From positions 1 through 60,247 of IMG/VR virus record IMGVR_UViG_3300033149_001001: a stretch of 60,247 nucleotides of DNA. The stretch is one strand, 5' to 3'. Under the pieces are notes generated by a model, which ran no database searches, was not told the origin of the DNA, and was given only the letters and a program-made list of their open reading frames with translations. Positions 1 to 60,247 of this stretch are shown here, piece after piece. Origin of the DNA: a virus. A program made the translations under genes and the position numbers. Each line of letters starts with the position of its first letter. Positions within the stretch are counted from its first letter, which is position 1.

Positions 1-114
1 ACGGTCCAGGGCATAATTGGGTGAAGAAGCGGTTCGACTTACCTATGGAGAGTGGTCGAGTCATCGGTCGAATCATTAAAGATGAGCGTATCGGCGTTCC
101 AGAGGATATGCGGG
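1..114. repeat. Copy 1 of 114-bp end overlap
   Basis: These bases are identical to 60134-60247. They lie inside the terminase gene, and the reading frame passes through the joined overlap without a break. The simplest reading is assembler overlap of a circular or circularly permuted genome rather than a biological terminal repeat. Confidence 0.95.
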
Positions 115-956
115 ATAAACCGCGTGTGGCAATTCGTAGTTCTCTCGCTGAGAACAAAATTATGCTGTTAGCTCAGCCGAATTACGTTCAAACGCTGAGG
201 TCTGCTGCTCGAAATGAAGCTGAACTTGCAGCCTGGATTGAAGGCTCTTGGGATATTACTGCCGGTGGGATGTTTGACGATATATGGGATGAAAGGATTC
301 ACGTCATCCCGGACATTCCGACGAATCTTTTGCGGAAATCTGGTTGGTTATTGAACCGGGCCTATGACCATGGGCAATCGAAACCATTCTCGGTGGGTTG
401 GTGGGCCCAGAGCAATGGCTCACCTATCAAGCTGTATGATCGCTTATTCGGAGAGGTAAAAGGTGATTTGATTCTCTTCAATGAGTATTATGGCTGTACT
501 GATGAAGAGGATGAGGGTCTGAATATGACCGCTCGCGAAATTGCGATTCAAATCAAAGAGCGGGAGAAGGAGATGGGTCTTCGTGGAAGAATAAAACGAG
601 GCCCGGCCGATAGTGCTATATTTGCCAGATATGACGGCACTAAAACGGTAGCCGGAGATATGAAAAAAGAAGGAATCTATTGGGACTCTGTAGATAAATC
701 ACCGGGATCACGTAAACAGGGGTGGCAACAATTGCGAACTCGATTGAGGGGTTCGATTCCAGATAAGGGCAAGAGAGAATATCCAGGACTGTTCGTTTGT
801 GAGGGTTGTCAGGATTGGCGACGAACAGTACCTTGTTTGTCTCGCGACGATAAGGATTTGGATGATGTAAACACTAAGACCGAAGATCATGCTGGGGACA
901 TGACCCGATACCGGCTGCGTTGGACTCGCAAAACCATTATTCAAAGGAATTGGTGA
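1..956 (+). CDS. terL: Terminase large subunit, C-terminal part (gene broken by window ends)
   Basis: This is the 3' part of the packaging motor gene whose 5' part lies at 59587-60247. The frame is open from base 3, and the first residues (GPGHNWVKKRF) continue the ATPase domain. Joined across the 114-bp overlap, the gene is 1503 nt and encodes about 500 residues, a normal TerL length. The central part (LILFNEYYG, then KRGPADSAIF) fits the C-terminal RNase H-like nuclease that cuts concatemeric DNA at the capsid portal. The portal gene starts one base after the stop codon. The apparent GTG start at 21 is not a real start. The family assignment is from motifs and gene order. Confidence 0.9.
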   Translation, partial: GPGHNWVKKRFDLPMESGRVIGRIIKDERIGVPEDMRDKPRVAIRSSLAENKIMLLAQPNYVQTLRSAARNEAELAAWIEGSWDITAGGMFDDIWDERIHVIPDIPTNLLRKSGWLLNRAYDHGQSKPFSVGWWAQSNGSPIKLYDRLFGEVKGDLILFNEYYGCTDEEDEGLNMTAREIAIQIKEREKEMGLRGRIKRGPADSAIFARYDGTKTVAGDMKKEGIYWDSVDKSPGSRKQGWQQLRTRLRGSIPDKGKREYPGLFVCEGCQDWRRTVPCLSRDDKDLDDVNTKTEDHAGDMTRYRLRWTRKTIIQRNW

Positions 957-957
957 T

Positions 958-2397
958 ATGGCTGAGAAAAAGGAAGCAACTGTCGCAACGCCGAGCCTTG
1001 CTTATCAAGCGATGGCCTCGAAATGGCAAAAGATGAATACATTGCTTAGCGGCACAGACGCCATGCGTAAGGCTGGCGAAGATATGGCTCCTCGCCATGA
1101 GCATGAGAGTGAACGAGCATATGCAGATAGAATCGACTGCAATGTTTTATTCAATATGGTGGACCTTACTCTTCGTTCGTGGGTCGGTCGTCCTTTTGGT
1201 TCTCCGATCACGTATTCAGAGGATTTTGCTCCGCACTTGGTTCCCCTTATGGAGGATGTGGACCTTAATGGTAATAATCTTGACGTGTTTGCTCGTCAAT
1301 GGTTTCGTGACGGTGTGGCTAAGGCATTTTCACATGTGTTGGTTGAATTTCCGCGTGTGTTTCTTGGGCCCCGAACACTTGCCGACGATGATCGGATGAA
1401 TATCCGGCCATATTTTGTCCATGTGAGACCTGAGCAGATGTTTTTTGCGTTGGCCTCACGGGTGGGCGGTAGAGAGATTTTGACACATGTCCGAATTCGA
1501 GAAGAGCGAATTGAACTTGATGGTTGGGAAGAGATTATTGTTGAGCAGATTCGTGTTCTTGAATTAGATCATATCAATATGGGCACTGATGATGAGCCTG
1601 AGTTCATTCAGAAGGTGCGAGTTGACATTTATCGGCAGGACCCATCTGTAAAAGAGGAGAAGTGGATCATTGTCGAGCAATTTTGGATGGATATTGACTT
1701 TATTCCAGTTGTATCATTTTATTCGGATCGTCAAGGGTTTATGCTTGGCCGGTCGCCTCTGGATGATCTTGCCGACCTAAACATTCGGCATTGGCAGTCG
1801 ATGTCGGACCAAATCGCGATTCTTACGGTAGCTCGATTCCCGATTTTGGCGTGCTCTGGTGGTGACGATGAGGAAGCCAATTTGGTCATCGGCCCAAAAG
1901 AGTGGCTTTTTACATCTGATCCTACGGCTAAGTTCTACTACGTGGAGCACAAAGGTTCGGCCATTTCGGCGGGCGAAGTGGATATTGCAAATTTGGAAAA
2001 GCGTATGCAGTCCTATGGGGCTGAATTTGCAAAAGATCGTCCGGATCGTGAGTCGGCCTTGGCTCGGAACTTGGATACCACTGAGGCGACGTCACCACTC
2101 CAGGACGTAACATATAGATTCAACGATGCCATGAACTATGCGTTGTGGATGATGTCACAATGGATGCGAAAAGAGCATAGCGGCATTGCAAAAGTGCCCA
2201 CTGATTTCACTTCAACACAGGCAGCCGAACTTCAAGTTCTTTTGGAGACCTGGAAAGAAGGTGGCCTTACAACTGGAGAATATCTGCAAGAATTGCAGCG
2301 TCGTGGTCTATTAACTGAGGAGCTTGTGATCTCCTCAAAATCCCGTAACCCTGATGAAAGGAAACTGAACAATGAAGATTCTAAAGAAAGTCAATGA
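958..2397 (+). CDS. Portal protein (DUF4055-like)
   Basis: A 479-residue protein directly after the large terminase and before a scaffold-like gene, which is the portal position. It should form the dodecameric ring at the capsid vertex through which DNA passes. The N-terminal stretch with YADRIDCNVLFNMVDLTLRSW resembles the conserved start of DUF4055-type portals, where a Tyr/Arg-rich segment precedes a repeated 'LxGxxF'-like motif. Near the C-terminus an Ala/Glu-rich helical region is followed by a charged tail. The start ATG at 958 is preceded by AAAGGA. Its last 26 bases overlap the next gene. Confidence 0.85.
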   Translation: MAEKKEATVATPSLAYQAMASKWQKMNTLLSGTDAMRKAGEDMAPRHEHESERAYADRIDCNVLFNMVDLTLRSWVGRPFGSPITYSEDFAPHLVPLMEDVDLNGNNLDVFARQWFRDGVAKAFSHVLVEFPRVFLGPRTLADDDRMNIRPYFVHVRPEQMFFALASRVGGREILTHVRIREERIELDGWEEIIVEQIRVLELDHINMGTDDEPEFIQKVRVDIYRQDPSVKEEKWIIVEQFWMDIDFIPVVSFYSDRQGFMLGRSPLDDLADLNIRHWQSMSDQIAILTVARFPILACSGGDDEEANLVIGPKEWLFTSDPTAKFYYVEHKGSAISAGEVDIANLEKRMQSYGAEFAKDRPDRESALARNLDTTEATSPLQDVTYRFNDAMNYALWMMSQWMRKEHSGIAKVPTDFTSTQAAELQVLLETWKEGGLTTGEYLQELQRRGLLTEELVISSKSRNPDERKLNNEDSKESQ

Positions 2398-3175
2398 GCT
2401 AACTGAGGTCGATGCCAATCTTCGCGTGTTCTACGAGGAAGACACGGAGAACGGTGGGTATAAGCTCAAGAGTGATGAAATCACGGCTACAGCGATCTCT
2501 GTGATTTCTGGGCTCAATGGAGCTTTGGGGGCGGCCCGGAGTGAAGCTGAGGCTGCAAAACGAAACGGAACCGTTGATTTGTCCGTGTTGGCTGACTACG
2601 GCACTGACCCTCAAAGCATTGCTGATGCAGTCAATGCCAAGATTGAAGAGCTTTCCAGTGCGGCAACTTCGAGCCAGAAAGACATTGAGGCTCGGATCAG
2701 CAGGATCAAAAAAGAACATGCTGAGGCGTTGGCTGAGGCCACTTCCGCCAAGGATCAGGAGATTATGCGGCAGCAGCAGGCCCTTCACAATTATATGCTG
2801 GACACCGCCGTCATGAGTGCCGCGACGAGTTGGACTGGTCTGAACGCTAAACTGGTCGCCCCGTTTGCTCGTGGGCAAATGAAGGTTGCTGAAATTGACG
2901 GGCAGCCTCGTGTTGTTGTGGTAGACAGCGATGGGCAACCTCGTTATTCCAAAAATCCGGACCGGGCGGGTGAAATGATGCAGGCCGATGAATTGCTCAA
3001 AGAGATGTCAGAGCAGCCGGATTACCGTCAGCTTTTCCCGTCCCAGCAGGCTTCCACGGGTGGCGGTGCTGAGCAGACTCGTACGCCGGTAGGTGTTCGC
3101 ACCGGCGTCAAGAAGGAAAACATGACTTCGGCGGAGAAGATCAATGCGGGCCTTGCGGCAAGACGTCGTAGATAA
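2372..3175 (+). CDS. Putative capsid scaffold protein
   Basis: A 267-residue, highly charged protein between portal and major capsid genes. Residues about 75-150 are Glu/Lys/Ala-rich with heptad character (coiled coil), and the C-terminus is basic (GLAARRRR), both common in scaffolding proteins that bind coat protein. No protease motif is visible. The start ATG at 2372 lies inside the portal gene and has GAAAGGA upstream. Role is inferred from position and composition; sequence families of scaffolds are too diverse to name one. Confidence 0.7.
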   Translation: MKILKKVNELTEVDANLRVFYEEDTENGGYKLKSDEITATAISVISGLNGALGAARSEAEAAKRNGTVDLSVLADYGTDPQSIADAVNAKIEELSSAATSSQKDIEARISRIKKEHAEALAEATSAKDQEIMRQQQALHNYMLDTAVMSAATSWTGLNAKLVAPFARGQMKVAEIDGQPRVVVVDSDGQPRYSKNPDRAGEMMQADELLKEMSEQPDYRQLFPSQQASTGGGAEQTRTPVGVRTGVKKENMTSAEKINAGLAARRRR

Positions 3176-3187
3176 AGGCCCTAAATC

Positions 3188-3242
3188 GGACCCGAAAGTT
3201 TTGGATTTTTTACTTGACTTTCGGGTCCGATAATGTTATGAT
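3188..3242 (+). promoter_or_regulatory. Promoter with overlapping inverted repeat before the capsid gene
   Basis: A -35 TTGACT (3214-3219) is separated by 17 bp from a -10 TATGAT (3237-3242). A 13-bp inverted repeat, CGGACCCGAAAGT at 3188-3200 with its complement at 3216-3228, overlaps the -35 and spacer. It could be an operator or a weak terminator/attenuator. A leader of about 100 nt with AAGGAG follows before the capsid ATG. Confidence 0.7.
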
Positions 3243-3351
3243 GTAAATTGTAGCACTTGGCATGAGGGCGATCCTTGGCCGAAACCGCGATGGTTTTCAA
3301 TGTGCTTTCCCGTTGAAGATTGAGTTTTGCGAATGCTAAGGAGATCAAAAA

Positions 3352-4269
3352 ATGGCAAGTGTGACCCTCGTTGAAAGTGCCAAGCTGGCCCAGGACCAGA
3401 TGGTTGTCGGGCTTATTGAGTCCGTCGTGACTGTGAACCACATGTATCAATTGCTTCCCTTTGAGGGGATCGACGGAAATGCCCTGGCCTACAATCGTGA
3501 AAACGCCCTCGGCGATGTCCAGAATGTGGGTGTTGGCGATAATATCACTGCGAAGGCTGCGGCCACCTTTACGCAGGTGACTTCCAGTCTGACGACCATC
3601 GTCGGTGACGCCGAAGTCAATGGTCTGATTCAGGCGACTCGTTCGGCTCGTACAGACCAAACTGGTGTCCAGATCGCCTCGAAGGCGAAGAGTGCTGGCC
3701 GTCAGTTCCAGAACCATCTCATCAATGGCACCGGGGCCAGTAATCAGTTTAACGGCCTCCTGAATCTGTGTGCTCCCAGCCAGAAGGTTGCTACCGGAGA
3801 CAATGGTGGGGCCCTCAGTTTCGATTTCATGGATGAAATGCTTGATCTCGTCACTGCTAAAGATGGCGACGTCGATTTCATTCTGATGCACGCCCGTACA
3901 ATTCGTTCTTACAAGGCGTTGCTTCGGGGTCTGGGTGGCGTGACCATGCAGGAAGTCTATGAGCTTCCCAGCGGTCGCAATGTGCCGAGCTACAGCGGTG
4001 TGCCAATTTTGCGGAATGACTATATTCCGATCAACCAGACTAAGGGCATCGGCTCTAATCAGACGACCATCTTTGCGGGTTGTTTCGATGACGGTGATAT
4101 GCGGACCGGTCTACTTGGCCTGACGGCTGCCAATGCCTATGGCTTGATGGTCGAGGATGTCGGCATTTCCGAGACCAAGGATGAGCATATCTGGCGTGTC
4201 AAGTGGTATTGCGGCTTGGCTTTATTCAGTGAGCTTGCTCTGGCTGCTGCGGACGGCATCACCAACTAA
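3352..4269 (+). CDS. Major capsid protein
   Basis: A 305-residue protein with its own strong promoter and Shine-Dalgarno (AAGGAG), located after the scaffold gene and before decoration-like and connector genes. It begins MASVTLVESAKLAQDQMV and contains LPFEGIDGNALAYNRE, a pattern of HK97-fold coat proteins of the roughly 300-residue class that lack a delta domain. The C-terminal segment (DEHIWRVKWYCGLAL) fits the last beta-strands of the fold. It should assemble the icosahedral head. Assignment rests on pattern and gene order. Confidence 0.85.
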   Translation: MASVTLVESAKLAQDQMVVGLIESVVTVNHMYQLLPFEGIDGNALAYNRENALGDVQNVGVGDNITAKAAATFTQVTSSLTTIVGDAEVNGLIQATRSARTDQTGVQIASKAKSAGRQFQNHLINGTGASNQFNGLLNLCAPSQKVATGDNGGALSFDFMDEMLDLVTAKDGDVDFILMHARTIRSYKALLRGLGGVTMQEVYELPSGRNVPSYSGVPILRNDYIPINQTKGIGSNQTTIFAGCFDDGDMRTGLLGLTAANAYGLMVEDVGISETKDEHIWRVKWYCGLALFSELALAAADGITN

Positions 4270-4284
4270 TCACTCTTGAGATCA

Positions 4285-4304
4285 TGGGGGCCTTCGGGCC
4301 CCCA
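4285..4304 (+). terminator. UUCG-capped hairpin after capsid gene
   Basis: An 8-bp GC-only stem (TGGGGGCC with its complement) closed by a TTCG tetraloop. There is no U-run, so it may act as an RNA 3'-end stabiliser or partial terminator that keeps capsid mRNA abundant, rather than a full stop. Confidence 0.6.
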
Positions 4305-4327
4305 GATTCTTATAAAGGAGATCAGCA

Positions 4328-4885
4328 ATGTCATTTTATACCGTTACTTTGCCTGATAGTGCCAAGTCGCTTCTGCACAATGGTGTGGATCGAATGGTCG
4401 TTGAGGCAAATTCGGCCGCCCAAGCCAAAGTGCTGGCTGAGGCTCAAAGTTCTCTGGAACCCCATGCTCCCTGGGCAAATGCGACCGTAGTTGAGCAGAC
4501 CCAGAACCTTGTTGGTACGGTATTCACTATTACCGTCGATCCTGCGGGTACGCCTGTTGTGTTTGCTTATACGGCCGAAGATGGCGACACTTGGGAAGAT
4601 GTTGCTGAGGCTTTGGAAGTTCTGTGTGAAGTATCCTACACGTCGTCCTGGGCGAAGGATTCCACTCACGGGCTTCATGGCACGCTCGTGATCGCTACTG
4701 GCTCTGGGACGGACGATCTTGGGGATAAGGCCGTGACGGCAACTGCCATTGGCCCTAATGGGGAAGACCTGTCTGCGAAATTCTTCGGGAACATCGTGGA
4801 TGAAGGGTCTTCCACCGATGATCTGAGCGTGGATTGTCTCAGTATTTGTCCGTCACTTCGGGTAATCGGGGCATACAAAGGCTAA
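4328..4885 (+). CDS. Capsid-associated protein, paralogue A
   Basis: A 185-residue protein of unknown family directly after the major capsid gene. It shares layout with the next gene: a start of M-x-FY-V, an Ala-rich segment with A-x-x-AKVL-A-E, a central VTV/ITV strand followed by a 'DxWxDVAEALEVL' helix, and a C-terminal 'SVD' segment. This suggests an old duplication. The position fits head decoration or minor capsid proteins. Shine-Dalgarno AAGGAG precedes the ATG. Confidence 0.65.
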   Translation: MSFYTVTLPDSAKSLLHNGVDRMVVEANSAAQAKVLAEAQSSLEPHAPWANATVVEQTQNLVGTVFTITVDPAGTPVVFAYTAEDGDTWEDVAEALEVLCEVSYTSSWAKDSTHGLHGTLVIATGSGTDDLGDKAVTATAIGPNGEDLSAKFFGNIVDEGSSTDDLSVDCLSICPSLRVIGAYKG

Positions 4886-4915
4886 GAACGTAATCCCAAT
4901 TTGAAAGGGTAGAAC

Positions 4916-5485
4916 ATGGCAGGTTTTTACTACGTGAAAGTCGCGGACGACGATCAGAAGACTATGATTGAGGGCAAAGATGGCTTTGTCGTCAATGCCG
5001 AGAACGCGACTGAGGCAAAGAAAGTTATTAAGGCGTCTCGCCTATTTCCGAGTGATGCGGCGGTAGAAGCTGCGTCTGCGACGTTGCTTGCTGATCCTGC
5101 GGACCTCGCGGATTGGCGTGCCAAGATTAGCATCTACAAGCCCGACGCTTCTTTGCTTGAGCAAGTGACGGTCACGGGTGTCTCCACAGCCACGGCCGAT
5201 AGCTTTGGGGCTTTATTGGTTACGGCCTTGAATGCAACCTCCAGTATTGCGGGAGCCGCATACAATGACAGCACGAACGTGTTGACCATTGCGGAGACCA
5301 CAGACGGTATTGGCGATCATACGGTTGTTGTGGAGTTTTTACCTCCAGCAACTTGGAGTGATCCGTCAATTTCGTTTGATGAGTTCTATTCCACTCTCGT
5401 CCACGAGGGCAACAGTGGAGAAGCATTATCGGTAACGCTGGTGCAAGTGACTACGCCCGCCGTTCTGTATTCGGTGGATGGTTAA
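4916..5485 (+). CDS. Capsid-associated protein, paralogue B
   Basis: A 189-residue protein with the same layout as the preceding gene: MAGFYYVKV start, VNAENATEAKKV helix, then a repeated domain with 'VTGVSTATADSFGALL' and 'NVLTIAETTDGIGDHTV'. The two proteins are probably diverged tandem duplicates. It is followed by a strong terminator, so the capsid operon ends here. Function is inferred from position only. Confidence 0.65.
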   Translation: MAGFYYVKVADDDQKTMIEGKDGFVVNAENATEAKKVIKASRLFPSDAAVEAASATLLADPADLADWRAKISIYKPDASLLEQVTVTGVSTATADSFGALLVTALNATSSIAGAAYNDSTNVLTIAETTDGIGDHTVVVEFLPPATWSDPSISFDEFYSTLVHEGNSGEALSVTLVQVTTPAVLYSVDG

Positions 5486-5497
5486 TCGAGATTGATG

Positions 5498-5533
5498 GAG
5501 TCCGGGACGTCCCCGGACTCTTTCCTTTATTTT
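5498..5533 (+). terminator. Intrinsic terminator
   Basis: A 9-bp stem GAGTCCGGG / CCCGGACTC with a 5-nt loop, followed by TTTCCTTTATTTT. It closes the capsid transcription unit. Confidence 0.8.
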
Positions 5534-5546
5534 CGTAGGAGAAGAT

Positions 5547-5936
5547 ATGCAAAGCACTATGATCCGAATGACCCTGACAGGAGCCCTTACGGGCAAGACA
5601 ATTTTGCTGAATGGACATCAATTCGTCAATGGGGTGCATGAGTTTACTGGTGGACCCAGCGAGATTGATGGGGTTTCGACCTACTTCACCCGATGCTATC
5701 AAGTGAAGATTTCTATCCCTGGGCTTGAGAAGAAAGTTGCCGCCTCAGATCGTGATAAGCCGAGTGAACGACAGGCCGACATTATCGAAGCAGTTAATGC
5801 CACCGACAAAGAGTCGTGGATCGATAAAGGAGCCGCAATTCCTCATCCAAAAGTCAAAGATGTCGCTGAATTGATGGATGATCCGACCGTGACTAAGGCC
5901 GAAATCATTGAGGTCATCGAGAAATGGCTTTCATAG
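5547..5936 (+). CDS. Hypothetical head-region protein with C-terminal helical (LEM/HeH-like) segment
   Basis: A 129-residue protein between the capsid and connector genes. The N-terminal half is beta-rich with a GHQFVNGVHEF segment. The last 35 residues (VKDVAELMDDPTVTKAEIIEVIEKWL) form two helices resembling the short HeH/LEM-like modules seen in phage structural proteins. Its end overlaps the next gene by 13 bases, so translation is probably coupled. No confident function. Confidence 0.65.
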   Translation: MQSTMIRMTLTGALTGKTILLNGHQFVNGVHEFTGGPSEIDGVSTYFTRCYQVKISIPGLEKKVAASDRDKPSERQADIIEAVNATDKESWIDKGAAIPHPKVKDVAELMDDPTVTKAEIIEVIEKWLS

Positions 5937-6442
5937 TACAGGACCCAGACACTCCAAAATCTGACGCGAATGCGTATATCAGTGTTGCGGAGTTTGCGGC
6001 GTATCACGCTGATAGAGGCAATGCCTATACCGCTACCGATATGGAGATCGAACAGGCGATTGTCAGGGCAACGGATTACATAGATGCCAGATGGACGTTC
6101 GCGGGCAGTCGGGAGGATGCGGATCAATCCACCGAATGCCCGCGATCTGGCGTCTATGCCCCTGATACCGGATATCTATTAGATGGATATCCAGAGGAGT
6201 TAAAAGAGGCGTGTGCTGAATATGCCTTATCAGCTTTGTCCGCATCACTTTATCCGGCACCCAATGTGGATACTACCGGCCGGACGGTCAAGATGACCCG
6301 ACGAAAAGCAGACGTCATTGAGAGAGAAACAGAATACGAAAACCCGGCGAAGGTGGGGTGGACAAGTTACCCCCTGGCTGATGGTCAAATGAGAAGAACG
6401 CGATTGCTGTCTTTGGCTCGCCGCACATTAGGTAGGGCATAA
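5924..6442 (+). CDS. Head-tail adaptor (DnaT-like ssDNA-binding family)
   Basis: A 172-residue protein. The N-terminal pattern DANAYISVAEFAAYHADRG is typical of the phage family labelled 'DnaT-like ssDNA-binding protein', which in structural clusters sits as the adaptor below the portal. Residues 40-60 (EQAIVRATDYIDARW) and 95-120 (LKEACAEYALSAL) match the helical bundle of such adaptors. The C-terminal part is basic. It precedes the stopper and tail-terminator genes, as expected of a connector. Confidence 0.8.
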   Translation: MAFIVQDPDTPKSDANAYISVAEFAAYHADRGNAYTATDMEIEQAIVRATDYIDARWTFAGSREDADQSTECPRSGVYAPDTGYLLDGYPEELKEACAEYALSALSASLYPAPNVDTTGRTVKMTRRKADVIERETEYENPAKVGWTSYPLADGQMRRTRLLSLARRTLGRA

Positions 6443-6443
6443 A

Positions 6444-6803
6444 ATGGCACTCCCCGTCGAATGGGCTTGGCTTGAAGATTTGATTGCCGAAGAGGGCCGA
6501 GCCTTCACTCTGACGCCTCCGGGGACTCTTCAAGATACGGATAAGCCTTGGAGGGGGAACAAGGCGGGCACGGCGGATAACGAGATTGGTGTTTTTGTCC
6601 GGTACAAATCTCGTGAAGTGGATGGTGACGAGATTCGCCGAGGCGACCAAAAGGTGTTGACAATCCCCAGTGAAAATATCGATATTGAGGATGGGACCAA
6701 GCTGGTTGATTCCCTGGACTCTTCCAGTTGGCACGTAGTAAATGTGGAGAAAATTACGTCAGGGTCCGATATTTTGCTTTACATTTTGCAGATAAGGCAG
6801 TAA
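6444..6803 (+). CDS. Putative head closure (stopper) protein
   Basis: A 119-residue beta-rich protein one base after the adaptor gene. 'IPSENIDIEDGTKLVD' and the C-terminal 'YILQIRQ' strand resemble small head-completion proteins that plug the portal until the tail docks. The assignment is based on size, predicted strands and position between adaptor and tail terminator. Confidence 0.65.
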   Translation: MALPVEWAWLEDLIAEEGRAFTLTPPGTLQDTDKPWRGNKAGTADNEIGVFVRYKSREVDGDEIRRGDQKVLTIPSENIDIEDGTKLVDSLDSSSWHVVNVEKITSGSDILLYILQIRQ

Positions 6804-6811
6804 AATAGGGT

Positions 6812-7228
6812 ATGATCGCTTCGCGTACAGATGCAAGAGACATAATTCTCACTACGGTGAAGGCCGTAGTGGAGGCACAGTCATTATACGCAATTTATGA
6901 CGATACGGTAAAGCAGCCACCCACAAGTGGATCAACCAAGTGGGTTCGTGTTTCTGTGAGGCATCGAAACGGTTCACGAAGCTCTTTATCAAGAAAAGAT
7001 GGGTCAGCCAAGCATACCCAATCGGGCTTTGTTTTCGTGGAAATTTTCACGCCGCGAGACAATGGGTTGATTCAAAGTGATATTTTTTCTGAGTTGTTCG
7101 CTGAGGCGTTCCGAAGCTATAATGGTGATATTTGGTATCGGGATGTATCAGCGGTCGAACAGGGCCAGGATGGTAATTGGTATAGAACAGACGTAATCGC
7201 TGAATTCCAGTATGATTTGATACAGTAA
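6812..7228 (+). CDS. Putative tail terminator (DUF4128-like)
   Basis: A 138-residue protein with an N-terminal helix, a segment WVRVSVRHRNGSRSSLS, and 'GFVFVEIFTPRDNG', the pattern of gpU/DUF4128-like tail terminators, which cap the tail tube and join it to the head. It lies just before the tail tube gene. Confidence 0.7.
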   Translation: MIASRTDARDIILTTVKAVVEAQSLYAIYDDTVKQPPTSGSTKWVRVSVRHRNGSRSSLSRKDGSAKHTQSGFVFVEIFTPRDNGLIQSDIFSELFAEAFRSYNGDIWYRDVSAVEQGQDGNWYRTDVIAEFQYDLIQ

Positions 7229-7239
7229 GGAGTACGTTT

Positions 7240-8778
7240 ATGGCTGCACCAGTAAGTAAGATCAATTCTAATGTGGTGGAAACAGCGTATGCAGAGGAAG
7301 AGAGTATCAAGACCTTGCCGACGACTCCGGTTTGGCGTCCTCTTGATGTGAATTCTTTCACCGATTTCGGTGGTTCAGTTTCCACAATAGCACGGACGCC
7401 GTTTCGTGCGGATCGACAGAATCGCAAGGGTTCGGTTGTCGATCTGGAGGCGGCTGGTACTCTGAATCATGACCTCGTTCAGGAAGGTCTTCAAGACCTC
7501 CTCCAGGGGTTTTTCTTCGCCAACCTGCGAACCAAAGTTGAGTTCGGTGGGGCAGGTGAGATCACCAATGTGGATGGGACAGGTAATGACTACGAAGCGA
7601 CTTCGGGCCTTGACGTATTTGAGAGTGGCGATCTTGTGATGGCATCCGGCTTTACGAATGCCAGCAATAACGGTCTCAAGACGGTCGTAACTGCGGCTGC
7701 GGCCTCGCTGGAAGTAAGCGAGACCATTATTGATGAGACGCCTCCGGCGGGTGCGAAACTCGTCCAGGTAGGATATCAGTTTGAGACAGGTGACGCGGAA
7801 TTGGATGCTGCTGGTGATCTTCCGATTCTCAAGTCCACCACGAAAGACTTGACAGATTTCGGCCTCGTTCCGGGCGAATTCATTTATATTGGCGGGGATA
7901 TTGCGGTCATGCAGTTTGATACGGGCGGCGGCGGATTTTGCCGAGTTCGCTCAATTGCGGCCCATGAGATCGTTTTGGATAAATCGCAGAATGATCTTTC
8001 GACCGACGCCGGTACTGACAAGACTATCCAAGTCTTTTTTGGCCGAGTGCTCAAGAACGAGACCGGCACTGACATTGTACGTCGAACCTACAATATCGAG
8101 CGAAAGTTGGGGGCTCCAGACGAGGATGAACCGACGCAAATTCAATCGGAATACCTCACGGGTGCAGTGCCCAATGAAATGAGCCTCAACATTCCCACGG
8201 CCGACAAAGCAGTGATGGACCTTTCCTTTGTGGCGATGGATCATGAGCACCGTAACGGAGCTACTGGTGTTAAAAGCGGTACACGGATGGATTCTGTAGA
8301 AGAGGCCGCATTTAATACGAGTTCCGATGTCCCTCGCATCAACATTGCGGTTGTGAGTGATACGGACTCAAATCCCACGGCGTTGTTTGCGTTTGCCGAG
8401 GAGATGACGTTGACGATCAACAATAACGTCTCTCCTGACAAGGCCATCGGTGTGCTGGGTGGTTTTGACGCAAGTCATGGCAATTTTGTGGTGACGGGCA
8501 GCATGACCGCCTACTTCATGGATGTATCGGCCGTGACCGCCGTCAGAAACAACAGCGACATTACCTTGGACATGCACCTCGTCAAAGACAACGCAGGCAT
8601 CACCGTGGACATCCCGCTGCTGGGCTTGGGCGATGCTCGTCTGGACGTGAACCAGAACGAAGCGATTCGCATTCCGCTGACACAAGAAGCTGCGATTGGA
8701 ACTGGAGCAATTGCTGGATTCGATCACACACTTCTAATGTCTTTTTGGGATTATTTGCCGGACGCCGCTGAGGCGTAA
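7240..8778 (+). CDS. Major tail (tube) protein
   Basis: A 512-residue protein, long for a tube protein. The start (SKINSNVVETAYAEE) and 'VWRPLDVNSFTDFGGS' match phage tail tube proteins. Residues about 90-260 contain 'FESGDLVMASGFTNASNNG' and a similar later segment, likely inserted Ig-like or repeat domains on the tube surface. The second half has 'EEMTLTINNNVSPDKAIGVLGG', the tube beta-barrel segment. It is followed by a strong terminator. Confidence 0.8.
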   Translation: MAAPVSKINSNVVETAYAEEESIKTLPTTPVWRPLDVNSFTDFGGSVSTIARTPFRADRQNRKGSVVDLEAAGTLNHDLVQEGLQDLLQGFFFANLRTKVEFGGAGEITNVDGTGNDYEATSGLDVFESGDLVMASGFTNASNNGLKTVVTAAAASLEVSETIIDETPPAGAKLVQVGYQFETGDAELDAAGDLPILKSTTKDLTDFGLVPGEFIYIGGDIAVMQFDTGGGGFCRVRSIAAHEIVLDKSQNDLSTDAGTDKTIQVFFGRVLKNETGTDIVRRTYNIERKLGAPDEDEPTQIQSEYLTGAVPNEMSLNIPTADKAVMDLSFVAMDHEHRNGATGVKSGTRMDSVEEAAFNTSSDVPRINIAVVSDTDSNPTALFAFAEEMTLTINNNVSPDKAIGVLGGFDASHGNFVVTGSMTAYFMDVSAVTAVRNNSDITLDMHLVKDNAGITVDIPLLGLGDARLDVNQNEAIRIPLTQEAAIGTGAIAGFDHTLLMSFWDYLPDAAEA

Positions 8779-8800
8779 ACCAGAGTAAACCGAAGTAAAC

Positions 8801-8837
8801 AGGTCCGGGGACGTTCCCGGACCTTTCTTTCTTTTTT
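8801..8837 (+). terminator. Intrinsic terminator after tail tube gene
   Basis: AGGTCCGGG / CCCGGACCT 9-bp stem with a 6-nt loop, followed by a pyrimidine run ending in TTTTTT. It is probably a partial terminator that lets the tube gene be made in excess over downstream tail genes. Confidence 0.8.
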
Positions 8838-8855
8838 GTATAGGAGACAGAGAAA

Positions 8856-9290
8856 ATGAGTAATCCATTGCGTAAAATGTTTGAGACTGACAAAAACGTC
8901 GAAAAGGAAGGCGTGATTGTTGAGTATGCCCCAGGCGTTGAGATCAGAATTGCCCGTGCGGGAGGAGGCAATAAGCGGTTCGCGAAGGTATTGTCCCGAC
9001 TGGCGAGGCCGTACCGCCGAGCAATCCAGACTGAAACCATCGACCCCGAAATCCTTTTGGGCATTTTTCGGAAAGCGTATGCCAAAACCATCATCTTGGA
9101 CTGGACTGGTCTTACGAAAGACCTTCTCACGCACGATGATGCTGACGCAGAAACTTCTCTGGAATTCAACGCGGAGAATGCTCTGAGCTTACTTGAGGAG
9201 CAGCCGAATTTGTTTGCCGACATTCAACAGGCTTCGGACAACATCGCTCTTTACCGTCAGGATATCCTGGAAGCTGATTCGGGAAACTGA
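8856..9290 (+). CDS. Tail assembly chaperone, G-like
   Basis: A 144-residue protein between the tail tube and tape measure genes, the place of lambda G. It is helical and acidic at the C-terminus (LFADIQQASDNIALYRQDILE). Its last codons carry the slippery heptamer GGGAAAC immediately before the UGA stop, so part of translation should shift -1 into the T-like frame. The chaperone pair coats the tape measure protein during tail assembly in lambda. Confidence 0.85.
   Translation: MSNPLRKMFETDKNVEKEGVIVEYAPGVEIRIARAGGGNKRFAKVLSRLARPYRRAIQTETIDPEILLGIFRKAYAKTIILDWTGLTKDLLTHDDADAETSLEFNAENALSLLEEQPNLFADIQQASDNIALYRQDILEADSGN
9281..9287 (+). promoter_or_regulatory. Programmed -1 frameshift site GGGAAAC
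   Basis: The heptamer fits X XXY YYZ in the zero frame (G GGA AAC), followed at once by TGA. The -1 frame is open from 9278 onward and has no good start until an internal ATG at 9317. This is nearly the lambda G/GT signal (GGGAAAG). Confidence 0.85.
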
Positions 9291-9622
9291 TTGACTGCCT
9301 GCTCTATTACCTGGATATGGGGCAGGTAGAACAGCGAATGATCCGGGAATGCTATGCACGGCGAAAACCGCTACCTGAACGTATACAGAATGCTCCAGAC
9401 CTATTCGTGGGCCTGGAGCTATACTTTGACGCTTTCGTGGAGTTGAATACCTGTAGAAGCACTGGCTGGGGTCCTGGGCCTATACCATCTTGGTGCATAG
9501 ACGAATTCTGTGTAAGAAACGGAATATGCGGAGAAGAGGCCGAAGATTTTCATTATCTTCTTCGCCAAATGGACGGAGCATTTTTGAAGCATATGGCGAG
9601 TAAATCTAAGGAATCTTCTTGA
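9287..9622 (+). CDS. T-like extension of tail assembly chaperone, made by frameshift
   Basis: The -1 frame continues LIDCLLYYLDMGQVEQRM and runs 111 residues to 9622, giving a GT-like fusion of about 255 residues. There is no convincing ribosome binding site for a separate start at 9317. Several Cys and aromatic residues occur in 'STGWGPGPIPSWCIDEFC'. In lambda the T domain recruits tail tube protein to the tape measure complex; the same role is inferred here. Confidence 0.8.
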   Translation: MIDCLLYYLDMGQVEQRMIRECYARRKPLPERIQNAPDLFVGLELYFDAFVELNTCRSTGWGPGPIPSWCIDEFCVRNGICGEEAEDFHYLLRQMDGAFLKHMASKSKESS

Positions 9623-9647
9623 TAATCACGACATTATCGGGTATAAT
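9619..9647 (+). promoter_or_regulatory. Promoter giving a leaderless mRNA for the gp10-like gene
   Basis: TTGATA (9619-9624), 17 bp, TATAAT (9642-9647). The ATG of the next gene is at 9654, where transcription should begin, and no Shine-Dalgarno is present in the gap. Confidence 0.65.
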
Positions 9648-9653
9648 GTTCCT

Positions 9654-10088
9654 ATGGCACAAAAGTTTTCCAGCCGAATGAATGCCATTGGCGATGTGCT
9701 GATGGCAAATGTCTCAAAGACAATTCGTAAGGCGGCTCAAGCGGCAACAAATGAGGTTGTGCTGAGAACACCTGTGCTCACCGGACGGGCTCGCGTGAAT
9801 TGGCGGGTTACGTTCGGGGCTCCGTCAACCAATAAGATTGAGCCTCCAGATACGAAAGATCGCGAGGTAAACAGGCAGATCGCCTCTACTCAGGCTTTGA
9901 TTAACGCTTCTAACAAAATAAAGGTATGGAAGGTCGGTAAGGGCAACATTTTCATAGCCAATCCGATCCCGTACATCGTGGACCTTGACAGAGGTACACT
10001 CTCTCAACAGGCTCGGAGTGGCATGACGACGTTCGGCGTGGCTGCTGCACGAAGCATTCTGAGAAAAGGAAGGTTGTTGCGTGGCTGA
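9654..10088 (+). CDS. HK97 gp10-like tail/neck protein
   Basis: A 144-residue basic protein. 'NEVVLRTPVLTGRARVNWRV' is the signature of the HK97 gp10 family ('TPVdTGrLraSW'), connector proteins between head and tail. The more usual place is beside the tail terminator; here it follows the tail chaperones. It overlaps the tape measure start by 8 bases. Confidence 0.75.
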   Translation: MAQKFSSRMNAIGDVLMANVSKTIRKAAQAATNEVVLRTPVLTGRARVNWRVTFGAPSTNKIEPPDTKDREVNRQIASTQALINASNKIKVWKVGKGNIFIANPIPYIVDLDRGTLSQQARSGMTTFGVAAARSILRKGRLLRG

Positions 10089-12510
10089 TAGGAAGGAACT
10101 ACTCTTAATTGAGATTCGCGAGGATGGTGCTCGCGTAGTCAAGCGACATATTGACAGCCTCGGTGCGTCTGGAGATAAGACCGCCAACATTATGTCGAAA
10201 CTCAAAGGCGTGCTTGCTGGTTTGGCTTCCGCGAAGGTGCTCCGAGACACAATCATGCTTGGTGACGCTTACGCGAATATGCTCAACAGATTACGAGTTG
10301 TGACTTCCAGCAACTATGAGCTTGAGACTGCCATGGATGCTGTTTATAAAATGTCACGAGAGACCCGGACATCTCTGGCGGCTAACGTTGATATGTATGC
10401 TCGTGTGGCCCTCAACACGGAAGAGTTAGGTCTTTCAATTCAGCAGGTCACTAAATTTGCCACACAATTGAACCACGCAATCATTTTGTCTGGTGTGACG
10501 GCTCGTGAAGCTCAGTGGGGTATGGTGCAGTTCTCGCAGGCCCTTGCATCGAACGCTCTTCGCGGTGACGAGCTTCGAGCAGTTATGGAGCAATTGCCGG
10601 TTGTCACTAAGGTCTTGGAAAAGCACCTGGGAGTTACTCGTGGTGAGCTAAAAAAGGTTGCGTTCGAAGGCAAAATCACTACAAAAGTGATGATGGATGC
10701 TTTTAATGAAATGGGCGAAAGCCTGAAAGAGCGATTTTTGAAACGAGTTCCCACAGTCGATCAAGGAATTACTGTCCTGCGGTCGTCCCTTGTCCGGTTT
10801 GTCGGTGTACTGGATCAGACTTATCAAGGCACGGCCACTTTGGCTCGTGGCTTACTGTTGGTTGCTGATAATATGGATACGTTTGGCCGCATAGCAAGCA
10901 TCGCCGGTATAGTGCTTGGCACAGTCTTCTTGAAGAATCTCGTGCAGATCGTGGCTCAGATGAAGTTGTTCAGCTTGACTCTTGTAACTGCTCACCCAAT
11001 AGCGGCGATACTTCTGACCGCAGCAGCGGCGGTTGCCGTCTTTGCAGACAAGATCAACGTGGCGAATGATTCGACCACAAAGCTTTCTGATCTCTTTATG
11101 GCATTTGTCGGTAATCTAAAGATAGTATATAAGACCATGAGAGAGGCTATTTCAGGTATGATCGGCGGTGCGGAATTGCACACTGAATACCAAATCACGC
11201 TTGAAAGCTTACTCAAGGACGCAGCCCGGTTCATCGATGCCTTCCTGGGCCTCTTCGTCGGTGCTGGGCAAGTCGTGGCTAAGGTCTTCAAAGACATTCC
11301 TCGGTATGGCAAACTTGCTTGGAATGCCCTGCTGAGTGGACTGGAGCGAGTTAAAGATACAATGGTTGCATTTGCCATGGCTTTTGGGCAAATGTTTCAT
11401 AGCACAATGCTGAATATCAAGGGTGGTGTGATTGCCATGGGTGCTGCTATTGAGCAGGCCCTCGCGGGTAACGTCAAACAGGCCAGGATGTTTGCGGATC
11501 AGGCAGCCCTCTCTTTCGAGAATGCAGCGACTCATGGCTTTAGAAAGTTCGCTGATACCTTTCGGCAAAACCTGGAGGATGCGACGAGCAAAGATTCATT
11601 GGCGGGAGCTAAATTCCAAGTCACGGCTGCGGGTGAGACTATCGGCGAAGCCTTTATGCGGGGCTTCGATATGTCGAAAATCTTTGCGGGGGGCATTGCT
11701 GATCTTTTCGACCGGGCTAAGATTGAGGAAGCTGCACGAAAAGCACGAGAGGGCGTAGCAAAATTTGTGCCTGACCCCATTCAAATTCAACTATTAAAAG
11801 ATATGGGTGGGGCGGCGGATGCTGCATTCGATAAGATGTTAAAACTGCAAGACCTCTGGAAAGCAGTGTTGGAAGAGCGGCCTGGAACTGAAAATATCTC
11901 CATTACATTCGATGAAGTAAAGCGAAAAATGACTGAGCTTCGTATTGAGGGCATGAAGACTCAGACCGATGTAATAAGCGGCTTCAAGCGTGGTTGGTTG
12001 CAGCTTGGTTTGGATATCTCCAATTTTGCGGATATGTCTCAGCAAACTATCACGAATGCTTTCAACAGCATGGAAGATGCTTTGGTTAGTTTTGTAACTA
12101 AGGGCAAGGTCGATTTCAAAGGCTTGGTTGATTCGATCCTTGCGGACCTTACGAGGTTGGTGGCCCGGCAGATGTTCGTGAAGGCTATCGACCTCATTCC
12201 TGGTGGCGGTGGTTTTTTTTCGTCACTAATGGAAACGGCTTCTCAGTCCACAGGCAAGCGGGCTCTTGGCGGGCCAGTCAGTCCAGGCCTATCCTACGTG
12301 GTGGGTGAACGTGGCAAGCCGGAAATCTTCACCCCTGCTCAACCTGGACAAATTACGCCAATAAGTCAAGCTACCCCGGCTGCCGAATCCGAAGGTGGGC
12401 TTACAATCATCAACGTCTCGACCATGGAGGCGGCTCTTGCCGCAATGGAATCGGCTGAGGGCAAACGTGTAATCATAAACGAGATCAGAACCTTCAAAGG
12501 GCAGAGCTAA
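10081..12510 (+). CDS. Tape measure protein
   Basis: An 809-residue protein, the second longest in the genome. The N-terminal part (residues about 45-230) matches the phage tape-measure domain, with 'RDTIMLGDAYANMLNRLR', 'YARVALNTEELGLS' and 'LRGDELRAVMEQLP'. A hydrophobic stretch at about 275-330 could insert into membrane during DNA ejection. The C-terminal 'MSQQTITNAFNSMEDALVSF' and 'GGPVSPGLSYVVGERGKPE' are shared with lambda gpH-like proteins. The start is GTG. Its length sets tail length, roughly 120 nm at 0.15 nm per residue, by general rule. Confidence 0.9.
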   Translation: MADRKELLLIEIREDGARVVKRHIDSLGASGDKTANIMSKLKGVLAGLASAKVLRDTIMLGDAYANMLNRLRVVTSSNYELETAMDAVYKMSRETRTSLAANVDMYARVALNTEELGLSIQQVTKFATQLNHAIILSGVTAREAQWGMVQFSQALASNALRGDELRAVMEQLPVVTKVLEKHLGVTRGELKKVAFEGKITTKVMMDAFNEMGESLKERFLKRVPTVDQGITVLRSSLVRFVGVLDQTYQGTATLARGLLLVADNMDTFGRIASIAGIVLGTVFLKNLVQIVAQMKLFSLTLVTAHPIAAILLTAAAAVAVFADKINVANDSTTKLSDLFMAFVGNLKIVYKTMREAISGMIGGAELHTEYQITLESLLKDAARFIDAFLGLFVGAGQVVAKVFKDIPRYGKLAWNALLSGLERVKDTMVAFAMAFGQMFHSTMLNIKGGVIAMGAAIEQALAGNVKQARMFADQAALSFENAATHGFRKFADTFRQNLEDATSKDSLAGAKFQVTAAGETIGEAFMRGFDMSKIFAGGIADLFDRAKIEEAARKAREGVAKFVPDPIQIQLLKDMGGAADAAFDKMLKLQDLWKAVLEERPGTENISITFDEVKRKMTELRIEGMKTQTDVISGFKRGWLQLGLDISNFADMSQQTITNAFNSMEDALVSFVTKGKVDFKGLVDSILADLTRLVARQMFVKAIDLIPGGGGFFSSLMETASQSTGKRALGGPVSPGLSYVVGERGKPEIFTPAQPGQITPISQATPAAESEGGLTIINVSTMEAALAAMESAEGKRVIINEIRTFKGQS

Positions 12511-14264
12511 TGGCTTGGTTCAAGGGCACCGCTACAGACTATAAAGACTTCCTGAGTCAGCTTAAAGACTTGGTGAAGGACGACCACATTTCAGAGATCG
12601 CTGTGCTTAATGGTGGCACGGGCTATGCCGTGGACGACACAATCACATTGGCCGCTGGGTTGAAAGCTCATGAGCCAGAGCTTCGTGTGCTGGAGATCAG
12701 TAGTGGTGATTATGTCAGTAACGCGGTGGTCAGTGCAGGTGGAGCCACTTATCAGGTAGGTGATAAGCTGGTCCCTGCGGCAGGCACTTATTCCGTAGAC
12801 CCGGAGATAGAAGTGACTTCGGTGTCGGGTGGAGCCGTTACCGGTGTTCAAATCAACAATCCTGGTATCTGCTCGTCCCCGCCGTCAAACCCCGTGGCCA
12901 CGACTACGGACGGCTCAGGGACCGGCTGTACCTTGACCCTGACGTTCGTGGCGGGTACTGGGATCATCACCAAAGTGCATATCTCTGACTCTGGTGTCTA
13001 CACGGCTCAGGCCAGCAACCCAGTCTCCCAGAATACGTCGAGCGGTTCGGGCACCGGGGCCAAGTTCACGGTGACATACACGGACACCGCATGGGTGACG
13101 AAGGTATACCATGAGTCTTATGAAGCCACGGCGGTGTCGATAAGTGCTGCGGGCACTGGTTATACCGAAGACGACATTGTGACAGTCGTCGGCGGAAGTT
13201 TTATGGACGCGGCCACGGTCAAGATTGACACGGTGGTGGCTGGTGTCCCTACGGCCGTGAGTGTTCTTACAGGCGGGGATTACAAGACGACTCCATCAAA
13301 CCCCGCGAGCACGTCGGGCGGAACGGGCTCTGGCCTCACGCTCACAATGACCTGGACAGCGGCGGCTGATGAATTGGAGTATTTGTTTATCCAAAACTCC
13401 AATACTGATCTCAATCTCGGCTTCCGGGCCAGGAAAGAATCGGCCGCCGAAGATGCTTACTACTTTGAGGTGGTAGGTTTCACTGGCTTCAATTCAGAAA
13501 TGACTCCTTGGGATCAGCAGCCTGGGTTCAACGATCAGTACTACAACAAAGTGCCGCTATCTGGTGGGGGTTCTCCTGCGACGGTGTATTACTGGTTAAG
13601 TGTGTCGGATCGCCGATTGGTGGGTGTATTCAAGGTAGGCTCGGTATATCCGAACTTCTATCTTGGCCTAATCGATCCTTTCTTAACAGCAGCCGAGTAT
13701 GGGCATCCGATGTTGGCTCTTGGGTGTCAGACAAATCCACTGCCGGTCACGTATGCCGGGGCTGGTTTTGCTGGAATGAACAGTCCCGGAGCCTACAGTA
13801 CAAGTACAAGAAATGATGGTCCCGGCAAGCTTCGGCTGCCTGATGGCACAGTTGAGTCTGTCTGTAGTTGGTATGATGATGGGGGCAGCCCTAAAGTTGA
13901 TGAGCTTCATATCGGTATCCTCCCTGGGTGGACAAATTACTTTAGTAATCCTGCTGATGAGAACGCGTGGTATAATAGTGGTGCGGGATGGGGCTGGCGA
14001 GAATTATTTACGGAAGCTCTTTCAATCTCAACGAGTCAAGATGCTCTTAAAAGGCTCAACAGCGAGTACGTCCTTTTGCCTTGTACGCTTATGTCCGAAG
14101 TGTTGGATCGAGCATATGGTACAATGGCGGGAGTGTTCGCATTCAACCCGGACGGGGATGTGATAGCAGAAGACATAATCAAGATAGGGGATGATGTTTA
14201 CAGGGTCTTCCAGAATTGTAACAAGTCAAATAGGAATTTCTTCTTTGCGTTGAAAGAGGAATAA
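12510..14264 (+). CDS. Tail protein with Gly-rich repeats, paralogue of next gene
   Basis: A 584-residue protein. Residues about 30-290 hold four repeats of the type 'GGTGYAVDDTITLAAG ... TxVSVxxGGxY ... SNPxxxTSGGTGSG', common in phage tail and fibre proteins. The first 25 residues (GTATDYKDFLSQL) and the last 290 are similar in layout to the next protein, with the repeats inserted between. Starts in a TAATG overlap with the tape measure gene. Probably at the tail tip; receptor contact is possible. Confidence 0.7.
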   Translation: MAWFKGTATDYKDFLSQLKDLVKDDHISEIAVLNGGTGYAVDDTITLAAGLKAHEPELRVLEISSGDYVSNAVVSAGGATYQVGDKLVPAAGTYSVDPEIEVTSVSGGAVTGVQINNPGICSSPPSNPVATTTDGSGTGCTLTLTFVAGTGIITKVHISDSGVYTAQASNPVSQNTSSGSGTGAKFTVTYTDTAWVTKVYHESYEATAVSISAAGTGYTEDDIVTVVGGSFMDAATVKIDTVVAGVPTAVSVLTGGDYKTTPSNPASTSGGTGSGLTLTMTWTAAADELEYLFIQNSNTDLNLGFRARKESAAEDAYYFEVVGFTGFNSEMTPWDQQPGFNDQYYNKVPLSGGGSPATVYYWLSVSDRRLVGVFKVGSVYPNFYLGLIDPFLTAAEYGHPMLALGCQTNPLPVTYAGAGFAGMNSPGAYSTSTRNDGPGKLRLPDGTVESVCSWYDDGGSPKVDELHIGILPGWTNYFSNPADENAWYNSGAGWGWRELFTEALSISTSQDALKRLNSEYVLLPCTLMSEVLDRAYGTMAGVFAFNPDGDVIAEDIIKIGDDVYRVFQNCNKSNRNFFFALKEE

Positions 14265-14265
14265 T

Positions 14266-15288
14266 ATGGCGTACCAAACTGGATCAGCAACCGATCAAAC
14301 CGATCTCATGAGTAAATTGAGCACTTTTGCTCAGGCAAATGGATTTACTGAGGACAATTATAATGGGGTAAATCGATTCTTGTCTCTCAGTCGCCCCACA
14401 GATAGCCTTTACGTCACGTTCTACTGGGATGGTGTAGACAACATCCAAATGTGGCAAGCCCTTGGCTATACGGGTGGACAGGCCCAAACACCTTGGGGGC
14501 AGGCCAATGATTCGGGAAATCCAGATGCGGATTGGACTACGAATTATCCGGATCGTGGTCGAGGCATTAACGCGATTGGCAGCGGGCCATTTACGGCATA
14601 TCACTTTTTTGCCTACACAAATCCGTATCGAATTTTTGTAGTTCTGGAATTCTCGGCTGGTCTATACAGGCATTTTGGATTTGGTAAAATCAATAAGGTT
14701 GGCACATGGACGGGCGGGGCTTTCGTTGCGGCTCATCATTGGTCATTCTATTCAGGCAGCCAAGACTCTCCATCATCTCGCTATCATAGCTTGCTACTTG
14801 ATGGTGCCTACGTTCCCAGTTCCGATATTGCTTCTCAATATGCGGGAGCTACAATCCATATGACGGGTCTTCCAGAGCAGAATGCTGCGACGAAATGGGG
14901 TCATGTGGGAAGTACGACTTCTGGCACAAATCATCCTGGAAATGATACTGCGGGCAACCCAAGAGACATTGTGTACGGTGGGTTTAGGAACGGTCTTGGA
15001 GTCATGAATTGGGGCTGGCTCTTGCCGGATTTGTCAAATGGATTTATTCCGATTTGCCCAATTGAGTTATTCTATATTTATAAAGACACTTCAACTCGAT
15101 TTTGGTGGTATTACCTTGGGAATTTGCCAGATATCGGTATGATTCATCTGCATGGAATCAACCCGGCCCAAGAGATTACTATCGGTTCGGATACATGGAT
15201 TGCCTTTCCTGCGGTGCGGAAGTCAAAAATCATGAACAACAATGAAGAGTCCTGGAACATGGGCGTCATTTACAAGAAGGTGACATAA
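14266..15288 (+). CDS. Tail protein, paralogue without repeats
   Basis: A 340-residue protein whose start (MAYQTGSATDQTDLMSKL) and Trp/Tyr/Gly-rich body echo the preceding gene, but without its Gly-rich repeats. 'WGQANDSGNPDADW' and 'NWGWLLPDLSNGF' segments suggest a beta-rich surface domain. Probably a tail-tip or adsorption protein. Function not known. Confidence 0.65.
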   Translation: MAYQTGSATDQTDLMSKLSTFAQANGFTEDNYNGVNRFLSLSRPTDSLYVTFYWDGVDNIQMWQALGYTGGQAQTPWGQANDSGNPDADWTTNYPDRGRGINAIGSGPFTAYHFFAYTNPYRIFVVLEFSAGLYRHFGFGKINKVGTWTGGAFVAAHHWSFYSGSQDSPSSRYHSLLLDGAYVPSSDIASQYAGATIHMTGLPEQNAATKWGHVGSTTSGTNHPGNDTAGNPRDIVYGGFRNGLGVMNWGWLLPDLSNGFIPICPIELFYIYKDTSTRFWWYYLGNLPDIGMIHLHGINPAQEITIGSDTWIAFPAVRKSKIMNNNEESWNMGVIYKKVT

Positions 15289-15674
15289 TGAGCTATTCTG
15301 ATTACATGGAAAATTGGCTGCTGAATCAATTGATGTCAAACAAGACAATTTACGTTGGTTATGGCACGGCGGCATCTGAGACAGTCCTCACTGAGCCGAC
15401 CGGCAATGGCTATGCCCGCGAACCTCTTGGGGCGTATACTGTGACCTCGTTGCCGGGTGACGAGCAATATGTAAGTAATGATGATGCTATTACCTTCGAT
15501 CAGGCTACCGGCAATCAGGGGACGATCACGCACGTCGGCATTTTTGACGCCCTCACCGGCGGCAACTTTCTGGGCTCAGTCTCATTCGCCGAATTGGGCC
15601 AGGATAATGTAAGTTGTATTGCAGGGACGACGATACAGCTTCCGGCTGGAGCTATGAAGATCAAACTCGACTAA
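15288..15674 (+). CDS. Small tail-tip protein of the 'YVGYGTAASET' type
   Basis: A 128-residue protein with an N-terminal amphipathic helix (MSYSDYMENWLLNQLM) and a beta-rich body with 'YVGYGTAA' and 'THVGIFDALTGGNFLGS'. Proteins with this pattern are common among phage tail fibre or base genes and have no settled function. Starts in an ATGA-type overlap region with the previous gene. Confidence 0.65.
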   Translation: MSYSDYMENWLLNQLMSNKTIYVGYGTAASETVLTEPTGNGYAREPLGAYTVTSLPGDEQYVSNDDAITFDQATGNQGTITHVGIFDALTGGNFLGSVSFAELGQDNVSCIAGTTIQLPAGAMKIKLD

Positions 15675-15685
15675 GGAACTCCGAT

Positions 15686-18145
15686 ATGTCCGTTGTCCTA
15701 AATGGCACATCTCAGTATCTCAAACATGCTGCGGCCGTCATCTACACCGAGCCGTTTACAATCTGTGCTTGGATCAAACCCGCAAGTACCGGTGTGCAAC
15801 CAGCAGTATCAATTGAGGATAATAACTACAAATATAAGATCACGTTGTTTGGGGCATCCGGTCCTGGGAAAGTCAATGCCTATGGGGCAATGGCTACCGG
15901 AAAAAGTTGCCTCACCACAACAAACTGGTCAACAGGATCATGGCAACATTTCTGCGGCGTCTATGCTGGGGATGCAGACAGACGAAGTTTCCTTGATGGG
16001 GGTGGCAAAGGCACAAACACGGACACTTTAGGATTTACATCTTCGATAGACCAGACTGTTCTTGGAGCCTATAACGAGGCGTATGGATGGAGCGGCCATG
16101 TAAACGGTAAGCTCGCCCACGTTACCATCTGGAATTGTGCTCTTACTGACGTAGAGATTGCAAATCTTGCTGGAGGAGTTAATGCCCAGACGGTGCAGGC
16201 GGCTTCTATTCTTGCCCATTGGGAATTGCTTAATAACGGCAATGATGCGGTGGGTTCATATGACATGACCGCCTATGGCACGCCAACTTGGGATACTGGG
16301 GATACGCCTCCGGTCGCGAGCATGGGCTATACTGAGCGGTGGGCCACTATTACCGGGGTGGGTTTGCTGGATATAGATAAAATAGCCACGGTTCAAAAGT
16401 CCGGGATCATTATTCCCGGAGCGGGCTCGTTGAACGTGAAAGTATTGGCCCCGAACGCTGGCGATATTGGTAAGATATTTCCGAGCATAGTTGCCATGAA
16501 TCAGCCCGGCTGGGAGAATGAGTCTGATGGGGCTCCGCAATGGAACAATCCCAAGCCTCAGATTACACCGCTACTTGCGGGAACTGGAAGTTCGATTCGC
16601 CGCAAAGATATCGCCGCTCGTGAAGCCGAATTCTCTGGGCTGATCGGCGTGAATAAATTCGAGCAACAGTGGTATGAGCTTGTCCATCTGCTACCAAGGC
16701 TTGAACAAGACCTCGGCAATGTAATCTCAGATCAAACAATTTCGTGTGATTTCTATAATGCGGATAGAGAAAATTCGATTACCGTGACATCCATCATCAA
16801 TGACCTGGGGCTCGGCTTCGAGGTTACTGGGGTTCCTATGGTGCCGTTCACTCTCGATCCGCAAGATGGGTTTGCCTTTACGATCAAAGCAAAGACGACA
16901 GGTGATTTAACAATTGACGGAACATACACTTTCGTTACATCAGACGCGAAAGAGTATACGATCTATGTGATTGGGTCTCGAATCGTTTTGTTTCCGGTTC
17001 GCCCAGAGGCCCCGCTGCGAGAGCATTTATTGTTTGATACCAGGATCGTGGAGGCAGTGGATTCGACGGAACAACGAATCGCGAATCGTCAGTATCCGAG
17101 AGGAATGTTCGAGGCCACGTATCGAGGCAATAGAAAACGGATCGAAATGCTCTTATTTGACCGGCAAAAGAGTATGGTCGCGGTGCCTGCATGGCATGAG
17201 CCTGCCTTCTTGACCTCGGCTGGATCGATTGACGACCTGACAGTCAACGTCAATACGACTGACTATGCCAACTTCTACGTTGGCGGGTATGCCGCTGTAT
17301 TGGAAGATGAGAACACTTTTGATGCCTTGAGGATCGAATCGATGACCGACACGAGCCTCACCTTTGAATCAGGTTTGTCCTTCAACTATACGACGAAGGC
17401 TCAAGTCATGCCGTTAATGACTTGCTATATTGAGGCGTCCAGTGCTTCGATGAAAAAGCTTTACAATGACCAGGACTTCAACCTCCGAATTCATGTAGAT
17501 GCGACCCCAAACGACATCGCGTCCGCCTCTGGGTGGAACACCTACGATGGTGACGTTTTGCTGGACGGCCCGAACCTTGTGAAGGGAGGCCAATTATCGG
17601 AGTCCCTACGTACGAAAGTTTTCGTACTTGACAATATCTCTGGACTCCGAACACAATTATCAACATGGGGGCACGGCCAGCGACACAGTAAGAAGGGCTG
17701 GAAGACAAATAGCCGTGAAGAACTATGGAAACTGCGGAAACTTCTGCATTTCTTGAAGGGCCGACAAGTGGCCTTCTATATTCCCACGTTCTCAAAAGAC
17801 CTTGTGCCAAATCAGCAAATGGTCATTGGAAGTCATGCCTTGAACATGGATTTCATTGGCTATACGATAAATGCTCAGCAACGATGGCCGAAACAAGTTA
17901 TTCGAGTCATCCTAAAAGACGGAACTATTTTGATCCGGACTATCCAGAATAGTGCTCAACTCAGTGCCTCGGAAGAGCAGCTAACACTGGATGAGGCATG
18001 GCCTGCGACTTATCAGCCTGAGGACATCGAGCGAATAGAATTTCTCGAAAAAGTCCGAATTGATGTTGACGACATCACTATAGTACACTATAATGCTTTA
18101 GGACAAGCTGAGTGTATTGTTCCTTTACGAGAGGTTAAGAAGTAA
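15686..18145 (+). CDS. LamG-domain tail protein (distal tail/hub)
   Basis: About 819 residues. I choose ATG 15686 because AAGGA lies just upstream and the frame upstream of it overlaps the previous gene. Residues 1-215 are a LamG/concanavalin-like jelly roll: 'MSVVLNGTSQYL', 'FTICAWIKP', 'WQHFCGVYAGD', 'HVTIWNCALTDVEI'. This is a carbohydrate-binding fold. The remainder is beta-rich and resembles the large distal tail proteins that precede BR0599-type genes. Fusion of a sugar-binding module to the tip suggests host surface recognition. Confidence 0.75.
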   Translation: MSVVLNGTSQYLKHAAAVIYTEPFTICAWIKPASTGVQPAVSIEDNNYKYKITLFGASGPGKVNAYGAMATGKSCLTTTNWSTGSWQHFCGVYAGDADRRSFLDGGGKGTNTDTLGFTSSIDQTVLGAYNEAYGWSGHVNGKLAHVTIWNCALTDVEIANLAGGVNAQTVQAASILAHWELLNNGNDAVGSYDMTAYGTPTWDTGDTPPVASMGYTERWATITGVGLLDIDKIATVQKSGIIIPGAGSLNVKVLAPNAGDIGKIFPSIVAMNQPGWENESDGAPQWNNPKPQITPLLAGTGSSIRRKDIAAREAEFSGLIGVNKFEQQWYELVHLLPRLEQDLGNVISDQTISCDFYNADRENSITVTSIINDLGLGFEVTGVPMVPFTLDPQDGFAFTIKAKTTGDLTIDGTYTFVTSDAKEYTIYVIGSRIVLFPVRPEAPLREHLLFDTRIVEAVDSTEQRIANRQYPRGMFEATYRGNRKRIEMLLFDRQKSMVAVPAWHEPAFLTSAGSIDDLTVNVNTTDYANFYVGGYAAVLEDENTFDALRIESMTDTSLTFESGLSFNYTTKAQVMPLMTCYIEASSASMKKLYNDQDFNLRIHVDATPNDIASASGWNTYDGDVLLDGPNLVKGGQLSESLRTKVFVLDNISGLRTQLSTWGHGQRHSKKGWKTNSREELWKLRKLLHFLKGRQVAFYIPTFSKDLVPNQQMVIGSHALNMDFIGYTINAQQRWPKQVIRVILKDGTILIRTIQNSAQLSASEEQLTLDEAWPATYQPEDIERIEFLEKVRIDVDDITIVHYNALGQAECIVPLREVKK

Positions 18146-18945
18146 TGGCTTTTGAAACCTATGAGGAATCACAGCAGCAGGGAAGCCCCATAGAACTGTA
18201 TACAATGACGATGGGAAGCGATATCTATCGTTGGCATACGTCTGTGGAATACGAGATCACGCATTCCGGAGATAAATTCTATCGACTCCAGATCAGTCGG
18301 GGAAGCATTGTGACCGGCCAAGAATACCTGGAGGTCATTATGCCCGGCGATCTGGAGTTTCCACTACAATTCGCCAGCATCGCCCCTGGGCGTACAGCTA
18401 CACTCACAATCCAAACATATCATCGGGCGGACCCGTCTGATGTGAAGGTGATTTATAAAGGCGTAGTGCGAGCAGTTTCTTTTGCCAAGGACACTGCCGA
18501 GGCAAGACTATCGCTGATCCCACTTTCGGCTGCCTTTGATATGGAGATTCCGGAGCGAACGTATCAAGCACCATGCAATCATGTGCTTTTCGACGCTGAC
18601 TGTAAAGTATCGGCCGGAATGTTCAAGCATGAAGATTCCGTCACTGCGGTCACAGGTAATGTTATTTCAGTCAATGGCCTCTTGGCCGCAAAGGGTGATG
18701 GTTGGGCTACTGGCGGATATGTCGCTTATGGTGTTCTGGACTATCGATTGGTCCTATCTCAAAGTGGAGACGATCTGACATTGGTGTTGCCGTTTCATGA
18801 AACAGTGTTGGATCAAACTGTTTCGGTATACGCAGGTTGTGACCATACTATAGGCACTTGTGATTCCAAATTCAGCAATAAGATCAATTTCGGTGGGTGT
18901 CCGTATGTGCCTACTATCAATATCTTCGCGACGGGGATCAAATAA
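18145..18945 (+). CDS. Tail hub protein, DUF2163/BR0599-like
   Basis: A 266-residue protein. The N-terminus 'SPIELYTMTMGSDIYRWHTS' matches BR0599-type tail proteins found in gene transfer agents and siphophages, and the C-terminus has the family pattern 'GCDHTIGTCDSKFSNKINFGGCPYVP'. Two further Cys occur near 'APCNHVLFDADC'. The related lambda gpL binds an Fe-S cluster with C-terminal cysteines, so a cluster is plausible here. It overlaps both neighbours by one base. Confidence 0.8.
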   Translation: MAFETYEESQQQGSPIELYTMTMGSDIYRWHTSVEYEITHSGDKFYRLQISRGSIVTGQEYLEVIMPGDLEFPLQFASIAPGRTATLTIQTYHRADPSDVKVIYKGVVRAVSFAKDTAEARLSLIPLSAAFDMEIPERTYQAPCNHVLFDADCKVSAGMFKHEDSVTAVTGNVISVNGLLAAKGDGWATGGYVAYGVLDYRLVLSQSGDDLTLVLPFHETVLDQTVSVYAGCDHTIGTCDSKFSNKINFGGCPYVPTINIFATGIK

Positions 18946-21746
18946 TGGCATTCTTCTTCACACTACTTCTGTGGGTTGGTACATTCGCACTTTCGCAGTT
19001 GCTCACTCCTGAGCCGGAACTTGAAAACGCTCGTCCGGCTACTCTGGATGACTTCACTTTTCCTACGGCAACCGAAGGTCGAATGATCCCACTCCACTGG
19101 GGAACTGATCTAATGAAGGGGCCGAATGTCATTTGGTATGGTGACTTACGAGCTATTCCGAAAACTGAAAAGATCAAGGTCAATCTCTTCGAGAAAAAGA
19201 AAATCATTGTTGGGTGGGTGTACTATATCGGGTTCCAGATGGGAATTTGCCTTGGCCCGGCTACACTAAAGGCCATATACATTGGAGACGAGAAAGTTTG
19301 GTCCGGCACTCAGGCCACTGACGGGGCTATTGAAATTAGCCACGAAAACGCCATAGGAACCTTCCGATTCTTCACGGGTTCCAAAACACAGGCGACATCC
19401 ACATATCTCGAAACGCATCAAACGCTCTGTCCGGCCTATCGTGGATTATGCTACGGTGTCTGGGAAGGCGGCTATGTTGGCGAATCGACATCGATCAAGC
19501 CCTGGTCCTTCGAAATCGAGCGATGCCCAACGGGGCTCGCTTCCGCCCATCCGAAAGTCAACGATGCTGACTCGAACCCGGTTGAGATCGCATATGAGAT
19601 TCTGACGGATACAAGCTGGGGCTATGGTTATTCGCCCAGCGATATTGACTTGCCTGATTTTCGAGCTAAGGCCGAAATCTTATATGCCGAAGGGCAGGGC
19701 ATGTCGTTCATTCTGGCGAACCAGAAGAAAGCAACAAGTATCCTACAAGAGATTGAAAAACAAATCGACGGTCATTTGCGAATCGACGCCCAAAGTGGGT
19801 TGTGGAAACTCGATTTGATCCGTGATGGGTATTCGATTGATGGGCTCCAGGAAGCTAATTCCTCAAACATCAAAGAGATTGTCGAGTTTTCTCGGAGTGG
19901 GTGGGAAGGCACGGTCAACTCAGTTCGTGTTCGGTATAAGAGGCGAGCCAATAATTATGCCGAGGGCTTCGTACCTGCTCATGATTCGGCGAACATGAAA
20001 ATCCAGAATCGCCGGGTTCCAGCAATTTTCTCTTTTATCGGTTTGCGAGATGACACGCTGGCAAATAAGATCGTCTGGAGAGAATTGCGGGCTCGATCAT
20101 ATCCGTTCGCCAAACTTCGGATGCGGGTCAATCGGGAGTTCTGGAATTCCTATGTTGGTAAGGTGATTTTATTCACCTATACTTTCCAAGATTTCTCGAT
20201 TACGAAAATGCCATTCCGGATCACTCGAATCGACGCAGGTAATACAGAAGAGCCGGAAATCATGATTGACGCAGTGCAGGATGTATTCTCGTGGAAATCT
20301 GGGGCATTCTCTGATCCTGATGCTTCATCCTGGACCATTCCGGAAACAAACTTGGAGCCGTTTGCTGGCGACGAGCAGTTGGTGCTTGAGGCCCCATATG
20401 CCATGTCCCGACGTCATGACACCCCCACCGAAGGTCGATTGTTCTGCGGCGGTGTGTCGCCCGGCCGCGAGGAAGCCGGATTTGAGATCATGCAGAGGAA
20501 TTCCTCTGGTACACCTTCTGGCTCATTCTATTCGGCTGGAAGCATTGGCAGCTTCCTCTGGGTCGGTACATTGAATAGTGACGTAGACAATGACGAAACG
20601 ACGCTCAATGTGACCACGGACTTGAATGCAGCCGAGATCATTGCCGCAACAGATTATGATATAGGAAATAATCTGGTGAACTTGGTCATGATTGGTGATG
20701 AATTCCTGGCGTGTTCTGGAGCATCCACAATCACCGGTGGGTTGTCCCTCACTGGATGCTATCGTGGCCTACTGGACAGTGCTCAGGCAAGTCATTTGGC
20801 TGGAACCGATGTCTACATCTTCATAGGCGGTGGGTTGAGTGACGTCGCCTTTGACCCGACGTACAACATCCATGTTCGGCTACTGCCGTTCAACACTGCG
20901 GGCAACCAAGTCGCGATAGATGATTCTGGGATCACACAGGTCGATATAGCCATGAACAAGCGAGAACGTAGGCCCTATCCTCCTACATTCTTGAGGTTCA
21001 ATGCCGTGACCTATCCGGCCTCTGTGAACATTGATAGTGATGTCGCCGTGACGTTCAATCGGCGTGATTTCCGTATCTTTGATGAAGTCTCTCAGAACGC
21101 GACCGACGCCTCGACTATCAACGGGGACTTCCCGGCCAACAACAGTACTCAATATCAGCTTATCCTACTTGAGGGGATCACCGAAAAGTGGACTGGCTCC
21201 TGGAATGCTGGAACCGCTTCATTGAGCATTACCAGGACCAAGATTCTTCGTTATCTTGACGGCCTGCCTTCGGACCTGACTTTAGCCGTTCATACACGGC
21301 ACACGAAGGATACCGTGGTATATGAGGCCCTCTATAGGCCTCAGTGGACCGCCTCAGTGATCTCTGGGCTATCTGGAGACGTGTGGTTGGGCGTCATCGA
21401 TACTGAGCAGATAGGAGCTAAGTGGACGGCTCCCAGCACTGGTACATATGCGTTTTCGCTGGAATCGGCTCTGGCTGGCGATGTAGAGGCCCGAATCAAT
21501 GGCGGAACATTCCAGACGATCATCACCGCAGGAAATTTAGTTGGGGACTTGACGGGAGTTGCAGTTAATGATATAATTGAAGTTAGGCACCAAGATTCAT
21601 CGTCAAGTAATGAAGTTCTTTTAACGATTGATAGTCCTTCTCACAGTGAAGATGCTTTTGCAGTTTTGATTTTTGACAATGTATACGGCCCAACATATGG
21701 TGGCTTTGGCATAGGCGGCTTTGGCACGGGCCCATTTGGGAGGTAA
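18945..21746 (+). CDS. Tail tip attachment protein, J-like
   Basis: About 933 residues. The start at 18945 (TAATG overlap) gives an N-terminus with a hydrophobic helix MAFFFTLLLWVGTFALSQLL, seen in many J-like proteins. Residues about 220-450 contain 'VNDADSNPVEIAYEILTD' and 'SYPFAKLRMRVNREFW', characteristic of the 'putative phage tail protein' hub domain. The C-terminal third is made of fibronectin-like beta domains, ending in a Gly-rich segment (YGGFGIGGFGTGPFG). It should form the tail tip and contact the receptor. Confidence 0.8.
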   Translation: MAFFFTLLLWVGTFALSQLLTPEPELENARPATLDDFTFPTATEGRMIPLHWGTDLMKGPNVIWYGDLRAIPKTEKIKVNLFEKKKIIVGWVYYIGFQMGICLGPATLKAIYIGDEKVWSGTQATDGAIEISHENAIGTFRFFTGSKTQATSTYLETHQTLCPAYRGLCYGVWEGGYVGESTSIKPWSFEIERCPTGLASAHPKVNDADSNPVEIAYEILTDTSWGYGYSPSDIDLPDFRAKAEILYAEGQGMSFILANQKKATSILQEIEKQIDGHLRIDAQSGLWKLDLIRDGYSIDGLQEANSSNIKEIVEFSRSGWEGTVNSVRVRYKRRANNYAEGFVPAHDSANMKIQNRRVPAIFSFIGLRDDTLANKIVWRELRARSYPFAKLRMRVNREFWNSYVGKVILFTYTFQDFSITKMPFRITRIDAGNTEEPEIMIDAVQDVFSWKSGAFSDPDASSWTIPETNLEPFAGDEQLVLEAPYAMSRRHDTPTEGRLFCGGVSPGREEAGFEIMQRNSSGTPSGSFYSAGSIGSFLWVGTLNSDVDNDETTLNVTTDLNAAEIIAATDYDIGNNLVNLVMIGDEFLACSGASTITGGLSLTGCYRGLLDSAQASHLAGTDVYIFIGGGLSDVAFDPTYNIHVRLLPFNTAGNQVAIDDSGITQVDIAMNKRERRPYPPTFLRFNAVTYPASVNIDSDVAVTFNRRDFRIFDEVSQNATDASTINGDFPANNSTQYQLILLEGITEKWTGSWNAGTASLSITRTKILRYLDGLPSDLTLAVHTRHTKDTVVYEALYRPQWTASVISGLSGDVWLGVIDTEQIGAKWTAPSTGTYAFSLESALAGDVEARINGGTFQTIITAGNLVGDLTGVAVNDIIEVRHQDSSSSNEVLLTIDSPSHSEDAFAVLIFDNVYGPTYGGFGIGGFGTGPFGR

Positions 21747-21748
21747 CC

Positions 21749-23362
21749 ATGGCAACATATCCGGCTAACGGAAGTTATGTAGATACTTGGGATGCGGCCT
21801 TATTGGCTTGGCTGACTGATACAGTGTTTGACACTGATGGTAGTTTCAAGGCTGAATCGGAACCTACGTTTGCAGGCTTGAATCTCAGTGGCTTAACCGC
21901 GAATCGCTTATTGGCAGGTAATGCGGACAAAGATTTAGTATCCACAGACTTAGCTTCATGGATAGCCGGGACCGCTAATCAAGTGAATGTGACAAATGGA
22001 GGGGACGGTACGGTTACGCTTTCTGGACCACAAAATTTACATACATCGGCCACGCCTGAATTTTCGGCCCTAACTCTCAGTTCTACTTCTACCCCTTTGT
22101 ACGCGGGACCGTGGACCGGACGCCCAGAGCCCATCGCCGCCCATTGCAATATATATGGTGACTTGTTTTGTGGCAATGTGGGGGAGAATGTTGGCCGTTT
22201 CCGAGTATCAAGCAATGCCAGCAATGGATTTTTACAGTGGAACCGCTATTATGATGGTACAGCGTCACAACAGATGGACGTGACAAAACCAAGTTTTTCA
22301 TTTGAACTGAAAGGCGGTGCTGATGCTGTAACGATATCGAGGAGTGATCCCGGCAGTACAACAATGGTAACTTTGTTTGAATTGAATGGAGCTACAGGAA
22401 AGGTAACTATTGGTGATTTACTGGCAGATGATATAGTAGCGGATTCTTTGGTAATAGATTCGACTACATTGATTGTAGATGCTGTGGATCATCAAGTTGG
22501 CATCGGTACAACACCTCAGCGTTTATTCCATCTTGCTGAGGAAGAATTCCCCTACATGCACTTTACTGATGATGTTTCTGGTCATGGTGCGAGTGATGGT
22601 ATGACGGTAGGTATGAGAGGTGGAACCTCTGTAACTGCATTTATCCGTGTTCGAGAAGATCGTCCTTTTAGTATATGGACCGACGATGCAGAACGACTAA
22701 CTGTCCTCGGCAATGGAAATATAGGAATCAACACAACTTCGGCTAATGCACGGTTAGATGTTCGCGGTAACACCCGTCTTGGAGATGGTAATACCAATTA
22801 TGCTGAAATCAAGGCAGATGGGGAAATCAATCTACACGGCACAGCAAGAGTCAAGCAGGCTATCTGGATTGATTCCAATGGTATTAAGGCCCCCGGTTCT
22901 AAGCCCGCAACCGAAGTTGCTCACGGCGATTTGGAAGTAGCAGCATGGCAGTTTGCTGATGAATCTCTTGAAACAAACCAACAATCGGTAAGTTGGTCTT
23001 GTCGTATTCCAGAGCCAATGGATCGAACGGTAGCTCCAACAATTACTATAGCATGGTCTGCCGATGGGGTTAGCCCAGGTAACTGTGAATGGCAACTGGA
23101 GTATTTCTGGACGGCCCCAGGTGAAGATACGACTCAGGGGGCCGAAGAAACTTTAACCCAGACTGCGGCTGCTTCTTCTACGGCTCACGGTATGGTAATT
23201 ACTACTTTCACTGGAATCAATGTTCCTGGTGGTTCCGATGTTTGCCTGCATTGCAGATTAACCAGACTATCGGCTGGGACCAATGATACTATAGCAGATA
23301 CCGTGGAATTGCATGGTACTTGTTTTCAGTTCACCTGTGACAAATTAGGTGAGGCCACATAA
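21749..23362 (+). CDS. Tail fibre protein
   Basis: A 537-residue protein. 'ANQVNVTNGGDGTVTLSGPQ' and 'HTSATPEFSALTLSS' are repeats common to trimeric phage fibres. Residues about 240-360 contain 'IGIGTTPQRLFHLAEE', 'GNIGINTTSANARLDVRG' segments, beta-helical shaft motifs. The C-terminal 150 residues form a distinct beta domain, a probable receptor-binding head. The last structural gene of the tail operon. Confidence 0.8.
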   Translation: MATYPANGSYVDTWDAALLAWLTDTVFDTDGSFKAESEPTFAGLNLSGLTANRLLAGNADKDLVSTDLASWIAGTANQVNVTNGGDGTVTLSGPQNLHTSATPEFSALTLSSTSTPLYAGPWTGRPEPIAAHCNIYGDLFCGNVGENVGRFRVSSNASNGFLQWNRYYDGTASQQMDVTKPSFSFELKGGADAVTISRSDPGSTTMVTLFELNGATGKVTIGDLLADDIVADSLVIDSTTLIVDAVDHQVGIGTTPQRLFHLAEEEFPYMHFTDDVSGHGASDGMTVGMRGGTSVTAFIRVREDRPFSIWTDDAERLTVLGNGNIGINTTSANARLDVRGNTRLGDGNTNYAEIKADGEINLHGTARVKQAIWIDSNGIKAPGSKPATEVAHGDLEVAAWQFADESLETNQQSVSWSCRIPEPMDRTVAPTITIAWSADGVSPGNCEWQLEYFWTAPGEDTTQGAEETLTQTAAASSTAHGMVITTFTGINVPGGSDVCLHCRLTRLSAGTNDTIADTVELHGTCFQFTCDKLGEAT

Positions 23363-23379
23363 AATTAGGAGATCAGAAG

Positions 23380-23535
23380 ATGAAGATTAGTGGAGACTCA
23401 GAAGGTCTACAGGCTGTTATTGTCCTATGTGATATTGCTCTCAAGACTCAAGGCGTGAAGGTCCTGGATTTTGTGACGAAAGTACGGGCCGCAGTAACGC
23501 CCGTGGAGGAAGACAGTGACGAAAATACTTCTTGA
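23380..23535 (+). CDS. Small hypothetical protein, 51 residues
   Basis: ATG at 23380 with AGGAGATCAG upstream. The protein starts MKISGDSEGLQAVIVLCDIA and ends acidic (EEDSDENTS). The stop overlaps the -35 box of the following promoter. No family recognised; the position between fibre and holin-like gene is typical for small lysis- or tail-associated proteins. Confidence 0.6.
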   Translation: MKISGDSEGLQAVIVLCDIALKTQGVKVLDFVTKVRAAVTPVEEDSDENTS

Positions 23536-23560
23536 CAAGTGTACAAGAATCATGTATACT
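23532..23560 (+). promoter_or_regulatory. Sigma70-like promoter for holin-like gene
   Basis: TTGACA (23532-23537), 17 bp, TATACT (23555-23560). Start expected near 23567, leaving a short leader with GAAAGGA before GTG 23586. It would give the lysis-region genes independent expression. Confidence 0.8.
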
Positions 23561-23585
23561 TGAACAAGTTGAAAGGATTTGAGCA

Positions 23586-23834
23586 GTGAACGACAACACG
23601 GAAATAGAAAAAGTTATTGACAAAACGGTCCATGCGACTCTGACGAAGATCGGCTTTGATCTATCAGACCCGATTGAACTTCAAGCAGATATGCACTTTT
23701 TGCGTTCTGCTCGAACACTGACTTCAACGGCGGGTATTCGGGCGATCATGACCCTCGTAGGACTTATCACGATAGGGCTGGCTGGCGGAGCCTTAATCGC
23801 TATAGGGAGAGCAATCAAGCAAGCCTGTAACTAA
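23586..23834 (+). CDS. Small membrane protein, holin-like (DUF6127-like)
   Basis: An 82-residue protein. 'ATLTKIGFDLSDPIELQADMHFLRSAR' followed by one strong membrane segment (RAIMTLVGLITIGLAGGALIA) is a pattern common among small phage proteins placed after the tail genes and often listed as holin-like. Start GTG with Shine-Dalgarno. The role in lysis is inferred from size, topology and location. Confidence 0.7.
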   Translation: MNDNTEIEKVIDKTVHATLTKIGFDLSDPIELQADMHFLRSARTLTSTAGIRAIMTLVGLITIGLAGGALIAIGRAIKQACN

Positions 23835-23859
23835 TCACACAATTCGAGGAGAGTGGAGA

Positions 23860-24015
23860 ATGCCCAAAATCACGAATGCCGAAATCGACAAAGTAGCAGA
23901 GAGAGTCTATCGAGAGCTTATCAGTGTCCTGGGGCTCAAGGCGGCCCGAAAAGCTCAACTCCAGATCGGACGATTACTTCTCCAGGAACAGAAGCGTCGA
24001 AAAGACCTTGATTAG
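23860..24015 (+). CDS. Small basic helical protein, 51 residues
   Basis: ATG 23860 has GAGGAG upstream. The product starts MPKITNAEIDKVAERVYREL and ends with a basic helix (LQEQKRRKDLD). It is predicted to be fully helical. It lies between the holin-like gene and a nucleotide hydrolase gene. No function assigned. Confidence 0.6.
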   Translation: MPKITNAEIDKVAERVYRELISVLGLKAARKAQLQIGRLLLQEQKRRKDLD

Positions 24016-24023
24016 GAGAGCCC

Positions 24024-25049
24024 ATGTCTAACGAAAAAGATACAAATCCGAAAGAGGCAGTGGGGATTCGCAAGGTAGCGATGAGTTGCCTCAGTAGCCC
24101 AGTGGTAGCTTTGGTGGCTCAGGCGTATCAAGCTAATGGCTTCAATCCCCAAAAAAGCATTCTCGCTTCGCATCACTGCAACTTAGCGATAAACTACCTC
24201 ATGGGTTTTTGGGAAGGCATCAGAGATTCGGCGTATCCACCAGCACTTGCACAAGCTATGGCACATGTCATGATGATACGAGACGCTCAGCTTGGGGGTA
24301 GATTACTTGATGATCGAAAGAAAAGTGCTGGTGGGCTACATGTTTCTGAACTAAATACCAATGCGGCGGATATCATTGCGAAGTATCTGGAGTGCAAACC
24401 TCCTTTTACACATTTGCACGGCAGCCCAATAGGTAGCCGCTTGGTTTTGGATCGTGAATACGAAACGCCATACCATGTTCTTCCCTGGCGTGTCGTGATG
24501 GAAGCCGCCCTGGGCATGATGGAAGGGGCCCGAAAGTATGGCCGACACAATTATCGCAAGATGGGCGTTCGTGCCAGTGTCTATTATGACGCGGGATGTC
24601 GGCATCTCCTTGATTTCATCGAGGGTACTGACGTTGATAAGGATAGTGGCTTATCTCACTTAGCGAAGTTCCTATCCTGTATATCAGTGCTTTTGGACTG
24701 TCAGCTTATGGGCAACTGGGTTGATGATCGCCCAATCCGCATTCCATTAAGACATGCTCAGGAAAGCGACACCTTGGCCACCAAAGACTGTAGAGATATA
24801 ATTGAGAAGCGAGCAGTACGTTTAAGAACTGGGCAAATTCTCCCAGGAGAGCATACCTGTGCGAAGTGGAAATCCATAGACAGCAATCCACCGTATTATT
24901 CGTTGGGGGTGTGTCCAACATGTCAACATCAAGTAAATCATCTTTGTCCCGGCCCGCTCTGCTTGTCTTGTGATAAGCAGGAGACCTGTGCAAAAATGAA
25001 CTACGAAGACCCAATCGAACACTGTACGGAATGGACGTCCCGTGACTAA
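24024..25049 (+). CDS. dATP/dGTP diphosphohydrolase-like protein (DUF5664) with C-terminal Cys cluster
   Basis: A 341-residue protein. The start 'DTNPKEAVGIRKVAMS' and residues about 150-240 ('EGARKYGRHNYRKMGVRAS', 'RHLLDFIEGTDVDKDSGLSHL', 'NWVDDRP') match the family called dATP/dGTP diphosphohydrolase N-terminal domain. A comparatively long insert separates the two halves. The C-terminus carries CPTC...CPGPLCLSC, a likely zinc site. The family is thought to act on deoxypurine triphosphates in phages. A PurZ gene is not present, so it does not by itself imply 2-aminoadenine DNA. Confidence 0.75.
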   Translation: MSNEKDTNPKEAVGIRKVAMSCLSSPVVALVAQAYQANGFNPQKSILASHHCNLAINYLMGFWEGIRDSAYPPALAQAMAHVMMIRDAQLGGRLLDDRKKSAGGLHVSELNTNAADIIAKYLECKPPFTHLHGSPIGSRLVLDREYETPYHVLPWRVVMEAALGMMEGARKYGRHNYRKMGVRASVYYDAGCRHLLDFIEGTDVDKDSGLSHLAKFLSCISVLLDCQLMGNWVDDRPIRIPLRHAQESDTLATKDCRDIIEKRAVRLRTGQILPGEHTCAKWKSIDSNPPYYSLGVCPTCQHQVNHLCPGPLCLSCDKQETCAKMNYEDPIEHCTEWTSRD

Positions 25050-25061
25050 TTGGAGGATTAG

Positions 25062-25664
25062 ATGAATAATCACATGATATATCTTGATTGCGATGGAGTC
25101 TACGCCGACTTTATTACTGGAATTCTCGCTGCCCTCAAATACCCGTACGAGGGAATTGACAAATGGCCATTCGGCCGAGTGTTTGACATTTTTCCACTGA
25201 TAGGCACCAACTGGATCGAGGTCAGCACGCACTGCACCACCGACTTCTGGGCTAACTTACCCTGGACTGAGGATGGCCGAGATATTCTCAAACTCATCTG
25301 GGATCGATTTAGTCCAGAGCAAACAATGTTGCTGACAAAGCCGATGGACAATGATGATTCGTACACTGGCAAGGCCCAGTGGGTCACGAAGCATATTCCG
25401 GAGTTGCGGCATCGGATTGTGCCGACTCACGTCAGTAAGCATGAATTCGCCTACGGGGCAACCTCGCTGCTGATTGATGATAGTGAAGAGAACTGTGATA
25501 AGTTTTGCGAAGCCGGTGGGTCCGTGATTCTTGTGCCCCGCCCCTGGAATCGTTACGATTATCTTTTCTTTACAGGCGATACTGTGGCCTTCATTGAGGA
25601 GCAGTTGGATAAGTGGATGGTCGAATCACAGCACCCCGCTCGCTACAACGTGAATGTATCTTGA
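25062..25664 (+). CDS. HAD-like 5'(3')-deoxyribonucleotidase
   Basis: A 200-residue protein. 'IYLDCDGVYADF' gives the HAD motif I DxDGV, and 'LLIDDSEENCDKF' the motif with two Asp near the C-terminus. Both fit the NT5C family, which dephosphorylates dNMPs. In a phage this would adjust nucleotide pools during host DNA breakdown. It sits with other nucleotide hydrolase genes. Confidence 0.8.
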   Translation: MNNHMIYLDCDGVYADFITGILAALKYPYEGIDKWPFGRVFDIFPLIGTNWIEVSTHCTTDFWANLPWTEDGRDILKLIWDRFSPEQTMLLTKPMDNDDSYTGKAQWVTKHIPELRHRIVPTHVSKHEFAYGATSLLIDDSEENCDKFCEAGGSVILVPRPWNRYDYLFFTGDTVAFIEEQLDKWMVESQHPARYNVNVS

Positions 25665-25679
25665 TTTGAAAGGATTGAA

Positions 25680-26846
25680 ATGCCGCTGAGTAAAGAAACA
25701 AAACAAGCAATCGCCAAAGAACTACGGGCAAACCCTAATATCAACCGAACTGATTTGGCAAATAGATATGAAGTTTCACGAGGCACGGTCTATAACATAG
25801 CCAAATCGCTGAATATGATCCTTACTCCCGGCGAAGTAGATAGCGAGGCTCAAGTGCTTACTCAGAAACTCCGGGCGGATCGCAATAAACGGCTCTATAA
25901 AGAGGCTCTGAAACAGCTTACCGAGATTCGCCGAGAGTTGGCCCTGTACCAGGAATTCCAGGATGTGAAGAATCTGATCGTCCCACAAAACCAACCTGTC
26001 GATGAATACCGAGGACTCAAGCAGGCCGTGCCGGTGCTGGTGCTGTCCGATTGGCACATTGACGAGCCGGTGGACCCGGCCACCGTGAGCGGGCTGAATG
26101 AGTATAGCCTGGAGATCGCCCGGCAACGTGTGGCAGCCCTTATCAAGGCCGCAACCAAGATCGTCACAATGCTCAAGAAGGATTCGGATATCGAACATCT
26201 TGTTATCACCGCCCTGGGTGACTTCATGTCAGGATGGATTCACGAGGAATTACAAGCCTCGAACGAACTGACCCCGATGGAGTCTGTTCTGGAGGTTCTG
26301 AATATGCTGACGGGACTTATCCAGAATATCCTGGACGCAGGCATTGTAAAAGGAATTACCATGGTTTGCTGCGTGGGTAATCACGGCAGAATCACCAAAC
26401 GCACGTTCTACAAGCTTCGCACAAAAACGTCGTATGAGTGGATGCTATATAATCTGCTAATGCAGCATTTTCATGCGAAGGGCGAAATTCGCGTAAAGTT
26501 TCAAATTCCCACCGGCTATTTCAACTGGGTAAGCATTTGTGGTCGAGATATCCGATGTCACCACGGCGATAACCTTCGCTATAACGGTGGCATTGGTGGG
26601 GTCCATATTCCAGTGAAGAAAGCGATTGCCCAATGGAATAAGGGCAAGCACGCTGATCTCGATATCTTCGGCCACTGGCATACTCTGGAATGGGCAAAAG
26701 ACTACGTTATTAACGGCTCATTGATCGGCTATAACACTTTTGGTGAAATGCTCAAAGCCGATTTCCAGAAGGCTCAACAAGCGTTGTTCCTTATGCACAG
26801 TCGTTTTGATAAAACGGCTCAGTATCCGATCAAGGTGCAGGACTAA
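25680..26846 (+). CDS. Metallophosphoesterase with N-terminal HTH
   Basis: A 388-residue protein. Residues 1-45 form a helix-turn-helix of the resolvase/transposase type (RTDLANRYEVSRGTVYNIAK). From about 120 there is a calcineurin-like phosphoesterase with its metal motifs in order: SDWHID, LGDFMSG, GNHGR, HHGD and GHWH. Likely a DNA-directed phosphatase or nuclease; HTH-MPE fusions of this kind recur in phages. Two overlapping small genes follow. Confidence 0.8.
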   Translation: MPLSKETKQAIAKELRANPNINRTDLANRYEVSRGTVYNIAKSLNMILTPGEVDSEAQVLTQKLRADRNKRLYKEALKQLTEIRRELALYQEFQDVKNLIVPQNQPVDEYRGLKQAVPVLVLSDWHIDEPVDPATVSGLNEYSLEIARQRVAALIKAATKIVTMLKKDSDIEHLVITALGDFMSGWIHEELQASNELTPMESVLEVLNMLTGLIQNILDAGIVKGITMVCCVGNHGRITKRTFYKLRTKTSYEWMLYNLLMQHFHAKGEIRVKFQIPTGYFNWVSICGRDIRCHHGDNLRYNGGIGGVHIPVKKAIAQWNKGKHADLDIFGHWHTLEWAKDYVINGSLIGYNTFGEMLKADFQKAQQALFLMHSRFDKTAQYPIKVQD

Positions 26847-27016
26847 TGAGCGGAGCATGGTCACACGGAAAAGGGGACCGGGCTCGTCCAAAGTCCGTCC
26901 CCTACGAGGTCTATGACCTTCGGTATGATCTTGCAATAGGCAGAATTACGAGAAGGGAATTTGATGAGCAAATTGACGCAGCCTGGGAAGCAGCGAAAAA
27001 GCGACAAAGTAAATAG
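26846..27016 (+). CDS. Small hypothetical protein, 56 residues
   Basis: Starts in a TAATG overlap with the phosphoesterase gene. The product begins MSGAWSHGKGDRARPKSVPY and is helical after that, ending in AAKKRQSK. The N-terminal part, rich in Arg/Lys/Gly, followed by a short helical DEQID segment, is seen in small phage proteins of unknown function. It overlaps the next gene by about 50 bases. Confidence 0.6.
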   Translation: MSGAWSHGKGDRARPKSVPYEVYDLRYDLAIGRITRREFDEQIDAAWEAAKKRQSK

Positions 27017-27257
27017 CATATTCGAGGCAGCCGGTGGCTTGTTCTTGCTCCTGAATGTGCTCCAAGTTCTCGCAGACAAATCCGTTGCGGGAGTTAGCAT
27101 CACTACCGTATCCTTCTTTACTATCTGGGGATATTGGAACCTGTACTACTACAAATCAATCCAACAGAAATTTTCGTTGGTGGCTTCTTCACTGGTAACG
27201 CTGGTGAATACGGTATGGCTCGCATTGTTAATCTATTACAAAATAATTGGAGGCTAA
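26964..27257 (+). CDS. Three-helix membrane protein, possibly SemiSWEET/PQ-loop-like
   Basis: A 97-residue protein starting at ATG 26964 with AAGGGA upstream. Three hydrophobic segments are visible (residues about 21-40, 45-64, 70-92), with 'GVSITTVSFFTIWGYWNLYYY' in the middle. The three-helix size and the GVS...W..YYY pattern recall SemiSWEET half-transporters. Similar small proteins occur in many phages. The transporter assignment is tentative. Confidence 0.6.
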   Translation: MSKLTQPGKQRKSDKVNSIFEAAGGLFLLLNVLQVLADKSVAGVSITTVSFFTIWGYWNLYYYKSIQQKFSLVASSLVTLVNTVWLALLIYYKIIGG

Positions 27258-27258
27258 G

Positions 27259-27690
27259 ATGATATATCCGGTAGAGAGATCGAATAGCAATCTGGAAAAC
27301 ATATCTGAGATGTGTAACTGGTGGCAACAGCGACTTGGCCTGACCGATTGGGCCATCAAGATACAATTCAAACATATGATTGACATGCGTGATGAAGGCA
27401 TGGCCGAGTCCCATGGCAACCTCAGCCGACGGATAGCTCATATCAACATGAGTCTACCGGAGAGCCGTTCTGAAAATTCATTACCAGATGACACAGAAAC
27501 ATCTATTGTCCATGAGCTACTTCACATCGCATTCCTTGCGTGGCACAACGCCACTGAGCGACTAAATCTCTCGGAAGTAGAGCAAAACGTGTGCTATGAA
27601 CAACCAATCGACCAACTGGCAGAGACCTTAGTCATGTTTCGGCGAAGCTCCGGTCATTACTTCTCATTTGAGTGGGAGGATGAGGCGTGA
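27259..27690 (+). CDS. Zincin-like metalloprotease fold protein
   Basis: A 143-residue protein starting at ATG 27259. 'IVHELLHIAF' provides an HExxH zinc motif with H85, E86 and H89. The size and the short helix after the motif fit the minimal zincins found in phages. The substrate is unknown; peptidoglycan crosslinks are a possibility given the lack of another lysis enzyme, but nothing shows this. Ends in a GTGA overlap with the helicase gene. Confidence 0.65.
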   Translation: MIYPVERSNSNLENISEMCNWWQQRLGLTDWAIKIQFKHMIDMRDEGMAESHGNLSRRIAHINMSLPESRSENSLPDDTETSIVHELLHIAFLAWHNATERLNLSEVEQNVCYEQPIDQLAETLVMFRRSSGHYFSFEWEDEA

Positions 27691-29159
27691 AGACAAAACC
27701 GTTTGAGCATCAAGCAACAGAGCTTGCTGAGCACGGCATGGACAAGATTCGAGCGATCCACTGGGAGCAGGGAACAGGTAAAACATGGCTGGCATTAGCA
27801 ACCGCCGAACGGCTCTACGCCGAGGGTGAGATCGACGCCCTCTTCATCATCGCCCCTCCTGGGCTTCACACCAACTGGGTCAACTACGAGATTCCGGACC
27901 ATTTAGGTTTGGAATATGATGCGGTCGCATTTCAATCAAGACGAGCAAAGACCAAGAAACACATGCGGGAGTGTCACACAGTACTCAACTCTGCGAAGTT
28001 TCCGATTCTCGCGATGTCATACCCAGGGATCAAGACGGCTGCGGGCAAGAAGCTGGCGAAACAATTTCTCACGAAGCATCGATGTCTCTATGTGGCTGAT
28101 GAATCGAACCGGATCAAGACACCTTCTGCGAAGGTCACAAGAACCGTCTTGGCTTCCAGTGATTATGCTCGCTATAAACGAACACTTTGTGGCACACCGA
28201 TCACGAACGCTCCATTCGATGTCTATACGCAGTTCCGATTCTTGGATAAGCGGTTCTGGGCCGAAACGGAATATGGCCTTGGGAGCTATCAATGCTTTAA
28301 GACGTTCTTCGGTGTTTGGGAAAAGGGCTATAACGGTAAATTGGATCGGGAATTCGATCAACTCGTCGGGTTCAAGAACCTTGAAATCCTGACAAAGCTC
28401 GTTCGATCTATGTCATCACGAGTGCTCAAAGAAGACGTATTAGACCTTCCGCCTAAGCTGTATTCTTATGCGGGTTTTCAAATGACGCCCAAACAACGCA
28501 GCCTGTATGAGGATATTGAGAACGAATTCATGGCCGAAATCGAAGGTGATGTGGTGTTTACACCATTGGCGATCACTCGGCTTTTGCGGCTCCAACAGAT
28601 CACATGTGGCTATTTGCCTACTGGCATCGAGAATGAATGCGTCATGATCGAAAAAGAAAATCCAAGACTCAAGCTCCTGAATGAGATTGTGCAAGACCTT
28701 CCCCACAAAGCAATCATTTGGGCCCGGTTTCTCAAAGACATCGATCTAATCTGCGAACTGCTTGGGGACAAAGCTGTCCGGTGGGATGGCTCAATTCCGG
28801 AAGATCACCGAGAAGAAAACAAGAAGCTATTTAAGGCAGAACCGGTAGAGAATATCCAATTTATTGTGGCCACGCCTGATTCAATGGGCGAGGGACACAC
28901 ATTCAACGAAGCCAAGACCACTATCTACTATAGTAATAGTTACAAAATGAAGGAACGGCATCAATCCGAAGACAGAAATCATCGTGCCGGGCAAAACGAT
29001 CAAATTCACTATATCGACATTGTGGCCGATAATACCAAGGATGTTGCCATCATCGACGCACTCCGGACTAAGTTCGATAACGCCTCAAGAGTCGTAGACG
29101 GAAAAATAAGGAATTGGCTCTTGACATACGACGCAGAAACAGATATACTGGCAGTATAA
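27687..29159 (+). CDS. SNF2-type DNA helicase
   Basis: A 490-residue superfamily 2 helicase. Walker A EQGTGKTW at residues 27-34, a DESN box (YVADESNRIKT) near 138, 'GTPITNAP' motif III, and motif VI 'SEDRNHRAGQNDQ' near the C-terminus, all typical of SNF2-like phage helicases. It likely unwinds or remodels DNA in replication or recombination. GTG start. The last 40 bases hold a strong promoter for the next genes. Confidence 0.85.
   Translation: MKTKPFEHQATELAEHGMDKIRAIHWEQGTGKTWLALATAERLYAEGEIDALFIIAPPGLHTNWVNYEIPDHLGLEYDAVAFQSRRAKTKKHMRECHTVLNSAKFPILAMSYPGIKTAAGKKLAKQFLTKHRCLYVADESNRIKTPSAKVTRTVLASSDYARYKRTLCGTPITNAPFDVYTQFRFLDKRFWAETEYGLGSYQCFKTFFGVWEKGYNGKLDREFDQLVGFKNLEILTKLVRSMSSRVLKEDVLDLPPKLYSYAGFQMTPKQRSLYEDIENEFMAEIEGDVVFTPLAITRLLRLQQITCGYLPTGIENECVMIEKENPRLKLLNEIVQDLPHKAIIWARFLKDIDLICELLGDKAVRWDGSIPEDHREENKKLFKAEPVENIQFIVATPDSMGEGHTFNEAKTTIYYSNSYKMKERHQSEDRNHRAGQNDQIHYIDIVADNTKDVAIIDALRTKFDNASRVVDGKIRNWLLTYDAETDILAV
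29121..29149 (+). promoter_or_regulatory. Promoter inside helicase 3' end, for replication genes
   Basis: TTGACA (29121-29126), 17 bp, TATACT (29144-29149). Transcription should begin near 29156, just before the helicase stop, driving the next gene and the SSB-like gene. Confidence 0.75.
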
Positions 29160-29184
29160 CGATTCAGTGAGGAGAACAAAAACA

Positions 29185-29748
29185 GTGGCAGATCAAAAGT
29201 TACCATACGACTACTCAGGTTTTCAGGATGAACCACAAGCGGTCGATGACGTCTTAGGCAAGATTTCAACGCTTGCAGACGAAATGTTGGAGCTTGACCG
29301 TAAGATCGCCCATCATGATCTTGAGCACAAGAAACTGATCGAACAGCGGCGACAAATTGCCGAAGAGCAATTACCGGAGCTTTTTGAACAGGTAGGCATG
29401 TCCGAATTGAAGACCCGTAAGGGTATTCCGCTCAAGCTGAAAAGCCGAGTCCACACAAGCATCGCCAAAGAGCGAAAGCCCAGAGCGATTGCATGGCTGG
29501 ATGAAAACGGGCAAGGGGGAATGGTTCGCCGAAATGTGGTCATTGATTTCGACAAGACCCAGCAAGAGAAGGTAGATAAGCTCCTGCGGTTGATTGGTAA
29601 GGGCTGGCCCAATCACCGGGTCCAGTTAGACGTCAACGCCGCAACTGTTAAGGCGTTCGTGAAGCGTTGTTTGGCAGACGGAGTGAGCATTCCAAAGGAT
29701 ATTTTCGGCATACATTGTGTAGATGTAGTCGAGATCACGAGTAAGTAA
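29185..29748 (+). CDS. Hypothetical coiled-coil protein of the replication cluster
   Basis: A 187-residue protein with GTG at 29185 (GAGGAG upstream); GTG 29167 is an alternative. Residues about 25-65 form a coiled coil (DRKIAHHDLEHKKLIEQRR), followed by a small alpha/beta domain with 'KSRVHTSIAKERKPRAI'. Proteins like this often precede phage SSB genes. No enzymatic motif is visible; a role in nucleic-acid binding is a guess. Confidence 0.65.
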   Translation: MADQKLPYDYSGFQDEPQAVDDVLGKISTLADEMLELDRKIAHHDLEHKKLIEQRRQIAEEQLPELFEQVGMSELKTRKGIPLKLKSRVHTSIAKERKPRAIAWLDENGQGGMVRRNVVIDFDKTQQEKVDKLLRLIGKGWPNHRVQLDVNAATVKAFVKRCLADGVSIPKDIFGIHCVDVVEITSK

Positions 29749-29779
29749 CCAACACTCATTTTTCAGAGGAGACCAATCT

Positions 29780-30607
29780 ATGGCGACAAAGAAAGAGCAA
29801 GCACTGGCGAAAAAGGCCGAAGAGCAAACCGCGTTGGCTACTGGAGGCTTTGACTACGGCGAAGACGCCGGGTCCGGCTGGGAAAACACCAGCCAAGAAG
29901 ACTTCACCATCCCGTTCCTCTCCATCATCCAGGCCATGAGTCCACAGGTCCAGGAGACCGATGCCGAGTTCATCGAAGGTGCCAAGGCCGGAATGCTGAT
30001 GAACACTGCAACGTCGGAACTATTCAGTGGCAAGGATGGGGTAGAGTTTGTGCCCTGTTTTACCGAGCACAAATACGTCGAGTGGAAGAATCGTCAAAAG
30101 GATGGTGGCGGGTTCGTGGCGGTGCATGACTGCGATTCCGAGATTGTACGAGAGGCCAAAGCTGCCTCGACACAATTCGGCAAGTATACCGTCCCGGTGC
30201 CAGAGGGCGTTGACCATGATTTGGTTGAGACGTTCTACCTCTATGGCCTTCTGGTGAAGGGTGATGAAGTCGTGACGCCCTGTATGATCTCGTTCTCCAG
30301 CACCAAGATCAAGGCGTACAAGGGAGCCCTCACACCCCTACGTCAGATGGAAGGCCGCCCGCCTCTCTTCGCCTTCCGGCTCAGGATCACCACGGTAGCC
30401 GAGAAGAATGCCAAGGGCACTTTCCACAACTTCAAGATTGTCCCGGCGAATGGAAATCCGGTAGACTCGCTGATCGCCCCGGATGACAAAATTTTCCAGA
30501 CCGCGAAAGCGTTCAAAGATCAGGTCGCTTCGGGCAGTGCCAAAGTCGATCACACTGGTGGAGCCACCGGTGACGACCAAGGCAGCGACGCAGACTCCCC
30601 CTTCTAA
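29780..30607 (+). CDS. SSB-like protein with acidic C-terminal tip
   Basis: A 275-residue protein. It ends in an acidic tail (GDDQGSDADSPF), the same style as bacterial SSB tips (DDDIPF) and T7 gp2.5, where the terminal Phe binds partner enzymes. The body (residues 30-245) is beta-rich with 'EFVPCFTEHKYVEW'. It lies between helicase genes and before the polymerase. Single-strand DNA binding is inferred from tail and context; the fold is not obvious from sequence. Confidence 0.7.
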   Translation: MATKKEQALAKKAEEQTALATGGFDYGEDAGSGWENTSQEDFTIPFLSIIQAMSPQVQETDAEFIEGAKAGMLMNTATSELFSGKDGVEFVPCFTEHKYVEWKNRQKDGGGFVAVHDCDSEIVREAKAASTQFGKYTVPVPEGVDHDLVETFYLYGLLVKGDEVVTPCMISFSSTKIKAYKGALTPLRQMEGRPPLFAFRLRITTVAEKNAKGTFHNFKIVPANGNPVDSLIAPDDKIFQTAKAFKDQVASGSAKVDHTGGATGDDQGSDADSPF

Positions 30608-30626
30608 TAGCACTCTCCTCCGGCGA

Positions 30627-30646
30627 TGGGGGCCCGTGTGCCCCCA
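30627..30646 (+). terminator. Hairpin after SSB-like gene
   Basis: TGGGGGC / GCCCCCA 7-bp stem with a 6-nt loop, without a U-run. Similar to the hairpin after the capsid gene, again following an abundant protein, so it may protect the mRNA 3' end. Confidence 0.5.
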
Positions 30647-30669
30647 CTTGCTTATCTGAGGTGTATTTG

Positions 30670-31845
30670 ATGAAATGGAGTAATCAACAACAATCCGCCA
30701 TAAATTCCGTGTATTCATGGTTCAAGCACTCAGATAAGCAGATTTACAGATTGTTTGGGTATGCGGGTGTAGGCAAGACCACGCTCGCGAAGGAAGTCGC
30801 ATCCCTGGGCACAACTCTCTTTTGTGCCTTCACCGGGAAAGCGGCATATGTTCTTCGGCAAAAAGGCTGTGAGGCTTTCACAATCCATCAATTGATCTAT
30901 CAAGCAAAGGAGAAAAGCCGAGACCGGCTGAAAAAGCTTGAAGAAAAGCTGGAGAACACTGACGATCCAGAAGTAATTGAAACACTGGAGAAAGAGATTG
31001 CGTTTGAACATAAGCGGCTAAACTCTCCCTCATTTATCCTGAATCCAGATAGCCCAGTGAAGACGGCTGATTTGGTGGTGGTTGATGAATGCTCAATGGT
31101 CAACGCTCAGATGGCAGAAGACCTTATGTCATTTGGCACAAAAATTCTCGTTTTGGGCGACCCGGCTCAGCTTCCTCCAGTATTTGGTCAAGGTTTCTTC
31201 ATCAAAGAACAGCCAGACTTCATGCTTACAGAAATTCACCGGCAGGCCCGCGATAATCCTATCATCAAGCTTGCAACCAAGATTCGGAAGCGGAACACGC
31301 CCCAGCCGGACGGAAATATGGTCGTGTCTTGGGGCGATATTACCCCCGAAGAGGCTTTGGGTTTCGATCAAATTTTAGTGGGCCGGAATAAAACACGAAA
31401 GGCCATAAACAAGAGAATCCGGACGCTAAAGCAAATGAATAGCGATATTCCTTTGGATGGCGATAGACTTGTTTGTCTCCGAAACGATCATGAAGTAGGT
31501 CTATTGAATGGAAGCATTTGGCAAGTCGATACTTGCATAGATATGGGGGATAAATACCTCGACCTCATAGTCAAAGACCCCGAAACTGATTCAGACTTCA
31601 TCGCCGTACAGGCCCATCGGCATCATTTCATTGTAAAAGATGATACACAGCTTCCATTCTGGGAACGAAAAGAAGCCCAAGAGTTCGATTATGGTTATGC
31701 CCTGACAGTTCACAAGTCACAAGGATCACAGTGGGATCGAGTATTGATATTTGATGAGAGCGGATGTTTTGGGGCGGATCAATATAGATGGTTGTATACT
31801 GCTGTGACGAGAGCAGCCAAAGAAGTTAAGCTGGTGGTTCGATGA
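30670..31845 (+). CDS. SF1 DNA helicase, Dda/RecD2-like
   Basis: A 391-residue protein from ATG 30670. Walker A GYAGVGKTT (residues 30-38), 'VVVDECSMV' (DEXX box), 'LGDPAQLPP' (motif III), 'LTEIHRQA' (motif IV) and 'ALTVHKSQGSQWD...VTRA' (motifs V/VI) are in order. A coiled-coil insert (about 80-115) replaces part of the usual pin region. Should be a 5'-3' helicase at forks or in recombination. Overlaps the polymerase gene by 4 bases (ATGA). Confidence 0.9.
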   Translation: MKWSNQQQSAINSVYSWFKHSDKQIYRLFGYAGVGKTTLAKEVASLGTTLFCAFTGKAAYVLRQKGCEAFTIHQLIYQAKEKSRDRLKKLEEKLENTDDPEVIETLEKEIAFEHKRLNSPSFILNPDSPVKTADLVVVDECSMVNAQMAEDLMSFGTKILVLGDPAQLPPVFGQGFFIKEQPDFMLTEIHRQARDNPIIKLATKIRKRNTPQPDGNMVVSWGDITPEEALGFDQILVGRNKTRKAINKRIRTLKQMNSDIPLDGDRLVCLRNDHEVGLLNGSIWQVDTCIDMGDKYLDLIVKDPETDSDFIAVQAHRHHFIVKDDTQLPFWERKEAQEFDYGYALTVHKSQGSQWDRVLIFDESGCFGADQYRWLYTAVTRAAKEVKLVVR

Positions 31846-33779
31846 CTAAACGACGAGCTAAAAATTACGTCGGACAACTCCCGCTGTTTCGACCAGAAAG
31901 CGACTGGACCCCACCCAAGATTTCAGACCTTCCATCCTGGAAAGACATAAAACGAATCGGACTTGACACAGAGACTAAGGACCCGAAGCTAAAAAAGCTT
32001 GGCCCCGGCGTCCGGCGGGGTGCTCACATCATCGGTATATCATTTGTAATTGAAGACGGGCCGGGCTATTATCTGCCTATTCGACACAGTAGTGGCAACC
32101 TGGACCCGGCAAAGGTTTTCGAGTATCTCAAAGATCAAGCCAAGGAATTCACGGGTTCAATCTGCGGAGCAAATTTGGGCTATGATCTTGATTTTCTGGC
32201 CGAGGAAGGCGTGATATTTCGTCGGGCCAATTTTCGTGATATCCAAATTGCCGAACCATTGATTGACGAAAACCAACTGTCCTACAGTCTGGATAATCTT
32301 GCAAAGAAGTATGGATTTGTCGGTAAAGAAGAAACCTTGTTACGGCAGGCGGCTACTGCTTATGGCATCGATCCCAAAAAAGATATGTGGCAGCTTCCCT
32401 CTAAGTACGTCGGACCCTACGCCATACCTGATGCGAAATTGCCGCTACAAATACTGCGAAAACAAGAACGAATTCTTGAAGATCAAGGCTTATGGGATAT
32501 TTACAACCTGGAACGTCGGGTTTTGCCTGTCCTGGTCAAGATGCGACGTCGCGGTGTCCGAATAGACTTCGATAAGTTAGATGAAGTCGAGCAACTAACC
32601 TTGAAGAAAGAACAAGAGTTTCTTGACACAATCTATCAATGTACTTTTGTTCGGATTGGTATTGATGAAATTAACACGACTCGATTTATCACTAAAGCTC
32701 TGGATAATGCCAAAATACCTTACGGCCGAACTGAACCTTCAAAGAGATTCCCTAACGGCCAACCCTCTGTTAAGAGGGAATTCTTGGAGCCGAATAAAGA
32801 GCACCCAGTAGTCAATGCAATCCTGGAGGCGAAAAGCTACAACAAGATTCGTAATACATTTGTGAACTCGATTCGAGATCATGCCGTCAACGGCCGAATT
32901 CATTGCACCTTTAATCAACTTCGCCGACAAGATGATAATAGTGATGAAGTCAAGGGAGCGGGCCCCGGTCGGTTATCCTCATGCAACCCAAATCTCCAGC
33001 AACAGCCGTCCCGACACCCAGTTCTGGGCAAAATGTGGCGTTCGATCTACCTACCCGACGAAGGCGGCCAATGGGCGGCTCTGGACTACTCTCAGCAGGA
33101 GCCCCGCCTGTTTATCCACTTTGCCCACATCGCCGGTTGTGCGGGCACACAGGACGCTGTAGATGGCTTCCATAAAGGCTTTGATTGGCACGATATGACC
33201 ACAGAGATGGCCTTTGGAATCAAAAAGGCCGATGATCCTGTGAAGTTCGCCAAACTCCGCAAAACAGCCAAGGCTGTTTTCTTGGGCCTAACATACGGCA
33301 TGGGTCAAGCAAAAATGTGTCAATCCTGCGGATTTCCTACTGAAATAATTAACATTCGCGGAGCCGAACGAGAAGTGGCCGGGCCTGAGGGGCGGGAGTT
33401 TTTGCGGAAATTCAACGAAAAAGTTCCCTTCCTACAGGAGATTAAGGATAAGGTTGAAAGGGTAGCCTGGAACCGGCGATATATCCGAACATTACTTGGG
33501 CGGCATATTCATTATCCGCCCGGCCGTGGGATGGAACGAAAGTCCCTGAATAACCTAATTCAGGGATCGGCCGCAGACCAAACCAAGCTCGCGATGGTGC
33601 TCCTGGACGAAAATAATTTCGATTTTCAGTTGCAAATTCATGACGAACTTGATACAACTGTATATGATGAACGTACTGCAAAGGATATGGCAGAGATTAT
33701 GGAAACTTGTGTGTCCCTCGTCGTACCGTCAAAGGTTGACATCGAAATAGGGGCCAATTGGGGAGATTCAATGGGATGA
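31842..33779 (+). CDS. Family A DNA polymerase with 3'-5' exonuclease, Leu762-type
   Basis: A 645-residue protein. Exonuclease motifs: D42/E44 (LDTETKD), NLGYDLDFL, and YAIPDAKL. Polymerase motif A 'ALDYSQQEPR', motif B 'RKTAKAVFLGLTYG' (R473, K477, L481, Y485) and motif C 'IHDELD'. Aligned R-x3-K-x3-F-x3-Y, the E. coli Phe762 position is Leu481. An N-terminal QLPLF at 12-16 matches the beta-clamp-binding pentapeptide. No 5'-3' exonuclease domain. It is the replicative polymerase. Confidence 0.93.
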   Translation: MTKRRAKNYVGQLPLFRPESDWTPPKISDLPSWKDIKRIGLDTETKDPKLKKLGPGVRRGAHIIGISFVIEDGPGYYLPIRHSSGNLDPAKVFEYLKDQAKEFTGSICGANLGYDLDFLAEEGVIFRRANFRDIQIAEPLIDENQLSYSLDNLAKKYGFVGKEETLLRQAATAYGIDPKKDMWQLPSKYVGPYAIPDAKLPLQILRKQERILEDQGLWDIYNLERRVLPVLVKMRRRGVRIDFDKLDEVEQLTLKKEQEFLDTIYQCTFVRIGIDEINTTRFITKALDNAKIPYGRTEPSKRFPNGQPSVKREFLEPNKEHPVVNAILEAKSYNKIRNTFVNSIRDHAVNGRIHCTFNQLRRQDDNSDEVKGAGPGRLSSCNPNLQQQPSRHPVLGKMWRSIYLPDEGGQWAALDYSQQEPRLFIHFAHIAGCAGTQDAVDGFHKGFDWHDMTTEMAFGIKKADDPVKFAKLRKTAKAVFLGLTYGMGQAKMCQSCGFPTEIINIRGAEREVAGPEGREFLRKFNEKVPFLQEIKDKVERVAWNRRYIRTLLGRHIHYPPGRGMERKSLNNLIQGSAADQTKLAMVLLDENNFDFQLQIHDELDTTVYDERTAKDMAEIMETCVSLVVPSKVDIEIGANWGDSMG

Positions 33780-34168
33780 GAACATTATTTTTCAAGAACA
33801 ACGTACACAATCTTGACCCGATAGAAATTCCGGGCCAATCTCCACGAGCCATCAACCTAACGGTTCGTAGGGGCCTCAAGTGGTCCGATCTGTTCACAGG
33901 TCAACTGGTAGAACTTCGCGAGATGGGGGCTCCAGAATCGGATAAGGCCCAAATCGCGAGGATTTTTGATGTCAAAGTCATGGTCTTCAAAGACCTCATA
34001 AACTATTCGCGAATGCTTGATCTTGGACACGATCCGAAATGTCGGAATTGGTCTGGTCTCGCGAAAGTCATGCGACAAGTCTATGACGGCTTCCTATCTC
34101 ACGAGATCGTGACGCTTGTGTTCTACGAGGTCGAGGGAGTATTCGGCCGGAATGAGGATCAGTTATGA
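33776..34168 (+). CDS. Hypothetical, ASCH-like small protein
   Basis: A 130-residue protein starting in an ATGA overlap with the polymerase gene. Residues about 30-80 ('LTVRRGLKWSDLFTGQLVEL', 'ARIFDVKVMVFKDLI') resemble ASCH/PUA-like beta-barrel proteins, and the C-terminus has 'LAKVMRQVYDGFLSHEIVTLVFYEV'. RNA or modified-base binding is typical of that superfamily. The match is by pattern only. Confidence 0.6.
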   Translation: MRTLFFKNNVHNLDPIEIPGQSPRAINLTVRRGLKWSDLFTGQLVELREMGAPESDKAQIARIFDVKVMVFKDLINYSRMLDLGHDPKCRNWSGLAKVMRQVYDGFLSHEIVTLVFYEVEGVFGRNEDQL

Positions 34169-34464
34169 GACTTCTTCTACGGTTCGGCCTACTTCGCCGA
34201 GATCATGCCCGCGATGAACTCCTTTGGGTAGAGTTTGACGCCTTATTCCTCATGTTTCGGGCCTTCTTTTCACTATCTAAGCCTATGCGAAAACAAGTTC
34301 ATGATGATAGGCCAACTTTGCGATTCTTTGTTGGGACGCCTCGACTGCATTTTCGGGTCAATACATGCGGCTATATTGTTGAAGAGGATAACTTCATGGT
34401 CAAGCTGCAATACAAGGCAACCTTCACATGCTTTGGGCTTTGTGGAGAACGAAGTTACTTCTAA
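34165..34464 (+). CDS. Small hypothetical protein, 99 residues
   Basis: Starts at ATG 34165 in a 4-base overlap with the previous stop, and ends in a TAATG overlap with the nuclease gene, so it is likely a real member of a tightly packed operon. The product is hydrophobic and basic (MRLLLRFGLLRRDHARDELL; ALFLMFRAFFSL). No family recognised. Confidence 0.55.
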   Translation: MRLLLRFGLLRRDHARDELLWVEFDALFLMFRAFFSLSKPMRKQVHDDRPTLRFFVGTPRLHFRVNTCGYIVEEDNFMVKLQYKATFTCFGLCGERSYF

Positions 34465-34901
34465 TGGAGCAGGAACAGAGACAAAAACTGGTTAAGGCCC
34501 TGAACAAGGCCGGACTCGATGCGACAAGTGTCGAAAATCCGGCCTACCCTGGGACACCAGATATTCAGTTCATCGGCGGCTGGATCGAGTGCAAGTACTT
34601 GGATGATTGGCCCGCCCACAAGGAAACGACCGTTCGTATTCCGCACTTCACCCAACAGCAGCGAGTCTGGTTGCTGCGGCGTGAATTAGCTCGAAAGAAA
34701 TTGCCCGAAGAGCTTCACATATGTGGTAGATGCTATTTAGTACTTTATGTGTCCAAAACTCGTGAATGGTTGATCTTTGATGGAGAAACTTCCGCTCGCC
34801 GTATAGCAAAGGACGGATGCTCACGAGAGGTTTTATACAGCCTTTCGGGATTAACGACTACCGATATTAAGGACATTATTCGCTATGTCACTATCTCTTG
34901 A
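34464..34901 (+). CDS. VRR-NUC / PD-(D/E)XK nuclease
   Basis: A 145-residue protein. 'YPGTPDIQFIGGWIECKY' carries the catalytic PD...(E)xK pattern of VRR-NUC and other restriction-fold nucleases, here PD then EcK. It lies between the polymerase and the primase-helicase gene. In phages of this type these small nucleases act as junction resolvases or flap nucleases; which one is unknown. Start ATG 34464 in a TAATG overlap. Confidence 0.75.
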   Translation: MEQEQRQKLVKALNKAGLDATSVENPAYPGTPDIQFIGGWIECKYLDDWPAHKETTVRIPHFTQQQRVWLLRRELARKKLPEELHICGRCYLVLYVSKTREWLIFDGETSARRIAKDGCSREVLYSLSGLTTTDIKDIIRYVTIS

Positions 34902-37254
34902 ATTCCTCCAGAAGTTTCGCCCGCACGGCCCTTGGGTTTTGACGGCTATCCATCCCACTAAAGAGGGTAGGCTCAACACAACAACATTTAATGAAGCAAG
35001 TGTAGAGAAGTTAAAGCAATGGCTGAACCGGTATGGCGAAGATCATAATATATACTTCTCAGTCAACCCTACTTTGGCAGATAAGGTCTACAAAAAAGCA
35101 TCCAGAGAAAATATCTCAGCAGTCGAATACCTACATGTAGATGTAGACCCACGGGCGGGCGAAGACCTGGATGCCGAACAAAAGCGAATTTTGGGTACCA
35201 TCCGCAAGTTCAAGCCCATTCCCACTTGCGTGATTTTCTCCGGAGGTGGTTATCAGGCGTTTTGGCGATTAGAAGAACCAATACAAATCGATGGCGATCT
35301 CCAAAAAGCAGAAGATGCCAAAAGATATAATCAACAACTCGAAATGCTCCTGGGAGGGGACAATTGTCATAACATTGATAGAATCATGAGGCTGCCCGGC
35401 ACAGTGAATCGTCCGAACGCAAAAAAGCGTAAGAAGGGCCGAACCGAGGTCATGGCCGAATTGATCCACTTTGATGGTACGATCTCTTACCCGATTTCAG
35501 ACTTTACTGCGGCCCAACCAGTACAAAGCCCCATCAACAAAGGATTTTCTGGGGGCCGATCTGAGCTTATGCCCAAGGTGGATACAGGTAACATCCGTCG
35601 GGTCGAGAGCCTGGACGAGCTTGGTGAAAATGTCAAGTCATGGGTGAAGGTGCTGATCGTCCAAGGCCACGATCCTGACGAGCCGAATAAATTCGCTTCT
35701 CGAAGTGAAGCATTATTCTGCGTTTGCTGCGAGCTTTGTCGAGCGGGCGTAGATGATAATGTGATTTTTTCCATCATTACCGACAAGGATTTTGGAATTT
35801 CCGAATCGGTCATTCAGCTTGGCTCGCGAGCGGAATCCTATGCCTTACGGCAAATTGAACGAGCCCACGAGTTTACAATCGATCCAGCCTTGACAGAACT
35901 GAATGAGCGTCATGCCGTCATTTCATCCATGGGTGGTAAATGCAGAGTCATCTCAGAGGAGCATGACTTCGCCTTTAATCGTCCAAAAATCGAAATGCAA
36001 ACATTCGCAGATTTCCGAAATCGTTACATGCACCAAAAAGTCAAGGTGGGCGAAGATAAAGACGGTAATGACAAATTCATGCCGAAGGGTGATTGGTGGT
36101 TGAAACATGCCCACCGGCGTCAATTCGATGCGATGGTATTCGTGCCCGGCCAAGAAGTTGAAGGTGCGTATAATCTCTGGCGAGGCTTCACTTGTGAGGC
36201 TAAGCCTGGGCAGTGTGACCTATTCCTGAATCATCTGCGTGACAATATATGCCAAGGCGTAGAAGAACATTATCAATATCTCGTGACATGGCTTGCGGAT
36301 GCAGTACAACATCCTAATAAACCAGGGGGCACAGCCGTGGTCATGCGAGGAAAACAAGGTACCGGCAAAAGCTTTTTTGCGAAAAGTGTTGGTCACTTAT
36401 TTGGTCAACACTTTCTCCAGATCAGCAATTCAAAACATCTGGTGGGTTCGTTCAATGCCCACTTGCGGGATTGTGTTTTACTCTTTGCCGACGAGGCTTT
36501 TTACGCCGGGGACAAGAAGGGCGAAGGCACTCTGAAAGCATTGATTACCGAAGAACATATCGTCGTAGAGAAAAAAGGCATAGATTCCGAAGCATCTCCG
36601 AATTATATTCATCTCATCATGGCCTCAAATAGCGAGTGGGTTGTACCTGTTGCGATGGACGACCGACGATTTTTCGTTTTAGATACCTCAGAAAATCACC
36701 GCAAAGACACCAAATACTTCGGAGCGATCCAAGATCAACTTGACCATGGCGGATATGAGGCCCTACTGCACTATCTAATGACATTCGATACAGGGAAAAT
36801 CAATCTTCGTGAGGCCCCAACCACGGACGCCCTGAACGAACAAAAACAACTCAATCTTAGCCCAGAACAATCATGGTGGTATGACCGGCTCCATGAGGGC
36901 CGCATATTGGCCCGACATGAACAATGGGAAACCTTAGTTCCAAAACAGGAATTATTGGCAGATTTTATTGATTTTGTGAAAACCTATGTTGGAAATTACA
37001 TGAATCGATGCTCAATGCACCGACTCACAAAATTTCTACATCGGGTCTTGCCTCCAGGTTTTCCTACAGTCAAAACCATGAAATGCAGCCCCAATCCCTC
37101 GCAACCGCTGCGAACCGGGCTAAACTTCTGCACAAATCCCCGGTGCTATGGCTTCCCTGGATTAGAGGACTGCCGTAAAGCCTGGAATGACGTTATGGGA
37201 TTTAATACGGTCTGGCAAGATGTGCCAGATAACGAAGAACCACCTCCGTTCTAA
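34885..37254 (+). CDS. PrimPol-helicase (primase/D5-like replicative protein)
   Basis: A 789-residue protein. The N-terminal third has PrimPol-like motifs: 'LHVDVDP' (DxD), 'VIFSGGGYQAFWRL' and 'NIDRIMRLPGTVN'. The C-terminal half is a superfamily 3 type helicase of the DUF5906 kind: Walker A 'GKQGTGKSFFAK' near 488, 'LFADEAFYAGD' Walker B, and 'MASNSEWVVPV' sensor 1. Similar to phage NrS-1 primase-polymerase. It should prime and unwind the origin. Starts 17 bases inside the nuclease gene. Confidence 0.85.
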   Translation: MSLSLEFLQKFRPHGPWVLTAIHPTKEGRLNTTTFNEASVEKLKQWLNRYGEDHNIYFSVNPTLADKVYKKASRENISAVEYLHVDVDPRAGEDLDAEQKRILGTIRKFKPIPTCVIFSGGGYQAFWRLEEPIQIDGDLQKAEDAKRYNQQLEMLLGGDNCHNIDRIMRLPGTVNRPNAKKRKKGRTEVMAELIHFDGTISYPISDFTAAQPVQSPINKGFSGGRSELMPKVDTGNIRRVESLDELGENVKSWVKVLIVQGHDPDEPNKFASRSEALFCVCCELCRAGVDDNVIFSIITDKDFGISESVIQLGSRAESYALRQIERAHEFTIDPALTELNERHAVISSMGGKCRVISEEHDFAFNRPKIEMQTFADFRNRYMHQKVKVGEDKDGNDKFMPKGDWWLKHAHRRQFDAMVFVPGQEVEGAYNLWRGFTCEAKPGQCDLFLNHLRDNICQGVEEHYQYLVTWLADAVQHPNKPGGTAVVMRGKQGTGKSFFAKSVGHLFGQHFLQISNSKHLVGSFNAHLRDCVLLFADEAFYAGDKKGEGTLKALITEEHIVVEKKGIDSEASPNYIHLIMASNSEWVVPVAMDDRRFFVLDTSENHRKDTKYFGAIQDQLDHGGYEALLHYLMTFDTGKINLREAPTTDALNEQKQLNLSPEQSWWYDRLHEGRILARHEQWETLVPKQELLADFIDFVKTYVGNYMNRCSMHRLTKFLHRVLPPGFPTVKTMKCSPNPSQPLRTGLNFCTNPRCYGFPGLEDCRKAWNDVMGFNTVWQDVPDNEEPPPF

Positions 37255-37265
37255 TGGGAGATAAC

Positions 37266-37490
37266 ATGGCAAACATTGCAGGAGATTATAGTCTGAGGTG
37301 CCGCAAATGTGAAGGCAAATTATCCAGACCCATCGAAGTCGATCCAGCGATCTATGGTCTTGTACCGAATAAACATGGGGCGGTACTTCGTAGATGTTTG
37401 AAGTGTTGGCAACTTTGGCTTGGGTATATCGAATTATTGCCCGATAAGAAAATGAAAATCATTCAAAAATGCGTTGACAGAGTGCTATAA
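37266..37490 (+). CDS. Zinc-ribbon protein, 74 residues
   Basis: ATG 37266 follows GGGAG; an in-frame ATG at 37254 overlaps the previous stop. The pattern CRKC...(27 residues)...CLKC is a treble-clef or zinc-ribbon site. A C-terminal helix ends the protein. It may bind DNA or RNA, but nothing beyond the metal site is visible. The 3' end contains the following promoter. Confidence 0.65.
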   Translation: MANIAGDYSLRCRKCEGKLSRPIEVDPAIYGLVPNKHGAVLRRCLKCWQLWLGYIELLPDKKMKIIQKCVDRVL

Positions 37491-37502
37491 TCTTGTTATA
37501 CT
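37474..37502 (+). promoter_or_regulatory. Consensus promoter, near-leaderless
   Basis: TTGACA (37474-37479), 17 bp, TATACT (37497-37502). The next ATG is at 37512, so the 5' leader would be about 3 nt. Another TATAAT lies in the spacer (37486-37491) but is too close to this -35. Confidence 0.75.
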
Positions 37503-37511
37503 GAGAGCACT

Positions 37512-37727
37512 ATGAATCTTACAATTGCAATCGTGTTTGTGAAGGGCACAGCGAAGACTCGAATTGAGAGTGAGTGCCTTGTAACGTGTGCCCTGGAAGG
37601 GCAAAATGGGGGTGAATTGATTGATACGCATCGGCGTATCTTGGAGCAAGCATTTTCCGAGATACATGATACTGCCGAGGTTGACGTACTCTTTCCAGAA
37701 TTAGGCGAATGCGAAAACATCGTATGA
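37512..37727 (+). CDS. Hypothetical protein expressed from a near-leaderless mRNA
   Basis: A 71-residue acidic protein (MNLTIAIVFVKGTAKTRI ... FPELGECENIV). ATG follows the -10 box by 9 bases and there is no Shine-Dalgarno in between. No family recognised. Opens a new operon that includes the lipoprotein and membrane protein genes. Confidence 0.6.
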   Translation: MNLTIAIVFVKGTAKTRIESECLVTCALEGQNGGELIDTHRRILEQAFSEIHDTAEVDVLFPELGECENIV

Positions 37728-38200
37728 CTCCAATCAAGATCAAATTTCGTGGCGGCGAAAGCCTCCTTATCTTTGCCAGAGAGCCAATCTCATTTGCGGA
37801 ATCAGTTCACAATATAAATCCTCCGGAAATCGCATCATTGACATATCCCACTGAATCAAATCTGGATGAACCTGATCCCAACGAGCTTCAAGAGATCAAG
37901 ATCAGCTTAGATAGCGGTGGGATCATTATCTGCTACATCCACAAGGATGCTCAGAACAAGATACGATTCATTGAGGGAGTTGAATCAGTCGAGAATAGCA
38001 CTGTAATCGCTTACCATAAACTTAAGGAAGAGGAAATAAGGTTAAATGCACGCTGGAAGGCAGTACGAGACGTAATAAACAACATTCCAAATGAAGATAC
38101 TCGTCTTTATCTTCACCAAGAGTACTTGAAACGGCGACGAGCGTATGTCGCTGCCGTTGAAGCGTTAATTGAGGGCATGATTAGGAGACCCGAAGAATGA
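37724..38200 (+). CDS. Hypothetical protein
   Basis: About 158 residues. ATG 37724 overlaps the previous stop (ATGA); ATG 37709, with AGGCG upstream, would add five residues. The N-terminal part is beta-rich, and the C-terminal 60 residues are helical and charged (EEEIRLNARWKAVRDVI ... EYLKRRRAYVAAVEALIEG). No domain recognised. Confidence 0.6.
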   Translation: MTPIKIKFRGGESLLIFAREPISFAESVHNINPPEIASLTYPTESNLDEPDPNELQEIKISLDSGGIIICYIHKDAQNKIRFIEGVESVENSTVIAYHKLKEEEIRLNARWKAVRDVINNIPNEDTRLYLHQEYLKRRRAYVAAVEALIEGMIRRPEE

Positions 38201-38829
38201 AAAAAGTAATTGCGTATACCATGTTGGCTATTGTTCTTGTGGGCAGCGGTTGTATCGGCACTATCGCGGAGAACATCACCCCTGCCAACATTGACAATGG
38301 TGCAGTAAACTATGCAGTTGATGCCAACGTGGCTGAGCCGGACGAATATAGCGGCTACCCCAGCTTAGCAAAGTTGAAAAAGCTCCAACTTGATATCAAA
38401 AGTGCCCATGAACTAAATGGCTTGGAGCTACAGCAACTCGCGGAGAAAGAAAACCTCAAATTCAACCTGCTGAGCGGTATCGTCTCGACGGACATAGAAA
38501 TTGCTCAAGCTCGCGAAGAGCTTTTGTTCGGACCTACTGGAGCCGTGGCAATTGGCTTGAGCCTCTTGGGCGTATCGGCCGGTGGCTATCTTGGACTCAT
38601 GAGAAAGCGACCAAAAGACCTTAGCCCCGAAGAAGTTGAATCGGTAATGGCTGAAATCAAGGGCGAAGTCACAAAAAAAGATCGAGCACTTATTCAGCTT
38701 GTTGGTCAACTACAAAAGGTGATCGAGGCCAAACCAGAAGCGGAACGGCGAACTTATCTGGAAAGCCTCAAGGCCGAACAACTTCCGGAAACCAGAGCGG
38801 TCGTCAAGGCGGCGAAGGCCGCATCATAA
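38197..38829 (+). CDS. Lipoprotein with internal membrane segment (possible spanin-like or holin-associated)
   Basis: A 210-residue protein. The N-terminal signal peptide ends in a lipobox (VLVGSGC). A Lys/Glu-rich coiled coil follows (about 50-105), then one transmembrane segment (GAVAIGLSLLGVSAGGYLGLM) with positively charged RKR after it, and an 80-residue helical tail. Lipid anchor plus membrane segment with a periplasmic coiled coil resembles the topology of unimolecular spanins, although those usually end soon after the membrane segment. Role in lysis is a hypothesis. Confidence 0.65.
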   Translation: MKKVIAYTMLAIVLVGSGCIGTIAENITPANIDNGAVNYAVDANVAEPDEYSGYPSLAKLKKLQLDIKSAHELNGLELQQLAEKENLKFNLLSGIVSTDIEIAQAREELLFGPTGAVAIGLSLLGVSAGGYLGLMRKRPKDLSPEEVESVMAEIKGEVTKKDRALIQLVGQLQKVIEAKPEAERRTYLESLKAEQLPETRAVVKAAKAAS

Positions 38830-38843
38830 CACAATTGCAACCG

Positions 38844-38863
38844 GGCCCGGAATAGGCCGGGCC
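38844..38863 (+). terminator. GC hairpin after lipoprotein gene
   Basis: GGCCCGG / CCGGGCC stem with a 6-nt loop and only a short T-rich tail (TATTTGG). Probable weak terminator or mRNA end. Confidence 0.5.
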
Positions 38864-38880
38864 TATTTGGAGATAAGAAG

Positions 38881-39198
38881 ATGATAGAGACCTTATTTGC
38901 AATTGTAACAGTAATCGCCTTCCTGGCCCTGCTCGGATACGGGCTTCTCAGCAAGGTTGAAGCGGCAACTCGAAAGACCCAAAGGCACGTTTACTATCGT
39001 CACCACGATGCTTCTGTCTGGGTCCGCCAAGACCTAAAAGGGCGGCACCGAGAGCATTGCTTGTGCTATGAGTGCTCAAAGTTCAAGCCCGGCAAACAGG
39101 ATCATTGCCGCAGGGCCATCGACAATTACGATTGGTGTGTCAAATACGACATGGTTTCTCCTGTTTGGGAGTGCCCCAGCTTTCGATTGAAGGATTAG
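38881..39198 (+). CDS. Membrane-anchored Cys-rich protein
   Basis: A 105-residue protein: N-terminal transmembrane helix (IETLFAIVTVIAFLALLGYGLL) and a soluble domain with CLCYEC...C...C...C, at least six Cys, suggesting a metal site. Similar one-helix proteins with a C-terminal zinc-ribbon are seen in environmental phages near lysis or protease genes. Function unknown. Confidence 0.6.
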   Translation: MIETLFAIVTVIAFLALLGYGLLSKVEAATRKTQRHVYYRHHDASVWVRQDLKGRHREHCLCYECSKFKPGKQDHCRRAIDNYDWCVKYDMVSPVWECPSFRLKD

Positions 39199-39203
39199 AC
39201 CCG

Positions 39204-40007
39204 ATGAAGACGTTGACGAACATCTTGTTTTTGGTAGTTCTGGCCATGATCGTGGGAATGACCGCATGGCAAGAGCAGGACATCATTGATCTGAAACTCC
39301 GGGCCTACAACGTGGAGAATGGCTTGGTGGCCGCTGCGGGGTGGTGCCAGAAGGTTCAAGGTAGGCTTACCGATCTTGAGGGTGGGTTGACTTCCATTGA
39401 GGGTGGGTTGACTTCCGTTGAGGGTGGGTTGGCCTCGGTAAAGGGTGGGTTGGACCCTGCAAAAGGTGGGTTGACTATTGATGACATCATGGGGGCCTCG
39501 GTGCGGATCGTAATTGGTGCCGGGATGCGGATGACTGCGGGAACCGGAGTTTTTGTATCCGAAACCGTCATTTTGACTGCAAAGCATGTCGCGACAGCCG
39601 GAAATATCCGGTCGATAACGAACGGCAGAGGAAAGACCTTCACCGTAGTAGAAGTTCGCAAAGATGCAAATGATGATCTGGCAATCATCATTGTCGCAGA
39701 GCGAAATGAATTCTGGCTGGAGACCGGGCCCCGCCCGGCTCTTGATGATTCGATCATATCAATTGGCTCTCCGTTCGTGGGGATAAATACCTACTTTACC
39801 ACGGCACGGGGCTGCGTGTCAACAGAAAAATGGTGTAACGGCAAATTCTTCTTTCATGGCTTGGCCATCCCCGGCTGTAGTGGTGGACCCGTAATCGCCC
39901 ATGGGACTGTCGTGGGCATCGTCATACAGAAGCACTTCGACACGGGTTCCCTCGGCCTCGCTCTGCCTATAGAACGACTGGACCTGGACCTACGGGCCCT
40001 ATTCTGA
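39204..40007 (+). CDS. Membrane-anchored trypsin-like serine protease with DNA-repeat-encoded linker
   Basis: A 267-residue protein from ATG 39204. A single N-terminal membrane helix (ILFLVVLAMIVGMTAW) is followed by a linker of five 7-residue GGL repeats (about 60-90), then a chymotrypsin-fold domain with H128 (TAKHV), a conserved Asp at 157/158 (NDDLAII) and S226 (GCSGGPV). This is a DegP/trypsin-like triad. It might process host or phage membrane proteins. The linker DNA is the same G-rich repeat as in the noncoding array at 49.9 kb. Confidence 0.8.
   Translation: MKTLTNILFLVVLAMIVGMTAWQEQDIIDLKLRAYNVENGLVAAAGWCQKVQGRLTDLEGGLTSIEGGLTSVEGGLASVKGGLDPAKGGLTIDDIMGASVRIVIGAGMRMTAGTGVFVSETVILTAKHVATAGNIRSITNGRGKTFTVVEVRKDANDDLAIIIVAERNEFWLETGPRPALDDSIISIGSPFVGINTYFTTARGCVSTEKWCNGKFFFHGLAIPGCSGGPVIAHGTVVGIVIQKHFDTGSLGLALPIERLDLDLRALF
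39378..39473 (+). repeat. Five GGTGGGTTG repeats in coding sequence
   Basis: Five copies at about 21-bp spacing, the first two extended to GAGGGTGGGTTGAC. Because 21 is a multiple of three, they encode EGGLTS-like heptads. The same word, same strand, occurs eight times at 49849-49997. Confidence 0.9.
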
Positions 40008-40032
40008 AAACACTCCTCCATCTCTCCTCCGG

Positions 40033-40058
40033 TGCCGGGGCCCTCCCCGGCATTTTTT
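40033..40058 (+). terminator. Strong intrinsic terminator
   Basis: TGCCGGGG / CCCCGGCA 8-bp stem, 4-nt loop, followed by TTTTTT. It ends the protease operon and separates it from the next promoter. Confidence 0.9.
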
Positions 40059-40068
40059 CATTTTTCAC

Positions 40069-40097
40069 TTGCATAGATTTAATCTATGTAGTATACT
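40069..40097 (+). promoter_or_regulatory. Promoter of the TTGCAT-17-TATACT family with palindromic operator
   Basis: TTGCAT (40069-40074), 17 bp, TATACT (40092-40097). A perfect palindrome ATAGATT-T-AATCTAT (40073-40087) sits between -35 and -10, a good place for repressor binding. Related promoters are at 41090, 44919 and 46115. Confidence 0.75.
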
Positions 40098-40147
40098 TTA
40101 CGTAGATAGAACGAAATCGATTCAGACAGCCATTATAGGAGACCGAA

Positions 40148-40564
40148 ATGCCCAGAGGAGTCTATTGCAACTCGGATGCGGTGCTTACAGTTCATATCGA
40201 TAGCTCCGTGTGGTCTGAGCCTGATGATCCAGACGCGGCGGACTATTGGAAGGCTTGTGTGGATGGAACTATGTTATGTATCGAAACTCGCTGGCCGTCA
40301 TTCGTCAAGTGTGACCGTTGGGCAGGACGCGAAGAGCACGTTATGCTGGAGAATGACCATGCGGAAATAGTAGTTTACGAGTATTGTGGCATGACGTCAA
40401 TCTCGCTGGTGCCATCCAACGAACACCAGCCGGAAATCGCAGAGCATTGGTGCAACCAAATTGCTCCGGGACTACAGGAGATGATCGACAGGCTCTTCCC
40501 CAATCATACATACAATCGGACAAGCGAATACACCATGAGCAAGCGGAAGGTAGTAACACCATGA
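40148..40564 (+). CDS. Hypothetical early protein
   Basis: A 138-residue acidic protein, ATG preceded by TAGGAGACC. Notable for Trp, Cys and His content (WPSFVKCDRW). First gene after the TTGCAT promoter. It overlaps the SprT-like gene by four bases. No family recognised. Confidence 0.6.
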   Translation: MPRGVYCNSDAVLTVHIDSSVWSEPDDPDAADYWKACVDGTMLCIETRWPSFVKCDRWAGREEHVMLENDHAEIVVYEYCGMTSISLVPSNEHQPEIAEHWCNQIAPGLQEMIDRLFPNHTYNRTSEYTMSKRKVVTP

Positions 40565-41025
40565 CAGACCGGTGGGACGCAAAAACTTACAGGCCCTTGG
40601 GGCGTGACTTTCAACGCACCAAAGTCTATAAAGCAGAACGCGAATTCAGAGTATGGCAGAATGAGACATCAATGATAGGTGAACAGATTCACTGCTACGC
40701 TCTCAGTGTTGTTCAAGATCGTTGGCTGATCGACCGATTCGGGGAAATCCGATTTAAGGTTCAAACATCTGGCCGACGCAAGTATACCGCGTGCTGTAGC
40801 AAGAGCCGTAAGGATGGAACCTTTACGTTGAAATTCCCGGCCAAATCTTCTTGGATAACGAGAGTCGTTGTTCTGCATGAATTGGCCCATATCATTACAG
40901 ATGGCCAACATCACGGCCCGATTTTCTGCTTAGTCCTCTTGCAACTTGTCATACATTTCTTAGGTGCTGACGCGGGCCATGAGTTCTACAAACAATATCG
41001 GATGCAGGGAGTCCACTTATGCTGA
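40561..41025 (+). CDS. SprT-like zincin
   Basis: A 154-residue protein from ATG 40561 (ATGA overlap). 'VLHELAHIITDGQHHGPIF' has HExxH (H106, E107, H110) followed by a downstream His, the layout of SprT/Wss1-like proteases that cleave DNA-protein crosslinks. A GHEFYKQYR C-terminal helix follows. A protein of this kind could clear host proteins from phage DNA, but this is inferred. Confidence 0.7.
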   Translation: MTDRWDAKTYRPLGRDFQRTKVYKAEREFRVWQNETSMIGEQIHCYALSVVQDRWLIDRFGEIRFKVQTSGRRKYTACCSKSRKDGTFTLKFPAKSSWITRVVVLHELAHIITDGQHHGPIFCLVLLQLVIHFLGADAGHEFYKQYRMQGVHLC

Positions 41026-41089
41026 CCCTACATAGAGCACGCTGGCTCCTGGTCCGATAATAGAATCTCGCTAATTCAGGAAATTTTAC

Positions 41090-41118
41090 TTGCATGGATG
41101 TGATCTATGCTGTATACT
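41090..41118 (+). promoter_or_regulatory. Promoter for structured RNA
   Basis: TTGCAT (41090-41095), 17 bp, TATACT (41113-41118); the spacer contains GATCTATG like the neighbouring promoters. Transcription would begin at about 41124, exactly the first base of a perfect 10-bp helix. Confidence 0.75.
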
Positions 41119-41123
41119 ATACA

Positions 41124-41400
41124 CAGTGGTTGGCAGTGAGAGACACGCCAAACGAGGCAAAAGTCAGGTTCATGACCAACCACTGCTCTTTGATAATTGA
41201 ATGCGGGAGTAGCCCGCTATTTATACCCGTGTAGCTTATTTGATTAAAGCGTTTATGCCCTTGCCTATGGATAGTTGAATTGATGCCTGGGGCCCCGGCC
41301 ATTGAACTCTCCATAGGATCGGAGCCTTGTGGGAGGCCTCCCACAAAGTCATCGCAAGGTATAAGAGAAGGCTGGTTTGAATCCTCCCACGGGTGTTTTT
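41124..41400 (+). ncRNA. Structured RNA with tRNA-like halves (candidate new ncRNA)
   Basis: No reading frame is seen over 390 bases, but long complementary stretches are. Helix 1: CAGTGGTTGG 41124-41133 with 41176-41185. Hairpin GCGGG/CCCGC 41203-41217. A tRNA-like part: acceptor ACCCGTG 41225-41231 with CACGGGT 41388-41394; T8-A9-like TA; D arm GCTT/AAGC (41234-41250) with loop ATTTGATTA; anticodon-stem TTTAT/ATAAG extended by CCTTGC/GCAAGG (41259-41264, 41354-41359); T-loop TTTGAAT. An insert at the anticodon position holds hairpins CCTATGGA/TCCATAGG and a 20-base palindrome at 41327-41346. The T-stem has two mismatches, so it is not an ordinary tRNA. Confidence 0.6.
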
Positions 41401-41418
41401 GTAGAAAGGAAAAGCACT

Positions 41419-41550
41419 ATGGAAGTCACGATAGAGATGAAAGTTCGGGCGACCATCAACATGCCCGAAGGATACGAAACCGACGACTTGTATGAGCGAG
41501 CCGAAGAAGTTTGGGCTCACGGAGAAGTTGTCAATCTGGAGGAACTTTGA
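41419..41550 (+). CDS. Small protein, 43 residues, downstream of structured RNA
   Basis: ATG 41419 is preceded by AAAGGAAAA. Acidic product (MEVTIEMKVRATINMPEGYE ... VVNLEEL). Its stop overlaps the next ATG (TGATG). It could be regulated by the RNA fold upstream. No family recognised. Confidence 0.6.
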   Translation: MEVTIEMKVRATINMPEGYETDDLYERAEEVWAHGEVVNLEEL

Positions 41551-41990
41551 TGGCAATTGCAAAAAAGTGTCTTGCGTGCGACCACTATCGCAATACTTGC
41601 GTCGGCAAGAGTAACCCTTGCCCGGACTGGACTGCAATCAACCTCACACCGGAATCGAAGGTTGAAGTCACGATAGTGCCGAAGGCCAGCATTCCGGAGC
41701 CAGAACCGAAGGTCGAAACTACGCCGAAAGACGGCGAAAGCCCGTCCCAGAAATTCGACAGGATCGGTCAAAAGCGACAAGCCCAAGCCTTGGAAGCGAT
41801 ACGCAAGCTTGGGCACTTGACAAGCCACTATCGTCGCAAGAGAACCGGAATCACGGCCTACACGTACGAGTGGACCGAAGAAATGGCTTTGGAACTTGTG
41901 CGACCTATCGAAGAAGCATTGGAGGCGTTGAAGGATGAACTGCTGGGATGCGATAGCCCAAGAGAGCACGGCCTTATTGAGGAGAAGTGA
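41550..41990 (+). CDS. Hypothetical protein with N-terminal Cys cluster
   Basis: A 146-residue protein from ATG 41550. N-terminal CLACDHYRNTC...C is a possible metal knuckle; residues 40-65 are a Pro/Glu-rich linker; the C-terminal half (about 80-146) is helical and charged (RPIEEALEALKDELLG). Part of a run of small, closely spaced genes. No function assigned. Confidence 0.6.
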   Translation: MAIAKKCLACDHYRNTCVGKSNPCPDWTAINLTPESKVEVTIVPKASIPEPEPKVETTPKDGESPSQKFDRIGQKRQAQALEAIRKLGHLTSHYRRKRTGITAYTYEWTEEMALELVRPIEEALEALKDELLGCDSPREHGLIEEK

Positions 41991-41991
41991 G

Positions 41992-42174
41992 ATGCTGAGA
42001 GTCAAAGTCAACGATTTGGTCCTGATTGTTGGGGCTGACGATATGCCAGTGCAAGGAGTAGTTGTGGAAATTATGAGCCCCAGTATTGCCAAGGTCAAAA
42101 CGACAACTGGCGTCCGCACAATCTTCATGTCTGCCCTACACGTACTCAACAGACCAGAGGAGGTGACAGCGTGA
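41992..42174 (+). CDS. Small beta-barrel-like protein, 60 residues
   Basis: ATG 41992 with GAGGAGAAG upstream. Sequence MLRVKVNDLVLIVGADDMPV ... VKTTTGVRTIFM reads like a small SH3/KOW-type barrel. Followed by a GTG start in a 4-base overlap. Function unknown. Confidence 0.55.
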   Translation: MLRVKVNDLVLIVGADDMPVQGVVVEIMSPSIAKVKTTTGVRTIFMSALHVLNRPEEVTA

Positions 42175-42503
42175 ATATCTGCCCAGACAGATGTGCTGTG
42201 TGTCTATCCTGTGCTCACGCTCGGCCTCACGAGAAGATTGATGATTGCTCACATACACGGTTTCGCTGCGACGAGAAGCCCAACAAGCTTCACCGTTGTA
42301 GGAAGTGGAAGCCGGTACTGAGCCGGTACTTGATCCAGAACAAGAAGAGTACGTTTATCGTGTCTGGCGTTGTGGCTGATTCCGTGCTTTCGAGCTTGAT
42401 AGATATGTATGGCACTTCGGCCAAAGGGGACGTTTGTGGTAACCAACGCAGGGTATCTCTGCCGATGTGGTTACGAGAAACTTTTGAGTTGGGGAGAATC
42501 TGA
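42171..42503 (+). CDS. Cys-rich hypothetical protein
   Basis: A 110-residue protein with GTG start overlapping the prior stop. The first 45 residues have seven Cys (CPDRCAVCLSC...C...C...C), probably a metal site; the second half is 'STFIVSGVVADSVLSSLIDMYG' and basic. Probable zinc protein. No family recognised. Confidence 0.6.
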   Translation: MNICPDRCAVCLSCAHARPHEKIDDCSHTRFRCDEKPNKLHRCRKWKPVLSRYLIQNKKSTFIVSGVVADSVLSSLIDMYGTSAKGDVCGNQRRVSLPMWLRETFELGRI

Positions 42504-42958
42504 TGGAGTTCCCGATCTATCGAATCGAATTTGATCTGAACATTATTGACCAAAAAGAGCCTATACAGTGCCGACAGGAGATGATGCTACAGACCAAATT
42601 CGCGAATGGGGATGAGGCCCTGGCGTCTCTTCGTCGGATGGCCCGAAGCTTGGCAGATGTCCTTGGTGTAGAAGATTTAGTCGAAAGCTGGGAAGGCTCT
42701 ATTGTATTCGCCAGGATGGATACATGGTGCTCGCACTGGAATAGCCACTACTGTTATCGCCGATTTCCTACGCCCGCCGACGCCTTATCGTCCTTTGTGG
42801 AGTACAAACGTCGGCATCCAGAGGAAGTGTCAACGCCCCCGGAAGACTGGCATATCTGCCCGTGCGAAACCTGTAAAGCCTTGGGCAGGACAGTGGTTCT
42901 TCATTGGCATTTTTTGGGAGTGGACGAATGCAAAACATGTTTCTCAGTATCGTTATAA
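42503..42958 (+). CDS. Hypothetical protein with C-terminal Cys/His site
   Basis: A 151-residue protein. N-terminal part beta-rich, with a helix around residues 45-60. Two C-terminal CxxC pairs and His (HICPCETC...HWHFLGVDECKTC) suggest zinc binding. Starts in a one-base overlap and ends inside the following membrane protein gene. Confidence 0.6.
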   Translation: MEFPIYRIEFDLNIIDQKEPIQCRQEMMLQTKFANGDEALASLRRMARSLADVLGVEDLVESWEGSIVFARMDTWCSHWNSHYCYRRFPTPADALSSFVEYKRRHPEEVSTPPEDWHICPCETCKALGRTVVLHWHFLGVDECKTCFSVSL

Positions 42959-43194
42959 TAGTCTTCGTGCTCTGGCTTGAGCGTGATCTATTCATGGCGA
43001 CCGTAAGCCCGCTTATTTACGCTTCGGCGTGCTGGGTTTTTGCAGTAATCTTCTTAGCGTTAGGAGTGGCTGAAATACTCCTAACTATTTTAGCTCCGAT
43101 TGCTCTTTTACTCGGCATTGAAAGCCGAACATGGCATACCGCAATCCTCAACAAAACCCTATCGTTTTTGAAAGGAATTGGCCGTGACGATTAA
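42928..43194 (+). CDS. Small membrane protein, 88 residues
   Basis: ATG 42928 with GGGAGTGG upstream, inside the previous gene's end. Three hydrophobic segments (LSIVIIVFVLWL; YASACWVFAVIFLALGVA; ILLTILAPIALLLGI). Possibly a membrane modulator or holin-like protein in the early region. Function unknown. Confidence 0.6.
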   Translation: MQNMFLSIVIIVFVLWLERDLFMATVSPLIYASACWVFAVIFLALGVAEILLTILAPIALLLGIESRTWHTAILNKTLSFLKGIGRDD

Positions 43195-43732
43195 AGAACT
43201 TTTCGACCTTCAATGTCAACTTAACCGGTATACGGGGTTCGATGACGAACACTTCGCCGAGGCATTTTGTGGCAAAGCTGCTCATGGAAGTATAGAACTT
43301 GCAGCCCATGAATTAGCTAAAATCGAATCCGGCCAGTGGATCGACAATTTCTTGAAGGCTATGGCCTCCGAAATGGAGGAGCTTCGCAATTGCACTTACT
43401 GGAAGCACTGGTGCTCCGAAGCCCAGGGTGGGGAGCGGTACAAGGTTAGGGACGTAACGTCAGCACGCAAAGAGATCATCGACATGTTGCACTTCTGGAT
43501 CAACTTGGCTCAGGCAGTTGGTATGACTCCGGAGATGGTTGAGGAGATGTACCAAGCAAAGCTGATCCAGAGTATCCAGAGGCAGAAAGATGGCTACTCC
43601 ATCGAAATCAAGAACGCGGCCTGGAAGATGTATCTGGAAGACATGCCTGAGGGTGAGGCCGTGGTATCGTTCGAGGATTTGAGCGATATTCAGCAGCAAG
43701 TATATTTGAGCTTAGCTAAATTAGGGGCATGA
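43184..43732 (+). CDS. Dimeric dUTPase-like (all-alpha NTP pyrophosphatase)
   Basis: About 182 residues. I choose GTG 43184 since GAAAGGA is 9 bases upstream. 'ASEMEELRNCTYWKHWC' and 'ARKEIIDMLHFWINLAQ' supply the metal-binding Glu/Asp cluster of dimeric dUTPases, and 'QAKLIQSIQRQKDGY' the C-terminal KxxxNxxRQxxGY-like motif. Hydrolyses dUTP to dUMP, keeping uracil out of phage DNA and feeding dTMP synthesis. Ends in an ATGA overlap with RtcB. Confidence 0.8.
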   Translation: MTIKELFDLQCQLNRYTGFDDEHFAEAFCGKAAHGSIELAAHELAKIESGQWIDNFLKAMASEMEELRNCTYWKHWCSEAQGGERYKVRDVTSARKEIIDMLHFWINLAQAVGMTPEMVEEMYQAKLIQSIQRQKDGYSIEIKNAAWKMYLEDMPEGEAVVSFEDLSDIQQQVYLSLAKLGA

Positions 43733-44895
43733 CTATGGAAGCCGTATGGCACACAAGGACACAAGTCCCTGCAATGTTTTGGCTGCCGCCTGATGAACTG
43801 AGTATAGACTGCCAAAATCAAGTCAGGAACCTAATGCGACTGCCATTTGCGATTCACCATATCGCGATTATGCCTGATGCCCATGTCGGCTATGGTATGC
43901 CCATCGGAGCAATTTTGGCGACGAAAGACGTCGTGGTTGTCAACGCCGTGGGTGTTGATATTGGTTGTGGAATGTTGGCCTCTCGATTGATAGATGTCCC
44001 CGAACTTGAGAAGCGGCTGCCGGAGATTCGACACAAGATCATGCAGCGAGTGCCGAGAGGCTTCAAAAAGCATGAGACGCCACGCGATGATGCAAACCTA
44101 CCTGACCTACCTCACTCCCATCTTGTGCGAAGTCAGGCAGTTAATGCCATGCTACAACTCGGCACTTTGGGCGGTGGAAATCACTTCATCGAAATACAGC
44201 GGGCGAAGGACGGCGGCGTTTGGGTGATGATCCACAGTGGCTCACGAAACCTCGGCAAACAGGTATGTGATTACTACAACGCCTGGGCTAAGGATGACAA
44301 CATCGCGAACTTCTCGCGGGTTGACCCCAAATGGGATTTGGCATTTTTCCACCAAACTCATAACGGATTTAAGGAATATATGGCTGACATGAACTTCTGC
44401 ATCGCCTACGCAGAAAGGAATCGACGTCTGATGCTACATTCCGTCGTAGAAGTGTTTCGGGAGTTTTGGCCAGACATGACCTTTGTCTCAGCCATCGACA
44501 TTTGCCACAACAGTGCTGCAATCGAAAACCACTACAGGCAGAACATGATTATCCACAGGAAAGGTGCTGCCGGGCCTTTACGAAAGAACTACGGAATCAT
44601 CCCCGGATCAATGGGGACTCCATCATACATTGTACGAGGTAGAGGGTCTGCGGCTGCGTACTTCTCGACATCGCACGGGGCCGGGCGGCGGATGGGCCGC
44701 AAAGAAGCCCAGAGAGCATTGAGTCTCGCAGAACAGCAGGCGAAGATGGGCGGTATTGCCCATGGGTTGGCGACTCTTTGCCAGTTAGATGAAGCCCCTG
44801 ACGCCTACAAGGACATTCACATAGTCATGAATCGACAAACCGACCTATGTGAGACCTTGGCTGAATTAACGCCTCTGGCCTCGATTAAGGGGTAA
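43729..44895 (+). CDS. rtcB: RtcB RNA ligase
   Basis: A 388-residue protein with all RtcB motifs: PDAHVGYG (49-56), GVDIGCG, LGTLGGGNHF, HSGSRNLG, HRKGA, PGSMGTPSYIVRG and SHGAGR with H316, the likely guanylylated histidine. RtcB joins 2',3'-cyclic phosphate or 3'-phosphate ends to 5'-OH ends with GTP and Mn. In phages it should repair cleaved tRNAs or process RNA. It is translationally coupled to the dUTPase gene and followed by a cREC-like gene, with a structured RNA 2.3 kb upstream. Confidence 0.93.
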   Translation: MTMEAVWHTRTQVPAMFWLPPDELSIDCQNQVRNLMRLPFAIHHIAIMPDAHVGYGMPIGAILATKDVVVVNAVGVDIGCGMLASRLIDVPELEKRLPEIRHKIMQRVPRGFKKHETPRDDANLPDLPHSHLVRSQAVNAMLQLGTLGGGNHFIEIQRAKDGGVWVMIHSGSRNLGKQVCDYYNAWAKDDNIANFSRVDPKWDLAFFHQTHNGFKEYMADMNFCIAYAERNRRLMLHSVVEVFREFWPDMTFVSAIDICHNSAAIENHYRQNMIIHRKGAAGPLRKNYGIIPGSMGTPSYIVRGRGSAAAYFSTSHGAGRRMGRKEAQRALSLAEQQAKMGGIAHGLATLCQLDEAPDAYKDIHIVMNRQTDLCETLAELTPLASIKG

Positions 44896-44918
44896 AGTAC
44901 GTATTGCCGATTTTTCGC

Positions 44919-44947
44919 TTGCTTTCTATCGATCTATGTAGTATACT
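44919..44947 (+). promoter_or_regulatory. Promoter of the TTGCTT-17-TATACT family
   Basis: TTGCTT (44919-44924), 17 bp including GATCTATG, TATACT (44942-44947) followed by TTA. Drives the cREC-like gene and the zinc-ribbon genes after it. Confidence 0.75.
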
Positions 44948-44973
44948 TTAAGTATATTAGAAAGGAGATCGAA

Positions 44974-45282
44974 ATGGAGATACTTGTTGATGACATCAGA
45001 ACTTTCGGTGTGGACATCATTGCCCGAAACTACAGTGCGGCCCAAAAAGTTGTGTTGGGCTGTGGCACTGAGATCGACGTGTTGTGGCTGGATCACGATC
45101 TGGGAGAGGAAAAGACTGGATATGACCTGATTCAATGGATGATGCAGATTCAGTACAAACCTCGGAAAGTTCGCATTGTCTCATTGAATCCCGTAGGTCG
45201 CGAGAACATCACCAAGTGCCTTAAAGCGAACAGCTATACCCTAACGTGGGATGGCTGGTTCATTCTTGCAGAGGAGTACTGA
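44974..45282 (+). CDS. Cyclic-phosphate processing receiver (cREC)-like protein
   Basis: A 102-residue single-domain protein. 'LVDDIRTFG' near the start, 'LWLDHDLGEEKTGYDL' at about 37-52 and 'VRIVSLNPVGRENI' near the C-terminus fit the receiver-like family predicted to handle 2',3'-cyclic phosphate ends. In most members the last motif reads HSxNPxG; here the His is Val, so activity may differ. It follows RtcB with its own promoter, consistent with joint RNA repair. Shine-Dalgarno AAAGGAG. Confidence 0.75.
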   Translation: MEILVDDIRTFGVDIIARNYSAAQKVVLGCGTEIDVLWLDHDLGEEKTGYDLIQWMMQIQYKPRKVRIVSLNPVGRENITKCLKANSYTLTWDGWFILAEEY

Positions 45283-45605
45283 TGAATTGTCCAAGCTGCG
45301 GTGCCTTTATCGACATGAGTTACCGAGCGTGCCCGAACTGTGGCACGGTCCTTGCAACTTTGAGCATGACACGCGAGGAAAGCCCGAACATTCAACAACT
45401 TCCTAAGACGTGCCGCCCCCACATCTGGGTCTGCGAAGAATGCGGGGAACTCTATACCGATGCGGGTGGTGATGCCCGGCCGATATGTGAGGAATGCGGA
45501 GAAGTATTATCCGCATTGCAGGTTTTTCACTCACGAGTTCGCGGGGCCGGGGTCAAAGCGGACCTGGACTTGGGACTTACATTACTTTTGGAGGCACAGT
45601 CATGA
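45282..45605 (+). CDS. Double zinc-ribbon protein
   Basis: A 107-residue protein starting at ATG 45282 inside a short overlap. CPSCG...CPNCG and CEECG...CEECG make two zinc ribbons, common in RNA/DNA-binding or adaptor proteins. The linker of the two ribbons contains PHIWVC. Ends in an ATGA overlap with a small Cys-rich gene. Function unknown. Confidence 0.65.
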   Translation: MNCPSCGAFIDMSYRACPNCGTVLATLSMTREESPNIQQLPKTCRPHIWVCEECGELYTDAGGDARPICEECGEVLSALQVFHSRVRGAGVKADLDLGLTLLLEAQS

Positions 45606-45751
45606 AACATAAATGCAAATATCTTATCAAGGCGAAAGGCCATGGGAAAGATTGGTGTACCTGGACGGGTTCTGAGGCCGACTGCAAGCACTGTGGTATC
45701 AGTGCGGACGACCGATACGGAAGGATGGTTTCTAATGACCGAAAAGCATAA
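45602..45751 (+). CDS. Small Cys-rich protein, 49 residues
   Basis: ATG 45602 overlaps the previous stop. MKHKCKYLIKAKGHGKDWC...CKHCG, four Cys, basic. Its last 17 bases overlap the following gene start. Probably a zinc-knuckle protein. Confidence 0.55.
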   Translation: MKHKCKYLIKAKGHGKDWCTWTGSEADCKHCGISADDRYGRMVSNDRKA

Positions 45752-46100
45752 ACTGCGGCTTTGCCCAGTATGCAATATGATCGTTGTCTCTGGGAAGCAC
45801 GAGACTGGTGGCTCGAAGTGCCTGGAGGAGTTAGGGATAGAAGCCCAGCGGGTTGCGTTATCGCTGCTACCATTTTGGAAGGCCATAGCTCTGCGGCACA
45901 ACGGCTTTAACCCGGAAACGGGCCTTGATGAGCCTACGCCAAAACAAGCCGTGGACGAACTCATGGCCGAAGCCGTGGAACTTCACGCATCCGAGATTGA
46001 GATACGGATATGTGACATCCTGAATACCTTCGCTGACGACGGCCCTGGGATAGAGCGGGCCCTGCGAGCACTGGCAAAAGAAGAAAGATGGATTGTATAA
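45735..46100 (+). CDS. Hypothetical protein with N-terminal zinc motif
   Basis: A 121-residue protein from ATG 45735. LCPVCNMI...KCLEEL near the N-terminus is a plausible metal site; the rest is helical and acidic (AVDELMAEAVELHASEIEIR). Last gene before the 46115 promoter. No family recognised. Confidence 0.6.
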   Translation: MTEKHKLRLCPVCNMIVVSGKHETGGSKCLEELGIEAQRVALSLLPFWKAIALRHNGFNPETGLDEPTPKQAVDELMAEAVELHASEIEIRICDILNTFADDGPGIERALRALAKEERWIV

Positions 46101-46114
46101 TTTCCAGAATAAAC

Positions 46115-46143
46115 TTGCATGTCACCTGCTTTTGTAGTATACT
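46115..46143 (+). promoter_or_regulatory. Promoter of the TTGCAT-17-TATACT family
   Basis: TTGCAT (46115-46120), 17 bp, TATACT (46138-46143) followed by TTAATTAG. Spacer lacks the GATCTATG half-site of the other three members, so control may differ. Confidence 0.75.
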
Positions 46144-46177
46144 TTAATTAGTAAAAGATAAAGTAGGAGACAGAGAG

Positions 46178-46801
46178 ATGAAGATCGACTTAAGCAAAGA
46201 AGAGGCTGCGTACAAAGCGGTACAGGCCCTCAAGAAAAGCGATCCGGCCTTGTATGACACCGGGGTACTCTTCAACCAAAACCTCTTGACCGCCTGTGGG
46301 CAAATCCATGCGGCCCTACTGCAATTGGATGACGACGCTTGTGCAGAGTTCAAGGCCGATAATACCGACTTCTTCGAGGGCTTTGAGTGGACCTACTACA
46401 TGGACTGGCGGAAGACACGGGCCAAAAGCTGTGCTCACTGCCTCGACGTTTATCAGATGTTGAACGTGAAGTTCGGAGTCCAGCACTTCGTTGGTGAAAC
46501 CTTCTACGCCGGTATCCCTGTAGTCACCGAAGAGGAAGTCAATTGTGCCTGCCAGTCTTGCGACGGCGGAATGAAAATTGGTATTGATGGCCAGCTACAT
46601 AAGACGGACAAATTTGGGGAATTTGAGCCCTGGTCAGACCCCAACGACATCTATGGAGACGGCACGGGCGTAACGACTGCGGACCTACAACAAGAACCGG
46701 AGCCAGAATACCCTTGCTTGTGTATGAAGTGTAAGCATATGACGGGTGACGGCTCGTGCTGCATAGACCCCGACAACCATACTTGTTTTGAGGAGATTTG
46801 A
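46178..46801 (+). CDS. Hypothetical protein with Cys clusters
   Basis: A 207-residue acidic protein, Shine-Dalgarno AGGAGACAG. Residues about 85-125 have CAHC...CACQSC and the C-terminus CLCMKC...CC...C, ten or more Cys, so at least two metal sites are likely. First gene of an operon of small, overlapping genes to 49391. No family recognised. Confidence 0.6.
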   Translation: MKIDLSKEEAAYKAVQALKKSDPALYDTGVLFNQNLLTACGQIHAALLQLDDDACAEFKADNTDFFEGFEWTYYMDWRKTRAKSCAHCLDVYQMLNVKFGVQHFVGETFYAGIPVVTEEEVNCACQSCDGGMKIGIDGQLHKTDKFGEFEPWSDPNDIYGDGTGVTTADLQQEPEPEYPCLCMKCKHMTGDGSCCIDPDNHTCFEEI

Positions 46802-46803
46802 GG

Positions 46804-47157
46804 ATGAACCAGGAACAACTCGCGAAGGACGCCAAATTAAAACGGTGTGAGTGCTCCGGGGAATTGGAGACGCTGAACCGCATTTGGCATGTCCTGAATA
46901 GCTTGGGCTATTCCGGGGATATGGTAGAATCTGTGGAATGCTTGGCGAATGATGCCCGACGCCCGGCCACGGACCTACGGGCGAACGAGATTGCCGTGCC
47001 CATGGAGACGGCAAAGGGCCTGCTTGTTATAGCAAAGCCCAAGGGGCCGGGCGGCATTGCAGTGGTTGACCGCCTGCGGTCTATCATCTACGAGGCTGGC
47101 GGCATGGATTTTCCCGACGAAGTTGTTGTACCCAAAGAACTCGCGGAGGAATTATGA
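46804..47157 (+). CDS. Hypothetical protein, 117 residues
   Basis: ATG 46804 with GAGGAG upstream. Mixed composition: helical start (NQEQLAKDAKLKRC), then LADDARRPATDL-like and beta-rich C-terminal half with 'IAKPKGPGGIAVVD'. Ends in an ATGA overlap. Function unknown. Confidence 0.55.
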   Translation: MNQEQLAKDAKLKRCECSGELETLNRIWHVLNSLGYSGDMVESVECLANDARRPATDLRANEIAVPMETAKGLLVIAKPKGPGGIAVVDRLRSIIYEAGGMDFPDEVVVPKELAEEL

Positions 47158-47423
47158 GAGTAGTGAAATGTACCCCAATGCGAAATTTCAAGGGCTGGAT
47201 GCTTTTGGTCATTCAGGGAGACGAGACCATCAAGCCCGGAGACGTTATGCGAGACGATGGCATACTCGGAGAAGCGATCAACCAAGAAAATCGACCTGTC
47301 CTAACCACCTGCGGTCTATCAAGTGACAACATACGTCGCTGGGGCTCGCAAAGAGAACTTCGTGAAGCAGTGCGACAATACAACATCCGAAACAGTGCTT
47401 ATCAAATCGAAATCGTCGAATGA
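47154..47423 (+). CDS. Hypothetical protein, 89 residues
   Basis: Starts in a four-base overlap. MRVVKCTPMRNFKGWMLLVI, then 'RRWGSQRELREAVRQYNIR' with high Arg content, suggesting nucleic-acid binding. Ends in an ATGA overlap with the next frame. No domain recognised. Confidence 0.55.
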   Translation: MRVVKCTPMRNFKGWMLLVIQGDETIKPGDVMRDDGILGEAINQENRPVLTTCGLSSDNIRRWGSQRELREAVRQYNIRNSAYQIEIVE

Positions 47424-47737
47424 ATCTTCTTGCGTGCGAATTGTGTGGCCTGACCTGGACCCGGACACGGGCCCTTGCTGCGGGCTGGATCGAAAAACCA
47501 ATGGTGCGGTGTACTGCATGTATCCCACCGAGACTTCAAGACAGGAGAAAGCAAATGTGGTTACTCATCAGACAAAGTGAGCTTTGGTACGCGACAAAGG
47601 TTGATAAGAAGGATGTAGGTAAATTGGCTGTGGAACACGCCGTCCAGGGCACGGTCTGCATTATTGCCGATGATCTGGAGTGGGCTTGTTCTGAAATGGG
47701 CGTCAAGATCGATGATGTAAAGGTCATTACGGAATAA
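47420..47737 (+). CDS. Hypothetical protein with CxxC pairs
   Basis: A 105-residue reading frame in ATGA overlap. The first half has CELC...CTAC. A second start, ATG 47555, has a stronger Shine-Dalgarno (AGGAG) and would give 60 residues; both may be used, or only the shorter. C-terminal part 'TVCIIADDLEWACSEMGVKIDD'. Function unknown. Confidence 0.5.
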   Translation: MNLLACELCGLTWTRTRALAAGWIEKPMVRCTACIPPRLQDRRKQMWLLIRQSELWYATKVDKKDVGKLAVEHAVQGTVCIIADDLEWACSEMGVKIDDVKVITE

Positions 47738-48000
47738 TGAAGATTACACTGCCAGCATGTCAGGTTCCGAATGGGTACTCGGTCACAAAACCCACGGGGA
47801 CCGTTCATTACCACATTGCCCACAACCTCAAGGTCTACTCGAAGGGCCGCAATGAAATTGCCTATGACTTGGCAAGCCACGTCTTCCTATACCTTGGAAA
47901 CAAGGTCGAGATGATTGCAAAAGATACGCCGGTCACTGTGCAGTTTGATACGGTTCAAAAAGCTATTGATTTTCTGGAGAAAGTACAATGTGGAGAATGA
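47737..48000 (+). CDS. Hypothetical protein, 87 residues
   Basis: Starts in a TAATG overlap. MKITLPACQVPNGYSVTKPT; beta-rich with a helix around 'DTVQKAIDFLEKVQ'. Ends inside the next gene. No family recognised. Confidence 0.55.
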   Translation: MKITLPACQVPNGYSVTKPTGTVHYHIAHNLKVYSKGRNEIAYDLASHVFLYLGNKVEMIAKDTPVTVQFDTVQKAIDFLEKVQCGE

Positions 48001-48356
48001 GGATTGAAAAGCAAGAACTGATTGTTGAGAATGCACACCTCGGCCTCTTCACTTGCTGCCTCTGCGGGGCCCAAGGTAAAAACTTCCGGCTCACGCATAT
48101 GTCTGGATGTATCTTTCAAAACATACACATCCAGGAGGTAGACCTTCACGGCGTCCCATACTCAGTGGATTTTAGTTGGGACGCCCGTAATAAGTGCTGG
48201 CACTGGACCGCCCCGAACGACGTGCTGTATGTAATCCGACAAACCAGACATGGAACATACCAAATGTTGCACAACGAGGAAGTCATCTTAAAGGCGGATA
48301 CCTTGGGCACACTACGGAATCTAATCTATCACGATATCGAACGCTTTGGAGGCTGA
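47988..48356 (+). CDS. Hypothetical protein with zinc-finger-like segment
   Basis: A 122-residue protein starting 13 bases inside the previous gene. 'FTCCLCGAQGKNFRLTHMSGC' resembles a C2HC-type finger. The rest is beta-rich (VDFSWDARNKCWHW). Possibly DNA-binding. Confidence 0.55.
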   Translation: MWRMRIEKQELIVENAHLGLFTCCLCGAQGKNFRLTHMSGCIFQNIHIQEVDLHGVPYSVDFSWDARNKCWHWTAPNDVLYVIRQTRHGTYQMLHNEEVILKADTLGTLRNLIYHDIERFGG

Positions 48357-48357
48357 T

Positions 48358-48783
48358 ATGATTTATTGGAGGGCAATTGCCACAGTGCCCAGGGATGGGC
48401 AACGTGTGGTCTTGGGGTGTGCTAACGACGTCCGGGCAGGGCAGTGGATCGATGACGGCTGGGTTGATGCTCGCGGGGTTCCCGTGCCTTGGGAGCCGAC
48501 ACACTGGTCCTCGTGGGAACCGCCTTCGACGGTGGCCGAAATCGAGGCGAAGGATGAACAGCGTATCTGGGACAACGACTACCGCCGGAAGTTGCAACGA
48601 TACCTGATCCAGTGCTCCTATTGGTACTACGTCAAGAATGATCCCCAACTGACGGATCAAGAATTCGACCGATTGTTCGCCGAACTTCGGAAGTTGGAGG
48701 AGGAATTGGGGGCGGACCCAAAATCACCGACGCAAATGATTTATGGAGATCAGGAATCGCAATATGTGGATAATCCGACATAA
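48358..48783 (+). CDS. DUF551-like / NAD-ligase Ia-like fusion
   Basis: A 141-residue protein from ATG 48358 (GGAGG upstream). Residues 1-65 fit DUF551 ('IATVPRDGQRVVLG', 'VPWEPTHWSSW'). Residues about 85-132 ('YYVKNDPQLTDQEFDRLFAEL' region and 'SPTQM') match the Ia domain of NAD-dependent DNA ligase, which binds the nicotinamide nucleotide. No ligase catalytic lysine follows, so it is not a ligase. An NMN/NAD-binding role is a guess. Confidence 0.65.
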   Translation: MIYWRAIATVPRDGQRVVLGCANDVRAGQWIDDGWVDARGVPVPWEPTHWSSWEPPSTVAEIEAKDEQRIWDNDYRRKLQRYLIQCSYWYYVKNDPQLTDQEFDRLFAELRKLEEELGADPKSPTQMIYGDQESQYVDNPT

Positions 48784-48973
48784 GAAGAGCGGATATATCT
48801 TCACGACTATGGGCTGGATTTCGCGATTGGACGTGCTGCCCAAGGGGACCGCTGAATATGGCTCGCGTAAGGCGGCAATCTCGGCCGTCAAGCAGTGTGG
48901 CGTCCTGGACCGGACGGAATTGACCTTAGACGACTTGGAGGTTGTGTATGTGGTGGCTGAGAGAAAAGGATAG
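48764..48973 (+). CDS. Small hypothetical protein, 69 residues
   Basis: ATG 48764, starting inside the previous gene, with AGGA upstream. MWIIRHKKSGYIFTTMGWIS; the rest is alpha/beta with a C-terminal acidic strand. No family recognised. Part of the overlapping operon. Confidence 0.55.
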   Translation: MWIIRHKKSGYIFTTMGWISRLDVLPKGTAEYGSRKAAISAVKQCGVLDRTELTLDDLEVVYVVAERKG

Positions 48974-49391
48974 CGGCGGCATTTTGGTAATCAACAAACG
49001 TGTGGGGGTGCCGGACATACTCGGTGAACGTATCTTGGGCTATCTGGATCGGGCCCACGCAATCGTGGCCTTGAAGATCAATCAGGAGCATATGGATCGT
49101 GATCTTGAGCTTGTGAATGAATGTGGTAAGACCATGGAGGAGATGATGGCTTGGCCGGTTCAGGAAGGCTTTGCCTTGCGGCACCGCGAAGGCTGGTACT
49201 GGATGCACCCGGTGAGTCGGCGGGTCTGGTACAGGCGGGCCCAGAATGCCGAGGTGGCCTGGAAGATATGGGAATTTGAGTGGGGTCATCGGGACGGCCG
49301 GAAGCCCAGAACGCCGGGGCGGGCGAAAATGGAGATGGTCCGGGGCCGGGCGGATGGGTCCATCGAGATTCTGGATATGTGGTTTGTATAG
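48948..49391 (+). CDS. Hypothetical protein, last of the early operon
   Basis: A 147-residue protein from ATG 48948 (GGAGG upstream; GTG 48942 possible). Trp-rich (MWWLREKDSGG, EGWYWMHPVSRRVWYR) and basic in the C-terminal half. Starts within the previous gene. No domain recognised. The gene ends at the beginning of a 900-base noncoding region. Confidence 0.55.
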   Translation: MWWLREKDSGGILVINKRVGVPDILGERILGYLDRAHAIVALKINQEHMDRDLELVNECGKTMEEMMAWPVQEGFALRHREGWYWMHPVSRRVWYRRAQNAEVAWKIWEFEWGHRDGRKPRTPGRAKMEMVRGRADGSIEILDMWFV

Positions 49392-49845
49392 ATTATAGGG
49401 TCCACTCGTTCTATTTCATACTCTATTAACGGACTTTTCGTAAATGCTTGACAACACTGGGTTTAGGGGTTGACTCACTTTTGGGGCCAAAAAAGTTGCT
49501 ACCGACCAGTAAGGGATAAATACTGTTGGGGAAGGGACTTATGCAGGAGTACTCTTTTACGCCTTTATTTTCAATCACGCAACCAGAAAACTCAAGCTGA
49601 GGGACATCGGTCATAGAATTGAAAGAGAACTCAAACAAGAAAAATAAGTTGTATAAGATGATGAAGTTATTAAGTATAGTATTTTTAACGACTTACGTCA
49701 GGTAACTACGGTACCACTTCTGTTATTTCCTGGAGAAAAGTTGTATACGAATTCTTTCGTAGTTAAGGGCGTGCAATCTGGGCTAAAAGTGGCTCGATTC
49801 AGGACTCTCGCCGCTGATCTGAGGCCCAGAGACGCCCGGCGGATG
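49392..49845. other. Gene-poor, AT-richer stretch with no recognisable element
   Basis: About 450 bases without a credible + strand gene. A 70-codon - strand frame (49426-49638) has only a TTG start, no ribosome binding site, and would be the only - strand gene, so it is not called. Runs such as AAGTTGTATA recur, but I see no clear origin iterons or promoter. Confidence 0.5.
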
Positions 49846-49848
49846 TCG

Positions 49849-49997
49849 AGGGTGGGTTAAGGGTGGGTTGGCCTTCCTGCGGCCTCTCAGAGGGTGGGTT
49901 GACGTTTGTAGAGGGTGGGTTGAGGGTGGGTTGACTTTTTTGTTCGCTGCCAGAGGGTGGGTTGGCCTTTGTTAAGGGTGGGTTGAGGGTGGGTTGG
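49849..49997 (+). repeat. Array of eight GGGTGGGTTG repeats
   Basis: Eight copies of GGGTGGGTT(G/A), some as close pairs 10-12 bp apart, separated by unique stretches of up to 20 bases, all on the same strand. Identical to the repeat inside the protease gene. G-runs in each copy could form quadruplexes. Confidence 0.9.
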
Positions 49998-50030
49998 TGT
50001 TTGATGATTATCAAACACGCCTGCACCTGC

Positions 50031-50184
50031 GTTATCGGACCTCCGGCCCAGTCCAGTTATCGGACCTCCGGCCGCCATCTGGTTATTGGACCTTCGGCGT
50101 CGTCTGGTTATCGGACGCCTGGACGCCTGGACGGCCACCGCCTGGACGGCCGACGCCTGGACGCCTATATTGATTATCGGACGT
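50031..50184 (+). repeat. Array of TTATCGGAC and CCTGGACG repeats
   Basis: Four exact copies of TTATCGGAC and one variant (TTATTGGAC), interleaved with CCTCCGGCC and five or more GCCTGGACG copies. The same 9-mer recurs in the opposite orientation at 54420-54690, flanking the island. Confidence 0.85.
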
Positions 50185-50246
50185 TCCGTGTCAAGAATCT
50201 ATCTACATATATCATAAACTATTTGTTGCAAAACACAAGAAAAATC

Positions 50247-50274
50247 TTGTTTCTTCTCCTATGTGTGTTATACT
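50247..50274 (+). promoter_or_regulatory. Island promoter, 16-bp spacing
   Basis: TTGTTT (50247-50252), 16 bp ending GTGT, TATACT (50269-50274) followed by TTG. Resembles the other island promoters at 51798, 52011 and 53043. Confidence 0.65.
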
Positions 50275-50310
50275 TTGATTGTCGAGAGAACCTTTCTTAG
50301 GAGTGAAAAA

Positions 50311-50463
50311 ATGACGGCACGACTGATTAGCAAAATGGTGATCGTGTTTGGTGTGTTCTTGTTGCTGGTTTGGTCGGGCGTACAGGCGGCACATTATGCA
50401 GATACATTGGCGACGGAATCGGCGAAAACAGCCACAACAATCGAAAGCATTTTGTCGGAGTAA
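50311..50463 (+). CDS. Small membrane or secreted protein, 50 residues
   Basis: ATG 50311, Shine-Dalgarno TAGGAG. MTARLISKMVIVFGVFLLLV then WSGVQAAHY: one hydrophobic helix with an AQA-like signal peptidase site after it, so it may be exported. Ends with TIESILSE, the same octapeptide as the next protein. Confidence 0.6.
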   Translation: MTARLISKMVIVFGVFLLLVWSGVQAAHYADTLATESAKTATTIESILSE

Positions 50464-50471
50464 AGATCATG
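50437..50471 (+). repeat. 35-bp gene-junction repeat, copy 1
   Basis: Exact copy of 50610-50644. It covers the codons of TIESILSE, the TAA stop, the GGAG ribosome site and the next ATG. Confidence 0.9.
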
Positions 50472-50636
50472 GAAAAATGCGATTTATATGTTGCAGAACG
50501 CGGGTCTGATAATTGGGAATGTCGTCATAAGGCTATATCCCAGGAATTGGCCAAAAGTCTTAAAGCTGAATTTGTTGCTGCTGGTTATCGTTGTGTTATC
50601 CGGCACCATACAATCGAAAGCATTTTGTCGGAGTAA
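50469..50636 (+). CDS. Small Cys-containing protein, 55 residues
   Basis: ATG 50469, Shine-Dalgarno GGAGTAAAG. MEKCDLYVAERGSDNWECRH; short alpha/beta protein ending in RHHTIESILSE. Its last eight residues are a copy of the end of the preceding protein. No family recognised. Confidence 0.55.
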   Translation: MEKCDLYVAERGSDNWECRHKAISQELAKSLKAEFVAAGYRCVIRHHTIESILSE

Positions 50637-50644
50637 AGATCATG
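50610..50644 (+). repeat. 35-bp gene-junction repeat, copy 2
   Basis: Identical to 50437-50471, with the stop codon, ribosome site and the ATG of the next gene. The two copies bracket the 50469 gene. Confidence 0.9.
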
Positions 50645-51148
50645 CGAACAAAACCACTGACGGATTGCAAATGGATAACAGCCAAACAGCAAACCAATGA
50701 GTATGCGTTTTGGCTGGTCATTGAACTGATCGACACGGAGGAAATTTATGGTTCGGACAATGAGGGCAAACCTAAGTATGTTGCCCAAGTACATGCAGTG
50801 TCCCCGGATTTGGCTGGGCCGGAAAACATAGCAGACGCTATAGAATGCTATGGTGTCGCAGAGAATCTGTCCGGGGAATTGGCTGTAGTAGAGTGCTTGT
50901 TTGCATATGGTGTGTCTGCAATATGCGACGAATTTTCCGGCAACAATCGCCGGAAAGTGCTACGTGCAGCCAAACACGCTATTGGTCCGATTGCGGCGAT
51001 GTTGGGCTTCTTTTTGGATGGACCCCAAAACCAAGCAGGTCATACCGGTTGGGACTTCCTCAAAGGCGATTTGTCCTCAGAGACGGCGATTGCCAACCGG
51101 AAACGGTGGGGTTCTGAGGTTCCGCCGGTCATGCACGTTGAATCATAG
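50642..51148 (+). CDS. Hypothetical protein, 168 residues
   Basis: ATG 50642 from the repeated ribosome site. MRTKPLTDCKWITAKQQTNE; acidic, mixed alpha/beta, with 'GKPKYVAQVHAVSPDLAGPENIAD'. No family recognised. The end is nine bases before the next gene. Confidence 0.55.
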   Translation: MRTKPLTDCKWITAKQQTNEYAFWLVIELIDTEEIYGSDNEGKPKYVAQVHAVSPDLAGPENIADAIECYGVAENLSGELAVVECLFAYGVSAICDEFSGNNRRKVLRAAKHAIGPIAAMLGFFLDGPQNQAGHTGWDFLKGDLSSETAIANRKRWGSEVPPVMHVES

Positions 51149-51156
51149 GACAAGCT

Positions 51157-51777
51157 ATGATGGCAAAGGCAAAGACCAAACGTCTATGTTTACGGATAGA
51201 CATAGATACTACAGACAAACGGGCAAAAACATGGTATCCGGATGCTACAAAGCTGATAAAAGACCTGTATCCGGATAATTGGGGTCTTTTTATCGATTTT
51301 CTGGCATCTACGTCGCCTCGTATGTCTGTTAAAAAGAATTGGTGTGTCTCTGTGGCATTGATGGAGGCATATGAGAATCGCCATACTTCCCCACAGGAAT
51401 GGGGCGATTTGCTGGCAAGCCTTATGCCCGCACACCTAAACAACGTAGTGCGGGCATTGCAGGGCAAGTCAATTCACGGGCCCAAAGTTTCACGGTTTGC
51501 CGCAAACCTCAAAGGTGATTTAGATGTAGTCACCATCGACGTATGGATATGTCGGGCATACGGATTAGAGCATAAGGCGCTTACTCCAAAAGTGTACGCT
51601 TGCTTAGAGAAGAAAATCCGTAAAGATGCTATGAATTGTGGCATAGAGCCTGCCAATTATCAAGCTCTTGTCTGGTACTCTATCCGGCGGACGTTCGGGA
51701 AACGAGATAAGTCATTCCTATCTGTTTATCGGGAAATTCGCTGCGAAACACCTTGTTTTTCATTTATGGAGGAATAG
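51157..51777 (+). CDS. HhH-GPD-like (DNA glycosylase-fold) protein
   Basis: A 206-residue protein. 'GPKVSRFAANLKGDLDVVTIDVW' resembles the helix-hairpin-helix and catalytic Asp region (VDTHV-like) of endonuclease III-type glycosylases, and 'ANYQALVWYSIRRTFGKR' the family's last helices. A related phage family of unknown function shares this pattern. Base excision or DNA-structure binding is inferred; there is no Fe-S cluster loop. Confidence 0.6.
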   Translation: MMAKAKTKRLCLRIDIDTTDKRAKTWYPDATKLIKDLYPDNWGLFIDFLASTSPRMSVKKNWCVSVALMEAYENRHTSPQEWGDLLASLMPAHLNNVVRALQGKSIHGPKVSRFAANLKGDLDVVTIDVWICRAYGLEHKALTPKVYACLEKKIRKDAMNCGIEPANYQALVWYSIRRTFGKRDKSFLSVYREIRCETPCFSFMEE

Positions 51778-51792
51778 TACAGGGGTAAAGAT

Positions 51793-51828
51793 TCTTTTTG
51801 CTTTCCTGCGAACATAGGTTATACTTTA
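51793..51828 (+). promoter_or_regulatory. Island promoter, copy 1 of a 36-bp repeat
   Basis: TTGCTT (51798-51803), 16 bp, TATACT (51820-51825). The 36 bases 51793-51828 are identical to 52006-52041, including -35, spacer and -10. Confidence 0.8.
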
Positions 51829-51859
51829 AGGGTAAGGAACCTATTTAGGAGAGTCAGAA

Positions 51860-52000
51860 ATGCAAGAGAACAAAGTAGACAATGCAGAGGACCACAACAG
51901 AGGCTATTGTCCAGTGTGTGGGCAAAAGGGTTGGGATGTAGTCTGCCAATACTGCGTGGTTTGTGGGCATGATCCCATAAGTGAAGATGAAGATTCTTGA
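51860..52000 (+). CDS. Zinc-ribbon peptide, 46 residues
   Basis: ATG 51860, Shine-Dalgarno TAGGAGAG. CPVCG...CQYC..CG pattern in a 46-residue acidic protein ending SEDEDS. Expressed from its own promoter. Function unknown. Confidence 0.6.
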   Translation: MQENKVDNAEDHNRGYCPVCGQKGWDVVCQYCVVCGHDPISEDEDS

Positions 52001-52005
52001 TTGAA

Positions 52006-52041
52006 TCTTTTTGCTTTCCTGCGAACATAGGTTATACTTTA
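52006..52041 (+). promoter_or_regulatory. Island promoter, copy 2 of the 36-bp repeat
   Basis: TTGCTT (52011-52016), 16 bp, TATACT (52033-52038); exact copy of the 51793 promoter. Confidence 0.8.
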
Positions 52042-52069
52042 CGTAGCAAGGGTTTGTAGGAGCAAGATT

Positions 52070-52207
52070 ATGACTCAAGAAGCAAGAGAAAAGCTGTTAC
52101 GAAAGCTGGCAAAACGCCGAAAAGGCACGCAAGTTACACTAACCCCGGTTGAGCGAGACTATCTTGCGTCCCTGATCTTGGCCGAAAAGGAGTGGATAGA
52201 TGGATAA
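52070..52207 (+). CDS. Small basic helical protein, 45 residues
   Basis: ATG 52070, Shine-Dalgarno TAGGAGC. MTQEAREKLLRKLAKRRKGT then VTLTPVERDYLASLILAEKE. Basic N-terminus; may bind nucleic acid. Its stop overlaps the start of a further frame at 52200. Confidence 0.55.
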   Translation: MTQEAREKLLRKLAKRRKGTQVTLTPVERDYLASLILAEKEWIDG

Positions 52208-52227
52208 GCAGCGTCTCGGCGAAGGCT

Positions 52228-52269
52228 ATGCTGGCACTTGTGGTGTTGGCATACTTTTGCCTATGTTGA
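52228..52269 (+). CDS. Very short hydrophobic peptide, paralogue of 53077 peptide
   Basis: ATG 52228 reads MLALVVLAYFCLC and stops at TGA. A GTG at 52192 would extend it at the N-terminus, giving an SVSAKAM segment as in the 53077 peptide. About 90 bases here are near-identical to 53108-53200. In copy 2 the peptide frame has a clear leaderless ATG, which supports this reading, but here an ATG at 52200 with AAGGAG opens an overlapping frame continuing into the 52281 gene. Confidence 0.4.
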   Translation: MLALVVLAYFCLC

Positions 52270-52280
52270 TGGGGTGCGAT

Positions 52281-52475
52281 ATGAACAAGGTAGACTACGA
52301 TTCAGCAGTGTGTGATTGTGACGGTTACGGAAACGTAACTGTCGGAAAAACCTACAAAGGCTTTGTGCTTGAGGTGTCAGATGTTTCTGTGAAGGTGTGG
52401 GACGCCGACGATAACTTCATCGGCAAGTTTAGCACTATCACAGAGGCAAAGGCTGTTATTGATAATCTGCTGTAG
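52281..52475 (+). CDS. Small protein following the conserved hydrophobic peptide
   Basis: A 64-residue protein from ATG 52281 (GGGGTG upstream), MNKVDYDSAVCDCDGYGN; a start at 52200 would add 27 residues. Its first residues (MN-KVDYD) match the start of the 53181 gene (MNRADYD), because both lie after the same duplicated element. The body is beta-rich. No family recognised. Confidence 0.5.
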   Translation: MNKVDYDSAVCDCDGYGNVTVGKTYKGFVLEVSDVSVKVWDADDNFIGKFSTITEAKAVIDNLL

Positions 52476-52533
52476 CAGCCTGTTTTGTGCCACAAAGCCT
52501 CAGACGTCCGGTAACTTTTTTAGGAGTGATGCA

Positions 52534-52950
52534 ATGGTAAAGGCAAGATTGTTTCTATCTGTGGTCTCTGGCGACGTCTTGGCACTTTCTAATCATGCCG
52601 CAAATGTGATGAAGGAATTTCGCTTGTGTGCAAACGTCGTGCCCCTGTGGTCAAGTGTACACAACAATTCTACTGGCGGCTATGGGGTTGAAGCTGGCTG
52701 CCGCATTGACATTCTGTCCGATGCAGAGGAAGATCAGATTCTCCTCTTATGGACGAAACTTCGCGAAGCCTTTGGGATTCACTGCGTTTGGCTGGATGTT
52801 CATGGGTATTCGGGCTGTATCTGTAACTGGCCGTACTACGTCCAAAATTTTGACAAGGTGAATCACGAATCGCCGATGAAGTGCTCGGAGTATACCGGCT
52901 TGGACGCTACCGGGCACGACGCCGATGGCAATCGTCGTGAATACTGGTAG
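52534..52950 (+). CDS. Hypothetical protein with GNRREYW C-terminus
   Basis: A 138-residue protein, ATG 52534 with TAGGAG. Alpha/beta with 'FGIHCVWLDVHGYSGC'. The last residues, GNRREYW, are encoded by a 3' end also present, in mutated form, after the hexapeptide gene (53703-53730). A terminator follows. Confidence 0.55.
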   Translation: MVKARLFLSVVSGDVLALSNHAANVMKEFRLCANVVPLWSSVHNNSTGGYGVEAGCRIDILSDAEEDQILLLWTKLREAFGIHCVWLDVHGYSGCICNWPYYVQNFDKVNHESPMKCSEYTGLDATGHDADGNRREYW

Positions 52951-52989
52951 ACAATCCGCCGGACCACCCTTCCGGCTTTCACATCATAG

Positions 52990-53031
52990 GGCCCGATAAC
53001 TTCACCCCGGTTATCGGGCCTCCTTCCTTTT
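52990..53031 (+). terminator. Intrinsic terminator with CCGATAA stem
   Basis: GGCCCGATAAC / GTTATCGGGCC perfect 11-bp stem, 9-nt loop, followed by TCCTTCCTTTT. The stem contains the same CCGATAA word as the island-flanking repeats. Confidence 0.9.
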
Positions 53032-53042
53032 CGGAAATTTTT

Positions 53043-53070
53043 TTGCATTCCCGCTAATGTGTGTTATACT
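53043..53070 (+). promoter_or_regulatory. Island promoter giving a leaderless peptide mRNA
   Basis: TTGCAT (53043-53048), 16 bp, TATACT (53065-53070). ATG of the peptide is at 53077, the expected first base of the transcript. Confidence 0.75.
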
Positions 53071-53076
53071 TTACGT

Positions 53077-53169
53077 ATGGACAGTGAAACGAAATACCGT
53101 TTGTTCAACAACGTCTCGGCAAAGGCTATGTTGGCACTTGTGGTGCTGGCATATCTTTGCCAGTGTTAG
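53077..53169 (+). CDS. Leaderless hydrophobic peptide, 30 residues
   Basis: MDSETKYRLFNNVSAKAML followed by a hydrophobic run ending LCQC and TAG. One membrane helix with two C-terminal Cys. The sequence VSAKAMLALVVLAY is shared with the 52.2 kb copy. The stop is 11 bases before the ATG of the hexapeptide gene, so translation may be coupled. Could act as a small membrane toxin, anchor or leader peptide; unknown. Confidence 0.5.
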   Translation: MDSETKYRLFNNVSAKAMLALVVLAYLCQC

Positions 53170-53180
53170 TGAGGTGCAAT

Positions 53181-53702
53181 ATGAATAGGGCAGACTACGA
53201 CTTAAAGAAGAAGTACACGCTGCAATCCACGACGCTAACCGTGGACGGGCATACACTGCATCGGATTGTCCGAGTTTCCGACGGCGTGGCTGGCGGATGG
53301 ATTGAGCATGAGGGGAACTTGAGCCACGACGGCAAGGCGTGGGTTTCTGACGATGCCTTGATCTATGGCGACGCCCAAGTCTGTGGCGATGCTCAAGTCT
53401 GTGGCAATGCGGAAGTCTATGGCAAGGCAGAAGTCTGTGGCAAGGCGAAAGTTTGGGGCGACGCCCTGATCTATGGCGACGCCCAAGTCTGTGACAATGC
53501 CAAGGTCTATGGCAGGGCGGAAGTCCACGGCGTCGCTCAAGTCTGTGGCAATGTCAAGGTCTACGACGACGCCCAAGTCTATGGTAATGCCAAGGTCTGT
53601 GGCAATGCCAAGGTCTACGACGATGCCAAGGTCTACGGTAATGCCAAGGTCTGTGGCGATGTCAAGGTCTGTGACATTGCCTTGATCTACGGCGATGCCT
53701 AA
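53181..53702 (+). CDS. Hexapeptide-repeat (left-handed beta-helix) protein with premature stop
   Basis: A 173-residue protein from ATG 53181 (GAGGTG upstream). The first 60 residues (HTLHRIVRVSDG, GGWIEHEGNLSHDGKAWVSD) match a common prophage family, followed by about 18 hexapeptide repeats of the form GxAxVx (YGDAQVCGDAQVCGNAEV) encoded by 18-bp DNA repeats. Such proteins form left-handed beta helices. The final TAA replaces a CAA repeat codon (GCC TAA GTC); beyond it lies VYGNRREH, so the original C-terminus was probably longer. Confidence 0.75.
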   Translation: MNRADYDLKKKYTLQSTTLTVDGHTLHRIVRVSDGVAGGWIEHEGNLSHDGKAWVSDDALIYGDAQVCGDAQVCGNAEVYGKAEVCGKAKVWGDALIYGDAQVCDNAKVYGRAEVHGVAQVCGNVKVYDDAQVYGNAKVCGNAKVYDDAKVYGNAKVCGDVKVCDIALIYGDA

Positions 53703-53761
53703 GTCTATGGCAATCGTCGCGAACATTGATAGTCGGCGGATGACGTAGCATTCGCACCATG

Positions 53762-53795
53762 CGGCCGAAGGTAAGCCTTCGGCCGTATTCTTTTG
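53762..53795 (+). terminator. Intrinsic terminator after hexapeptide gene
   Basis: CGGCCGAAGG / CCTTCGGCCG 10-bp stem with TAAG loop, followed by TATTCTTTT. It is immediately next to the minisatellite. Confidence 0.85.
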
Positions 53796-53799
53796 CTCA

Positions 53800-54364
53800 G
53801 CGGCAGGCGCTCTGGCGGCCGACACCACGGCGGCAGGCGCTCTGGCAGCCGACACCACGGCAGCCGACACCACGGCGGCAGGCGCTCTGGTAGCCGACAC
53901 TCTGGTAGCCGACACTCTGGCAGCCGACGCTCTGGCAGCCGACATCGCAGCGGCAGGCGCTCTGGCAGCCGACATCGCAGCGGCAGGCGCTCTGGCGGCC
54001 GACACCACGGCGGCCGACACCACGGCGGCAGGCGCTCTGGCAGCCGACGCTCTGGCAGCCGATCTGGCAGCCGACACTCTGGCAGCCGACGCTCTGGCAG
54101 CCGACACCACGGCGGCAGGCGCTCTGGCAGCCGACACCACGGCAGCCGACACCACGGCGGCAGGCGCTCTGGCAGCCGACACCACGGCGGCCGACACCAC
54201 GGCGGCAGGCGCTCTGGCAGCCGACATCGCAGCGGCCGACGCCACGGCGGCAGGCGATCTGGCAGCCGACATCGCAGCGGCCGACACCACGGCGGCAGGC
54301 GCTCTGGCAGCCGACATCGCAGCGGCAGGCGCTCTGGCAGCCGACACCACGGCGGCAGCCGACG
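53800..54364. repeat. Minisatellite of about 37 15-bp units
   Basis: Almost pure tandem array of 15-mers: GCGGCAGGCGCTCTG, GCAGCCGACACCACG, GCGGCCGACACCACG, GTAGCCGACACTCTG, GCAGCCGACGCTCTG and GCAGCCGACATCGCA, in varied order. Because 15 is a multiple of three and the units lack stops in most frames, long low-complexity frames exist on both strands, but none has a convincing start. No + strand frame has ATG/GTG plus ribosome site that crosses the array. Confidence 0.9.
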
Positions 54365-54419
54365 CCGAAATTTCTTATAGGACCTTGGCGGTGGCCGGAA
54401 TTTCTTATGGGACCACCGC

Positions 54420-54690
54420 AGATTGGCGTCCGATAACTGACGTCCGATAAGACCAGTTATGTGTCGCCTAAGTTATCGGGCCATGCACGTCCGATAATAT
54501 CGACGCCCGATAACGCACGTCCTATAGTATATGACGTCCGATAATAGCAGGCATTAGGGGGCCTTTCCCCCAGTATTATCGGACGGGGAGCCGGGGTTGC
54601 CATCCGTCCTCAGTCCCCGAACCTTCAACCCTCAAAATTTCAAAAAAGACCTATAAGCCCCAGAACCATTATCGGACATCCCCCACCCAT
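54420..54690. repeat. CGTCCGATAA repeats, inverse of the left-flank array
   Basis: Five or more copies of CGTCCGATAA or CGCCCGATAA, with a few TTATCGG(A/G)C in the other orientation. They mirror the TTATCGGAC array at 50031-50184. No gene is visible in this stretch of about 330 bases. Confidence 0.85.
54535..54585. terminator. Long bidirectional hairpin
   Basis: CGTCCGATAATA (54535-54546) pairs with TATTATCGGACG (54574-54585), with an inner GGGGG/CCCCC stem and CCTTT loop. It is built from two copies of the CCGATAA repeat in opposite orientations and could terminate transcription on either strand. Confidence 0.7.
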
Positions 54691-54711
54691 AAAAATTTTC
54701 AAAAAAACCTC

Positions 54712-54740
54712 TTGACCGAGGAGCCCATCCTTGCTACAAT
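54712..54740 (+). promoter_or_regulatory. Promoter giving a leaderless mRNA
   Basis: TTGACC (54712-54717), 17 bp, TACAAT (54735-54740). The ATG of the next small gene is at 54747, where transcription should begin. Confidence 0.7.
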
Positions 54741-54746
54741 AGCACC

Positions 54747-54881
54747 ATGACAGAGCTAAAAGGATATAGATGTGAGTGTGGCAACATTGTGTGGTCTCCA
54801 AGTCACATAGATGAAAAGATCAAGTGTGACAAGTGTGGGGTCTGGATGAAAAAGGACGATAGATTGGAGGTAGTTGGATAA
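54747..54881 (+). CDS. Leaderless zinc-ribbon peptide, 44 residues
   Basis: MTELKGYRCECGNIVWSPSH then CDKCG: a C-x-C...CxxC ribbon of 44 residues. No Shine-Dalgarno between the -10 box and the ATG, so translation is probably leaderless. First gene of the 54.7-58.7 kb operon. Confidence 0.65.
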   Translation: MTELKGYRCECGNIVWSPSHIDEKIKCDKCGVWMKKDDRLEVVG

Positions 54882-54914
54882 TGTATCTGAAAGTACAAAA
54901 CGAAAGGAGACCAC

Positions 54915-55208
54915 ATGGAATCAGTAAAGTTACATCGGACAATCATGGGGGTTGAAACGGACAATTCTTTGGGACCCCACAATAAGGTGGTTCACCAATG
55001 CTCCTCCACCGGATTTCGCTGGATCATCTCCAAGCAGGAAGGGAAGTATGTGGCTCAAGTCATTTCGTTGGATACGGATGAAGGGTATATGGTCTTTGGC
55101 CCCAAAGCTGTGAGGGGTATGCTCCGAACAGGTAGCTTTATGCGGGTATCAACCACCACTGTCGAAGAGATGATTGATATCATTATGGAAACTCGGAGGG
55201 TAAATTAG
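54915..55208 (+). CDS. Hypothetical protein, 97 residues
   Basis: Shine-Dalgarno AAAGGAGACC. Beta-rich: HKVVHQC-like segment, 'GFRWIISKQEGKYVAQVISL', then 'TVEEMIDIIMETRR' helix. No family recognised. One base separates it from the next gene. Confidence 0.6.
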   Translation: MESVKLHRTIMGVETDNSLGPHNKVVHQCSSTGFRWIISKQEGKYVAQVISLDTDEGYMVFGPKAVRGMLRTGSFMRVSTTTVEEMIDIIMETRRVN

Positions 55209-55209
55209 C

Positions 55210-55416
55210 ATGTTCCTAAAGGTGCAAGACGACAAACAACGCGACAAGATGCTGATCGAGTCGGATCGCATTCAATGGGCAGTCCCGAACAAGCTTCGCG
55301 TCTGGCCCAACACGAGCGATCCTACCAGATACGCCACTTTTTGTCTGAACCACGGCGACTACGTGTTCATCATGAACAACGACGGCAAGACCATCTACAG
55401 TAAGAGAGTTGTGTGA
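55210..55416 (+). CDS. Hypothetical protein, 68 residues
   Basis: MFLKVQDDKQRDKMLIESDR; 'DYVFIMNNDGKTIYSKRVV' beta hairpin at the end. Starts one base after the previous stop and overlaps the next start by one base. Function unknown. Confidence 0.6.
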   Translation: MFLKVQDDKQRDKMLIESDRIQWAVPNKLRVWPNTSDPTRYATFCLNHGDYVFIMNNDGKTIYSKRVV

Positions 55417-55952
55417 TGAAGAACCTACTTGAAGATTTGCAGTGGGAAGAGAGTAAAGACGATAAACTGCATTATGGGAGGGCGATAATGAACGTCTTAC
55501 AGGATTGGCTTGAAAACATCTCGTGGATGAAGCAGACAGTGCTTATATCGGCATTCCGCAACTGTGACACGATGGGCTCCACGGGTCCACATAAGACCTT
55601 GGTTCGTGGTGTCCGCATGTCGATCATTCGATCATCGTACCGTCCAGAAAAGCTGAGCAGTGGCTTCATTATGCCGACCCCCGAAGAAATCATTCTCGCT
55701 GGGCATGAGTTCGTTGATAACGAGTGGGACTGCTTCCCGCTTCGCTTTGTCACTCATCTCATGCACGCTGCCCAAGTCCTTGGGGATCACTACCCAGACA
55801 CCAAACATCGGCTGGCATGGAGTCAGACCTATGCGGCCATGGTTCACGGACTTCATTTGCGGCCGGAGTCACATCACAATTTCCAAAAGCGACTACAGGG
55901 TGACATATCTTATATTGAGGAGCAGAAAATCGGTCCGGAGGATTTATCGTAA
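55416..55952 (+). CDS. Hypothetical protein, 178 residues
   Basis: Start ATG 55416 (TGATG overlap; GTG 55413 in frame). Mostly helical with several His/Trp, 'DCFPLRFVTHLMHAAQVLG' and 'HRLAWSQTYAAMVHGLHL'. Overlaps the HD hydrolase start by one base. No family recognised. Confidence 0.6.
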   Translation: MKNLLEDLQWEESKDDKLHYGRAIMNVLQDWLENISWMKQTVLISAFRNCDTMGSTGPHKTLVRGVRMSIIRSSYRPEKLSSGFIMPTPEEIILAGHEFVDNEWDCFPLRFVTHLMHAAQVLGDHYPDTKHRLAWSQTYAAMVHGLHLRPESHHNFQKRLQGDISYIEEQKIGPEDLS

Positions 55953-56542
55953 TGACTACCGCAAAGCGAATTTTCGCCAAGGAATTGTCATATATTCAGG
56001 ACGAAAGTGTCCGCAATTTCGTGGTTTGGGCTTTCAACGTCCTTTGCCCGGAATACTTTTGGGTAATTCCAGCCAGTCAAAGAGGCCACCATCCCCGAAA
56101 GTGTCAAGCCCTCGGTGGGCTCGTAATGCACACGAAACTCGCGGTGCGGTTCGGACGCTCTTTTATTGAGTTGTGGCCTGATCCTCCTGGGACGGCTCAT
56201 GATGAAGTAATTGCGGCTCTTCTTTTGCATGATATGTTCAAGCGGGGTAGCTCTTTCAATGAATTGAAATCGTTCGATTCTCATGAGGAAGCGAAGCGAC
56301 GTCATGGGTTGTTCTGTGCTGAGCGACTTCGATGGCTATACAAAAATGATTCCGGTCTAAGAGGCCTTATCCAGAAAGATCGATTCAGGCGGATAGTTGT
56401 GGCGGTTCGCGATCACATGGGTAAGTGGGCCGATGGGTGTGTCCAAGATCAGATCAACATAGTCAGCATCACAACGCATATGGCGGACTACGCCGCGAGC
56501 CGTCATCTCGACAAATGGTTAGAGGAGTTGGAGGCCACATAA
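55952..56542 (+). CDS. HD-domain phosphohydrolase
   Basis: A 196-residue protein. 'GGLVMHTKLAV' supplies the first His, 'ALLLHDMFKRG' the HD pair, 'AVRDHMGKW' a further His, and 'ITTHMADYAASR' the last metal-binding Asp, in the order of the HD superfamily. The final motif is typical of HDc phosphohydrolases such as YhaM-like enzymes. Substrate could be nucleotides or RNA ends. It resembles in size, but is not shown to be, the phage DatZ dATPases. Confidence 0.8.
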   Translation: MTTAKRIFAKELSYIQDESVRNFVVWAFNVLCPEYFWVIPASQRGHHPRKCQALGGLVMHTKLAVRFGRSFIELWPDPPGTAHDEVIAALLLHDMFKRGSSFNELKSFDSHEEAKRRHGLFCAERLRWLYKNDSGLRGLIQKDRFRRIVVAVRDHMGKWADGCVQDQINIVSITTHMADYAASRHLDKWLEELEAT

Positions 56543-56673
56543 TGCCGTATAAGCGAAGAGGCAAGTGCTTGTATGTGAAAAAGCATGGTCACTGGTGGAA
56601 ATGGAAATGCTACAGGGCAGTAGCAACCGCGAAACGAATGCTGACATATTACCGCAAAAAGACCGGACATTAA
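56542..56673 (+). CDS. Very basic small protein, 43 residues
   Basis: TAATG overlap with the HD gene. MPYKRRGKCLYVKKHGHWWK ... RKKTGH, over a third Lys/Arg. Likely binds nucleic acid. Too small for a family assignment. Confidence 0.55.
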   Translation: MPYKRRGKCLYVKKHGHWWKWKCYRAVATAKRMLTYYRKKTGH

Positions 56674-56674
56674 G

Positions 56675-57157
56675 ATGCAATTTCATGTTGACAGGGTTAA
56701 ACCAGTAATTGAGCCGGAAGTGCGAAATCTATGCACGCGGCCCTACCATAATCACCCACATGGTTGTCCGAACTACGGCAAGCGAGATACTTGCCCGCCT
56801 ACTGCGAAGTTGTTCAACAAGGTCTATGACCTAAGCCGCCCCGTCTGGGCATTGTGGACGTCGTTCGATCTTGGCGAGCATGTGGCTCGAATGAAGGCAC
56901 GGCATCCAAAATGGACGTACCGGCAAACCTCATGCTGCCTATATTGGCAAGGCACTGTTCGTAAGTTCCTCAGAGAACATGCTCAGAAGTGGTGGATGGG
57001 GGCTGATGTTGGCACGCTCATAACGACATGCCCGGAAGCTATGGGCATTAACTTAACGGCCACCATGGCGAGTATTGGCGTTAAGCTGGAGTGGCCTCCG
57101 AAACAGTACACCCGCGTGATCTATGTTGCGGGGCAGATTCGTGGATTGACGTATTAA
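56675..57157 (+). CDS. Metal-binding protein, DUF2284-like
   Basis: A 160-residue protein. 'CTRPYHNHPHGCPNYGKRDTCPP' is a dense Cys/His site like that of DUF2284 predicted metal-binding proteins, and the C-terminal half has CC and TTCPEAMGIN. It lies two bases after the previous stop. The role is unknown. Confidence 0.65.
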   Translation: MQFHVDRVKPVIEPEVRNLCTRPYHNHPHGCPNYGKRDTCPPTAKLFNKVYDLSRPVWALWTSFDLGEHVARMKARHPKWTYRQTSCCLYWQGTVRKFLREHAQKWWMGADVGTLITTCPEAMGINLTATMASIGVKLEWPPKQYTRVIYVAGQIRGLTY

Positions 57158-57172
57158 CTCGAAAGGTAAGAA

Positions 57173-57532
57173 ATGGATATAAGCAAACGCAAAGAACGCA
57201 AGGCGAGAACAGGAAGTCCGGACCAATTGGCCCTCCAGAACGCAATTCGCAATAGATACACCCAGAATTGGCCGAACGTGATCCTGCACTTGACAACTCG
57301 TATTCAGTCGATGAATGATCGGTTCCAGCGGCTCGTCAAGAAATTACTCTTCACCGAAGGGCTGATCTTCGAGATGTATCGGGACGGTGATAATTTCGTG
57401 CTCAGGTTCCGACGAAATGAGCGAGTCGAGACCCACAAGATCAGTATAGAAAAGGTCCAGGACGCACTCCCACATATTGAGGTCATGATTCTGGACAGAC
57501 TCGAACGCTCAGAGTTACTCGCAGATGGATAA
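57173..57532 (+). CDS. Hypothetical protein, 119 residues
   Basis: Shine-Dalgarno GAAAGGTAAG. Basic, mostly helical, with 'NRYTQNWPNVILHLTTRIQS' and 'FRRNERVETHKISIEKV'. Overlaps the next gene by 8 bases. No family recognised. Confidence 0.55.
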   Translation: MDISKRKERKARTGSPDQLALQNAIRNRYTQNWPNVILHLTTRIQSMNDRFQRLVKKLLFTEGLIFEMYRDGDNFVLRFRRNERVETHKISIEKVQDALPHIEVMILDRLERSELLADG

Positions 57533-57740
57533 GTTACGGGCAGAACTGGAGATGCGGCTTGATTGCCCGCACACTGAGCCATTCAAGGTGCTCACTGGGA
57601 CCACGCTGTATGCTGATATCTTTCCGGAATTGACTACGTTTACCGACTTACGCCCACCAGAATTGTGGGGTGTCCCGGTATTTTTGGAGGTGGCGTTACC
57701 TGAAAATGAATACAAGATTTTAGCGAGACCGAGGTTATGA
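57525..57740 (+). CDS. Hypothetical protein, 71 residues
   Basis: MDKLRAELEMRLDCPHTEPF then 'LRPPELWGVPVFLEVALPEN'. Overlaps both neighbours. Pro/Leu-rich and mixed alpha/beta. Function unknown. Confidence 0.55.
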   Translation: MDKLRAELEMRLDCPHTEPFKVLTGTTLYADIFPELTTFTDLRPPELWGVPVFLEVALPENEYKILARPRL

Positions 57741-58240
57741 TTTTGACGTCACGTCATCTCAAGGTTGCGTTGTTATCGTACTATCGTTTTCAGCGTCAGT
57801 TCGTATGTGTGGATGAGTTTAACGGGGCTGACGTCATCGTAGATACGGGCAAGGATATTATCGAGATTGAGGTAAAGATTGATAAGAATGATCTTTGTGC
57901 CGGAGAGCGAAAGAAGCAGCGGAAGCATCAGTGCTATCTGCACGGTCATATGTTCCACCGATGTCACCCGAATCGGTTCATGTTCTGTGTTCCAACGAGT
58001 TTGCGTGAAGCAGCGGAGTCTATGATTGATGAATTGAATCCGAAGTATGGATTGATTCTCTTCAATGAATCCAGGTGGGCAGACTGCTTTGATTTAGGGG
58101 CCATGATTTCTATGGTGAAGCGTGCGGGTCAATTACATGACGGATATTCTGGGCTACAGCAAAGGTTAATCGCCAAGCGTGCGTCTTCAAAATTGATTAC
58201 TTTGATGCAGAAACAACTAATCCATGGGAACCAAATTTGA
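57737..58240 (+). CDS. PD-(D/E)XK-like nuclease
   Basis: A 167-residue protein. 'NGADVIVDTGKDIIEIEVKID' matches the D...ExK core of restriction-fold nucleases of the MmcB type; Cys/His residues follow (CAGERKKQRKHQCYLHGH). Sits before the packaging genes, where it may trim or nick DNA. The family call is by motif. Confidence 0.65.
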   Translation: MILTSRHLKVALLSYYRFQRQFVCVDEFNGADVIVDTGKDIIEIEVKIDKNDLCAGERKKQRKHQCYLHGHMFHRCHPNRFMFCVPTSLREAAESMIDELNPKYGLILFNESRWADCFDLGAMISMVKRAGQLHDGYSGLQQRLIAKRASSKLITLMQKQLIHGNQI

Positions 58241-58532
58241 TTCGGAGTTCATTAAGCAGTATTGTCGCTCAGTTGGGATTCGGTGCAATCTGGATATTTT
58301 CCCATGGAAATATCTGGGATGGACGGACGATGCCTTTATGGCCGAAACCTTGAGATTCGCCCATGGTGGAGTGGTTCCCAAAAATCATCAACGCCACCTT
58401 CTGGGCATAGTGCGGGATCAAGAGAAGGTCTTGATCGAGAGACATGAGTTTGTGACGGCTCGTAAACGGGCCTTAAATACTAAACGACTACGAAATCTTG
58501 CCCCAGCAGGCAAACAATTGGAGTTATTTTGA
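58224..58532 (+). CDS. Protein with C-terminal beta-clamp-binding motif
   Basis: A 102-residue basic protein that ends in GKQLELF. QLELF fits the bacterial sliding clamp-binding consensus QL(S/D)LF and is at the extreme C-terminus, the ideal place for docking to DnaN. The rest (DSEFIKQYCRSVGIRC ... RHEFVTARKRAL) is helical. It could recruit the host clamp to phage DNA. Overlaps the nuclease gene by 17 bases. Confidence 0.65.
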   Translation: MGTKFDSEFIKQYCRSVGIRCNLDIFPWKYLGWTDDAFMAETLRFAHGGVVPKNHQRHLLGIVRDQEKVLIERHEFVTARKRALNTKRLRNLAPAGKQLELF

Positions 58533-58741
58533 TGCGTATTTCAGCAATTCAAGGTGATCCGGGATACAATGAAATAGCGATTCGGAAAGAAGGCATTGAG
58601 ATTTTCTGTGATGGCGAGAAGGTGGAGAATGCCCACACAGCCGATACTGATGAGGGTCTCGTGCGATTCTATGTCAAGAATGAGCAGGGCCGAATCAAGA
58701 CTCACGAGAAAAAAGGTGTAGTCGAAATTCGGGGATTGTAA
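58532..58741 (+). CDS. Hypothetical protein, 69 residues
   Basis: TGATG overlap. MRISAIQGDPGYNEIAIRKE; all-beta small protein with 'IEIFCDGEKVENAHTAD'. Its stop is just upstream of the terminase promoter. Function unknown. Confidence 0.6.
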   Translation: MRISAIQGDPGYNEIAIRKEGIEIFCDGEKVENAHTADTDEGLVRFYVKNEQGRIKTHEKKGVVEIRGL

Positions 58742-58751
58742 CGGTTTTTTC

Positions 58752-58780
58752 TTGACATTTACTGGTTTATGTCCTATAAT
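58752..58780 (+). promoter_or_regulatory. Perfect consensus promoter for packaging genes
   Basis: TTGACA (58752-58757), 17 bp, TATAAT (58775-58780), the best sigma70 match in the genome. The small terminase ATG is at 58791, giving a leader of about 4 nt. A TTTTTT run lies just upstream of the -35. Confidence 0.85.
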
Positions 58781-58790
58781 CAGCGTAGTT

Positions 58791-59309
58791 ATGGAACATA
58801 AACCTGTGAAAATTGATCCAAACAAGCGGCTACCGGCGTCGGCAGACATTACAGAGGCTCAGATTGAGCTTTATCTGGCCTACTTGGAGACGACTGGTCG
58901 TAAGAGGTATAGTGCGATCATGGCGGGGGTGGCTCCTGGTCGCATGATTTATCGAGCAAAAAAAGATTCCGATTTGCGGGATCGGGAATTGATGGCGATG
59001 CAGGGATATTGTGAGCTTATTGAGGCCGCGATCCATGATAGGGCCATCAACGGGGTGCCGAGAGGCGTCTATTACAGAGGTGAGCGAATCGCCACCGAAC
59101 TGCATTATTCGGATACGCTACTTTTGGCCTTGGCTAAAGCACATGATCCGAAATATCGTGACAAATTATCCATTGATGCGAACGTCAAAGCTGGCGTTCT
59201 TGTTGTCCAGACGTCCCTGAACCCTGATGATTGGGAGAAAGAATATGCTGGAATGCGAGTTGACCAAAACCGGACTGACGATTTATGTGAAGAGTCAGGT
59301 AAAGCCTAA
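58791..59309 (+). CDS. terS: Terminase small subunit
   Basis: A 172-residue protein from ATG 58791. An N-terminal helix-turn-helix (TEAQIELYLAYLETTGRKRY and AGVAPGRMIYRAKKDSDLRD) recognises packaging sites, and 'DTLLLALAKAHDPKYRDKL' is common in terS of this type. The gene lies upstream of terL with one small gene between. Short leader from the consensus promoter. Confidence 0.8.
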   Translation: MEHKPVKIDPNKRLPASADITEAQIELYLAYLETTGRKRYSAIMAGVAPGRMIYRAKKDSDLRDRELMAMQGYCELIEAAIHDRAINGVPRGVYYRGERIATELHYSDTLLLALAKAHDPKYRDKLSIDANVKAGVLVVQTSLNPDDWEKEYAGMRVDQNRTDDLCEESGKA

Positions 59310-59586
59310 TGTAAAAGTGATGGTCGAGTGTGGTTTTGATAGAAGTATTGCGATTGTGGGTGCGGGGGCTGCTGCCGAAGAATTGAACCAGAAATATGGT
59401 GACTCTATCGATCCCGCTGATTGCGTGGCTGCGGTGAAGAAATTCTTTGCAACAGATGTTGATATTCAATGTCGGTATTGTGGTTGGCGGGAAAAGGGAA
59501 CCAAGTTTTGTACGCAGCATCAAACCGAAACAAATGATGGTCAGCAATGTGAACTATTTCGCCATGTCTTTAGTGTGGTCAGATAG
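59245..59586 (+). CDS. Zinc-binding hypothetical protein
   Basis: A 113-residue protein from ATG 59245 (GGGAG upstream), starting inside terS. C-terminal CRYCGWREKGTKFC...C...H is a zinc-ribbon. It lies between terS and terL, so may modulate packaging. An in-frame ATG at 59227 is less likely. Confidence 0.6.
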   Translation: MLECELTKTGLTIYVKSQVKPNVKVMVECGFDRSIAIVGAGAAAEELNQKYGDSIDPADCVAAVKKFFATDVDIQCRYCGWREKGTKFCTQHQTETNDGQQCELFRHVFSVVR

Positions 59587-60247
59587 ATGAGCCAAGCAGT
59601 TGAGTGGAAACTGGTAGATAGTGGCCTCCGAGCTTTCGTGGATGGTGCTCCAGTTATTTGGTTCCCTCAGCCTGGAAGCCAAGAAGCTTTTCTACGATGC
59701 CCGATTTTTGAAGCAATCCTCGCAGGTAATCGAGGCGGGGGCAAGACTGACGCATTGCTGATGGACTTTGCTCAGCATGTCGGTCGAGGTTTTGGTGCAG
59801 AGTGGAACGGCATTCTTTTTCGGCGTACATTCCCTGAACTTGAGGACGTGATTGCTAAGTCTCTTAAATGGTTTCATCAAGTCTGGCCGAATGCCGACTA
59901 TAATAAGCAGGCGAAAACCTGGACTTGGGTGACTGGCGAAACATTGAAGTTTCGGCATATTACCCGGCCAAGTGAGTACTGGAGTTATCACGGCCACGCC
60001 TATCCATGGGTTGGCTTTGAAGAATTGACGACGTGGCCTAATTCGGAGTGCTATACTCCGCTTTTTTCATTGTGTCGGTCAAGTCATGTGCAGGTTGCGA
60101 AGATAGCACGAATTAGAGCCACCTGCAATCCTTACGGTCCAGGGCATAATTGGGTGAAGAAGCGGTTCGACTTACCTATGGAGAGTGGTCGAGTCATCGG
60201 TCGAATCATTAAAGATGAGCGTATCGGCGTTCCAGAGGATATGCGGG
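59587..60247 (+). CDS. terL: Terminase large subunit, N-terminal part (continues at 1-956)
   Basis: ATG 59587 follows the previous stop at once. The ATPase domain starts with Walker A AGNRGGGKT (residues 46-54), followed by 'ILFRRTFPEL' (adenine-binding/Q motif region), 'YPWVGFEEL' Walker B with catalytic Glu, and CNPYGPGHNW (coupling motif). It powers DNA packaging. The frame runs without a break across 60133 to position 3 of the window start. Confidence 0.9.
   Translation, partial: MSQAVEWKLVDSGLRAFVDGAPVIWFPQPGSQEAFLRCPIFEAILAGNRGGGKTDALLMDFAQHVGRGFGAEWNGILFRRTFPELEDVIAKSLKWFHQVWPNADYNKQAKTWTWVTGETLKFRHITRPSEYWSYHGHAYPWVGFEELTTWPNSECYTPLFSLCRSSHVQVAKIARIRATCNPYGPGHNWVKKRFDLPMESGRVIGRIIKDERIGVPEDMR
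60134..60247. repeat. Copy 2 of 114-bp end overlap
   Basis: Identical to 1-114, inside terL. Removing one copy closes the genome to about 60,133 bp. Confidence 0.95.

Follow-up and report, generated by a model that had tools for sequence, protein, structure and literature searches.

A very probable programmed -1 ribosomal frameshift in the tail assembly chaperone gene of a YuA-like siphophage

The tail assembly chaperone gene of a YuA-like siphophage very probably contains a programmed -1 ribosomal frameshift, in which slippage on the heptamer GGGAAAC would join two overlapping reading frames into a longer product. The window, i.e. the whole stretch of viral DNA analysed here, is 60,247 nucleotides long and corresponds to IMG/VR record IMGVR_UViG_3300033149_001001. 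The presence of both frames, their matches to protein families, the conservation of the heptamer, the absence of an independent start for the second frame and the selection acting on a downstream hairpin are established here through comparative analysis of sequences. The fusion product, its ratio to the short form and its role are those which we infer from lambda, as far as this system is described in the available part of one source (PMC5009743).

Reading frames and tail-gene context

The features of the region are collected in Table 1. Direct reading of the sequence places the heptamer in the phase set by the ATG at 8856, as G_GGA_AAC, with the zero-frame UGA directly 3' of it, an arrangement which the preliminary description had reported and which is borne out. 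That description also had the -1 frame opening three bases upstream of the heptamer, which is exact (the frame is open from 9278), and gave lengths of 144 residues for the short form and about 255 for the fusion, both of which are confirmed. Translation from the ATG yields a short product with the C-terminus ...DSGN, and the fusion would be composed of 142 codons, GGA, AAC and a further 111 codons read in the -1 frame (9287-9619), for a total of 255 aa.

By itself, GGGAAAC is a common string, present 3 times in the window against 9.2 expected in shuffles, and in-frame X_XXY_YYZ heptamers are present at 69 of the 22,721 codon positions in plus-strand ORFs of at least 60 aa. Only one of the 130 ORFs in this set carries such a heptamer directly 5' of its own stop, namely the first frame of the chaperone gene.

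Table 1. Coordinates of the tail-gene region and of the putative frameshift site in the window
Feature	Positions	Strand	Basis
Tail tube protein, 512 aa	7240..8778	+	PF18906 Phage_tube_2 (E 6e-23), phrog_290
Frame 1, short tail assembly chaperone (gpG-like), 144 aa	8856..9290	+	phrog_313 and phrog_8233 matches
Weak Shine-Dalgarno-like GGAAG, 7 nt 5' of the heptamer	9269..9273	+	weak in the window
Last -1 frame stop, TGA	9275..9277	+	direct reading
Slippery heptamer G_GGA_AAC	9281..9287	+	direct reading; homologous heptamer in 200/201 junctions
Frame 2 (-1), T-like extension, 111 aa after the predicted slip	9281..9622	+	phrog_3817, phrog_8233, PF23812
Zero-frame UGA	9288..9290	+	direct reading; adjacent stop in 157/201 junctions
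Predicted hairpin, 5' arm, beginning 7 nt past the heptamer	9295..9307	+	folding of a 63-nt stretch
Predicted hairpin, loop, 9 nt	9308-9316	+	folding
Predicted hairpin, 3' arm, containing the first in-frame ATG of frame 2 (9317)	9317..9329	+	folding
Tail completion or Neck1 protein	9654..10088	+	phrog_169 (E 1.6e-25)
Tape measure protein, 809 aa	10081..12510	+	PF20155 TMP_3 (E 1.3e-50), PF09718 Tape_meas_lam_C, phrog_3336

Family matches assign both frames to the same function. The first frame is matched by phrog_313 (Tail assembly chaperone, E 9e-26), and the second by phrog_3817 (tail chaperonin, E 1.4e-29) and by PF23812 (Phage_TAC_18, E 1.2e-13, 51.4 bits against a cut-off of 27). Moreover, one profile, phrog_8233, spans the two, with positions 9-138 of its 271 aligned to the first frame and positions 139-252 to the second. 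The order tail tube, first chaperone frame, second chaperone frame, Neck1 and tape measure is kept in annotated relatives, CcrSC being without a separate Neck1 gene at this place. Judged on matches and gene order, the two overlapping frames between tube and tape measure genes are the tail-assembly-chaperone slot. The tail genes of the window resemble those of YuA, M6, PaMx25, Septimatrevirus and Lokivirus phages, and on sequence comparison the source phage is a YuA-like siphophage, with relatives in Mesyanzhinovviridae, Septimatrevirus, Lokivirus and others. No tRNA genes were found in the window.

Neighbouring genes have features of their own. The tail tube protein is matched over residues 14-481 by a Pfam profile of 266 positions, which suggests an insert of about 200 aa, and between 12510 and 15288 two neighbouring ORFs of 584 and 340 aa both match the C-terminal half of phrog_687, a possible duplication.

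Regarding the fold of the chaperone, sequence searches against solved structures returned nothing above chance for the first-frame profile, while the second-frame profile matched only designed four-helix proteins (4D2, E 0.003-0.009), with no stretch passing alone. The predicted structures of the two parts have mean pLDDT values of 84.9 and 83.3, and Foldseek gave no match at E 0.001 or better for either of them (best VIA Z 2.4); known tail assembly chaperone folds are absent from the matches listed in the fold search, a result which does not exclude such folds.

The slippery site and its putative stimulators across relatives

The set of relatives comprised 26 annotated phage loci, chosen for diversity from about 281-285 matching records, together with 8 further loci obtained via single-protein queries, 8 genome loci with alignments, and IMG/VR relatives (the best 80 of 316, 80 of 105 and 80 of 198 matches). 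Removal of identical junctions resulted in 201 distinct junctions, window included; the counts exclude the entries L035, which is the window itself, and L008, which has no second frame. With an HMM built on the second frame, whose first residue falls on the heptamer, 108 junctions have AAAAAAC, 90 GGGAAAC, one GGGAAAT, one GGGAAAG and one no heptamer. In 200 of the 201, therefore, an X_XXY_YYZ motif stands precisely at the homologous codon, which rules out a chance occurrence. The lone exception, L007, is a mapping artefact, as direct reading finds GGGAAAC TGA at its position 3004. Conservation of the heptamer in relatives, to which the preliminary description had looked for confirmation, is thus found throughout, and a search of the 201 junctions for the opposite case which it had named, i.e. 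both frames kept without the heptamer and with an independent ribosome site for the second, returned none. L007 is in itself a peculiar locus, a close relative in which the second frame (3004-3275) is broken by an internal stretch that is missing, out of frame, through either assembly error or real loss.

The heptamer was also present in 127 of 127 junctions recovered by searches in which no pattern touched the motif. As an adversarial test, two Vibrio phages and Caulobacter CcrSC were considered, which had been found by the first-frame search and whose second frame was absent among the matches listed from second-frame searches; GGGAAAC or AAAAAAC stands directly before the stop in 3 of 3. These loci (L275, L276 and L277, belonging to Vibrio Mardecavirus and Caulobacter CcrSC) also have the -1 frame. 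The final C of the heptamer is explained by the Leu (CUN) kept in the -1 frame.

Downstream of the heptamer, a hairpin which did not figure in the preliminary description probably aids the slip. In the window it is predicted with a 13-bp stem, at -19.9 kcal/mol over the 63-nt stretch and with a z of -2.47 in comparison to dinucleotide shuffles. Across 124 representatives, 60-nt windows just past the heptamer have a mean z of -2.10 against synonymous shuffles, a signal which is about 0 from +152 on, and hairpins anchored 5-10 nt past the heptamer have a mean z of -2.21, with 60 of 125 representatives beating all 25 shuffles. Near-perfect helices of at least 10 pairs were registered in 62 of 125 (18.3 expected) and of at least 12 pairs in 29 of 125 (3.0 expected), while one control position of this helix test, at +60, has a mild excess too (6.60 against 5.73 pairs). 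The 5' arm is fixed, with a spacing of 7-8 nt across relatives, within the 5-8 nt of a dnaX-like cassette; the 3' arm is placed differently in different lineages, its end falling at 35-38, 41-43 or 49-53 nt in 95 of 125 representatives. In the first of these classes, with a 5-nt loop (47 of 125 representatives, chosen by fold), two-sided changes were observed in 8 of 12 pairs, and a control slid by +2 equals this in two-sided cells (29) and shows 9 pairs of this kind, even though pairing is kept in only 45.6% of its cells, compared with 85.1%. Since this set was selected by fold and the control is equally two-sided, the claim for the hairpin rests on the unselected synonymous-shuffle tests.

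The hairpin is not seen in every relative; for example, it is lacking from L022 and weak in L016, both carrying the heptamer, and these two loci may have another stimulator or none. Two further structural candidates were rejected. A pseudoknot would pair the loop sequence CCUGGAU with a downstream AUCCGGG at 7 of 7 positions in the window and L054, but the other 15 of the 17 clade members reach 3-6 of 7. The Rfam family RF01097 (retroviral Gag/pro frameshift site) aligns to 9281-9324 with 24.4 bits against a gathering threshold of 43 (E 0.076), which reflects a resemblance of layout, GGGAAAC and hairpin, and not kinship.

The zero-frame stop follows the heptamer directly in 157 of the 201 junctions, and elsewhere lies a further 1 (18 junctions), 4 (4), 8 (2), 10 (2) or 13 codons (17) on, the one remaining distance, 58, belonging to the mis-mapped L007. 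Among 124 representatives the stop is adjacent in 104, whereas synonymous resampling that preserves the -1 frame protein and the codon usage predicts 49.6. Because of this excess its placement is taken to be selected, whether for pausing the ribosome or for ending the short form, without being obligatory. The codon itself switches among TAA, TGA and TAG in place (fewest changes 36, on a quick tree).

The preliminary description had attributed the pause, as probable, to the adjacent stop, and in the strongest form of this idea a "shifty stop" would be the main driver of the slip, the hairpin being incidental. Both the enrichment of adjacent stops and their persistence in place under changing identity are in favour of it. 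However, a fixed end residue of the short product explains the stop placement equally well, the adjacent stop is missing from 43 of the 200 correctly mapped junctions, including the YuA group where it lies 13 codons on, and the hairpin exceeds synonymous shuffles. A slip driven mainly by the stop is hence considered unlikely; the earlier idea of a pause is supported only in part, through the enrichment itself, and these comparisons point to the hairpin as a better-supported stimulator than a pause at the adjacent stop.

A Shine-Dalgarno-like stretch upstream of the heptamer is suggestive only as a further stimulator. In 125 representatives, pairing with the anti-Shine-Dalgarno about 7 nt upstream is roughly 1.3 kcal/mol better than in synonymous shuffles (observed -5.3, null -4.0 kcal/mol), so that the encoded amino acids account for most of the pairing. 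The codon for Glu at -11 is GAG in 69 of 112 cases compared with 455 of 1134 elsewhere. The window has only GGAAG, while the stronger GGAGG is found in many relatives. In dnaX the corresponding spacing is 10 nt, against 7 nt in the window.

Separate translation and transcriptional slippage

The two frames could in principle be separately translated overlapping genes, the second being started from the ATG at 9317 or by termination-reinitiation after the UGA at 9288. This ATG is indeed in frame, and an own start is given to the second frame in 18 of the 26 phage records fetched. Yet conservation of the second frame begins at the heptamer, upstream of 9317, as its residues K2 and L3 are invariant in 31 aligned relatives ahead of any usable start, and the ATG at 9317 falls inside the hairpin. 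Furthermore, the first possible start codon scatters from codon 3 to beyond codon 70, an in-frame start with a 4-nt Shine-Dalgarno core within the first 30 codons is present in just 6 of 126 cluster representatives, and no conserved start was found among these 126, making separate translation highly improbable. A joined CDS is annotated in 3 of the 26 fetched records (RcRudolph, Sonora and AH03). In the records of YuA (L011) and Acinetobacter phage HD01 (L032) the second chaperone frame is unannotated.

The first three bases of the heptamer are all-or-none, with AAA in 108 junctions, GGG in 92 and a mixture in 0 (200 of 200), and in 16 disjoint pairs of relatives with 70-90% identity the two members have opposite states. 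Parsimony requires at least 36 switches, a number which may be inflated by the quick tree of about 110 residues on which it was obtained. Such switching is predicted by tandem tRNA slippage and not by polymerase slippage on a homopolymer. Transcriptional slippage, by which RNA polymerase would slip on the A run and generate mixed mRNA, has accordingly a negligible probability: the six-A run of the AAAAAAC relatives (108 of 201) would suit it, but the GGGAAAC junctions (90 of 201, including the window) have no run longer than three, and GGG and AAA interchange freely, which preserves tRNA re-pairing but not the homopolymer.

Proposed mechanism and comparison with known systems

Under programmed -1 frameshifting, most ribosomes would decode G_GGA_AAC and terminate at the codon that follows, releasing the 144-aa gpG-like chaperone, while in a minority the two tRNAs would re-pair on GGG AAA, presumably by tandem slippage, and translation would continue in the -1 frame to the 255-aa gpGT-like fusion. 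The rate of slippage would be raised by the hairpin as main stimulator, by the adjacent stop as a possible second one, and possibly by the Shine-Dalgarno-like stretch. As in lambda, the G part would coat the tape measure protein, with the T part recruiting the tail tube protein, and the ratio between short form and fusion would be set by the slip rate. Several points weigh against the frameshift reading. In E. coli, AAC-type heptamers are weaker than AAG-type ones according to the available part of the source (PMC5009743), some relatives show no hairpin, the Shine-Dalgarno-like signal is weak in the window and owed mostly to the amino acids, and the predicted structures of the two parts gave no convincing relative among solved ones.

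A broader proposal, plausible though somewhat short of probable, is that one large lineage, ranging from siphophages of about 40 kb to a 317-kb Caulobacter phage, may rely nearly always on A-site AAC heptamers, weak as they are in E. coli, since Lys-Leu has to be preserved in the -1 frame. The weak slip would be offset by a selected hairpin, constant in its spacing but with a 3' arm relocated several times inside the coding sequence, by the adjacent stop and possibly by the Shine-Dalgarno-like stretch, hairpin and stop being exchangeable means of setting one slip rate.

The layout of heptamer and stop is already published, in the available parts of the reports, for KL1 (PMC3483164) and Loki (PMC5313236), and the putative site of the window adds a member. 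No family-wide analysis of the chaperone frameshift site was found among the papers listed by literature searches, which mainly covered journals outside subscription. The added value lies in the family-wide evidence for hairpin and stop, and in the confirmation of the second frame, omitted or mis-started in many records, as the C-terminal part of the fusion. Moreover, about 200 sites, differing by GGG/AAA swaps and by relocated hairpin arms and stops, represent a natural series with which the effect of each stimulator could be determined in bacteria.

The slip site of lambda, with the heptamer GGGAAAG, is not known to have an adjacent stop and in both respects differs from that of the window; the likeness is one of layout. 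The "lambda-type" frameshift at the G/GT position of the preliminary description is strongly supported by family matches and heptamer conservation, with the qualification that the heptamer is lambda-like in its layout and not in its sequence. What is shared with lambda G/GT, as covered in the available text (PMC5009743), is the position before the tape measure gene, the -1 slip on X_XXY_YYZ and the short chaperone with a rarer fusion. The same text names GGGAAAG as highly shift-prone in E. coli and describes the dnaX cassette, which has in common with the window a slippery heptamer and a downstream stem-loop, and perhaps a Shine-Dalgarno-like stretch, but employs A_AAA_AAG at about 50% efficiency in an unrelated gene (PMC5009743).

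In gp12/gp13 of Acinetobacter phage Loki and in IME_AB3 (locus L021 of our set), whose proteins are homologous to those of the window, an XXXYYYC heptamer likewise adjoins the stop of the short form, but it is AAAAAAC instead of GGGAAAC, and the available part of the report mentions no stem-loop (PMC5313236). For Burkholderia phage KL1, the accessible portion of the report gives a prediction from one phage, and neither heptamer nor stop nor hairpin is tested there by comparison (PMC3483164). Its gp18/gp19 share with the window GGGAAAC directly 5' of TGA, short and long products (142 and 264 aa), one tail gene between the pair and the tape measure gene, and a stem-loop, placed by mfold in the next 35 bases (PMC3483164).
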